From positions 1 through 34,818 of the IMG/VR virus record IMGVR_UViG_3300028592_000049: a stretch of 34,818 nt of DNA. One strand, given 5' to 3'. This DNA comes from a virus. Below the pieces are notes generated by a model. That model saw nothing but the letters and a program-made list of their open reading frames with translations. It made no database searches and had not been told where the DNA came from. Positions within the stretch are counted from its first letter, which is position 1. Every line of letters begins with the position of its first letter. Positions 1 through 34,818 of this stretch are shown here, piece after piece. A program made the position numbers and the translations under genes.

Positions 1-93
1 ACGTTGGAGGCCGTGAAGGCCGAGATGAGTAAGGCGTTCGCCCAGATCGAGGCTGGCACTGCCACCAAGATGGACACGTTTCCAGAGGAATGA
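1..93 (+). CDS. C-terminal end of an unidentified phage protein (partial)
   Basis: An open frame enters from the left edge and ends at TGA 91-93, giving 30 residues ending in TKMDTFPEE. The visible part is charged and probably helical (LEAVKAEMSKAFAQIEAG). No family can be assigned because the start lies outside the window. It is followed 13 nt later by the next gene on the same strand, so it is probably the preceding member of the same operon of small genes. Confidence 0.55.
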   Translation, partial: TLEAVKAEMSKAFAQIEAGTATKMDTFPEE

Positions 94-106
94 GACGAGC
101 GCTGAC

Positions 107-304
107 ATGCCTAAGTGCGATTGTTGCGGCAGGTTCATGCACTGCAAGCCGGGTGCATCGTGGGCGATGCGATACAGCGGGCATCCGCCGACGCCGAGTC
201 ATGAGGTGTTTCGCTGCGTGACGTGCACGACAAAGCTCGGCCCACTCTCGCAGCAATCTGGCATGCGACAGGATACGGCAGGCGTATTCAAGGCACAGGA
301 ATGA
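107..304 (+). CDS. small zinc-finger-like protein
   Basis: 65 residues. The N-terminus has CDCC (residues 4-7) and a second pair CVTC at about residues 37-40, the spacing of a small zinc-binding knuckle. I see no other motif. Function is unknown; such small metal-binding proteins are common in phage early or accessory regions. The upstream sequence has only a weak purine stretch (gacgag), unlike the strong sites of the following genes. The stop lies 10 nt before the next start, consistent with one transcript. Confidence 0.65.
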   Translation: MPKCDCCGRFMHCKPGASWAMRYSGHPPTPSHEVFRCVTCTTKLGPLSQQSGMRQDTAGVFKAQE

Positions 305-314
305 GGGGGAGCCC

Positions 315-518
315 ATGACCCAAGAGCAGGTCAACCAGATGATCCGCGAGGCAGTGGAGCGGGGCCGACAGAAGGAAGCCTTGCGGCGTCGCTACATGCA
401 AATGGCGGCTGCCATCCGTGCGGGGCAGGCCGAGGCCGACAGCAAGGCGGATGCTCACCGCTACTGGGTGATGAGAGGCGATCCGCGTAGGCGGTTTGAC
501 AATGAGAGGAGCCGATGA
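315..518 (+). CDS. small charged helical protein, unknown
   Basis: 67 residues with a strong ribosome site (gaggggga) 6 nt before ATG. The protein is highly charged and probably all helical (QMIREAVERGRQKEALRRRY). It has no recognisable domain. Its stop overlaps the start of the next gene as ATGA, so the two are likely translationally coupled. Confidence 0.7.
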   Translation: MTQEQVNQMIREAVERGRQKEALRRRYMQMAAAIRAGQAEADSKADAHRYWVMRGDPRRRFDNERSR

Positions 519-943
519 AGATCGTCGATCAGGTCTCCAGAGAGACCGCGCTGATGCAGAGCCAAGCCAACTCGCGGCTCCGCGCTTCCATGACCATGCT
601 CCTGCATCGGCTCCGCCGCTATATCCAGGTGGTGCCGATGATGGAAGACGACAAGATGCCGGAGCATGACGTGTGTTGGGTATCCTGGCCCGGCAGCGGC
701 AGATATGACGACTGCCCGGAACACATCATCCATCAGGCGCTGAAGGAGAGCCCGGAGCTGTGGGCGCATGCGATCCCAGAGGACTGCTGCATCGTGCCGC
801 GCGCACATCTGAAGGCGCTCGGCGGTGAGCTGACTGCGGAGTCGATGATGCTCCAGGGAGCAAGCCTTGTAGAGCGTGCTGCAGCCATAGCCCGGCATGA
901 GGCCGAGGAACGGCGCCACGCCGAGATGACAAAGCGCAAATAG
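515..943 (+). CDS. hypothetical phage protein, 142 aa
   Basis: 142 residues, starting at an ATGA overlap with the previous stop and preceded by agaggagcc. The N-terminal third is basic and helical; a middle part (VCWVSWPGSGRYDDCPEHI) is Trp/Cys-containing; the C-terminus is a charged helix ending HAEMTKRK. No family recognised. The overlap supports co-translation with its neighbour. Confidence 0.7.
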   Translation: MKIVDQVSRETALMQSQANSRLRASMTMLLHRLRRYIQVVPMMEDDKMPEHDVCWVSWPGSGRYDDCPEHIIHQALKESPELWAHAIPEDCCIVPRAHLKALGGELTAESMMLQGASLVERAAAIARHEAEERRHAEMTKRK

Positions 944-954
944 GAGACGAGCCC

Positions 955-1134
955 ATGGCGAGAGACCGCATCCCGGCCGATAAGATGCTGCGCCGCCGCC
1001 ATCCCGTTGACGGTGGCCAGCTCAAGCCGATGGCGTTCGCTGACGGCTACGTGATGGCGCGGCGTCCGGGATGCATCCCGTTCGTCATGAGCGAGAAGGA
1101 ATGGCAGAAGCTGCCAGAGTTCGAGAAGGAATGA
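955..1134 (+). CDS. hypothetical 59 aa protein
   Basis: ATG at 955 is preceded by aggagacgagccc and the frame runs 59 codons to TGA 1132-1134. The protein begins MARDRIPADKMLRRRH and ends FVMSEKEWQKLPEFEKE. The good ribosome site, the tight packing (11 nt after the previous stop) and the protein-like composition support a real gene despite its length. Function unknown. Confidence 0.7.
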   Translation: MARDRIPADKMLRRRHPVDGGQLKPMAFADGYVMARRPGCIPFVMSEKEWQKLPEFEKE

Positions 1135-1142
1135 GGAAGCCG

Positions 1143-1379
1143 ATGGAGCCGACGTTCAAGAAGTGGGGCGTGGAGTACGGCCTAGACGGCAAGCGGTGGT
1201 GCATCGACGTAATGGCCGCTGATGAGGCTGACGCCATGCGCCGCATCAGGCAGGCGGCGGCGTTCGGCACCGTCGAAGGGTTCGAGGTCGCCCGAGTTCC
1301 GATGTGGGGAGGCGGCGTCTTGCTCCCCCTCGTCGGCGTCGTCGTATGGCTGCGCAACCGTTGCGCAAGAAAGTGGTGA
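1143..1379 (+). CDS. small protein with one C-terminal membrane segment
   Basis: 78 residues from ATG 1143, chosen because gaggaag sits just upstream in the same context as the neighbouring genes. Starts at 1131 (overlapping the previous stop) or 1071 are also open but fit the operon pattern less well. The N-terminal part is soluble (FKKWGVEYGLDGKRWCIDV). Residues about 60-73 (GGGVLLPLVGVVVWL) form one predicted membrane helix followed by a basic end (RNRCARKW), which suggests an N-out tail-anchored topology. Function unknown. Confidence 0.6.
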   Translation: MEPTFKKWGVEYGLDGKRWCIDVMAADEADAMRRIRQAAAFGTVEGFEVARVPMWGGGVLLPLVGVVVWLRNRCARKW

Positions 1380-1384
1380 GCGGC

Positions 1385-1567
1385 ATGGGAGACAAGCACT
1401 ACATCATCGAGGAGCCGGCCGCGCGTGTTCGGTGGGTCGAGCGTGATGGCAGGCGCGTCCTGCAACAGCGCTGGGCGGTCCGGGAGTACGACGACCAGCA
1501 CAACTGCATCGGCCTCACCGGAAAGTGGCAGGACGTGCCCGTTGAGACCGAGACGGATGAAGATTGA
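1385..1567 (+). CDS. hypothetical 60 aa protein
   Basis: ATG 1385 lies 5 nt after the previous stop, with ggtgag as a modest ribosome site. The frame is also open upstream to 1304, but that part overlaps the previous gene and looks like shadow sequence. The protein (MGDKHYIIEEPAARVRWVER...) has a beta-rich N-terminus and an acidic C-terminus (VETETDED). It resembles no family I can name. Confidence 0.6.
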   Translation: MGDKHYIIEEPAARVRWVERDGRRVLQQRWAVREYDDQHNCIGLTGKWQDVPVETETDED

Positions 1568-1571
1568 GGAG

Positions 1572-1615
1572 CGTCGTAATGTTACGCATGCGCGTAACAC
1601 GGCGTAACAGGGGGG
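1572..1615. promoter_or_regulatory. operator-like repeat, copy 1
   Basis: The sequence contains GTTACGC (1581-1587), a 4 nt gap, the inverted copy GCGTAAC (1592-1598), and a third, direct copy GCGTAAC at 1602-1608. A short G tract follows. A CGTAA/TTACG arrangement also precedes it (1575-1586). The same 44 nt block, with identical spacing and three changed bases confined to the central gap, recurs at 2671-2714. Multiple phased half-sites point to a DNA-binding site (repressor, initiator or phage regulator). It sits in the gap before the gene at 1631. Confidence 0.6.
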
Positions 1616-1630
1616 GGGGGAGCGACGGCT

Positions 1631-1879
1631 ATGGGCTTGATCGACGGTCTCAAGGAGACATCGCGGAGCGAGATCATGGAGCAGATCGACGCCGATCTCA
1701 CGGCGCATGCCGAAAGGCTGCAGCACGAGTCGAGGCACTACGCGGCGGTGCTCTCTGCCATCACCGACACGCGCCCGGACATGCCGACCGATGAGAGAGC
1801 CGTCCTGGCATCGGCCATCGTGACGCGATTGCATGAGCGCGCAGCGGAGTACGCCGAGACGCATCGGTTGGCCAAATAG
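1631..1879 (+). CDS. hypothetical helical protein, 82 aa
   Basis: 82 residues, mostly helical and charged (KETSRSEIMEQIDADLTAHAERL). The ribosome site is probably the end of the G-run (gggggag) before ATG. It is the first gene downstream of the first operator-like repeat and so could begin a separately controlled transcript. No family recognised. Confidence 0.65.
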   Translation: MGLIDGLKETSRSEIMEQIDADLTAHAERLQHESRHYAAVLSAITDTRPDMPTDERAVLASAIVTRLHERAAEYAETHRLAK

Positions 1880-1989
1880 GAGCCGAGCGAACGATGTGGC
1901 TTAGGCGGTTTAGATGCTGGACCTCTTGGTGCCGGCCGGGGCGGCGATGCTGTCTGTGCAGGCACAAACCGTAACCGAGGGAGCAGCAG

Positions 1990-2460
1990 GTGCGCATCGT
2001 GCCGATGACCTTGCGGGAGGCCAACGACTTCGTGGAGCGGTGGCACCGGCACTCTGCGCGCACGTCCAACGATGGCGGCAAGTACGCCATCGGCCTAGAG
2101 TACGAGAGCCAACTCGTCGGCGTGGCCATTGTCGGCCGCCCGGTGGCGCGGCTGCTGCAGGTGCCGGGCGCGGCCGAACTGCTCCGGTTGTGCACGTCTC
2201 CGGCTGCGCCGAAGGGCGCCGGCTCCAAGCTCTACTCGCGCGCCAAGCGCATCTGGCAGCTGATGGGCGGGACGACGATCCACACCTACACCCTGAAGCA
2301 CGAGGGCGGCGCCACTCTCCGCGGCGCTGGCATCCACGAGGCTGCGGCCGAGGTCGATGGGCAGCAGTGGACGAGGCCGAGCAGGCCGCGCGACGAGAAG
2401 GCAGTCTATGACGAGGACAAGCTCCGATGGACGGAGACCTTGCCTGAAGTGAAAGTTTGA
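1990..2460 (+). CDS. XF1762-family GNAT-like protein
   Basis: 156 residues from GTG 1990, preceded by gagggagcagcag. The sequence pattern (MRIVPMTLREANDFVERWHR, then GVAIVGRPVARLL, LCTSP, SKLYSRAKRIWQLMGG and a C-terminal WTRPSRPR) matches, from memory, the XF1762 family. This is a small GNAT-fold protein common in phages and prophages; its substrate is not established. It is in operon with the zinc-ribbon gene 10 nt downstream. Family assignment is by recall of the pattern, not by a search. Confidence 0.75.
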   Translation: MRIVPMTLREANDFVERWHRHSARTSNDGGKYAIGLEYESQLVGVAIVGRPVARLLQVPGAAELLRLCTSPAAPKGAGSKLYSRAKRIWQLMGGTTIHTYTLKHEGGATLRGAGIHEAAAEVDGQQWTRPSRPRDEKAVYDEDKLRWTETLPEVKV

Positions 2461-2470
2461 GAGGAGCGCC

Positions 2471-2665
2471 ATGCGCTGCTGGCTGGTCTGCCAACAATGC
2501 GGGACGAAAGAGCTACTGGTCGAGCGCACCAAGTTCGATGGCGGCTGTCTCCACTGCCGGGGCGGCCCTCGCGTGGCCGAGGACGACGACGGCAACCCTA
2601 TGGTGGTGTGGTCTGAGCAGAGCGATCCGACTTCGTGGGATTTGCCCGATCAGGAACAAAAGTGA
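2471..2665 (+). CDS. small zinc-ribbon protein
   Basis: 64 residues with gagaggagcgcc before ATG. Two CxxC-type pairs, CQQC (7-10) and CLHC (26-29), are separated by 15 residues, as in rubredoxin-like zinc ribbons. An acidic tail follows (AEDDDG). Probably a metal-binding adaptor or nucleic-acid-binding protein; function unknown. Last gene of the rightward operon; the second operator-like repeat starts 5 nt after its stop. Confidence 0.7.
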   Translation: MRCWLVCQQCGTKELLVERTKFDGGCLHCRGGPRVAEDDDGNPMVVWSEQSDPTSWDLPDQEQK

Positions 2666-2670
2666 CGAGC

Positions 2671-2714
2671 CGTCGTAATGTTACGCAGGGGCGTAACACG
2701 GCGTAACAGGGGGG
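2671..2714. promoter_or_regulatory. operator-like repeat, copy 2
   Basis: Near-exact copy of 1572-1615: GTTACGC at 2680-2686, GCGTAAC at 2691-2697 and GCGTAAC at 2701-2707, with the same spacing. Only the central tetranucleotide differs (aggg here, atgc there) and the G tract is shorter (6 against 11). It lies between the end of the rightward operon and the terminator of the convergent leftward array. Confidence 0.6.
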
Positions 2715-2727
2715 AGCCCCCAAACGC

Positions 2728-2761
2728 AAAAAGCCCCGCCTCGGCGGAGCCGGGCGGGGCT
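2728..2761 (-). terminator. intrinsic terminator of the leftward array
   Basis: A 9 bp perfect stem (2732-2740 with 2753-2761), extended internally by a short CGG/CCG pairing, is followed in the leftward direction by five Us (A run 2728-2732). It starts 6 nt after the stop of the membrane-protein gene at 2767. It is the only hairpin in the array with a clear U tract, so this is probably where leftward transcription ends. Confidence 0.85.
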
Positions 2762-2766
2762 GGGGG

Positions 2767-3729
2767 TCAGTTCTGGTTGGCGGCGGCCGGCTTGGTGGCC
2801 GGAGCTGTCACCAGCTTCAGAGACGGGCGGGAAGCCCGCTTGGCTGGGACCGGGGCAGGCTTGGGCGCCTGCTTCGCCTTGTCCTTGCGCGGCCGCTTCG
2901 GCTTGGGCTGCGCCTTAGGCTCCGGCTTCGGCGCCCCCTTGGTGGGGCCGCGGTGGGCGGAGTAGGCGATCAGCCCGCAGGCAAGGCCGTTGGCGGCCAT
3001 GCTGCCGAGGGCGGCCGCGATGATATCAAGGAGCCAGGCCGGCACCTTGATGCGGTCGGCAAGCGGCGTCGCCGAGGGCGGCGCCTTCAGGTGCAACAGC
3101 GCTGTGCGGGCGGCCTTCAGCTCGGCCTCGGCCGCCGCCTTGAGAGCGGCGACCTCGTCGCGAGCTGCCTTGACCTCGATGCCAGCCGAGGCGGCGTTGC
3201 CCTCCAAGAGCTTGGTGCAGTTGTCCAAGCAGGTCCTGGCGGTGCTGTTGTCGATCCTCGCCTTGTCGGCTGCCGCCTTGCTCGCCTCCGCCTTGGTGAG
3301 GCGGGGAGAGGTGGTGGGCACGTCCCGGAGGGCAGCCTCGGCCGCGGTGACGCGGGCCTTGGCGTTGTCGATGACGTGGGCGGCCTCGATGAGCGGCGCC
3401 TGAGCCGCGTCTCGAGAGGCAACGATGCGCTCGGCGGTAGAGAGAAAGCCGAACGCCTCGCCAGCGATGATCGTGACGACCAGGAAGCGGGCGAGAGCCC
3501 GCCGGCCGGCCGCAGACGCCGCGCCGATGACCAGCGCAGCGATCCCGACGCCACCGGCAACCGCGAGGACCAGGACGGCCGCGGCGGAGCCGTAGCCGCC
3601 CGTGTGGGCGATCGTCACGTGTGCGGTAGCGCCGAGGATGGCGAGCCCCACCACCAGGGCAACGCCACGGAGAGCGTAGCGGCGCGAGATTGCACCGGCA
3701 CGCCGGAAGATGTAGGAGAGAGCAGCCAC
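2767..3729 (-). CDS. membrane protein with periplasmic-type coiled coil and basic tail
   Basis: 320 residues from GTG at 3729, chosen because GGAGG lies just upstream; the frame remains open to 4122 but has no good start there. Predicted helices lie at about 22-40, 49-71, 80-96 and 232-257. Residues about 105-215 are a long Ala/Lys/Glu coiled coil containing a Cys pair (CLDNC, 167-171). The C-terminal 60 residues are Pro/Lys rich. The arrangement recalls phage membrane proteins that span the periplasm or scaffold membrane complexes, but I cannot assign a family. Last gene of the leftward array; it lacks the paired arms that flank its neighbours. Confidence 0.75.
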   Translation of the reverse strand: MAALSYIFRRAGAISRRYALRGVALVVGLAILGATAHVTIAHTGGYGSAAAVLVLAVAGGVGIAALVIGAASAAGRRALARFLVVTIIAGEAFGFLSTAERIVASRDAAQAPLIEAAHVIDNAKARVTAAEAALRDVPTTSPRLTKAEASKAAADKARIDNSTARTCLDNCTKLLEGNAASAGIEVKAARDEVAALKAAAEAELKAARTALLHLKAPPSATPLADRIKVPAWLLDIIAAALGSMAANGLACGLIAYSAHRGPTKGAPKPEPKAQPKPKRPRKDKAKQAPKPAPVPAKRASRPSLKLVTAPATKPAAANQN

Positions 3730-3748
3730 AACACACCTCCATGTGTTG
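3729..3748 (-). promoter_or_regulatory. start-site hairpin displaying the ribosome site
   Basis: Seven perfect pairs (3729-3735 with 3742-3748) enclose a six-base loop that, on the minus strand, reads TGGAGG and so contains the Shine-Dalgarno sequence. The GTG start codon begins at the last base of the stem. The structure would hold the ribosome site single-stranded and fix its distance from the start. Confidence 0.5.
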
Positions 3749-3756
3749 GGGTTGAC

Positions 3757-3846
3757 CGGGCACAGCCCGGCCATACCGGGTGGTATGGGTTCCTGATGCG
3801 GGGTAGGACGGCCGGACCCGGATGCAACACCTGCTCGGGTCCGGCC
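3757..3846 (-). promoter_or_regulatory. structured leader with three hairpins
   Basis: Upstream of the membrane-protein gene the leader can form three consecutive hairpins. One is an 11 bp perfect stem with a 15 nt loop (3810-3820 with 3836-3846), one a 7 bp stem with a 4 nt loop (about 3771-3788), and one a 6 bp stem with a 3 nt loop (about 3757-3771). No U tract follows any of them. A regulatory leader or a partial terminator would both fit. Confidence 0.4.
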
Positions 3847-3903
3847 GGCCGGATCGCGGCTGGCCGGTGGAGGGACGGCGTCCGCGAATTGGGGTAGTCT
3901 GGA

Positions 3904-4240
3904 TCTCGACGCCCCTTGGGAGGACGGCCCCGGGCATGCAGGGGCCGCCCGAAGGGCATCACGCAGCGGCTTCGCGCGCCTCGCGCCAGCGGCGCTCGGC
4001 GGCTTCGGCAGCGGCATCCTCGCACCTCGTCCGCCAGCGCTCCGCGATCTCGTCGGCGTAGTGCTTGGCGACAAGGGGATAGACGCCCCTGATGGACAGC
4101 AAGTCGTGGGCATCGAGCCCACCGAGGATCTCCTCGATGATCTCGCCCTCGTCCTCGTCCGTCATCTCGCTGTAGATGGTACGCATTGCACGCTCCTCCG
4201 GGTTGTGGTCGTGAGACCGTCCACCGAAGGGGTGTCGAGA
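3904..4240 (-). repeat. cassette arms around the 3959-4186 gene (family E)
   Basis: Downstream arm 3904-3929 is complementary to upstream arm 4215-4240 at 22 of 26 positions, with one further position able to form G-U in RNA. A hairpin with G-U pairs (about 3921-3950) lies between the stop codon and the downstream arm and shares its last bases with the arm. Confidence 0.75.
3959..4186 (-). CDS. small acidic helical protein, paralogue of the 6087-6305 product
   Basis: 75 residues; strong ribosome site (ggaggagcg) before ATG. It aligns along its length with the 72-residue product of 6087-6305: EII..I...LD..D.L.I.G....AK.Y.D.IAERWR and a shared WREAR near the C-terminus. This indicates duplication within the array. 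All helical, no catalytic motif; function unknown. Confidence 0.8.
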   Translation of the reverse strand: MRTIYSEMTDEDEGEIIEEILGGLDAHDLLSIRGVYPLVAKHYADEIAERWRTRCEDAAAEAAERRWREAREAAA

Positions 4241-4306
4241 CAGGTGTTAGAGGTTCCAGAGACCGCCCCTGCCGAGCGGGGGCAGGCAGGAGCGGCCTCG
4301 ATCCCG

Positions 4307-4432
4307 TCACTTCCCTGACAGCATCGCCTCGAGGCGGGCCTTGCGAGCCCACTCCCGCGCCTCCTCCATGGTGTGGAAGCTGCGCTCGATGGTGATGCCG
4401 CCGGGAAGGTTGACGGTGATGGTGATGTCCAT
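4307..4432 (-). CDS. 41 aa hypothetical protein
   Basis: 41 residues from ATG 4432 (MDITITVNLPGGITIERSFH...), with tgggggtcc before the start. The frame extends upstream to 4585 but without protein-like sequence. It has a beta hairpin-like N-terminus and an amphipathic helix (MEEAREWARKARLEAML). Its flanks contain only a weak arm match (4258-4271 with 4462-4476, one bulge). Confidence 0.65.
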   Translation of the reverse strand: MDITITVNLPGGITIERSFHTMEEAREWARKARLEAMLSGK

Positions 4433-4551
4433 GATGGACCCCCACGCTGGAGCGACCGCCTCAGGGGCGTGTCTTTCCGTGTCGCTTCGCGACGGGGTGA
4501 GGCCGGACGCCTCTGAAGCAGAGCACACCCGTGAAGGTGTGCTCGGCAGGG

Positions 4552-4708
4552 TCACGAGAGCTTCTTCAGGTCGGCAATGGGGCACGGGGTCTTCACCCCG
4601 CTGTCCCAGGCCACGAAGGCCATCCGGTCAACATCGATGAGCTCGACGCGCCCGATGTCGTGATCGTCACCTTCCTTCGCCGGCCTTGACCCTGTCGCCG
4701 ACTTCTAT
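4552..4708 (-). pseudogene. frameshifted small gene with a KOW/SH3-like look
   Basis: Leftward, one frame reads IEVGDRVKAGEG (about 4708-4670) and then stops. Shifting by one base at the gaaggaagg stretch continues as DDHDIGRVELIDVDRMAF and VAWDSGVKTPCPIADLKKLS to a TGA at 4552-4554. Together they look like one small beta-barrel protein broken by one extra base. The first protein-like codon is ATA, not a usual start, and the paired upstream arm is missing. Decay is the simplest reading; a programmed frameshift or a sequencing error is possible. A 9 bp hairpin (4521-4529 with 4536-4544) follows the stop. Confidence 0.6.
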
Positions 4709-4711
4709 TGT

Positions 4712-4970
4712 CCGGCTCTCCTGTAGGGCGGCCCGAAGGCCGCCGGAGATCACTGCGCATCTCGGACGATGATCTTATCGCCCGGGGTGAGGTAGGGCAG
4801 TTCCTGGAGCATTTCGATCACGGCCTCTTTCGCGGCCGCGCCGATCACCTCCTCGTCGTCGTGCCCGTTCTCGACCGTGCGCGAATCAATCACGCCGCCC
4901 GAGTTGTGCAGTTCGACACAGAGCTTCATGTCTTCCTCCGTTGGTTAGAGTCGCCCAACAGAAGAGCCGG
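4712..4970 (-). repeat. cassette arms around the 4750-4929 gene (family B)
   Basis: Downstream arm 4712-4730 matches upstream arm 4952-4970 at 17 of 19 positions; one of the two differences can form a G-U pair in RNA. The hairpin behind the stop (4727-4733 with 4738-4744) has a UUCG loop on the transcript strand and overlaps the arm by four bases. The same family flanks the 6993-7211 gene. Confidence 0.8.
4750..4929 (-). CDS. hypothetical 59 aa protein
   Basis: ATG at 4929 is preceded by acggaggaagac and the frame runs 59 codons to TGA (4750-4752). The protein begins MKLCVELHNSGG, has an acidic turn (NGHDDEEV) and ends LTPGDKIIVRDAQ. It is an alpha/beta mini-protein with no recognised family. 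The ribosome site and flanking arms identical in style to other units support it. Confidence 0.75.
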   Translation of the reverse strand: MKLCVELHNSGGVIDSRTVENGHDDEEVIGAAAKEAVIEMLQELPYLTPGDKIIVRDAQ

Positions 4971-4971
4971 T

Positions 4972-5617
4972 AAGAGCCCTCTGGGATTGGCCCGCCGAAG
5001 CGGGCCGGGGTCATCCCTGATGTCCGATGTGGCGCTTGCGCGCCACCTCCCACGCTGCGTTCCACAAGACGATGTCGGCGTCCTCCTTGGCGTCCCGGCC
5101 GTCCTCCCCAAAGATGGGTTCGCGGCCGAGCACTTGCTCGAAGGCATCCGACATCGTCATGTTGGCGTCGCAGTAGCTCTGCGAAGCGCACGCGCCGCCG
5201 GACCGGAAGGGAGGCTCGGTCTCGTTGCGCCGCTTCATCTCCGCGAACTTGCGCTCGCCAAGATCCTCCTTGAGACTCGCCGAAAACGTCTCGGCGAGCA
5301 GGAAGGCCAGAACCTCGTTCCAGTCGTCGGTGTCGAGCACCGACTCGGCATTGCCGCGCTGCCCGTCCGGGGTGGCAAGCACCGTGAAGCGCTTGGTCTC
5401 GGGGTGCTCGCGCGACGCGGCCTTCTGGTAGTCGACGAAGACGGTGAACCCCGTCTCGGTGAAGAACGACGGGCAGGCATCGTTGTGCCAGCTCGTGTCC
5501 GTCCACGTCGGCGGGATCGCCGGCAGGGTCGTGGGATCGAAGTCAGGGAACTCATCGCTGTAAGCCATGAGCAGTGTCCTCCGTTGCTTGAGATTGCACC
5601 AATCCCGGAGGGCTCTT
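4972..5617 (-). repeat. cassette arms around the 5011-5568 gene (family C)
   Basis: Downstream arm 4972-4990 matches upstream arm 5599-5617 at 18 of 19 positions. The hairpin behind the stop (4989-4995 with 5000-5006) has a UUCG loop on the transcript strand. The arm contains ATTGG paired with CCAAT, whereas the other family C unit (6404-6613) has TTTGG paired with CCAAA. Confidence 0.85.
5011..5568 (-). CDS. hypothetical protein, 185 aa
   Basis: 185 residues from ATG 5568, chosen for the acggaggac site upstream; the frame is open to 5655 across the non-coding leader. Soluble, acidic, Trp-containing N-terminus (DFDPTTLPAIPPTW), a middle part with TVFVDYQKAASREHPETKRF, and a Cys-containing segment (GGACASQSYCDANMTMSDAF). 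No domain recognised. It is the longest gene of the arm-flanked array. Confidence 0.75.
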   Translation of the reverse strand: MAYSDEFPDFDPTTLPAIPPTWTDTSWHNDACPSFFTETGFTVFVDYQKAASREHPETKRFTVLATPDGQRGNAESVLDTDDWNEVLAFLLAETFSASLKEDLGERKFAEMKRRNETEPPFRSGGACASQSYCDANMTMSDAFEQVLGREPIFGEDGRDAKEDADIVLWNAAWEVARKRHIGHQG

Positions 5618-5626
5618 GTATAGTCG

Positions 5627-5689
5627 CCAGCGCCCTCAAGGGCAGCCGCCAACAAGCGGCTGCATGGTTGCTGCCCATGAAGGCGCTGG
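5627..5689 (-). repeat. gene-less cassette (family A arms and hairpin only)
   Basis: Arms 5627-5646 and 5670-5689 match at 18 of 20 positions and belong to the same family as those around 6718-6906. The upstream arm here is identical over 20 bases to that at 6927-6946. Between them are only an 8 bp hairpin (5642-5649 with 5656-5663) and six bases, where the sister unit has a whole gene. Confidence 0.75.
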
Positions 5690-5700
5690 CATGCGAGGTT

Positions 5701-6025
5701 GGACGCCTCGGGGGCAGAGCCACCCGCCTCGTAAGAGAGGCAAGCGGCTCCGGTAGGGTCAGACCCCGGCCTCCAGCCCTTCGGCGAAAAGCGTGAGCTT
5801 GTCGCCTCTGAGCCAGTGACCGGTCATGGGGTTCTCGATCCACACGTCACCGTCGCTGTTGACGGCGGCTTCGTGACAGTTCGCGAACCGCTTCGCAGCA
5901 TCGATCACCACCTCGTCGTCGAAGCCCTTGATGATCTCGCGGGCCTGATCCTCGGTGATGCTCGGGGTGTAGCTGGCCATATCAGTCTCCTCCGTTGCTA
6001 GGGTTGCTCTGCGCCGGAGGCGTCC
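5701..6025 (-). repeat. cassette arms around the 5759-5980 gene (family D)
   Basis: Downstream arm 5701-5725 matches upstream arm 6001-6025 at 22 of 25 positions. A 12 bp hairpin with G-U pairs (5719-5730 with 5737-5748) follows the stop and shares seven bases with the arm. A related downstream arm without partner lies at 4505-4524, behind the broken gene. Confidence 0.8.
5759..5980 (-). CDS. hypothetical 73 aa protein
   Basis: 73 residues from ATG 5980 with a strong ggaggagactgat site. N-terminal half helical (SITEDQAREIIKGFDDEVV), second half with GDVWIENPMTGHWLRGDK, suggesting a small alpha+beta fold. No family recognised. Flanked by family D arms and co-directional with the array. Confidence 0.75.
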   Translation of the reverse strand: MASYTPSITEDQAREIIKGFDDEVVIDAAKRFANCHEAAVNSDGDVWIENPMTGHWLRGDKLTLFAEGLEAGV

Positions 6026-6035
6026 AGTTCTCAAT

Positions 6036-6351
6036 CGACACTCCTTCGGAGGACAGCCCCGGTAGTCAGGGCCATCCCGGAAAGGACTAGGCTACCATCC
6101 GCCGAGCCTCGCGCCACGTGTTCTCCTCCGCATGGAGGCGGTCAGCCTCCTGGGATTCGCGGTAGCGCTCGGCGATGTCGTCCTCGTAGGCCTTGGCGAT
6201 GTACTCGCGCAGGCCGGTGATTTCGAGGATGTCGGCGGTGTCCAGGTTCCGGACGATATCGGCGATGATCTCGTCCTCGACCTGCTGACGGTAGGTGCTA
6301 CTCATACTCTCCTCCGGGGTTGCGAAAGGGCAGTCCACCGTAGGAGTGTCG
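6036..6351 (-). repeat. cassette arms around the 6087-6305 gene (family E)
   Basis: Downstream arm 6036-6059 matches upstream arm 6328-6351 at 21 of 24 positions. The three differences are transversions at isolated positions. A hairpin with G-U pairs lies between the stop and the arm (about 6051-6079). Arm sequence resembles those at 4215-4240 and 7606-7626. Confidence 0.8.
6087..6305 (-). CDS. small acidic helical protein, paralogue of the 3959-4186 product
   Basis: 72 residues from ATG 6305, preceded by ccggaggagagt. Helical and acidic, with EDEIIADIVRNLDTADILEI in the N-terminal half and WREARRMVA at the C-terminus. It shares order and spacing of these segments with the 3959-4186 product. 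Both units also have family E arms, so arms and gene seem to have been duplicated together. Function unknown. Confidence 0.8.
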   Translation of the reverse strand: MSSTYRQQVEDEIIADIVRNLDTADILEITGLREYIAKAYEDDIAERYRESQEADRLHAEENTWREARRMVA

Positions 6352-6362
6352 GGATAGAGGGT

Positions 6363-6657
6363 GAGGAGCCCTCGGGGTTTGGCCCGCCGAAGCGGGCCGG
6401 GGGCTAGGCGTCGAAGTAGACAGTCACCTCTGGAGAGGCGCCGCCTCCAAGGACCAGCCCGCCGTCGCACAGGTGACGGTAGGCCTTCTCTCGGGAGCCG
6501 TAGCGCTCGACGATGGCGTCCGCGTTCTCAAGGGCGAAAGTCTCCCAATCCTCCACGGTGTCCAGTGTGACGTGGATGCTGCCATCGGTCTGCGTTTCTG
6601 GGCTGATTGCCATGATGTCCTCCGTTGCTGGGTTGCACCAAACCCGGAGGGCTCCTC
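6363..6657 (-). repeat. cassette arms around the 6404-6613 gene (family C)
   Basis: Downstream arm 6363-6382 matches upstream arm 6638-6657 at 19 of 20 positions. The hairpin behind the stop (6381-6387 with 6392-6398) has a UUCG loop on the transcript strand and no U tract after it. Confidence 0.85.
6404..6613 (-). CDS. hypothetical 69 aa protein
   Basis: 69 residues from ATG 6613 with acggaggacatc upstream; the open frame beyond is leader. Sequence features: SIHVTLDTVEDWETFALENA, a helix with AIVERYGSREKAYRHLCDGG, and a beta-like end EVTVYFDA. Probably a compact alpha/beta protein. No family recognised. Confidence 0.75.
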   Translation of the reverse strand: MAISPETQTDGSIHVTLDTVEDWETFALENADAIVERYGSREKAYRHLCDGGLVLGGGASPEVTVYFDA

Positions 6658-6667
6658 GGTAGTAGGT

Positions 6668-6946
6668 CCAGCGCCTACAAGGGCAGCCGCCACAGCTAGG
6701 CGGCTGCGCCGATCTACTCAGCCGGGGACGGCCTCCACCACCTCGATGGACCACAGCCACCCGTTGATGCGGATGGTGTCTCCCTCGTCGATGTCGTAGA
6801 CCGTCAGAACGTCGTCGAGGCATTCGTGGTCGCCCACGAGTCGCCCGCGGATAGAGTGTGCTCCGCAGCCGGTCTCGGCCTCGATCAGTGTCCCGTCCTT
6901 GTACATCGTCACCTCCATGGTCGGTTGCTGCCCATGAAGGCGCTGG
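6668..6946 (-). repeat. cassette arms around the 6718-6906 gene (family A)
   Basis: Downstream arm 6668-6687 matches upstream arm 6927-6946 at 18 of 20 positions. A perfect 9 bp hairpin (6683-6691 with 6699-6707) shares five bases with the downstream arm. This is the gene-bearing sister of the empty unit at 5627-5689. Confidence 0.8.
6718..6906 (-). CDS. hypothetical 62 aa protein
   Basis: 62 residues from ATG 6906, chosen because ggaggtgacg precedes it; an in-frame ATG lies upstream inside gaccatgg but would place the ribosome site within the gene. Beta-rich small protein: MYKDGTLIEAETGCGAHSI, then VLTVYDIDEGDTIRINGW and VEVVEA-like end. A small barrel is plausible. Function unknown. Confidence 0.7.
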   Translation of the reverse strand: MYKDGTLIEAETGCGAHSIRGRLVGDHECLDDVLTVYDIDEGDTIRINGWLWSIEVVEAVPG

Positions 6947-6952
6947 GAAGGT

Positions 6953-7252
6953 CCGGCTCTCCTGTAGGGCGGCCCGTTAAGGCCGCCGGAGATCACCACA
7001 TCTGCCGCGCTGTCTGCCAAGCCTCTTTGGCCGCCCACCAGAAAAAGGCGCCGAGCACGAAGGCCCAGGCGATGGTGGGGAGGTCGGCCAAGCCGTACCC
7101 TTCGACGCTGAGAACAACGCCGAGAAGGCTCAGCCCGCCGAGGAGCCAAAGCACGATGGCTCCGAAGCGGAAGAAGATGGAAACAGCACCGCAAGCTAGG
7201 GATGCGAACATAGTCCTCTCCGTTGGTTAGAGTCGCCCAACAGGAGAGCCGG
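6953..7252 (-). repeat. cassette arms around the 6993-7211 gene (family B)
   Basis: Downstream arm 6953-6973 matches upstream arm 7232-7252 at 19 of 21 positions. A perfect 7 bp hairpin (6968-6974 with 6981-6987) behind the stop shares six bases with the arm. Confidence 0.85.
6993..7211 (-). CDS. small two-helix membrane protein
   Basis: 72 residues from ATG 7211, preceded by acggagaggact. Two hydrophobic segments, about residues 10-35 (RFGAIVLWLLGGLSLLGVVL) and 47-62 (IAWAFVLGAFFWWAA), followed by a short polar C-terminus (KEAWQTARQMW). Likely an inner-membrane protein. Its small size and position would fit a host-interaction or lysis-accessory role, but nothing in the sequence proves either. 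Confidence 0.7.
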   Translation of the reverse strand: MFASLACGAVSIFFRFGAIVLWLLGGLSLLGVVLSVEGYGLADLPTIAWAFVLGAFFWWAAKEAWQTARQMW

Positions 7253-7253
7253 T

Positions 7254-7626
7254 AGGATGCCCCGTGAAGGACGGCCCCGAAGGGCCGTCGGAGTCGCTTG
7301 GATCAAATGTTCACGAAGGTGCGATCGGCCTGCCGCCAATTCTTGAAGCCGGCAGGGGCCCGGGAACCCTTCATCACGGTGGCCGTCACCTGCAATCGCT
7401 TGCCGGTAGCAGCCGCACGCGCCTTGTAGTCCTCGAACTTGGCCTGCACGTCGCCAAGCTTGGTGGCCTCGATCACCTCGTCCGGGAAGGGCGGACCCTC
7501 GCCCAGGCCGATGCTGATCGAGATGAACCCCTGCGGGCTCACGTCGTGCACTTTGTAGGTGTGAAGTTTGATCTTCGCCATTGGGTATGTCCTCCGTGGT
7601 TGGAACCGTCCATCACGGGGCATCCT
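7254..7626 (-). repeat. cassette arms around the 7303-7581 gene (family E-like)
   Basis: Downstream arm 7254-7274 matches upstream arm 7606-7626 at 20 of 21 positions, one of the closest matches in the array. The hairpin behind the stop (7270-7277 with 7282-7289) has an 8 bp stem and a UUCG loop on the transcript strand and overlaps the arm. Confidence 0.85.
7303..7581 (-). CDS. hypothetical 92 aa protein, first gene of the leftward array
   Basis: 92 residues from ATG 7581 with acggaggacatacccA upstream. Upstream in-frame sequence to 7719 is leader. The protein starts MAKIKLHTYKVHDVSPQG and contains a charged helix (KFEDYKARAAATGKRLQV). It is basic at the C-terminus (GFKNWRQADRTFVNI). Function unknown. 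Its proximity to the leftward promoter suggests it is transcribed first. Confidence 0.75.
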   Translation of the reverse strand: MAKIKLHTYKVHDVSPQGFISISIGLGEGPPFPDEVIEATKLGDVQAKFEDYKARAAATGKRLQVTATVMKGSRAPAGFKNWRQADRTFVNI

Positions 7627-7717
7627 GGATTCTGCGGCCCGCCGCCTCGCCCTATGACCCCGATCTGAGAGGTGGCCCCCCGGAAGTATCGGTGCGAGAT
7701 CGTCGCCATGTGTTGGC

Positions 7718-7746
7718 AATATGGTCGGTTTTTAGCACACAGTAAA
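7718..7746 (-). promoter_or_regulatory. candidate sigma70-type promoter for the leftward array
   Basis: On the minus strand TTTACT (7741-7746) and CATATT (7718-7723) are separated by exactly 17 bases, in the most AT-rich stretch of the region. Both hexamers match the consensus at four of six positions. It lies about 110 nt before the first array gene. Confidence 0.5.
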
Positions 7747-7756
7747 GAGGGTTTCG

Positions 7757-7772
7757 ATCACGTTTTCGTGAT
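7757..7772. promoter_or_regulatory. inverted repeat, possible operator
   Basis: ATCACG (7757-7762), four Ts, and CGTGAT (7767-7772) form a perfect inverted repeat between the leftward promoter candidate and the RHH gene. Its symmetry and position fit an operator for that gene's product. With the following T residues it could also act as a weak hairpin. Confidence 0.4.
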
Positions 7773-7796
7773 TTTCGAGCGCACGCAATTAGGGCG

Positions 7797-8030
7797 ATGG
7801 TGGAGGGCATGAACAGCACGCCTGAGAAAGTCCGGCGCCCAGGGCGCCCGACAAAGCCGACCGACGAGCGCCTGGTCCGCATTGACATCCGCCTGCCCCC
7901 GGCCGTGCTGGCCAAGGTGGATGCGGTGGTGGACCCCGACCTCGGGGAGGACCGCGCCAGCGTGCTGCGGCGGCTGATCGTGCGCGGGCTCGAAGGTGAG
8001 GCGGTGGCTCGCAAGAGCGGGCGGGCGTGA
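7797..8030 (+). CDS. ribbon-helix-helix (CopG/Arc-type) DNA-binding protein
   Basis: 77 residues from ATG 7797, or 73 from ATG 7809. A basic N-terminal arm (RRPGRPTKPTDER) precedes a beta strand VRIDIRLPPAVLAKVDAVV and a helix pair (DRASVLRRLIVRGL), the typical RHH layout. Such proteins bind operators as dimers. It faces away from the leftward array, next to an inverted repeat, so it is a good candidate for the control-region repressor. The stop overlaps the next start (GTGA). Confidence 0.75.
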   Translation: MVEGMNSTPEKVRRPGRPTKPTDERLVRIDIRLPPAVLAKVDAVVDPDLGEDRASVLRRLIVRGLEGEAVARKSGRA

Positions 8031-8254
8031 GTGATCCCCTCGTCCCCGAGCGGGAGATCACCGAGACGCTGATCGCCATCGACGCCCCACACTTCTACGC
8101 CGGCATCGTGGCCAGGGACGGGCGCGTGGTCGAGGCCGCCCACATCGTCAAGTACATGAAGGGCTGGGACGGCGCCAAGGTGGCGGCCTACTGCAAGAGC
8201 AAGGGCTGGTCCTGGGAGGTGGTGAGCCGCACCTCGGCGGTGATGAAGGGGTAG
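8027..8254 (+). CDS. hypothetical 75 aa protein
   Basis: 75 residues from GTG 8027, overlapping the previous stop. N-terminal part beta-like (ETLIAIDAPHFYAGIVARDG), C-terminal part with KYMKGWDGAKVAAYCKSKGW. Small soluble phage protein often found next to regulators; no function recognised. Coupled translation with the RHH protein suggests a shared role or simple operon packing. Confidence 0.65.
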   Translation: MSDPLVPEREITETLIAIDAPHFYAGIVARDGRVVEAAHIVKYMKGWDGAKVAAYCKSKGWSWEVVSRTSAVMKG

Positions 8255-8490
8255 GCCCGCGGCCTGCCGAGCGCCCGAAACAGCGCCCGAAGTTTACCGC
8301 GGATAACCTGTTATTATCACGACCTTTCATTTCCCCCAGCGCCTCGGCTCCTCCTGGGCCTCGGCAAGGCGCCCGCGCCCCACTCCGCCGGGGAGATACG
8401 CGCGCCTGCGCGCGTGAGTCGCACGCCTCCCGCTCTTGACGCGGCGCCGCGAGTCTGAATCGCGTCCCTCCTCCGACCAATCACGCGACC
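8255..8490. other. non-coding gap before the integrase
   Basis: 236 bases without a supported gene. It holds a tandem gcgcccgaa pair near 8270-8292, an AT-rich stretch with GATAA/TTATC symmetry near 8302-8320, a perfect palindrome with a 2 nt centre (8398-8405 with 8408-8415), and a TTGACG near 8434 with no convincing -10 partner. Promoter or attachment-site functions are possible. Confidence 0.35.
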
Positions 8491-9558
8491 GTGAGATATA
8501 GCATGCTGCAAGCCAGCGAGTGGCGCACGTCGCGCCGGTATACGCGCGAGCAGGGGGCGAAGGCTTTCGCCCGGTTCGGTCCACCCAACGACCGTGACGG
8601 GCTGAGCGACGCGCGGGCGCCGCTCACGAACATCCAGTACGGCTCCCGGTGGTCCTGCTACGTGCGCTGGTGCCAGGAGGGCGAGCGCCAGCCGATGCCG
8701 GCGAGCGCCGGCCAGGTGCTTGACTTCTTCCGCTACCTTCGCGACGAGCGCCGGCTGACGGCGGAGTCCATCGCCCATTACCTCTGCGCGCTCTCCACCA
8801 TCCACAAGATCCACCACCATCCGAGGCTCGACCGCAGCAAGACCGTCGAGCCGATGAACGCGCTCCGGGAACGTGCGGAGCCGCCGCGGCGCATGGCCCC
8901 CCTGCGCGGCGATATGCTCGCCGACTTGGTGCGCCGCTTCGACCCCAATAACCCGCGGGACGCCCGCGACGCGGTGATCCTGCTGCTGGCCTACGCGTGT
9001 GCGTTCCGGTCGTGCGAGCTCGTGGGCCTGGACTGGGAGCGGCCGGGCTCCAGCCTCCTGGGCGGCACCGGCCACATCGCCCGAGACCCGCGCGGCGGGT
9101 ACATGATCACGTTGCGGAAGTCCAAGACCTCGCGGCGACGCTCCAAGCAGCTCCCGCTGCCGGATGAGGACATGCCATCCCTGGGGCCGTGGCTCGACTG
9201 CTGGCTCATGCACGCCGGCACCAAGCCGGGGCAACCGTTGTTTCGCTCCATGGTCAGAGGCGGTCGCATCCTCCCCCAGCGCCTGGCGGCGGAATCGGTG
9301 ATCTCGATCGTCCGCCGGCGCGTCCACGCCTACGCCCAGGCGACCGGCAAGTCGGAGGAGGAGGCGACCTACATGTGCCGTCTCTTTGGCAGCCACTCCA
9401 TGCGACGTGGGTACTGCACCACTGCCGCGGATGAGTGCGTGCCGCTTGCGGAGCTCCGCAGACGGTCCAGGCACACCAACATCAAGCAGCTCGGCGACTA
9501 CATCGAGGAGGCGGAGGGGTGGCACCGGTCGGGGCTCACGAACGGCGTGGGGTTCTGA
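8491..9558 (+). CDS. int: tyrosine recombinase (phage integrase)
   Basis: 355 residues from GTG 8491, or 351 from ATG 8503, which has gtgag upstream. N-terminal SAM-like core-binding part (about 50-120), catalytic domain afterwards. Catalytic residues visible: Arg173 (FRSCELVGL), His302 and Arg305 (HSMRRG), His328 (RHTN) and nucleophile Tyr337 (GDYI). This is the full set expected for integrases of this family apart from the less conserved Lys. It would integrate or excise the phage genome or resolve multimers. Its presence suggests a temperate phage. Confidence 0.9.
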   Translation: MRYSMLQASEWRTSRRYTREQGAKAFARFGPPNDRDGLSDARAPLTNIQYGSRWSCYVRWCQEGERQPMPASAGQVLDFFRYLRDERRLTAESIAHYLCALSTIHKIHHHPRLDRSKTVEPMNALRERAEPPRRMAPLRGDMLADLVRRFDPNNPRDARDAVILLLAYACAFRSCELVGLDWERPGSSLLGGTGHIARDPRGGYMITLRKSKTSRRRSKQLPLPDEDMPSLGPWLDCWLMHAGTKPGQPLFRSMVRGGRILPQRLAAESVISIVRRRVHAYAQATGKSEEEATYMCRLFGSHSMRRGYCTTAADECVPLAELRRRSRHTNIKQLGDYIEEAEGWHRSGLTNGVGF

Positions 9559-9830
9559 GACGTGACTCCTCACCTCACGTCCGCTCGCATCATCTAACAT
9601 TCCGCTTGCGCGGATGCGAATCAATCCGCTATAGGTCGCGTGATAGACGACCCGTCTTGCGATTCGAGTGCCGGCCTCACACCCGGCGGATGAGCGCCAC
9701 CCAGGAGAGCGTCATGTAGCCCCGACCGAGCTGCCCGCTAGTGCTGCAAGTGCGTATGCCGATGAGATGGGCATTCGACCCTGTTCCGGTGGTCTTGCGA
9801 AGTCGGGGATGCTCGACAAGGTAGCCAGGA
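9559..9830. other. non-coding gap after the integrase
   Basis: 272 bases. Two mutually exclusive hairpins use the same GCGGA: TCCGC (9601-9605) with 9610-9614, or 9610-9615 with 9624-9629. They could be an attachment-site arm or a transcription signal. Open frames crossing the region (for example 9668-9874) lack ribosome sites and protein-like composition. Confidence 0.35.
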
Positions 9831-10400
9831 ATGCGCCCAGAGCGATACTTCGTCCGATCAAGGCCGCAGCGTGAGCGACAAGCGTGTGGTCGCTTGTCCC
9901 TGCGAGGCGTATCTGCGCTGTCGCCGCATACGCGACAATTCCTGGTGGAGAAGGGGAGGCGCACTGAGCGCAAGAGCCAGCCCATCCTCCCTGGGTACAT
10001 CGTAGCCAAGATGGAGCCCGTGCAATTCCCGGTGCTCCGCGAGGTGGAGGATGTGAGCCCCCGCCCACTGATGGCAGGGGGCGAGGCGCGACCGCTCAAG
10101 CCGGTTGAGCGCGCCTACATCGGCCAGCTCGTGCGAAAGCCTCCCGCCGATCCGCGTGACCCATTCGCCGATCCGAAGAACCCGCTCGCTCCGCCACGCA
10201 AGAAGCCGGACCCCAATCGCCCGCCCTTCCGCCAGGGGCAGGAGGTGAAGGTGGTGAAGGCCGGCGCCTTCTTCGGCTTCTCCGCTGCGGTGGAGGAACT
10301 CAAACGCACGGGCAAGAAGTGGAAGGCCAAGGTGGCGGTGATGATCTTCGGCCGCCCCACGCCGCTTGATCTTGATGCCACCGATCTGGTGGCAGCGTAA
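9831..10400 (+). CDS. phage NusG-like transcription elongation/antitermination protein
   Basis: 189 residues. The first 60 look like a NusG N-terminal domain: RYFVRSRPQRERQACGRL, a basic segment, then PILPGYIVAKM, matching the W/YxxxxxPxxE and FPGY signatures. Residues about 125-175 carry a KOW-like motif (FRQGQEVKVVKAGAFFGF) and the usual beta-rich end. The middle is a proline-rich linker (DPRDPFADPKNPLAPPRKK). NusG proteins bind RNA polymerase and modulate pausing or termination. A phage copy would probably act as a RfaH-like or antitermination factor. Assignment rests on motifs. Confidence 0.7.
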   Translation: MRPERYFVRSRPQRERQACGRLSLRGVSALSPHTRQFLVEKGRRTERKSQPILPGYIVAKMEPVQFPVLREVEDVSPRPLMAGGEARPLKPVERAYIGQLVRKPPADPRDPFADPKNPLAPPRKKPDPNRPPFRQGQEVKVVKAGAFFGFSAAVEELKRTGKKWKAKVAVMIFGRPTPLDLDATDLVAA

Positions 10401-10408
10401 GGACGTAT

Positions 10409-10466
10409 AGGGGGCGTGGTCCAAACACGTAGCGGCTACCGTCTGGTGCGAGTCCAGAGGCCCCCT
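10409..10466 (+). other. tRNA-like three-stem fold
   Basis: AGGGGGC (10409-10415) pairs perfectly with 10460-10466. Inside lie a 4 bp hairpin (10429-10432 with 10436-10439) and a T-arm-like 5 bp stem with a 7 nt loop TGCGAGT (10442-10446 with 10454-10458). CCA follows at 10468-10470. At 58 nt it lacks a D arm and a proper anticodon arm, so it is not a normal tRNA. It may be a tRNA fragment or att-related sequence, a small RNA, or chance. Confidence 0.25.
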
Positions 10467-10546
10467 GCCAACCTGCCCGCCGGTCGGCTGCCAAGAGAAT
10501 AGGCCGGCACCCATAATACCCCAGCGACCGCAGTATGCGTAACGAG

Positions 10547-10575
10547 AGCCGCCACGCCGCAAGGTGGGCGGCTTT
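10547..10575 (+). terminator. hairpin with short U tract
   Basis: AGCCGCC (10547-10553) pairs with 10567-10573, extended by AC/GT with one bulge, and is followed by TTTC. It lies about 150 bases after the NusG-like gene and may end its transcript. The U tract is short, so termination may be incomplete. Confidence 0.4.
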
Positions 10576-10989
10576 CGCGTCTTAGGGCAGGACAGTCCCC
10601 CGTGCCCAGGCCGCCATTACCGGCGCCGGCGCCCGGACCGCGGTGGGCGGGCTCGCCGTATCCGCGCCGCCCTTGGGTTCCCCTACCGCGGGGCGTGCGT
10701 GGTGCGTCGTTCCTCCAGCGCGTCTGCCCAGGTGAGCCATCGCCCACAGTCGCCGTCACGCGCATGGGGCGCTTCCTCTGTACCCTCGGGGGATGAGGTG
10801 CGGGGGGCTGTCCGAAGATCAGATGGGAGGAGTGGGGCCGGCGCCTTGGATAGACCACCGCGCTGTGCTCGCGCGCTGAGGCGTCCGAAGCCGCAATCTC
10901 CGGCCCCTGCCGATACGCTTACCACACCGCGCGCCGCGCACCCAACAAGGGAGTGCGCTCGCCCGCATCACAATCAGGAGACCACCACG
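10576..10989. other. non-coding gap before the packaging genes
   Basis: About 410 GC-rich bases. Frames are open on both strands but composition is not protein-like and ribosome sites are missing until gtg at 10990. I see no clear promoter; the late promoter would be expected here. A packaging (cos/pac) site is also commonly near this point, upstream of the terminase genes. Confidence 0.35.
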
Positions 10990-11139
10990 GTGGCACGCTC
11001 GAAGATTCCGACCCCCAAGGCCTTCCCGAAGGCTCCGAAGGTGCCCGACACCTACAAGGCGCCGAAGCCCACGACCAAACTGCCCGAGACCAAGCTCCCT
11101 GTGCGATCCCCTCGAGCGGGTGGGAAGCGGGGGCGCTGA
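10990..11139 (+). CDS. small basic Lys/Pro-rich protein, 49 aa
   Basis: GTG at 10990 is preceded by caggagaccaccacg. 49 residues made of repeating K/P/T-rich segments (IPTPKAFPKAPKVPDTYK, PTTKLPETKLPV) ending GGKRGR. The frame is open upstream to 10564 but that part is not protein-like. Directly precedes the terminase small subunit. Possibly a DNA-associated packaging accessory; no family recognised. Confidence 0.55.
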   Translation: MARSKIPTPKAFPKAPKVPDTYKAPKPTTKLPETKLPVRSPRAGGKRGR

Positions 11140-11148
11140 GCCTGAGCC

Positions 11149-11901
11149 GTGGCCAAGCGCAAGAAGAAGAAGGCGGCATCCCCAGCCGTCGAGGCCGCTG
11201 CCGAGGCGGCCGAGCGACGCTCCAAGGGCCTGCCGCTGGACGATGTGGGAGCGAAGGCGAAGCCCAAGAGCGCGCTGCCCCCGCCGGAGATGAGCGCCGC
11301 GGCCGCACCCGCAGAGGAGCCTGCCTCGCCGAGCGAGGCCAGGCGCCGCGTAGACGGGCGGTTTGCGACCACCTACACGCAGGAGGCCGGCGACGCGCTG
11401 TGCGCCTATCTGGCCTGCGGCGGCTCGCTCGCCGCCTACTGCCGCGAGCCCGGATCGCCCGGCTACTCGACCGTGCTCGACTGGCTCCGCACGCACGAGG
11501 GCTTCCGCACCCAGTACAACGCGGCGCGCGAGGAGCAGGCCGACGCGCTCGCTGACGAGCTGCTCGACATCGCCGACAACGAGCCGGACACCAACAAGGC
11601 CCGCCTGCGCGTCGACGTGCGCAAGTGGACGGCCGCCAGGATGCGGCCGAAGAAGTACGGCGACCGCATCGAGAGCGTGGTCTCGGGCCACGACGGAGGC
11701 GCGCTGAAGGTCGACGTGACCCCGCAGCACCCGGGCCACGACCACCTGGCCGACATGGCCGAGCGCTTCCTCACGGGGCTGGCCAAGCACAACCCCACGA
11801 TGGCGGCCGTGATGAGCTCGGCCGCGGCCGGCGCGGCCAAGGATGCCGGCGGCGGCAAGGCTGCAGCGAAGGCCAACGGCGAGCGAGGCGCGAAGAAATG
11901 A
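11149..11901 (+). CDS. terS: terminase small subunit-like protein
   Basis: 250 residues from GTG 11149, 9 nt after the previous stop. A basic Lys/Ala-rich N-terminus (1-65) is followed by a helix-turn-helix-like core: AGDALCAYLACGGSLAAYCR, TVLDWLRTH, then ADELLDIADNEPDTNKARLR and a basic RMRPKKYGDRIE. This is the pattern of many terminase small subunits, which recognise the packaging site and stimulate the large subunit. An Ala/Gly/Lys-rich tail ends the protein. Position two genes before the large subunit supports the call. Confidence 0.75.
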   Translation: MAKRKKKKAASPAVEAAAEAAERRSKGLPLDDVGAKAKPKSALPPPEMSAAAAPAEEPASPSEARRRVDGRFATTYTQEAGDALCAYLACGGSLAAYCREPGSPGYSTVLDWLRTHEGFRTQYNAAREEQADALADELLDIADNEPDTNKARLRVDVRKWTAARMRPKKYGDRIESVVSGHDGGALKVDVTPQHPGHDHLADMAERFLTGLAKHNPTMAAVMSSAAAGAAKDAGGGKAAAKANGERGAKK

Positions 11902-12215
11902 CGACGCCCCCCGATCGCTTCAAGCTCCCGGCCGAGTTCATGGACGCTCACGGCGATGTCCTCCGGCGCTGGGACTGGCGCCGCTTCCCCACGCTGGCGG
12001 TGCGCGAGGTGCTTCCCGACATCGCGGCATTGGAGCACGTGCGGCTGGAGCTCGCCGCGTCAGGAGCCGAGACGGTCGTGCGCCCCCTGGGGGGCGGCTC
12101 GGCCAACAGGCTCAGGCGGTACTGCGACGCCCTCCCCCAGGCGCCCAAGCCTACGCGGGAGGAGATCGCCGCGGTGTTGGCCAAGCGCAACCGGCCCAAG
12201 GCCGAGCAGCCGTGA
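11898..12215 (+). CDS. hypothetical 105 aa protein in the packaging operon
   Basis: 105 residues starting at an ATGA overlap with the previous stop. Contains WDWRRFPTLAVREVLPDIAA and a basic C-terminus (REEIAAVLAKRNRPKAEQP). Mostly helical. Lies between small and large terminase genes with overlaps on both sides, so coupled expression is likely; role unknown. Confidence 0.65.
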   Translation: MTTPPDRFKLPAEFMDAHGDVLRRWDWRRFPTLAVREVLPDIAALEHVRLELAASGAETVVRPLGGGSANRLRRYCDALPQAPKPTREEIAAVLAKRNRPKAEQP

Positions 12216-12625
12216 CGGAGCATCCCGAGCGCCGCTACCGCGTCCTCACGATCGAGGAGGCGGCGATGGCGCTCTGGATGCTGCGCCATCAGCCACAGAC
12301 ACCGAGGCGCGCCAGCGGCGCTGCCCCAAAGGACGAGATCAGCATGACCCAGACCACCCCCCAACTTCCCCTCCTCTACCGCAGCATGATTGCCGAGCTC
12401 TACGGCGCCGGCGGCTCGGGCTCGCTCGACATCCACGGCCGCGTGAGCGTCGCCTCGGACCGGCGCGGGCCCCAGCGAAACCTCAACGGCAACCCCACGG
12501 ACTGGCTCAGGATCGTGAGCCTCGGGCTGCTCGCGGGCGAGGCGGGCAAGCTGGTGCTCACCGATGCCGGCCGGGCGGAGGCGGAGCGCATCATCGCCGA
12601 GCGCACGTCGCGGACGGCGGCGTAG
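12212..12625 (+). CDS. hypothetical 137 aa protein, winged-helix-like C-terminus
   Basis: 137 residues from GTG 12212, which overlaps the previous stop as GTGA. An internal ATG at MTQTTPQLP could be the true start of a shorter product. The C-terminal part (WLRIVSLGLLAGEAGKLVLTDAGRAEAERIIAE) has the look of a winged helix. Function unknown; may be a DNA-binding packaging or regulatory protein. Confidence 0.55.
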   Translation: MTEHPERRYRVLTIEEAAMALWMLRHQPQTPRRASGAAPKDEISMTQTTPQLPLLYRSMIAELYGAGGSGSLDIHGRVSVASDRRGPQRNLNGNPTDWLRIVSLGLLAGEAGKLVLTDAGRAEAERIIAERTSRTAA

Positions 12626-12639
12626 GGCGGCTGATCCGC

Positions 12640-14376
12640 ATGACGCGCCCGTTGCGGGCGGAGCGCTACGCCGCGAGCGCCTCGTCCACCCTCGTCCAGA
12701 TCATCACGGAGAAGCTGCACTACTGGTCCTTCACCGAGGCGCACCTGTGGTACGCGGAGGCGGTGCCCAGGTTGACGCCGAGCGAGCTGGCGCTGCTCGG
12801 GTGCAATGACCGGTACTTCCTCGTCACCGCGCTGTGCAACCGGCCGGATGCGATGCACCCCTGGCTGTACGACCGGGCGAGGGAAGTGGAGGCGGCGCCG
12901 GACGGCCACATAGACCTGTGGAGCCGCGAGCACTACAAGTCGACCTGGATCACCTTCGGCGGCGTCGTCCAGGAGATACTCGCCGATCCCGAGATCACCA
13001 TCGGCATCTTCTCCAACACCAAGGACATCGCCCGGCCGTTCCTCGCGCAGGTGAAGCGCGAGCTGGAGTCCAACGAGAAGCTGATCGCCCTCTACCCCGA
13101 CGTACTCTGGCGCAGCGCCGGCGAGCGCAAGGAGGCGGGCATCAGCTGGTCGCTTGAGACCGGCATCACGGTCAAGCGCAAGGGCAACCCGAAGGAGGCG
13201 ACGGTGGAGGCCCACGGCCTCATTGACGCCATGCCGACGGGCCGGCACTTCGGCCTGCTGCTGTTCGACGACGTGGTGACGGAGAAGAACGTCACCAACC
13301 CCGACATGCTCTCCAAGTCGGCCGAGCGCTTCGAGCTCGCCGACAACCTGGGCAAGGCCGAGGGCAGCCGGCGCCAGATCGCAGCGACCCGCTACAGCTA
13401 TGCCGACTACTACGGCGAGATGATCGCGAACGAGATCGCCATCCCGCGCATCTACCCGGCGACCGACGACGGCACGCCGGAGGGCAAGCCCGTCTTCTGG
13501 ACGCAGGAGACCTGGGACCGCAAGAAGAAGACCCAGCGCCGCACCATGGCGGCGCAGCTGCTCCAGAACCCGCTGGCGGGCTCGGAGAACACCTTCCGCG
13601 TCCAGTGGCTCACCCCCTTCTGGGTGCGCCCCTCGATGCTCAACGTCTACATCCTGGGCGACCCCTCCCGCGGGCAGAACAAGACCTCGGACCGCACGGC
13701 CCTGTCGGTGGTCGGCATCGACACGAGGGGCAACAAGTTCTTCCTCGACGGCTACTGCCACCGCATGACGCTCACCGAGCGGTGGAACAAGCTCAAGGAA
13801 CTGCACCGCAAGTGGTCCAACCTGCCGGGCGTGCAGTCCATCCGCGTCGGCTACGAGCGCTACGGCATGCAGTCGGACGACCAGTATTTCGCCGAGCGCA
13901 TGCGCCTGGAGGGCTACTCCTTCACGATCGAGACCATCAACTGGACGGGCGAGCGCGGCGGCCAGGCCAAGGACGCCCGCGTGGAGCGGCTGGAGCCTGA
14001 CTTCCGCGACGGCTCCTTCTTCGTGCCCGGCCGCGTGTGGCACGCCGGTGCCGGCGATCCCCACAAGCGCTACGCCCGCTGGTATCTGGAGGATGGCTCG
14101 GACGAGATCCACTTCCGCGCATGCCCCGGCCTGCACGAGCACGAGCGGCGGGCCAAGGCCAACGGCGAGCACTACCGCCTGTTCGAGCCCATCCGCCGCG
14201 TCGACGAGGACGGCGCGCTCTACGATCTCACCCGGGTGTTCTTCGAGGAGTTCCGCTTCTATCCGTTCAGCCCGCGCAAGGACCTGATCGACGCCACCTC
14301 CCGGATCTACGACATGGAACCGCGGCCGGCGGTTCAGATCGAGACGTGGGAGCCGCCGGACTATCCGGACGCGTGA
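12640..14376 (+). CDS. terL: terminase large subunit
   Basis: 578 residues from ATG 12640, 14 nt after the previous stop; longer in-frame starts overlap other genes. The ATPase part shows a variant Walker A, SREHYKST (residues 95-102, Lys100), and Walker B LLLFDDVV (about 206-213). The C-terminal nuclease part has LGDPSRG (Asp341) and DLIDATSR (Asp548, Asp551), the metal-binding acids of the RNase H-like fold. It cuts concatemers and pumps DNA into the prohead through the portal. Full length for the family. Confidence 0.9.
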   Translation: MTRPLRAERYAASASSTLVQIITEKLHYWSFTEAHLWYAEAVPRLTPSELALLGCNDRYFLVTALCNRPDAMHPWLYDRAREVEAAPDGHIDLWSREHYKSTWITFGGVVQEILADPEITIGIFSNTKDIARPFLAQVKRELESNEKLIALYPDVLWRSAGERKEAGISWSLETGITVKRKGNPKEATVEAHGLIDAMPTGRHFGLLLFDDVVTEKNVTNPDMLSKSAERFELADNLGKAEGSRRQIAATRYSYADYYGEMIANEIAIPRIYPATDDGTPEGKPVFWTQETWDRKKKTQRRTMAAQLLQNPLAGSENTFRVQWLTPFWVRPSMLNVYILGDPSRGQNKTSDRTALSVVGIDTRGNKFFLDGYCHRMTLTERWNKLKELHRKWSNLPGVQSIRVGYERYGMQSDDQYFAERMRLEGYSFTIETINWTGERGGQAKDARVERLEPDFRDGSFFVPGRVWHAGAGDPHKRYARWYLEDGSDEIHFRACPGLHEHERRAKANGEHYRLFEPIRRVDEDGALYDLTRVFFEEFRFYPFSPRKDLIDATSRIYDMEPRPAVQIETWEPPDYPDA

Positions 14377-14386
14377 GGGCAACTGC

Positions 14387-14998
14387 ATGATCCGAACCAC
14401 CCGCACCTACGCCGAGCTGGAGATCAGCCCCGAGGCCTACGACGAGATCGCGTCCAAGCTGAAGGCAGCCGGGTACGACCATGCCATCATGGACGGTGGC
14501 GCGATCGACATGCACGGGATTGGGCTGACGCGTCAAGCAAGCTCCCGGTACTACGACGACTATTCCCGCACCTGGAAGAGCAGGACGACACCCGCGAGAT
14601 CAGAGACGGTGGGCGGCATGCGGCTCTTGCAGGACCGAACCGCGCCGCCGTCTCGCCTCCTCATGCCCCATGCCCCGATTCCGACCGAGCACGTCCACGC
14701 TCGCTGCGTCGGCCAAGAGTTCGGCTTCGGCTATACCTACTCGGCGCCGACGGCCGACGAGGAGATCCTCGTCAAGCTGCACGCCGATGCCGCGGCCGCG
14801 CTCCCGGCGGGTACGCGCTACGAGGTGAGGAAGCGAGTGCGCGACGCGATGAACGTCGCCTCTATCGATGGGATGGTGTGGTATCGCGACGAGCGCGAAG
14901 ACAGCGCCAGCAACACCGACGCCCAGCCTCCGAAGGAGCCTGGGCCGCAGGATGGCTACATCCTGGTGGGCCAGTTCCGGACGCCACCCAACCCCTGA
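14387..14998 (+). CDS. hypothetical 203 aa phage protein
   Basis: ATG 14387 lies 10 nt after the terminase stop. The first 45 residues (ELEISPEAYDEIASKLKAAG, then MDGGAIDMHGIGL) resemble a short conserved module I recall from other phage proteins. The middle is low in recognisable structure; the C-terminal part has an alpha/beta character (EEILVKLHADAAAALP). Possibly two modules fused. No function assigned. Confidence 0.65.
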   Translation: MIRTTRTYAELEISPEAYDEIASKLKAAGYDHAIMDGGAIDMHGIGLTRQASSRYYDDYSRTWKSRTTPARSETVGGMRLLQDRTAPPSRLLMPHAPIPTEHVHARCVGQEFGFGYTYSAPTADEEILVKLHADAAAALPAGTRYEVRKRVRDAMNVASIDGMVWYRDEREDSASNTDAQPPKEPGPQDGYILVGQFRTPPNP

Positions 14999-15006
14999 GA
15001 ATCACC

Positions 15007-15204
15007 ATGGCCCGCGTCACCACCCTCCGCGACCTCGTCATCAAGGCCGACCCCGACTATGTCCGGGAGCGCGACTGGGTGACGGAGTACGTCTTCTCCG
15101 CCCAGAAGCGCGGCGGTGGCCGTGCGGGCGAGCTGACCCACGAGGGCGGGGTGCGCGTGTTCCGGGCGCGGGAGTCCAAGCGTGGGGCTTACGCGGATGA
15201 CTGA
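15007..15204 (+). CDS. hypothetical 65 aa protein
   Basis: 65 residues from ATG 15007; the longer open frame overlaps the previous gene. Contains ADPDYVRERDWVTEYVF and a basic, Gly-rich middle (AQKRGGGRAGEL). No clear Shine-Dalgarno sequence, so it may be read by coupling 8 nt after the previous stop. Function unknown. Confidence 0.55.
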   Translation: MARVTTLRDLVIKADPDYVRERDWVTEYVFSAQKRGGGRAGELTHEGGVRVFRARESKRGAYADD

Positions 15205-15211
15205 GGCATAG

Positions 15212-15334
15212 AAAGGACGATCATGGATCGCCGCTCGCTACCGCGCCGAGCGCCTGGCTCGCAAGGGACGCCAGGAGCAGGTCTTCACGGCCAGCTTGGG
15301 CACGTGGTCCGGCGTCCGGTTCATCGAGGAATGA
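15212..15334 (+). pseudogene. protein-like frame without a normal start codon
   Basis: After gaaagga, the frame reads SWIAARYRAERLARKGRQEQ then VFTASLGTWSGVRFIEE to TGA 15332-15334, which is coupled to the next start. It opens after a TAG at 15209 and has no ATG, GTG or TTG before the protein-like part. The ATG at 15223 is in a different frame whose product is not protein-like. A lost start, a one-base deletion at the start, or a rare start codon would explain it. Confidence 0.4.
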
Positions 15335-15337
15335 GCG

Positions 15338-15802
15338 ATGCCCCTCACCCCTGAAGCCATCAAGCGCCTCGCCGTCTGGAACCGCACCAAGGAGGCGCAG
15401 TACAAGCGCATCTCCCAGGCCATGCCGGGGCTGCAGCTCGTCAGGACCGGCATGTTCGTCAGGACCGGCATGATGCGCGGCAAGCATTACTCGACCTTCA
15501 TGCTGGTGTGCTCCCAGACCCTGGGGCCCGACCTCGACCATGACGGCGCCCCCGGCTTCTACGAGGGCGTGATCATCGGCCGGTCGGAGCACGCCGTGCC
15601 CGACCACAAGCGCGGCCTGGCCCGGCAGCCCATCACGGTGCCGCTGCCGGAGGCGAAGAAGCCGCTCAACAAGCGCGCGGTGGACTTGTCCGACGCCCAG
15701 ATCGACCAGATCATCGCCGGCTGGCGCGAGGGGCGCTCGGCGCTGGACCTGCCGTTCGTGCTGGCGGTGTACGGGCAGGATGGGCAGCCACGGACGGCGT
15801 AG
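15338..15802 (+). CDS. hypothetical 154 aa protein
   Basis: 154 residues; ATG 15338 lies 3 nt after the previous stop. Contains a tandem duplication of six residues (VRTGMF, VRTGMM) from an 18 bp repeat. The C-terminal part (VDLSDAQIDQIIAGWREGRS) resembles a small helix-turn-helix. No family recognised. Confidence 0.65.
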   Translation: MPLTPEAIKRLAVWNRTKEAQYKRISQAMPGLQLVRTGMFVRTGMMRGKHYSTFMLVCSQTLGPDLDHDGAPGFYEGVIIGRSEHAVPDHKRGLARQPITVPLPEAKKPLNKRAVDLSDAQIDQIIAGWREGRSALDLPFVLAVYGQDGQPRTA

Positions 15803-15952
15803 CTAGGTCTTCCCAGGCTCGGTCTCGCAAATGGTAGCTTCCACGCCGCCGCTGCGATTTCGGGGCTAGCACGCCGGCCCTACTCGGCCAACCCCTTTTG
15901 TGTGCGTCCCCTGCCTCCCTCCCCAAAAGAAGAGAAATAGGAGCCTGCCCCC

Positions 15953-16525
15953 ATGTTTGCCAACAAGGACACCGTCTGGATCTCGCCGGACCGGCGCACC
16001 CGCCTCTACTACGACCAGGGCACCGGCATGTGCAGCCTCTTCGTCGACGACGTTGAGGCGCTGCAGGTCAGCGACACCGAGATCAACCCCCTGCTGCCCC
16101 TTCTGACCAAGCGCACGATCGTTGCCGACGGCGCGTCGGTGGCGCTCACGCGCGAGCAGTCGGGCGCGCTGTGCATCTTCGACAAGTCGGACGGTGCGCT
16201 GTTCACGCTGCCGGCGGCCGAGGCTGGGCTCGAGTTCGAGTTCCGCATCGTCGGCACGCCCTCCTCGGTGGGTCACCGCGTGGTGTGTGCCTCGGGGGAC
16301 TTCATTGTCGGGTCCATCCTCCTCGACGACACCGACACCGGCCTCACCACCAGCGCGCAGGCGGCCAACGGTACCACGCACCTCGCCATCGATCTTGATG
16401 CGGCGACCGACGGGTGGCTTGCCGGCGGCTTCTTCACCCTGACGGCCATCTCCGCCACCCAGTGGTCGATTGCCGGCCACCTCATCCACACCGGCAACGT
16501 GGCCTCGCCGTTCGAGACCTCCTGA
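15953..16525 (+). CDS. probable structural protein, 190 aa
   Basis: 190 residues; taggagcctgcccc before ATG. Beta-rich throughout: LYYDQGTGMCSLFVDD, then RTIVADGASVALTREQSGAL and many Thr/Ser/Gly strands. This composition fits a virion protein such as a head or tail decoration domain. It follows a 150-base gap, so it may begin a separately controlled segment of the late region. Confidence 0.55.
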   Translation: MFANKDTVWISPDRRTRLYYDQGTGMCSLFVDDVEALQVSDTEINPLLPLLTKRTIVADGASVALTREQSGALCIFDKSDGALFTLPAAEAGLEFEFRIVGTPSSVGHRVVCASGDFIVGSILLDDTDTGLTTSAQAANGTTHLAIDLDAATDGWLAGGFFTLTAISATQWSIAGHLIHTGNVASPFETS

Positions 16526-16621
16526 TCCTGGCGGCCGCTCTCGTTTGATCGGCCGCTCCCTGCCTCGACAACCCATGCCAGCCCTCGCCGTGGGGCTGGC
16601 GCTTTGCAATCGGAAAGGCCC

Positions 16622-17188
16622 ATGCCCATCACGTCCGATGGTCTCATCGTGCCCAAGGGGCCAGCCAGGAAGGCCGGCTCGCCCATCCTTGTCCCCAAGC
16701 GCCCGCCCACGCAGACGGTGCGCATCGGGGACAAGACCGTCACCACGTCCCTCGTCAGGGCGGCGCCGGTGCCGCGCGCGCCCATTCGTATGCCCAACGT
16801 CGTCCGCCCGAAGGCCTACGGCCACACGGTCGCGAGGCCCTACGGGGACGCCACGCCCATGTCGGCCGCCGAGCGCGCGCTCCAGAAGTGCGTCGCCGAG
16901 GTGGTCCTGCGCCACTATCCGGGCCACGCCTGGGCCATCGACGTGCCGCCCGGGCAGGGCGTGGTGAACATCTCCATCCCCCTGTTCATGGGGTATATCA
17001 ATAAGTGGAACATCCCGGTCTCGATGCTGAAGTCGGACCCAGGAATGCGCCTCGTGGTGCGGGCCTGCGGCGAGATCCTCGAGCGCTACAAGATCCCCCG
17101 CGGCGGCTTCCTGCCCGACCGCTTCGTGGAGGTGGTCGAGAAGATCCCGGCCTGGAAGCGGGCGCGGACGGGGTGGATACCCTCATGA
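16622..17188 (+). CDS. hypothetical 188 aa protein
   Basis: 188 residues from ATG 16622 with ggaaaggccc upstream; a TTG at 16604 is less likely. The N-terminal 80 residues are Pro/Arg rich and probably flexible. The C-terminal domain (AEVVLRHYPGHAWAIDVPPG through KIPAWKRARTGWIPS) is compact. Precedes the portal gene; a head-assembly or internal protein is possible but unproven. Confidence 0.65.
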   Translation: MPITSDGLIVPKGPARKAGSPILVPKRPPTQTVRIGDKTVTTSLVRAAPVPRAPIRMPNVVRPKAYGHTVARPYGDATPMSAAERALQKCVAEVVLRHYPGHAWAIDVPPGQGVVNISIPLFMGYINKWNIPVSMLKSDPGMRLVVRACGEILERYKIPRGGFLPDRFVEVVEKIPAWKRARTGWIPS

Positions 17189-17424
17189 GCGACGTGACCG
17201 CCCCTCCGATGCAGACGCCCCACGCGTTCCCCACGCCGTCCGGCTTCATCCGCCTCGGCCCCGCCCGCTACGCCGTGTGGCGGCGCATCGACATCAATGG
17301 TGCGGCCGTCGCCCGGGAGGTCATCTGCACCAACCCGGCCTATGGGGCGCAGGTTTTGGCTGAATGGGCGGCCGCCGTCCGGGCCGTAGCCGCGTTGGCC
17401 GCGGCAGCACGCCAGCAGGTTTGA
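17185..17424 (+). CDS. hypothetical 79 aa protein
   Basis: 79 residues starting at an ATGA overlap. N-terminal Pro-rich stretch, then LGPARYAVWRRIDINGAAV and a C-terminal Ala-rich helix (AAAVRAVAALAAAARQQV) that could be a coiled coil or membrane-associated helix. Coupled to the gene before it; 8 nt before the portal gene. Confidence 0.6.
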   Translation: MSDVTAPPMQTPHAFPTPSGFIRLGPARYAVWRRIDINGAAVAREVICTNPAYGAQVLAEWAAAVRAVAALAAAARQQV

Positions 17425-17432
17425 CGGTCCCC

Positions 17433-19982
17433 ATGGCCTCCACCTCCTCCAAGCTCGACCCCCAGGCCCCGAACAGGGATGGCGGCCCCATCGGCGGCTC
17501 GTCCCGTGCGGGCACGTTTGCCCGCCAGCCGGCAATGGGTGGCGCGGGCGGTGGGGGTGGAACCGACCTCACCTACGCCGACATCGCCAATCCGCCCGTG
17601 GACCTGATGGGCCGGCCCATCGACATGCTGGGGCTCATCGGCGAGGCCGACCGCTTCGCCAAGGACTACATGCTGCGCACGGTGGAGCAGCCGCTCGCCC
17701 GCGCCTATCGCGCCTGGCAGGGCCAGCACCCCGAAGGCTCGAAGTACCTCGACAAGGCAGCCTGGCGCGGCCGCTCGCGCCTCTTCGTGCCCAAGACGCG
17801 GAGCGCGGTGCGCAAGGCCAAGGCGGCCGCCGCGGCCGCGATGTTCTCCACCGAGGACGTGATCAACGTCACCGCCGAGATGGAGGACGATCCCGTCCAG
17901 CGGGCAACCGCGGCCGTGATCAAGGCCTGCGTCGACTATCGCCTCACCCGGTCCCATCCGCGCACGGGGGTGCCGTGGTTCCGCATCGCCATGGGCGCCT
18001 CGCTCGACTCGCAGCTGACCGGGGTGTGCATCTCCAAGCAGGCATGGTCGTTCCAGGAGGTGGAGGTGCCGGGCCGCTTCGAGGTGATGGAGGTGCCCGT
18101 CATCGACGAGGAGACGGGAGAGCCGCTGACGGACGAGGAAGGTCGCCCCGTCGTGGCCGAGGCCGAGATCCCCGTGAAGCGCGTCACGGTGGACAAGCCC
18201 ACCGTCGAACTGTTCCCCATCGAGAATGCCGGCATCGACCCCGCCGCCCCCTGGTATGACCCCGTGCAGGGCGGCCGGTTCTTCTTCATGCGCCATCCCA
18301 TGGGCCTCTCCGATTGCCGCGCGTGGCTCCGGGCGGGTCGCGCGCAAGGGCTGTTCGAGGTCTCCGACGCCCTCCTCCTCAAGGGCCGCATCGACGACGA
18401 CCGTCAGGGCGTGCGCTACGCGCGCGAGGGGGCGGGTGCCGATCGCTACGAGGACGGCAAGGCCCCGGGCGAGCTCGACATCGTGTGGGTGCAGGAGAAC
18501 TTCCTGCGCATCGCCGGCATCGATTGGCACTGGTGGAGCATCGGCCGCTACGGCTACCTCTCCAAGGTCAGGGAGACGCACGAGTCCTATCCCGAGCTTG
18601 ACGGTGAGCGGCCCTACGTCATGGGCGTCTCGCAGATCGACAGCCACCGGGTGTTCCCGCAGTCCCCAGTGGAGTCCTGGCAGCCCCTGCAGCTTGAGAT
18701 CAACGACATCACCAACCTGCGACTAGACACCCTGAAGCGCGCGATCGCGCCGCTGCCGATCGTCAAGCGCGGCGGCAACGTGGATCTGGTGGCGCTGCAG
18801 CGCCGCGGCCAGCCCGAGGCCATCCTGATGGCCGACAACCCGACGGACATCACCTTCGCTTCGACGCCGGCCCCGCCGGGGCAGGGCTACACGGAATCCT
18901 CCGTCGCCAACGCCTCCTTCGACGAGCTGGCCGGCGTGTTCTCGACCTCCTCGGTGCAGACCTCCCGCCAGCTGAACGAGACCGTCGGCGGCATGCGGCT
19001 GATGGCGGGCTCGGCCAACGCGGTCGGCGAGTACGACCTGCGCACCTGGATCGAGTCGTGGGCCGAGCCGGCGCTGCGCCAGGTCGCGCACATGGTGCGC
19101 TACCACGAGTCCGACCCCAAGATCCTGGCTGTCGCCGGCGCCAAGGCTCGCGTGTGGCAGCGCTTCGGATACGTCCCCCAGTTCTCCGACTTCGACCGGG
19201 CCGACATCTGGCTCCGGATCAACGTGGGCATCGGCAACGCCGATCCCATGCAGTCGCTGGCCAAGCTGCGAATGGCCGCGGAGATGATGGCCCCCCTGTT
19301 CCCGGTGATGCAGCAGCAGGGCATCGCCCCCGATGTCGAGGCCTTCATCGAGGAGGTGTTTGGCAAGGCCGGCTTCCGCGACGGCCGCCGCTTCTTCAAG
19401 TTCGGCCAGCAGCCGCAAGGCGGTGAGGGCGGGGAGGGCAGCCCAGAGATGGCCAAGCTCATGCAGCAGATGCAGATCGCCCAGGGCGAGATGCAGCTGG
19501 AGCGCGAGCGCATCGGCCTGGAGCGCGAGCGCATGGGCCTTGAGGCCCAGGACATGCAGCAGCGCTGGCGTCAGTTCCTGCTTGAGATGCAGGCCGAGGG
19601 CAAGGAGCAGGCAGCCGAGCGTGCGCTGAAGCTCCACCTCGACGACCGCAAGGGCCGGCGCGAGATGGCCAAGCAGCTGATTACGGTCGCGTCCAGCCGC
19701 CAGCAGCGCGCGGAAGACCGGGTGCACACCGATCACGCCACGCGCGAGGAGCGCATGCACGCGCTGGCCTCGCGCCGTGAGGACCGCGCGTTCGGTGCAG
19801 CTTCGCGCCACGGCGAGCGCAAGTACGCCGAGCAGCGCCAGCGCGAGGATTCCGCCGAGCGTCGCCGCGAGGGCGTGCGCGACTACCTGTTCGGCTCCGT
19901 GTCCGGCGCAGGTGCGCCGAGCGCGAAAGCCCCATCCAATCCCAAGCGCCGCCGCGGCGGCGCCGAGGTGCGACCCGCTTAG
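17433..19982 (+). CDS. portal protein, P22-like
   Basis: 849 residues from ATG 17433. The order of segments fits large portal proteins of short-tailed phages: a core (about 90-600) with WFRIAMGASLDSQLTGVCIS, VELFPIENAGIDP, and SHRVFPQSPVESWQPLQLEI. The last 200 residues are long charged helices (EMQLERERIGLERERMGLEA onward) that would form the barrel or crown inside the head. It forms the dodecameric DNA channel, docking the terminase during packaging and later the tail. Long for a portal; the barrel-like end accounts for that. No close homologue could be tested. Confidence 0.8.
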   Translation: MASTSSKLDPQAPNRDGGPIGGSSRAGTFARQPAMGGAGGGGGTDLTYADIANPPVDLMGRPIDMLGLIGEADRFAKDYMLRTVEQPLARAYRAWQGQHPEGSKYLDKAAWRGRSRLFVPKTRSAVRKAKAAAAAAMFSTEDVINVTAEMEDDPVQRATAAVIKACVDYRLTRSHPRTGVPWFRIAMGASLDSQLTGVCISKQAWSFQEVEVPGRFEVMEVPVIDEETGEPLTDEEGRPVVAEAEIPVKRVTVDKPTVELFPIENAGIDPAAPWYDPVQGGRFFFMRHPMGLSDCRAWLRAGRAQGLFEVSDALLLKGRIDDDRQGVRYAREGAGADRYEDGKAPGELDIVWVQENFLRIAGIDWHWWSIGRYGYLSKVRETHESYPELDGERPYVMGVSQIDSHRVFPQSPVESWQPLQLEINDITNLRLDTLKRAIAPLPIVKRGGNVDLVALQRRGQPEAILMADNPTDITFASTPAPPGQGYTESSVANASFDELAGVFSTSSVQTSRQLNETVGGMRLMAGSANAVGEYDLRTWIESWAEPALRQVAHMVRYHESDPKILAVAGAKARVWQRFGYVPQFSDFDRADIWLRINVGIGNADPMQSLAKLRMAAEMMAPLFPVMQQQGIAPDVEAFIEEVFGKAGFRDGRRFFKFGQQPQGGEGGEGSPEMAKLMQQMQIAQGEMQLERERIGLERERMGLEAQDMQQRWRQFLLEMQAEGKEQAAERALKLHLDDRKGRREMAKQLITVASSRQQRAEDRVHTDHATREERMHALASRREDRAFGAASRHGERKYAEQRQREDSAERRREGVRDYLFGSVSGAGAPSAKAPSNPKRRRGGAEVRPA

Positions 19983-20021
19983 CCGGCCGCGCCGACCCAC
20001 CGTACCGGGCAAGACAAGAGC

Positions 20022-20441
20022 ATGTCACGACGCATCGCCGGCGTAGTCCGCCGGATCGACGACGCGGAGGTTGTCGCCCGCGCGCTCGGCGAGGAGTTCC
20101 TGGAGGACGCCCTCGACGACATGGAGGCCAAGCACGCCCTGGAGGCGGCAGGCCAGGTCGCGGCCGACATCATCATCGCCCTGGAGAGAGCGGGGCCGCT
20201 CGCTCTCTACGCGGAGGAGCGGCGCAAGGACGCCGCCTCGGCGTTGCGGCTGCTCCTCGCAGCCGATCCCAACGATCCCGTCGCCGTCGCCCAGGCGCAG
20301 GCCGAGGTCAACGAGTACCTGCGGCTTTGCGCATGGATCCGAGGGCGCATGGAAGAGGCCCAGCAGGCCGAGCACATCATCAACGAGCAATACGGAAGAC
20401 AGGGCAGAGGACAGAATGCCACGCTTTCAGACCAAGACTGA
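20022..20441 (+). CDS. hypothetical helical protein, 139 aa
   Basis: 139 residues, almost wholly helical and acidic (VVARALGEEFLEDALDDMEA, then LLLAADPNDPVAVAQAQAEV). No strong ribosome site precedes ATG. Its 3' end overlaps the next gene by 26 bp. Between portal and scaffold, so perhaps a head-assembly factor; family unknown. Confidence 0.65.
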   Translation: MSRRIAGVVRRIDDAEVVARALGEEFLEDALDDMEAKHALEAAGQVAADIIIALERAGPLALYAEERRKDAASALRLLLAADPNDPVAVAQAQAEVNEYLRLCAWIRGRMEEAQQAEHIINEQYGRQGRGQNATLSDQD

Positions 20442-21909
20442 CGACGGCAAGGAGCCGCTTGAGCGCGCGCCCGCGCCCATCGACGACACTCCGCCGCGCT
20501 CCGCTTCCGCCGCGCCCGCGACGGAGGCCACCGAGCCCACCGGCGAGAAGCCGGCCGAGCCCGAGAAGGCCCCATCCCGCCAGGATGACAAGCGGGCCGA
20601 CCTCGTGGCGCTCTACCGCCAAAAGGCCGCCGAGGATCGCAAGGTCGCCAAGGCGCGCGTGCGTGTGGCGCGGCCGCAGGATGATCCGGACGGCGATGGC
20701 GATGGAGCCGACGCCGATGCTGCCGGTGCAGCTGCAGGCGAGCAGGAGGCCACGCAGCCCGGCGGCGGCCGGCGCGCGCCCTCGCACGAGACGCCCGAGG
20801 AGATCGAGGCGGAGCGGGCCGAGCTGCGCCAGCGCGCGGAGGCCGCACGCGGCAAGCCGGCCGACCGGCGCGACGCCGCCCAGCAGGATGGGGGCGCAAC
20901 CGGCCAAGGCGAGGTCGAGCTCAGGGACGGCAAGCGCGTCGTCAAGGTCTCGCAGGAGGAGGCGCTTCGCCTCGCGCAAATTGCATTCGCCAGCGACAAT
21001 CGTCTTGACGAATCAAAACGAATCCTGAAGGATGCCATCGAGGTTGCCAGGACTCTGCGCGGCGATGCCGGCACGGAACACCCACCGGGCCAGGCGCAAT
21101 CGCCAGGAACGCAGACGGCCAGCAGCCCGCAGTCTCACGCCGGCTCGACGGAACACCCACCGGGCGACGCCCAGGACGATGAGGCAGACCTCAACGAGCT
21201 TGAGGATCTCGTCGACAAGATCCAGGTCGGCGATCGTAGCGAGGGCGCGAATGCGCTCAAGGCCTACGAGCAGAGGATCATCGAACGGGCGCGCCAAGCT
21301 GCTCAGGGAACACCCACCCAGCCCGCAGCACTCGCGGATCAGGTCCGCAGCGTCCTTTCCCAGGATCGCATAGAGCGTGAGAACCAGACCGCCCTCCAGC
21401 GGTTTGCCGACACCTATCCCGATCTCGCCAAGGACGAGCTTCTGGCCCAGGCGGGCCTGACGGCGCTTGGCAAGGAGATCGAGAAGGACTTGGCCCGCGT
21501 CGGCGTCGAGGACGAGATCATCGCCTCGATCCGCGGCAACACCCACGCGCTGGTCGCAGCCCACAAGCAGCTGCGCATGGCCGGCCACAAGGTGTCCGCA
21601 CCCGACGAGCTTTTCGATGCGGTCGGCTCCGTGATGACGGAGCGCTTCGGCATCCGCAAGGCAGCGGGCGGCAACGGCTCTCACCAGCAGACACGAGCAT
21701 CCGAGCCCGGCGACGACCGCGGCCGGCCCGACGCACGCGCAACCTACGACCGCGCAGCCCAGGACCGGCTCGACAGGAAGCGCCAGCTCACACCCCAACC
21801 TCGGGCAGCCGGGGTGCGGTCGCAGATGCCTCAGGCTCCACGGCCCAAGACGGCCCGCGAGATCCTGGAGGAGCAGCGCGTAAGGCGCGGCTATTCCCGC
21901 ACGGCGTAG
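20416..21909 (+). CDS. probable scaffolding protein
   Basis: 497 residues from ATG 20416, preceded by agaggacaga. Very acidic and helical, with Pro/Ala/Asp-rich low-complexity N-terminal 170 residues and a charged end (KTAREILEEQRVRRGYSRTA). An 18 bp exact repeat (21073-21090, 21148-21165) duplicates TEHPPG. Length, composition and position just before the capsid gene match scaffolding proteins, which template prohead assembly and then leave. No sequence signature proves it. Confidence 0.65.
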   Translation: MPRFQTKTDDGKEPLERAPAPIDDTPPRSASAAPATEATEPTGEKPAEPEKAPSRQDDKRADLVALYRQKAAEDRKVAKARVRVARPQDDPDGDGDGADADAAGAAAGEQEATQPGGGRRAPSHETPEEIEAERAELRQRAEAARGKPADRRDAAQQDGGATGQGEVELRDGKRVVKVSQEEALRLAQIAFASDNRLDESKRILKDAIEVARTLRGDAGTEHPPGQAQSPGTQTASSPQSHAGSTEHPPGDAQDDEADLNELEDLVDKIQVGDRSEGANALKAYEQRIIERARQAAQGTPTQPAALADQVRSVLSQDRIERENQTALQRFADTYPDLAKDELLAQAGLTALGKEIEKDLARVGVEDEIIASIRGNTHALVAAHKQLRMAGHKVSAPDELFDAVGSVMTERFGIRKAAGGNGSHQQTRASEPGDDRGRPDARATYDRAAQDRLDRKRQLTPQPRAAGVRSQMPQAPRPKTAREILEEQRVRRGYSRTA

Positions 21910-21991
21910 GGGCTGAGCCCCACCGGCGGATCATCCGAGACCACACACCAGCCCCGCCCGTCCGACGAACACGCGAAAGGCAGATTGAGCC

Positions 21992-22990
21992 ATGACGGCG
22001 CTTGTGTGGGAAGACCAGGGCGAGGGCTACTGGTACAACGATGAGATGTCGGACTACCTGCGCACCCAGCTGCAGCCGACCACGAAGTTTCGCCAGCTGT
22101 GCGAGCCCGATCCCGGTGCCATGGAGAAGGGCCTCCACGCCGGCGAGATGTTCCGCTGGAACAACTACGGCAACGTCTCCCAGCAGGGCCGCAAGCTCGT
22201 GGAGACGAGCCCGATGCCGGAGGCCAACCTCACAGTGAGCCAGGGCTCGCTCACCATCACCGAGTTCGGCCTCAGCGTGCCCTACACGGGCAAGCTGACC
22301 GCGCTCGCCAAGCACGACGTGCAGCGCATCATCACCAAGGCGCTCAAGAACGACGCCCGCAAGGCGTTCGACATCGAGGCGTTCCTGCAGTTCAAGGAGA
22401 CCCCGCTGCGGGTCGCGCCGACGAGCGGCACGTCGACGACCGCCATCACGCTGACCGAGAACTCCGCCACCGCGACCACCAACAACGTGGCGCTGGGCAG
22501 CGGGCACGTGAAGGCCATTGTCGACACCATGCGGGAGCGCAACGTCCCCGGCTACGTCGATGACGACTACTGCGCCATCTCGCACCCGACCACGTGGCGC
22601 ACGTTCAAGAACGAGCTGGAGACCCTCAACCAGTACACGGCCCTGGGCCTGGAGAAGATCTACAACGGCGAGGTGGGCCGCTACGAGGGCTGCCGCTTCA
22701 TCGAGGAGAACTTCATCCCCAAGGGCGGCGCCAACGACTCCACGGCCTACGACCCCTACACGGGCACGGCGGATGCGTGGAACAACGGCAAGTCGTCCTG
22801 GGCCTTCTTCTTCGGCGGCGACACGGTCCAGGAGGCCATCGTCATCCCCGAGGAGATCAGGGCCAAGATCCCCGGCGACTTCGGCCGCTCGCGCGGCATC
22901 GCCTGGTACGAGATGGGCGGCTTCGGCATCACCCACGACTCCACCAACGCCAGCGAGGCCCGCATCTTCATGTGGGACAGCGCGGCGTAA
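21992..22990 (+). CDS. major capsid protein
   Basis: 332 residues with cgaaaggcagattgagcc before ATG. The segments LVETSPMPEANLTVSQGSLT, VDDDYCAISHPTTWRTFKNE and a final GGDTVQEAIVIPEEIRAKIP resemble HK97-fold major capsid proteins of the P22/N4 gp56 type. In this type a beta-rich P domain contains an inserted strand-rich region. Gene order (portal, scaffold, capsid) supports it. Subfamily not settled. Confidence 0.85.
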   Translation: MTALVWEDQGEGYWYNDEMSDYLRTQLQPTTKFRQLCEPDPGAMEKGLHAGEMFRWNNYGNVSQQGRKLVETSPMPEANLTVSQGSLTITEFGLSVPYTGKLTALAKHDVQRIITKALKNDARKAFDIEAFLQFKETPLRVAPTSGTSTTAITLTENSATATTNNVALGSGHVKAIVDTMRERNVPGYVDDDYCAISHPTTWRTFKNELETLNQYTALGLEKIYNGEVGRYEGCRFIEENFIPKGGANDSTAYDPYTGTADAWNNGKSSWAFFFGGDTVQEAIVIPEEIRAKIPGDFGRSRGIAWYEMGGFGITHDSTNASEARIFMWDSAA

Positions 22991-23070
22991 TCGAGGTTCC
23001 GGGCGCAAGGAGCGGGCAAGCCCGCTCCGATCCCGACCCCCGACCCTGACACCTCGAAAGGACTATTCCA

Positions 23071-23475
23071 ATGTCTTACGACAACCCGAACCGCATCAAG
23101 TACGAGCGCTTCTTCGATGCCGGCAACAACGGCAACGAGACGTGGACCATCAAGGGCCCGAAGGGCAAGGCGGGCCGCCTCTACGACTACGGCGTGGAGA
23201 TGGTGACGGAGGCGTTCACGGCCGACTGCACTCTCTCCATCGGCACCGCCAGCGACCCGGATGCCTACGGCGAGGAACTCGCCTTCGGCGCACTCGCCGC
23301 CGATGACGTGCTGTCTGTCCGCTCCTCCTACGATCCCATCGCCAACAAGGCGGCTTTCGACGCGCTGATGGTGAACCCGGTGATCCCGAAGGATACCGAG
23401 GTCGTCATGACGCTCGTCGATGACAGCACGAGCGGCATCGGCACCTTCTTCTGCGTCATCGACTGGGCCGACTAA
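23071..23475 (+). CDS. probable small structural (decoration-type) protein
   Basis: 134 residues; gaaaggactattcca before ATG. Beta-rich (ETWTIKGPKGKAGRLYDYGV, TADCTLSIGTASDPDAYGEE) with few charges clustered. Immediately after the capsid gene, the usual place for decoration or head-stabilising proteins. No domain recognised. A strong hairpin follows the gene at 23498-23520. Confidence 0.6.
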   Translation: MSYDNPNRIKYERFFDAGNNGNETWTIKGPKGKAGRLYDYGVEMVTEAFTADCTLSIGTASDPDAYGEELAFGALAADDVLSVRSSYDPIANKAAFDALMVNPVIPKDTEVVMTLVDDSTSGIGTFFCVIDWAD

Positions 23476-23497
23476 TCGCCCCGGTCGCACAAGCCCA

Positions 23498-23520
23498 GGG
23501 AGCCTCGAGACGAGGCTCCC
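23498..23520. terminator. strong hairpin after the capsid-region genes
   Basis: Ten perfect G/C-rich pairs (23498-23507 with 23511-23520) around a 3 nt loop. No U tract follows in either direction, so it may act as an mRNA stabiliser or attenuate downstream transcription rather than as a classical terminator. Confidence 0.45.
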
Positions 23521-23549
23521 GCCCGACGTGAACGGCAAGGAGCCGTCCC

Positions 23550-23783
23550 ATGCACTTCCGCGACCCCAACAGGCCGGAGCCGGCCGGCGATCCGCGCCCC
23601 GTCACGCGTCACCGCGGCAACGGCGCGAGCGGCGACGCCAGCGTGGACGGGTTCACCCGGGTCGCGCGGCGCCCGTACATGCCGCGCGGAATGGGCGGGG
23701 TGGACTCCGAGATCGTTCCGAACGCCCAGGCCGACCGTATCGAGGGCATGTTCGACGACATCCCCTCGTTCCCTGGTGACTGA
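23550..23783 (+). CDS. hypothetical 77 aa protein
   Basis: 77 residues with gcaaggagccgtccc before ATG. Gly/Arg/Pro-rich start, then VARRPYMPRGMGGVDSEIV and an acidic end (RIEGMFDDIPSFPGD). No recognised family. Small basic-then-acidic protein between two hairpins in the head region. Confidence 0.6.
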   Translation: MHFRDPNRPEPAGDPRPVTRHRGNGASGDASVDGFTRVARRPYMPRGMGGVDSEIVPNAQADRIEGMFDDIPSFPGD

Positions 23784-23844
23784 GAACCCCGGGTCACGCG
23801 ACGCGCGACCCACAGCAGAACCCTTTCCGAGAAGGACCACACCC

Positions 23845-24051
23845 ATGAAGCGCAAAGGCTGCATGACCGAGAGCGCCCACTTCGGCCAGACCATCATCAC
23901 CGAGACGGGCCCCGACCGCTCCTCGCACAAACTCGACCACAACCAGGCGCTCGCCGGCAAGCCCATGAAGGGCGGCCCCACCGACGTCTCGCACTCGATC
24001 TCGGGCGGCAGCGTCAACGACTACAACGACAAGAAGTCGGCACGCGGCTGA
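23845..24051 (+). CDS. hypothetical 68 aa protein
   Basis: 68 residues from ATG 23845; gagaaggaccacaccc upstream. The frame is open to 23776 but without a start site. Polar, with SAHFGQTIITETGPDRSSHK and GGSVNDYNDKKSARG. Possibly a minor virion or assembly component; unknown family. Confidence 0.6.
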   Translation: MKRKGCMTESAHFGQTIITETGPDRSSHKLDHNQALAGKPMKGGPTDVSHSISGGSVNDYNDKKSARG

Positions 24052-24082
24052 CGCCGCCTCAGAACCCCGAAACCCCCTTTCG

Positions 24083-24113
24083 CGGCGGGCTGCCCCTGGT
24101 TGGCAGCCCGCCG
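24083..24113 (+). terminator. strong intergenic hairpin
   Basis: Twelve perfect pairs (24083-24094 with 24102-24113) around loop cctggtt, followed by TTGCC. It lies 32 nt after the preceding gene. A short U run suggests partial termination or RNA end protection. Confidence 0.45.
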
Positions 24114-24137
24114 TTGCCATTTGGAGACCGACGACAC

Positions 24138-24884
24138 ATGCTGAGGATCGACGTGAAGCGCAGGGACGTGGGCAAGGTTTGCCCGCCCTACTACGCCCCC
24201 AACTGCGATCGCCCCGCCCACTTCGAGTTCCAGGGCAAGCTCTTCGATGCCCACGGCCGAGAGATCATCCCGGGCGTGGCCATGGTCGAGGATGAGGCAC
24301 CCGCCGTAGCCGATGCAGGCGGCAAGGACAGTGCGGCGCCGAGCGGAGCGCTGTCGGCTGCCGAGCTTGTACGCATCGCCGACCGCCTGTCCTGGCCTGA
24401 CCTCAAGGCCAAGGCCGAGGCCATCCTGGGCAGCAACACGCCCAAGAGCAAGCAGCAGGTCCTCGCCAAGATCAAGGCGCTGGCGGAAGGCCGCAGCTTG
24501 AAGGCGCTGCCGCCCGTGTCTCGCGAAGGTGTCGCCATCACCGAGCCCCCGGGCGCGGGCGCCATCCCCAAGCCTGTGAAGAGGGGCGGCCCGAAGGCGT
24601 GGCCGGCGCAACCGGCGGCCGATCAGGCCGCTGCGCAAGGCGCCGCCGATGCCGCTCCGGCTGCGGTCGCCGCCGCCGCTCCTCCCGCGGCCGCGGCTTC
24701 CGCCAAGCCCGGCGAGATCGACCTCGCCGCCTGGGGTCGCGGCGAGACGAACTACCTATCCGGCCAGCTCACCAAGGCCGCCAGGGCACAGTTCAACGTG
24801 CAGCTCACCGAGCGCCGCGACATCCTCGATGCCCTCATCGAGCGCGGGATGGTGACGCTGGAAGGCGCGCGGACGGATCTCTAA
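24138..24884 (+). CDS. hypothetical structural-region protein, 248 aa
   Basis: 248 residues from ATG 24138, with ttggagaccgacgacac upstream; the open frame begins at a TTG at 24114. The first 50 residues (KVCPPYYAPNCDRPAHFEFQ) form a compact Cys-containing part. A helical piece (LVRIADRLSWPDLKAKAEAI) resembles a short HeH/LEM-like segment. An Ala/Pro linker leads to a C-terminal helical domain. Probably an assembly or connector protein; unproven. Confidence 0.6.
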   Translation: MLRIDVKRRDVGKVCPPYYAPNCDRPAHFEFQGKLFDAHGREIIPGVAMVEDEAPAVADAGGKDSAAPSGALSAAELVRIADRLSWPDLKAKAEAILGSNTPKSKQQVLAKIKALAEGRSLKALPPVSREGVAITEPPGAGAIPKPVKRGGPKAWPAQPAADQAAAQGAADAAPAAVAAAAPPAAAASAKPGEIDLAAWGRGETNYLSGQLTKAARAQFNVQLTERRDILDALIERGMVTLEGARTDL

Positions 24885-24940
24885 AGCGCGCGCCTCGCCC
24901 ACCTGCGCACGCGCGCAAGCTACAGGCGGTCAGGTAAGTC

Positions 24941-25561
24941 ATGGCCATCAACTGGACGACGCTGACCGCTTCCAAGAGCACGGCCGGCTCCATCGCCAAC
25001 TGGCTGAACCGGAGCGACCTGCCGATGGAGAACATCCTCCTTGAGGCGGAGGCCTGGATCTACCAGCGCTTGCGCGTCCGGGAGATGACGACGGCCGATC
25101 TGTTCACGTTCGGCGCCGGCGAATCCACCGAGGCGCTGCCTTCTGGCTTCCTCGACCCCATTTCCTTCAAGCCGTATGCCTGGGGGAGCACCGCTTTGCC
25201 CTACGTGCACGAGGACAGCTTCAGGGAGCGCAGGGACGACGACGGCAACCTGGCCGAGGACCGGCCCTCGCAATGGACCATCATAGGCGAGACGGCCCAT
25301 GTGGACTGCATCTGCGAGGAGGCCTTCGGCGGGCGCCTCCTCTACTACAAGCAGCCGGCGCCGCTCTCCTCGTCCAACGAGACCAACTTCCTCACCACGC
25401 GCTACCCTACCCTCGTGCGCTCGGCCTGCATGATGCGCGGGTTCGAGCACATGAAGCACGCCCAGAACGCGGTCGCCTATATGCAGAAGGCCGAGGCCGA
25501 CATCGCCGAGGCGATGCGCACCAACGACATGTTCCGTCGCGCCCAGATGGTGGCGAGCTGA
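24941..25561 (+). CDS. head-tail adaptor-like protein
   Basis: 206 residues. Helical pieces, such as LPMENILLEAEAWIYQRLRV and the C-terminal AYMQKAEADIAEAMRT, surround a beta-rich centre (DFFS-like AWGSTALPYVHEDSFRERRD). This layout is that of gp4/gp6-type adaptors that bind the portal and begin the tail. It sits between head and tail genes as expected. Family assignment is by layout, not by search. Confidence 0.6.
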   Translation: MAINWTTLTASKSTAGSIANWLNRSDLPMENILLEAEAWIYQRLRVREMTTADLFTFGAGESTEALPSGFLDPISFKPYAWGSTALPYVHEDSFRERRDDDGNLAEDRPSQWTIIGETAHVDCICEEAFGGRLLYYKQPAPLSSSNETNFLTTRYPTLVRSACMMRGFEHMKHAQNAVAYMQKAEADIAEAMRTNDMFRRAQMVAS

Positions 25562-25612
25562 GGCCCTCCTTGCGGGGCCCACGACGAGCGACGCCAGCGG
25601 GAGGACTGATCC

Positions 25613-26725
25613 GTGGCCGATACCCTGACCCCCAATCTCAAGCTCACCAACCAGACGGAAGGGGGCAACGACTCCACCTGGGGCATCAAGGTCGACGACA
25701 ACTTCGAGCAGATCGACGACAAGTTCGGAGATACGACGGAGATCACCACCACCGGCGGCACGACATCGCTGACCGACGAGCAGGAGCTCGTCATGGCGGT
25801 GGCGGTCGACGGCACCCTGGTCTCCAACGCCATCATCGAGTTCTCGGGCCGCGGCGGGGAGTGGTTCATCAAGAACGCCACCACCGGCAACTTCTCCCTG
25901 ACCGCCAAGGTCTCCGGGCAGACCGGCGTCACCATCGCCCAGAGCACCACCACCAAGGTGTGGTGCGACGGTACCGATATCCACGAGGGTGTGCCGACTG
26001 CCGAGCTTTCCTCCGACACCTCCCCCCAACTCTCCGCCGACCTCGATACCAACGGGTTCTCGATCCAGTTCGACGACGCCACCGGCATCGAGGACGACAG
26101 CGGCAACGAGCAGATCCGGTTCCAGAAGACCGCCTCCGCGGTCAATCAGATCGACGTAACGAATGCGGCCACGGGCAACGCACCGCGCCTGGAGGCCACC
26201 GGCGACGACACCAACATCGACCTTGACTTGCGAGCCAAGGGCTCGGGCAAGCTCAGGTCCGACACCCTGCGTATTGTGGCGCTCGCCGCCTCCACGGCGA
26301 TGCTGTTCGCTCAGACGAGCGCGCCCACCGGCTGGACGAAGAGCACCACCCACAACGACAAGGCGCTTCGCGTAGTTTCTGGCACCGCGTCGAGCGGCGG
26401 CTCCACCGCGTTCTCCACGGTATTTGCCTCAAAGACGCCGGCAGGTACCGTCGGCGGAACTACGTTGACCGTCAACCAGATCCCGCTGCACGGCCACCCG
26501 ATCCGCCTCACCAGCGTGGGCGACGATGGGAATGGGTCGGGCGGCCTCCTGATGCGCAACACAGGCACGCGCGACAACTACACATTCACCGGCACGCCGA
26601 GCGATACCTTTGGTGAGCAGCTGGGCGGATCGGGCGGCGGTCAGTCCCACAATCACTCCTTCACCGGGAACGCAATGGACTTCGCCGTGCAGTATGTCGA
26701 CGTCATCATCGCCACGCTCGACTAG
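25613..26725 (+). CDS. tail fibre / collar-domain protein
   Basis: 370 residues from GTG 25613 with cgggaggactgatcc upstream. Begins LTPNLKLTNQTEGGNDSTWG, then has Thr/Gly/Asp-rich beta repeats. The C-terminus has the tail-collar pattern: LTVNQIPLHGHPIRL, Gly-rich loop, then GQSHNHSFTGNAMDFAVQYV and DVIIATLD. Such collar domains form the tip of trimeric fibres that touch the host surface. Likely receptor-binding. Confidence 0.75.
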   Translation: MADTLTPNLKLTNQTEGGNDSTWGIKVDDNFEQIDDKFGDTTEITTTGGTTSLTDEQELVMAVAVDGTLVSNAIIEFSGRGGEWFIKNATTGNFSLTAKVSGQTGVTIAQSTTTKVWCDGTDIHEGVPTAELSSDTSPQLSADLDTNGFSIQFDDATGIEDDSGNEQIRFQKTASAVNQIDVTNAATGNAPRLEATGDDTNIDLDLRAKGSGKLRSDTLRIVALAASTAMLFAQTSAPTGWTKSTTHNDKALRVVSGTASSGGSTAFSTVFASKTPAGTVGGTTLTVNQIPLHGHPIRLTSVGDDGNGSGGLLMRNTGTRDNYTFTGTPSDTFGEQLGGSGGGQSHNHSFTGNAMDFAVQYVDVIIATLD

Positions 26726-26741
26726 ACCTGAAAGGACAGCC

Positions 26742-27041
26742 ATGCGTGCGCAGATCCCCCACGGGCCCGACCACCTCTATTGTCCGCTGTGGCGCAAGCC
26801 CATGTCCAAGTGCTGCCACACCTGCCCGTGGTGGCAGCAGGTGCGCGGGGTCAACCCCAATACCGGCGCCGAGGTGGACCGCTGGGACTGCGCCATCGCC
26901 TTCATGCCCCTCCTCCAGATGGAGGTAGCCAGTCAAGCCCGGCAGGGAGCGGCGGCCACCGAGAGTTTCAGGAATGAGATGGTGGCGCTGGCGCACGATC
27001 GCCGCGCCCCGCCGCAGCTTCAGGCGCCGCACAAGGCATAG
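26742..27041 (+). CDS. Cys/Trp-rich small phage protein
   Basis: 99 residues from ATG 26742, with gaaaggacagcc upstream. The N-terminal half has an unusual metal-binding-like block: LYCPLWRKPMSKCCHTCPWW (13-32) and a fourth Cys later (RWDCAIAFMP). I recall similar proteins near tail genes of other phages but know no function. Its last 22 bases overlap the convergent glycosyltransferase gene. Confidence 0.65.
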   Translation: MRAQIPHGPDHLYCPLWRKPMSKCCHTCPWWQQVRGVNPNTGAEVDRWDCAIAFMPLLQMEVASQARQGAAATESFRNEMVALAHDRRAPPQLQAPHKA

Positions 27042-27784
27042 AAAGCGCGCGCGATATCGTTCGCGCCGCGGAACATGACCATGCCGCCCTGAGCGTACCA
27101 GGGCTTGTGCATCCGGCTGTTGACGGCCCGTGCTGCGGGATCGACCGCAGATGTCGTGCTGATCGTGGTGGGCCATCGGTGCCGGGATACCGGGAAGGGC
27201 ACCACGGCGCGCAGCTTGAAGCCGTACTTCCACGCACGGTCGAACTCGTGGTCGTAGGGAACGGTCATCGGCAGCAAACCGGCGGCCAGCCGCGAGGCGG
27301 CGTTGCGGTTCACAAGGTATGCGGCGGCTGTCCCGTGCCGGAAGGCGAGGGACACCAGGCGGTGGCGGCCGCCGAGGTCGAGGCGCGGGATGATCCCGCC
27401 CGGGTGTGTGGCGAAGAGTTTCACGAGGTCCCACTGGTCGGGACAAGCTGAGAGCGCGCCAAGCACGGCGGGCAGATCGCCCGAGAGGGTTACGTCGTCC
27501 TCCAGGATCAAGCCCATCTCGTCACCGGTCGCGAGAAAGCGGGTGAGCGCTGCGTGGTGGGAAAGATAGCACCCCACCTCGCCGCGGCGCAGCAGGGCGT
27601 GGTGACAGCGCCGGAAGGCCTTCTCATCGACGAGGGCAGGGTTGGGAAGAGCGATCCTGGCGCCGTCGACGGCGCATATTCGCTCCCACTCGACCCCGGT
27701 CTCTGCGGTGAGGGCAGCAAGCTCCGCGCTGATGGCGGCAAGCCGGTCAGGCGAGCGGTCGAGGTTGATGACGAAGACCCGCAT
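27020..27784 (-). CDS. glycosyltransferase family 25-like protein
   Basis: 254 residues from ATG 27784 (MRVFVINLDRSPDRLAAISA); a longer start at 27856 would lie upstream of the likely transcription start. The GT25 hallmarks are present: VINLDRSPDR, GEVGCYLSHHAA (68-79), the acidic motif LILEDDVTL (EDD 95-97) and a late YDHEFDRAW. GT25 enzymes transfer sugars to lipopolysaccharide or proteins. On the opposite strand inside the tail genes with its own promoter, it looks like an inserted host-modifying gene (a moron), perhaps for O-antigen change in lysogens. Confidence 0.8.
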   Translation of the reverse strand: MRVFVINLDRSPDRLAAISAELAALTAETGVEWERICAVDGARIALPNPALVDEKAFRRCHHALLRRGEVGCYLSHHAALTRFLATGDEMGLILEDDVTLSGDLPAVLGALSACPDQWDLVKLFATHPGGIIPRLDLGGRHRLVSLAFRHGTAAAYLVNRNAASRLAAGLLPMTVPYDHEFDRAWKYGFKLRAVVPFPVSRHRWPTTISTTSAVDPAARAVNSRMHKPWYAQGGMVMFRGANDIARAFYALCGA

Positions 27785-27799
27785 GGGAAGAGCGAACTC

Positions 27800-27835
27800 C
27801 AGCAATACTGCCAGCAATACTGCCGGCAAGACTGA
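27800..27835 (-). repeat. 12 bp tandem repeat in the leader
   Basis: Two identical 12 bp units (27800-27811 and 27812-27823) and a third, partly matching one (27824-27835), lie between the promoter and start of the glycosyltransferase gene. They could vary in number by slippage and change expression. Confidence 0.6.
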
Positions 27836-27854
27836 AAGACAGCCAACAGCCGAC

Positions 27855-27883
27855 ATCTAGGGCCTGATAACAGTCTCGGTCAA
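27855..27883 (-). promoter_or_regulatory. promoter candidate of the glycosyltransferase gene
   Basis: On the minus strand TTGACC (27878-27883) and CTAGAT (27855-27860) are 17 bases apart, a good sigma70-type match. Start of transcription would fall near 27848, leaving a 60-base leader before the chosen ATG. Confidence 0.55.
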
Positions 27884-27896
27884 GATCGCCTGAGAA

Positions 27897-29711
27897 ATGC
27901 CCCCTCTCCCCCTCGACATCCCCCCAGGAATCGTTCGCACCAAGTCGCCCAATGCGGCCAAGGGGCGATTTGTGGCTTGCGACCACATCCGCTTTGTGAA
28001 CGGCCTGCCCGAGAAGTGGCGGGGCTGGCGCCGCCTCATTGCCGGCCAGGAGGCGTTGCTCGGCAAGGCGCGCGGCGCTGTGGCGTGGTCCAACCAGTAC
28101 GGCAACCAGAACGCCGCCTTCGGCACCAACCTCAAGCTCTACGCCCTCCTCGGCGGTGACACGATCGAGGACATCACGCCCATCCGCGCATCGGGCACGC
28201 TCGGGGCCGACCCGTTCGCGGTAGTCGAGGACTCGACCACCGTCACCGTAACCGATGTCGAACATGGGGCCATCGAGGGGGATTTCGTCACCTTCTCGGG
28301 CGCCACGGCAGGGGGCGGAATCACCATCGACGGCGAGTACCAGATCGTCTCCATCGTCGATGCCGACAGCTACACCATCACGCATTCCGCGGCCGCGACC
28401 TCCACCGATGCGTCAACGGGCGGCGCCTCCGTCGACTACGCCTATCAGATCAACACCGGCCTCGCCGATGCCGTCGCCGGACTAGGCTGGTCTGCCGGCG
28501 GCTGGAGCGAGGGCACGTGGTCCACGCCGCGCGCGGAAGGGATCCTGCTCGATTTGCGGACGTGGTCGCTCTCCGAGTACGGCAACGATCTCCTCGCCAA
28601 TCCTTCTGCCGGTGGCATCTATCTCTGGCAGGAGGCAACCGACGCCAACGCCGAGGTGCTCACCAACGCCCCGACTGAGGTCCGGGCCATGTTCGTCACC
28701 GGCGAGCGCTACATCATGGCGCTGGGATGTCTCGAGGTCAGCCCCATGACGGTGAAGTGGCCGGACCGGGACGACCCGACCGACTGGACTCCTTCCGCGG
28801 CCAACACCGCCAACGAGCGCACGCTGCAATCGGGCTCCAAGCTCATGGGCGGCTGCGTCATCGCCGACGGCGTCAGCCTCGTGTGGTCGGACACCTCCCT
28901 CTACCTCTTCCAGTATACGGGAGATGACTTCATCTACTCCGACCGCTTGATCGGCACCGGCTGCGGCCTCGCCGCGCCCCTGGCTTTCTGCAAGGTCGGC
29001 GGCGTCGCCTACTGGTTCTCCGGGCGACAGGCGTGGATGTATGCCGGCGGTGGCGCCGTCCCCATCCCCAATGCCGACGACCAGATCGACGCCATGGTGG
29101 ACGAGATGGACCCGGCCCGCCTCGCCAAGATCTGGGCCGAGTACGACCAGTTCAACCATCAGGTGCGCTTCCACTACTGCGCGTTGGGCTCGGAGGAGCC
29201 CAACCGCTACGTGGATGTGAACCTGCCGGGCGCCGCCGGCGCCACCACCGACGACTGGGTGTGGACCCCCGGCACGTGGCCTACGCCCCGGACGACGGGC
29301 ACGGTGTTCCAGCCGGCCGACGCCTCCTCCATCCTCGTGGACGACGAGGGCTACCTCTACTCCCACAACGACGGGCTCGACGACGACGCGGACGCCCTCG
29401 ACTGGCACCTGACCTGGGGTCTCTACGCCATGGGGCAGGGCCAGCAGATCGTGGACGTGATGGGCATCGTCCCCGACAGCGAGCGCCAGGTGGGCGCCGT
29501 GACGTTCGAGGTCTTCACGAAGGAACGGCCGAACTCGGCTTCCAACTACGACGAGGGCACAACCTCCCTCGGTCCGGACGACGAGATTGCCGATATCCGC
29601 GTCGCCGGGCGGCACTTCTCCATGACCGCACGCCAGACGGGCATCAAGGGCGGCGATATCCGCTTCGGTATCGTCTCCCTTGAGGTTCAGGACGCGGGGG
29701 AGCGACGGTAG
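27897..29711 (+). CDS. gp10-like tail/head-closure protein
   Basis: 604 residues from ATG 27897. The start lies just after the divergent promoter region. It contains PNAAKGRFVACDHIRFVNGL and RTWSLSEYGNDLLANPSAGG, patterns typical of packaged-DNA stabilisation (gp10-type) or tubular tail proteins of short-tailed phages. The insertion TVTVTDVEHGAIEGDFVTFS is a short beta domain (about residues 115-165). Later parts (SDTSLYLFQYTGDDFIYSDR) continue a beta-propeller-like fold. It would plug the portal and attach the tail hub. Confidence 0.75.
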   Translation: MPPLPLDIPPGIVRTKSPNAAKGRFVACDHIRFVNGLPEKWRGWRRLIAGQEALLGKARGAVAWSNQYGNQNAAFGTNLKLYALLGGDTIEDITPIRASGTLGADPFAVVEDSTTVTVTDVEHGAIEGDFVTFSGATAGGGITIDGEYQIVSIVDADSYTITHSAAATSTDASTGGASVDYAYQINTGLADAVAGLGWSAGGWSEGTWSTPRAEGILLDLRTWSLSEYGNDLLANPSAGGIYLWQEATDANAEVLTNAPTEVRAMFVTGERYIMALGCLEVSPMTVKWPDRDDPTDWTPSAANTANERTLQSGSKLMGGCVIADGVSLVWSDTSLYLFQYTGDDFIYSDRLIGTGCGLAAPLAFCKVGGVAYWFSGRQAWMYAGGGAVPIPNADDQIDAMVDEMDPARLAKIWAEYDQFNHQVRFHYCALGSEEPNRYVDVNLPGAAGATTDDWVWTPGTWPTPRTTGTVFQPADASSILVDDEGYLYSHNDGLDDDADALDWHLTWGLYAMGQGQQIVDVMGIVPDSERQVGAVTFEVFTKERPNSASNYDEGTTSLGPDDEIADIRVAGRHFSMTARQTGIKGGDIRFGIVSLEVQDAGERR

Positions 29712-29714
29712 CCC

Positions 29715-30725
29715 ATGCGCAAGGTTGCGCTCTCCCCGCTCCGAGCCAATGCGACGCCCGCCGAGAAGATCGACTGGTGCGTCAAGGCGCTCCAGCAGAT
29801 CGCCAACGCGAGCCAGATCCCTGAGCCGGAACGGGCGGGCTTGGCAGGCCACCTTGCCGACACGTCGGACGCGCACGACGCCTCGGCCATCTCCTTCACG
29901 CCGGCAGGGAGCATCGAGGCAACCGATGTGCAGGCGGCTATCGAGGAGGCGTCGGGGGACATCGACGCCCACATCGCCGACACGACCGCAGCACATGCAG
30001 CCTCGGCGATCTCCTACGGTGGTGGCACCGGCATGTCCGCTACGGACGTGGAGGCCGCCATCGACGAACTCGCCACCGAGAAGGCCGGCGCTGCAGCAGC
30101 ATTGACGGCGGAGGCGCTGATCGTCGGGGACGGCGGCTCGACAGGCATCAAGACCATCTCGCAATCGCCACCAGCGCCGTCCGGCAATGACTTCGCGAAC
30201 ATCGACCGCAGCGGCTTCTACGCGGATCAAGCCGGAACTGCAGCCAATGCGCCTAGTACGTTCGCGACTGTTATCGCAGCAGGCCGAAGCAATAATCGAC
30301 ACGGACTGTTGGGGCTCTCCACGCTCGAAACGTCGCGCGCACGGGCCTGGATCAAGCAGCTCGGCAGCACCGTCACCGGCTGGGCGGAGCTGCTGACGCA
30401 CGTCGGCGGCATCAACCTCACCGGCGGCTTCTCCGCCACCTCCGACAACGACGGCTCCAAGTCGTCCGGCACCTACACCCCGGTCTTCGTTGATGGCAAC
30501 ATCAAGCGCATCACCAATGACGGCGCTTTCACCCTGGGCGTGCCGACGGGCGAGGGCACCTGCGTGATCCAGATGACCAATGGCGCCAGCGCCGGGACGG
30601 TCACCACGTCGTCTTTCACCAAGGTGAGCGGCGACACCATCACCACCACCAACGCCCACGACTTCTTCCTGTTCATCACCAAGATCAACAACTTCAGCCA
30701 CCTCTTCGTGCAGGCGCTGCAGTAA
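29715..30725 (+). CDS. tail fibre-like protein with internal repeats
   Basis: 336 residues. ATG 29715 lies 3 nt after the previous stop. Two copies of a module HxADTxxAHxASAISxxxG...AxDVxAAI occur near residues 45-85 and 86-125; these trimer-forming repeats are common in fibre shafts. The second half is Ser/Thr/Gly-rich and beta (NLTGGFSATSDNDGSKSSGT). Probably a fibre or appendage protein attached to the tail hub. The TAATG junction couples it to the next gene. Confidence 0.65.
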   Translation: MRKVALSPLRANATPAEKIDWCVKALQQIANASQIPEPERAGLAGHLADTSDAHDASAISFTPAGSIEATDVQAAIEEASGDIDAHIADTTAAHAASAISYGGGTGMSATDVEAAIDELATEKAGAAAALTAEALIVGDGGSTGIKTISQSPPAPSGNDFANIDRSGFYADQAGTAANAPSTFATVIAAGRSNNRHGLLGLSTLETSRARAWIKQLGSTVTGWAELLTHVGGINLTGGFSATSDNDGSKSSGTYTPVFVDGNIKRITNDGAFTLGVPTGEGTCVIQMTNGASAGTVTTSSFTKVSGDTITTTNAHDFFLFITKINNFSHLFVQALQ

Positions 30726-31375
30726 TGCTGCTCCCGATCTTCATACCGGGCGAAAAGGTCCCGGTCGTGTCGTTCCGCGGCTCTCTGTTCAGCGATACCA
30801 TCAACACGCGGACCTACTCGACGACCATCGACCTAGGGCCCGAGGACCCATCCCGGCTGATCGTGGTGGCAACGGCCTGCCTGCTCGGTGCGGCGAATCC
30901 GCCTGAGGCGCCGACGACGTGCACGGTGGATGGGGCGAGCGCGACGCTGGCCGTCGAGAGGACGGAGTTCGCCCTCAACGAACTGCCGGTTCAGCTGTGG
31001 TACGTGGCGCGTCCGACCGGCGGCTCGGTCACCGTCGCCTTCAACAAGCCGGGCGGCGTGGACATGGACCGCGGCGCGCTCGGCGTGTGGTCCATCTACT
31101 ACCTCAAGTCGCACACGCCGGTTGCCACGGCCAACAATCGGGCCAGTCCGTGCGTGCTCGACCTCAATGTGTCCAGTGGGGCAGCGGTGCTGGCGGCCGG
31201 CAACATCGGCACGGCTGCCATCACCTGGGGGTTTACCGGCGTCACCCAGGACGCGGTGTCGGGCGCCCAGCTGCACGCAGCGTTCGCATCGGCCTCCGCC
31301 GTGGCGTCGGCAACCCCGCGCGATATCGAGCTTTCGGGCGGCTCTATCTGGGGTGTGTCCGCCTGCTGGCGATAA
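30725..31375 (+). CDS. hypothetical tail-region protein, 216 aa
   Basis: 216 residues; its ATG overlaps the previous stop (TAATG). Beta-rich with hydrophobic strands (SRLIVVATACLLGAANPPEA, GSVTVAFNKPGGVDMDRGAL) and an Ala/Ser-rich C-terminus. Probably a virion appendage or fibre-associated protein because of its coupling to the fibre gene. No family recognised. Confidence 0.6.
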   Translation: MLLPIFIPGEKVPVVSFRGSLFSDTINTRTYSTTIDLGPEDPSRLIVVATACLLGAANPPEAPTTCTVDGASATLAVERTEFALNELPVQLWYVARPTGGSVTVAFNKPGGVDMDRGALGVWSIYYLKSHTPVATANNRASPCVLDLNVSSGAAVLAAGNIGTAAITWGFTGVTQDAVSGAQLHAAFASASAVASATPRDIELSGGSIWGVSACWR

Positions 31376-31389
31376 GGGAATAGCGCTAC

Positions 31390-31893
31390 ATGCATCCCTC
31401 CTTCTCCATAGAGACAGCCGCCTTCGGTGAGGACGAGGACGCCAACGCGGCCGCCTTCATCGAGGTGTTCGAGCTCATGTGCGAATTGCACAAGGAAGGC
31501 GGCTACGCGCCCCTCGATGTCAAGGCAGCGGGCGGCAATGTCTACTCCGTCATGACCCAAGGCATGACCTTCCTTGCCCGCCTTGATGAGCCCTGCGGAT
31601 CCGACCCGGCCGGCACGCCCATCGGCGTACTGGCGTTGACGGAAGTGGGGTTCTGGTATGACCCCAACACCACCCACCTGCTGGATCTCGGCTACTACGT
31701 CCGACCTGAGTATCGGGCAGGCAACGTCGGCATCCGCCTTCTCGACCGCGCGCGCCAGGAGGCGCAGGACCGGCAGAAGATCATCTTCATCGCCATCACC
31801 TCGCCCGACCGCCGCCCCCCACGGACGCGAGCAACGCTCGAGTCGCAGATGGCCGGCTTCGTGCCGCTCGGCTACTCGCTGAGGCTCAACTGA
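31390..31893 (+). CDS. GNAT-family acetyltransferase-like protein
   Basis: 167 residues. The acetyl-CoA-binding motif is visible as YVRPEYRAGNVGIRLLDRAR (about 103-122), with the R-x-G-N-x-G loop. A strand before it (THLLDLGYY) and a late strand (QKIIFIAIT) complete the fold. GNAT enzymes acetylate amino groups. Similar genes occur among the tail and ejection genes of short-tailed phages, where the role is unclear. The substrate is unknown. Confidence 0.7.
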   Translation: MHPSFSIETAAFGEDEDANAAAFIEVFELMCELHKEGGYAPLDVKAAGGNVYSVMTQGMTFLARLDEPCGSDPAGTPIGVLALTEVGFWYDPNTTHLLDLGYYVRPEYRAGNVGIRLLDRARQEAQDRQKIIFIAITSPDRRPPRTRATLESQMAGFVPLGYSLRLN

Positions 31894-31903
31894 GGCCCCT
31901 GAC

Positions 31904-32854
31904 ATGTGCAAGACATCCAAGACCACCCAGAGCACACAGATCCCCCAGTGGGCCACCGACGCCAGCCAGTTCGTCGTCTCCCAGGGGAAGGATTTGGCGC
32001 AGAAGCCGTTCGAGGCCTACACCGAGCCCAGGGTGGCGGATTTCTCGGGCGATCAGGAGAACGCCTTCGCGCAATTGCGCAACCTGATCGCCTCCGCTCC
32101 GCAGGTGGGCCAGCAGGCGCTCTCCGGCATCACGCAGGCATCCACCGCCCCCGCGAGCACGGTGAGCACCGAGCGCGTGGTGGACGAGGGCGGCCGGCTT
32201 GGGGCCATCTCCGACTACATGAGCCCCTACGTCGATGCGACCCTGACGCCCGTCTTCCGCCAGATCCAGGAGGCCGCCGACAAGGCGCGCAACGCACAGG
32301 GAGCCAGGGCCACCAGTGCCGGCGCCTTCGGCGACGCCCGGCACGGCATCGTGGAGGCAGCGCTCAACCGCGACACCACGCAGGCGATGACCGATGCGAC
32401 AGGCAAGGCCTACGCGGATGCCTTCAACCAGGCGATGGGGCAGAGAGGCGCCGACCTCGGCCGCTTCATGACCGCGGACCAGTCCACGGCCAATCTGAAC
32501 GAGACGGCCCTTCAGCGGCTCATGTCCGGCTCGATGAATCTTGAGAACGTGGCGTCGGCCGACCAGAACCGCGGGCTCCAGGCGATTCAGGCGCTGCTTG
32601 CATCCGGTGGCACGCAGCAGGGACTCGAGCAACTCGGCCTCGACAAGAACTACGAGGAGTTCCTGCGCAAGTACGGCAACGACTTCAACGTGCTTGCGGC
32701 GCTCTCGGGCGCCATGAAGGGGCTGCCGATGGACTCGAAGACCATAAGCACGCAGCCCGACAACTCCGGGCTCGGCGCGCTGGGCTCGCTTGCGGGCTCG
32801 GCGATAAGCGCCCCTGCTGGCTCGGCCGCCGCTACGTTTCTGGCCACGCTCTGA
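31904..32854 (+). CDS. probable internal virion (ejection) protein
   Basis: 316 residues, helical, with AFAQLRNLIASAPQVGQQAL, ARATSAGAFGDARHGIVEAA and a Gly/Ala/Ser-rich C-terminus (GALGSLAGSAISAPAGSAAA) that could enter membranes. It starts MCKTSKTTQSTQIPQWATDA. Ala/Gln-rich proteins of this type in this position are ejected with the DNA and form the trans-envelope channel. No specific family motif proven. Confidence 0.6.
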   Translation: MCKTSKTTQSTQIPQWATDASQFVVSQGKDLAQKPFEAYTEPRVADFSGDQENAFAQLRNLIASAPQVGQQALSGITQASTAPASTVSTERVVDEGGRLGAISDYMSPYVDATLTPVFRQIQEAADKARNAQGARATSAGAFGDARHGIVEAALNRDTTQAMTDATGKAYADAFNQAMGQRGADLGRFMTADQSTANLNETALQRLMSGSMNLENVASADQNRGLQAIQALLASGGTQQGLEQLGLDKNYEEFLRKYGNDFNVLAALSGAMKGLPMDSKTISTQPDNSGLGALGSLAGSAISAPAGSAAATFLATL

Positions 32855-32905
32855 CGCGGTCATTGCAACTTCATTGCGCAACCCTCAAAGGGCTGAGACC
32901 GCCTC

Positions 32906-34264
32906 ATGGCTACACTGGAGGAGACCCTGGGGGCGCTCTATGGCCTGCCGGTCGCGCCGCCCTCGCTCAATCTCGCGCCGCCACCGACCACGGTCCTCGA
33001 TGGGCTCTCTGGGTCCGTCGCGACCCCGCCGGCGCCAGTACCGGCACCGGCACCGCCTGTGGCGCCGCCACTTCCAGCCGCCGCCGGCGTGCAAGCCGCT
33101 CCCACCTCCTCAGCAACCGGCGCTCCGCACAGCGGCCGCTCCCCCTTCGAGGGGCTGGGCGCTGTCGGGATCGGCGCCGACTTTGCTTCTTCCCCGACGA
33201 CGGCTCCCACGACTCCGCCCACGACAGCCCCGACGAGTCCCTCCACGACGGGCGCCAGCACCGCCGGCACCTCCGGCACCCAGCGCTCCCTTGATGACCT
33301 CAGGCGTGCCATCGCGGGCATAGAGTCGAGCGACAGGCCACAGACGTGGAATTGGGTCACTCTGCCGGACGGCCGCCGCGTGCGCAGCCGCTACCGCGGC
33401 CTGTTCCAGTTCGGGCCGGACCAGGAGAGACGCTACGGCATCACCGACTGGACCGACCGTTCACAGCAGGAGCGCGCATTCGGCCAGCACGTCGGCTGGC
33501 TCAGCGGCCAGATGGAACGCCGCCTCGGCCGGCCGGCGACCGATGGTGAGCTCTACCTCGCGCACCAGCAGGGCATCGCCGGTGCCCCTGCCCTTCTCAA
33601 CGCAGAGGCTGGCACGCCGGCATGGCGGGCCATCCGCCGCTTCTATAGATCCGACGCCATGGCCCAGCGGGCGGTCCTCGGCAACATCCCCCGCGGACAC
33701 CGGCTCTCACGCCTCCCCGTCGATGAGATCTCGGCCGCCGACTTCGCGGGCATGTGGACCGATCGCCTGGACCGCGGCGGAGGTGGTGGCGGCGCGCGGC
33801 GCGCGTCGCCGACATCTTCGACTGCCTCGACGGCAGGCGCGGGCAGCGCTTCACCATCCGCATCGTCAACCCCATCGCCATCTCTTGGGGGTGCTGGCGC
33901 CCGAGACCTCCAGGAAGCGCTGCAACAGGCACTGGGGGGCGGCCCGCAGTCTCCCGGCGTGGGTGGCAGCGGTCAGGCTGCGGTACAGCCTGCAGGTCGG
34001 GGCAGGAGCCTGCAGGCGCCTCCCGCGCTGCGCAACCTCTTGGCCTTTGCGCGCCAGCACCCGACGCTTGCCAGCATGGTGGGCGGCGGCGAGCAGACAT
34101 TGCGCGCCGACAGCCAGGCGCGGGCATCGCTACGCAACATCCTGCGCCGCATGATCTCCGGCAACGAGGCAGCCGCCCGCGAGCACGGCCTCACCGATAT
34201 CGCCCGCTGGCTCGAGCATCTGGATGCGTCGGCCCCGCAAGGCCGGTCCGGCGCCGCCGTCTAA
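32906..34264 (+). CDS. virion protein with lytic transglycosylase-like domain
   Basis: 452 residues. N-terminal 135 residues are Pro/Ala/Thr linker, starting with MATLEETLGALYGLP and a second shared segment PFEGLGAVGIG (80-90). The central domain has IAGIESSD (putative catalytic Glu140), RYRGLFQFGPDQERRYG (GLFQF 165-169) and YLAHQQGIAGA (AHQQG 219-223). This order is that of soluble lytic transglycosylase-like lysozyme folds that cut peptidoglycan during entry. The C-terminal third is helical, joined by Gly/Ser linkers. Confidence 0.75.
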   Translation: MATLEETLGALYGLPVAPPSLNLAPPPTTVLDGLSGSVATPPAPVPAPAPPVAPPLPAAAGVQAAPTSSATGAPHSGRSPFEGLGAVGIGADFASSPTTAPTTPPTTAPTSPSTTGASTAGTSGTQRSLDDLRRAIAGIESSDRPQTWNWVTLPDGRRVRSRYRGLFQFGPDQERRYGITDWTDRSQQERAFGQHVGWLSGQMERRLGRPATDGELYLAHQQGIAGAPALLNAEAGTPAWRAIRRFYRSDAMAQRAVLGNIPRGHRLSRLPVDEISAADFAGMWTDRLDRGGGGGGARRASPTSSTASTAGAGSASPSASSTPSPSLGGAGARDLQEALQQALGGGPQSPGVGGSGQAAVQPAGRGRSLQAPPALRNLLAFARQHPTLASMVGGGEQTLRADSQARASLRNILRRMISGNEAAAREHGLTDIARWLEHLDASAPQGRSGAAV

Positions 34265-34308
34265 GCAACCCGCGTTTCTCATCCCGCCCTCGTGCATCAG
34301 GAGGCCCC

Positions 34309-34818
34309 ATGGCCACCTTGGAAGACCTGTTGGCGCAGTCCCTCGGGCTGCCGCCCATCCCCGGCCTGATCGACACGCAGTCGCTTGGGTTGTCCGGCGT
34401 CCCCGGCATGCCGAGCGGGCGCGAGCCCACAAAGGCGTTGAGCGATCTCAGGGCGGGCGCCGGTGCAGGCCAGCCTGGGGCGGTGAGCCCGCCGTCGCCG
34501 CCGCCTTCGAGCGGCGCTGCCCCCTTTGCGGGGCTGGGCGGGGTTGGGATCGGGCCCAGGCCATCCGCGACGCCTTCGGCACCGATCGCCGCTCCCCCTC
34601 CTGTTGCTCCCGTCGCATCGCCGCCCGCCCCTTCGGCCGGCGGTGGCGGCCTTGCCGACGTGATGGCGCGCGTGTTCGGTACGCTGTCGCCTTCTTCTGC
34701 ATCGGCCGAGACCCCGCAGCGGCGGGGAACGCGCGAGAATCCGTTCGACGGCGATGTCGACGGCGGAAAGGCACAGGACGGTGACTTCGTCATGCTTGGC
34801 GGGCGGCTGATGCAGAAG
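34309..34818 (+). CDS. putative ejection protein, N-terminal part (partial)
   Basis: ATG 34309, preceded by catcaggaggcccc, opens a frame that runs 170 codons past the right edge. It begins MATLEDLLAQSLGLPPIPGL and later has PFAGLGGVGIG (72-82). These two motifs are shared with the preceding lytic-domain protein. The rest is a Pro/Ala-rich linker, then VMARVFGTLSPSS. The remainder, probably a long internal virion protein, is outside the window. Confidence 0.7.
   Translation, partial: MATLEDLLAQSLGLPPIPGLIDTQSLGLSGVPGMPSGREPTKALSDLRAGAGAGQPGAVSPPSPPPSSGAAPFAGLGGVGIGPRPSATPSAPIAAPPPVAPVASPPAPSAGGGGLADVMARVFGTLSPSSASAETPQRRGTRENPFDGDVDGGKAQDGDFVMLGGRLMQK

Follow-up and report, generated by a model that had tools for sequence, protein, structure and literature searches.

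In a window of 34,818 nucleotides, the whole stretch of viral DNA that was analysed, we found nine small genes on the minus strand (3904-7626) that each lie between complementary arms, together with one gene-less unit. Structure predictions suggest that each unit has two mutually exclusive folds, namely a leader hairpin that masks the Shine-Dalgarno sequence (SD) of the gene and a loop closed by pairing of the 5' and 3' arms. The two exclusive pairings, the preference of the arms for their own partners, compensatory change in the arms, and retention of the frame during gene exchange were all obtained by computation. We propose, with confidence that is about evenly balanced, that the unit may be a UTR frame giving any enclosed coding sequence a two-state fold that controls its translation.

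The source record belongs to a tailed phage and carries terminase, portal, major capsid and integrase genes. Each arm is complementary to its own partner, with Watson-Crick matching of 81-95%, slightly wider than the 85-95% given in the sequence-only reading, and the arms of the array are 19-28 nt long rather than 19-26 nt. The end of the 5' arm lies 15-30 nt from the start codon, and the 3' arm is located downstream of a hairpin that itself follows the stop codon, with an arm-to-arm distance across the gene of about 200-610 nt. Over most of the array, adjoining units are separated by gaps of only about 1-14 nt. The arms fall into six mutually unlike types (A-F), of which A, B, C, and D are each present twice in the window, and the order of frames from the promoter side is E, A, B, C, D, F, B (empty), C, A and, further on, D.

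All features of the array are on the minus strand, and the 3' arms were located by the arm-pair scan unless otherwise mentioned. The promoter-leader region before the first unit (7627-7745) shows 88% identity to that of the related phage G001 over 75 nt, and its part at 7635-7707 is conserved before the arrays of both relatives. Frame E (5' arm 7602-7626; 3' arm 7254-7278, supported by the scan and by compensatory changes; 22/25 matched) encloses a gene for 92 aa at 7303-7581, and frame A (7230-7252 and 6953-6975; 20/23) a gene for a hydrophobic protein of 72 aa at 6993-7211. These are followed by frame B (6927-6946 and 6668-6687; 18/20) with a gene for 62 aa at 6718-6906, frame C (6638-6657 and 6363-6382; 19/20) with a gene for an acidic protein of 69 aa at 6404-6613, frame D (6328-6351 and 6036-6059; 21/24) with a gene for 72 aa at 6087-6305, and frame F (6001-6026 and 5700-5725; 23/26) with a gene for an acidic protein of 73 aa at 5759-5980. 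The gene-less frame B (5626-5690) retains both arms, lacks a coding sequence, and is predicted to fold into a single 65-nt hairpin. The second frame C (5599-5617 and 4972-4990, the latter supported by compensatory change relative to frame C; 18/19) contains a gene for 185 aa at 5011-5568 that belongs to phrog_21393, a family without assigned function. A gene for an acidic protein of 59 aa (4750-4929) lies in the second frame A (4945-4970 and 4712-4737; 21/26), and the second frame D (4213-4240 and 3904-3931; 23/28) holds a gene for 75 aa (3959-4186), a paralogue of 6087-6305 with 46% identity. Most of the array proteins have a charge of -7 to -16. No sigma-70-like promoter was found in 3500-8200 on either strand of the array in a search restricted to this promoter type. 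A NusG-like protein is encoded nearby at 9831-10400.

Arm pairing within units is well supported. When the whole window was scanned for arm pairs at distances of 90-900 nt, nine of the 12 best fell in the intergenic gaps of 3904-7626. All nine gene-enclosing pairs and the gene-less hairpin of the sequence-only reading were confirmed in place. That reading had named shuffled sequences and other genes of the window as controls, and neither gave comparable pairings. Nine pairs in the array region scored at least 15, against a mean of 0.085 and a maximum of 2 in 200 dinucleotide shuffles, while the same arm test on 26 other window genes gave scores of 5.0-8.75 versus 15-20 for the array genes. Across 14 units from three phages, none of 200,000 random re-pairings reached the summed score of the true partners. 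A further unit had been suggested at 4307-4432; because its match is weak and gapped, with a score of 12 that equals the level of unrelated pairs, and because it was missing from the window-wide scan, we left it out of the count. Comparison with Rfam gave only matches far below the family cut-offs, and no match to the array region was found among GenBank phages.

A search of related phages for paired arms, proposed from the window alone, was successful in two cases. The frames are known from three uncultured phages, that is, the window phage, G001 (whose capsid protein is 85% identical to that of the window phage), and L044; the latter two come from one metagenome and differ in gene content. 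After the conserved leader, the frames follow in the same order, E-A-B in L044 and A-B in G001, in which E is absent. Two further contigs, L043 and L067, represent the window phage itself where they overlap it (99.99% identity), L067 starting at window position 7799, outside the array. Among phages, matches to the leader pattern CATAGGGCGAGRCGGCGGGCCG were confined to these, and five matches to it in bacterial genomes were rejected as chance. Pattern matches in L045 and L046 lie inside coding sequence and were likewise rejected. Arms were absent near homologues, in other phages (L050-L060), of a gene that moved between frames (see below), in G002-G009, several of which are contigs that stop short of the array region, in the scanned loci of more distant relatives, and in L068. 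No capsid relative was found among species genomes.

We assessed covariation by comparing copies of one frame between phages and within the window. Seven compensatory pair changes were found across the frames, including one pair deleted on both sides. Three of them fell in frame E (C-G to U-A, A-U to G-C, and the loss of one G-C pair on both sides; p = 0.004) and two in frame C (p = 0.004), while frames D and A had one each, that in A leading from C-G via U-G to U-A. No compensatory change was seen in B, whose copies showed only one-sided changes; frame F exists as a single copy. All arm duplexes have a pyrimidine-pyrimidine mismatch that lies 11-16 positions in from the outer end; in A, B, and D, and in the E copy of the window, it is U-U. 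Among mismatches on the transcript strand, G-U outnumbered A-C by 10 to 5, an excess that was not significant (p = 0.30), and strand-specific selection on RNA is therefore not proven.

Each 5' arm has a second complement, the SD of its own gene, a feature absent from the sequence-only reading. All structures described here are predictions for GC-rich RNA that do not include ribosomes, proteins or kinetics. In the leader alone, the predicted pairing between the SD and the 5' arm averaged 0.85, whereas 200 trials with shuffled arms averaged 0.44 and stayed at or below 0.61. The pairing probability was 0.99 in frame A, in which CUCUCC.GUUGG pairs with CCAACGGAGAG, and 1.00 in frames B and C, with CCUUCAUGG pairing with CCAUGGAGG in frame B; masking of the SD by the leader hairpin was weak in frame F and the second frame D. 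Across the six types, the 5' arm matched the SD of its own leader best, and only 6 of 720 permutations were as good or better.

In the predicted fold of the whole 3.84-kb transcript, by contrast with the leader alone, all ten 5' arms pair with their own 3' arms. Arm closure gains 19-32 kcal/mol (a range that leaves out one unit of L044) compared with a 5' arm forced to be single-stranded, and the gain is lost with shuffled 5' arms. The earlier proposal that each mRNA closes into a loop is thus partially supported, by the whole-transcript fold as predicted and by the compensating arm changes. Folds of the growing transcript linked the two states. The SD:5'-arm pairing averaged 0.81 through the coding sequence and 0.04 after completion of the 3' arm, a drop seen in 13 of 13 units, while shuffling of the 3' arm left the masking hairpin in place. 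The mean predicted SD exposure rose from 0.14 to 0.26 on completion of the 3' arm, compared with a mean of 0.32 for nine other genes of the window; the rise in the closed fold was modest, averaging 0.12 and occurring in 10 of 13 units. In frame A, the SD re-pairs in the closed fold with sequence downstream of the stop codon. Such post-stop pairing was rejected as a conserved third element, showing no own-partner preference (211 of 720 permutations).

From these folds, the most likely course of events is the following. The 5' arm of the nascent leader would act as an anti-SD that hides the gene's own SD by pairing with it, and masking would persist while the gene is transcribed. Once finished, the 3' arm, which mimics the SD region and lies after the post-gene hairpin, would take over the 5' arm through strand displacement, so that the message would close as a 5'-3' loop and the leader hairpin would be gone. 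The likely effect would be translation mainly from the complete unit, with both ends in duplex, and a single early transcript, started at one promoter upstream, could behave as a string of self-contained messages. We infer a coupling of translation to completion of the unit and a protection or processing of the message at the duplex; that the two folds form in cells, the direction in which translation is affected, an effect on stability, and a benefit to the phage are likewise what we infer. The sign of the translation effect is the weakest step of this proposal. The closed state could instead be silent, as in hok or aapA3, because in some frames, above all A, the SD finds other partners there.

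Several properties of the array would also be expected if the arm duplexes were RNase III-type processing or end-protection stems, by which the transcript is cut into stable single-gene messages, with pairing to the SD being secondary. Duplexes of 19-28 bp correspond to about two helical turns, most of the units are closely spaced, the search for internal sigma-70 promoters was negative, and both the pyrimidine-pyrimidine mismatch at a similar position in every duplex and the compensatory change are in keeping with such stems. However, this explanation leaves the complementarity of the 5' arm to the SD of its own leader unexplained, and we consider it doubtful as the main function. RNase III processing may nevertheless occur in addition to the licensing of translation that we propose.

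Comparison of the frames among the three phages revealed that genes are exchanged both within and between frames. Frame A encloses four unrelated genes, at window positions 6993 and 4750, at 3883 in G001, and at 881 in L044, and the genes in frame E of the window and of L044 are likewise unrelated. A gene for a protein of 65-66 aa (88% identity) occupies frame A of G001 but frame B of L044, and gene 6087-6305 in frame D of the window is its distant homologue; the frame B gene at 6718-6906 has a homologue with 55% identity in frame B of G001. When frames were aligned, conservation extended from the arm to the SD and again from roughly the stop codon as far as the 3' arm, while the sequence in between was unrelated. 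Because the frame is conserved outside and the sequence unrelated inside, gene exchange must have taken place near the start and stop codons. The earlier suggestion that the arms mark each gene as an exchangeable cassette accordingly holds for the swapping of gene content but not for the arms as moving ends, since the swap runs from start to stop inside a fixed frame.

Such exchange, as well as the gene-less frame at 5626-5690, could alternatively mean that the arms operate at the level of DNA, as inverted repeats homogenised by recombination or template-switch correction and serving gene exchange, with RNA pairing as a by-product. Template-switch correction could likewise yield matched changes in both arms. 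However, the exchange points near the start and stop codons are interior to the arms, mismatches at fixed places (U-U in A, B, D, and window E) have been left uncorrected, complementarity to the SD of the own leader is not accounted for, and the proteins scanned near the array included no transposase, so that we regard this explanation as improbable. We give still less credence to a transcription switch, in which the inner half of the 5' arm would compete with a terminator hairpin after the gene and arm closure would open it for read-through to the next unit. In its favour, the inner part of the 5' arm is predicted in frames A, B, D, E, and F to pair with the 3' half of this hairpin, which closing of the arms abolishes or weakens, and the NusG-like protein at 9831-10400 could take part. 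Against it, the hairpins lack a U tract, the polymerase is already beyond the hairpin when it makes the outer 3' arm, and frame C retains its hairpin on closure.

Returning to the two-state UTR frame, we suggest, more tentatively than for control by folding itself, that the matched leader and trailer form a portable, gene-independent mRNA frame used in tandem, in which the 5' arm would supply the anti-SD and the 3' arm an SD decoy; accessory genes could then be swapped with their translation tied to completion. A frame common to unrelated genes would be kept by compensating changes during gene exchange. If this is true, phages standardise the regulation of accessory genes separately from the genes themselves, the array represents a natural parts kit for completion-dependent translation, and similar gene arrays become recognisable by sequence. 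The new aspect would be the reusable, tandem frame form of mRNA-end pairing, such control being already known in single toxin messages.

We know of no described array of tandem portable mRNA frames, and our literature search found no description of an array of portable mRNA frames. Complementary sequences flank RNA units of a longer transcript in pre-rRNA processing stems and at the RNase III sites of T7 early mRNA; unlike these, the array arms are also predicted to pair with the SD. A transposon or MITE with terminal inverted repeats was rejected, given six unlike arm types and no transposase among the scanned proteins. The SAS/ESAS of cluster K mycobacteriophages are repeats containing the SD just upstream of the start codons of small non-structural genes, and ESAS consist of 17-bp inverted repeats with a spacer of 4-13 bp at most sites, upstream only, for which the authors saw little support for RNA pairing (PMC3203893). 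The geometry of the array, with arms about 200-610 nt apart across a gene, rules out that it is ESAS. The PeSL (promoter-early stem-loop) cassettes of T4-type phages (Arbiol 2010; Comeau 2014), as described in papers citing them (PMC4503421, PMC3950731), combine a stem-loop with an early promoter. PeSL and the array share conserved intergenic elements between small exchangeable early genes and a link to gene shuffling, whereas in the array the predicted pairing reaches across the gene, the frames are of six types, and the junctions showed no sigma-70 promoter.

The aapA3/IsoA3 and hok/Sok systems provide the comparison in mechanism. In their mRNAs, an anti-SD leader hairpin masks the SD during transcription and end-to-end pairing follows; the full-length message stays silent in its closed form until its 3' end is trimmed, and each system consists of one toxin gene and an antisense RNA (PMC6733600). 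As in these type I toxin mRNAs, 5'-3' long-distance pairing is predicted in all units of the array and a transient SD-masking leader hairpin is predicted as well, with covariation support in both. The array departs from the short hydrophobic ORF of a toxin, eight of its nine proteins being without a hydrophobic segment. Unlike in the toxin mRNAs, removal of the 3' arm is predicted here to restore the masking hairpin, and the frame is reusable, a row of such frames enclosing a variety of genes whose products are mostly acidic and unlike toxins.

At the upstream edge of the array of small minus-strand genes, a palindrome (ATCACGAAAACGTGAT, 7757-7772) has the array on one side and a divergent gene (7797-8030) on the other, and is a possible operator for the array promoter. 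The product of the divergent gene resembles a ribbon-helix-helix regulator, and a comparable divergent gene is found ahead of the array in G001, a relative phage with the same frames (matched leader and trailer arm pairs around a gene).

Inside the array, the second frame A is followed, directly 3' of its 3' arm, by a stretch (4552-4708, minus strand) that appears to be a disrupted small gene with no frame around it, in which the reading is cut by a stop and resumes in a different reading frame (DHDIGRVELIDVDRMAFVAWDSGVKTPCPIADLKKLS). In the relatives L026 (2540-3260, minus strand) and L044 (200-290, minus strand), the genes 3' of the framed ones have in common a second leader type, exemplified by GGAAAGCCCCGAAGGAGGGGGCAC, in which the Shine-Dalgarno sequence is located within or beside a small hairpin and distant arms are absent.

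Elsewhere in the window, a near-palindromic element, TGTTACGCCGTGTTACGC....GCGTAACATTACGACG, occurs in two copies (1572-1609 and 2671-2708) spaced by approximately 1.1 kb, each adjoining a C-rich run, in a part of the window where clear genes are scarce. The stretch 1990-2460 (plus strand) weakly matched the Mom DNA-modification family (E = 0.00025, under the family cut-off). Adjoining the integrase gene (8491-9558), the gene at 9831-10400 (plus strand) encodes a NusG-like protein, which was assigned to the transcription antiterminator family phrog_6386 and matched Pfam NusG barely over the cut-off.
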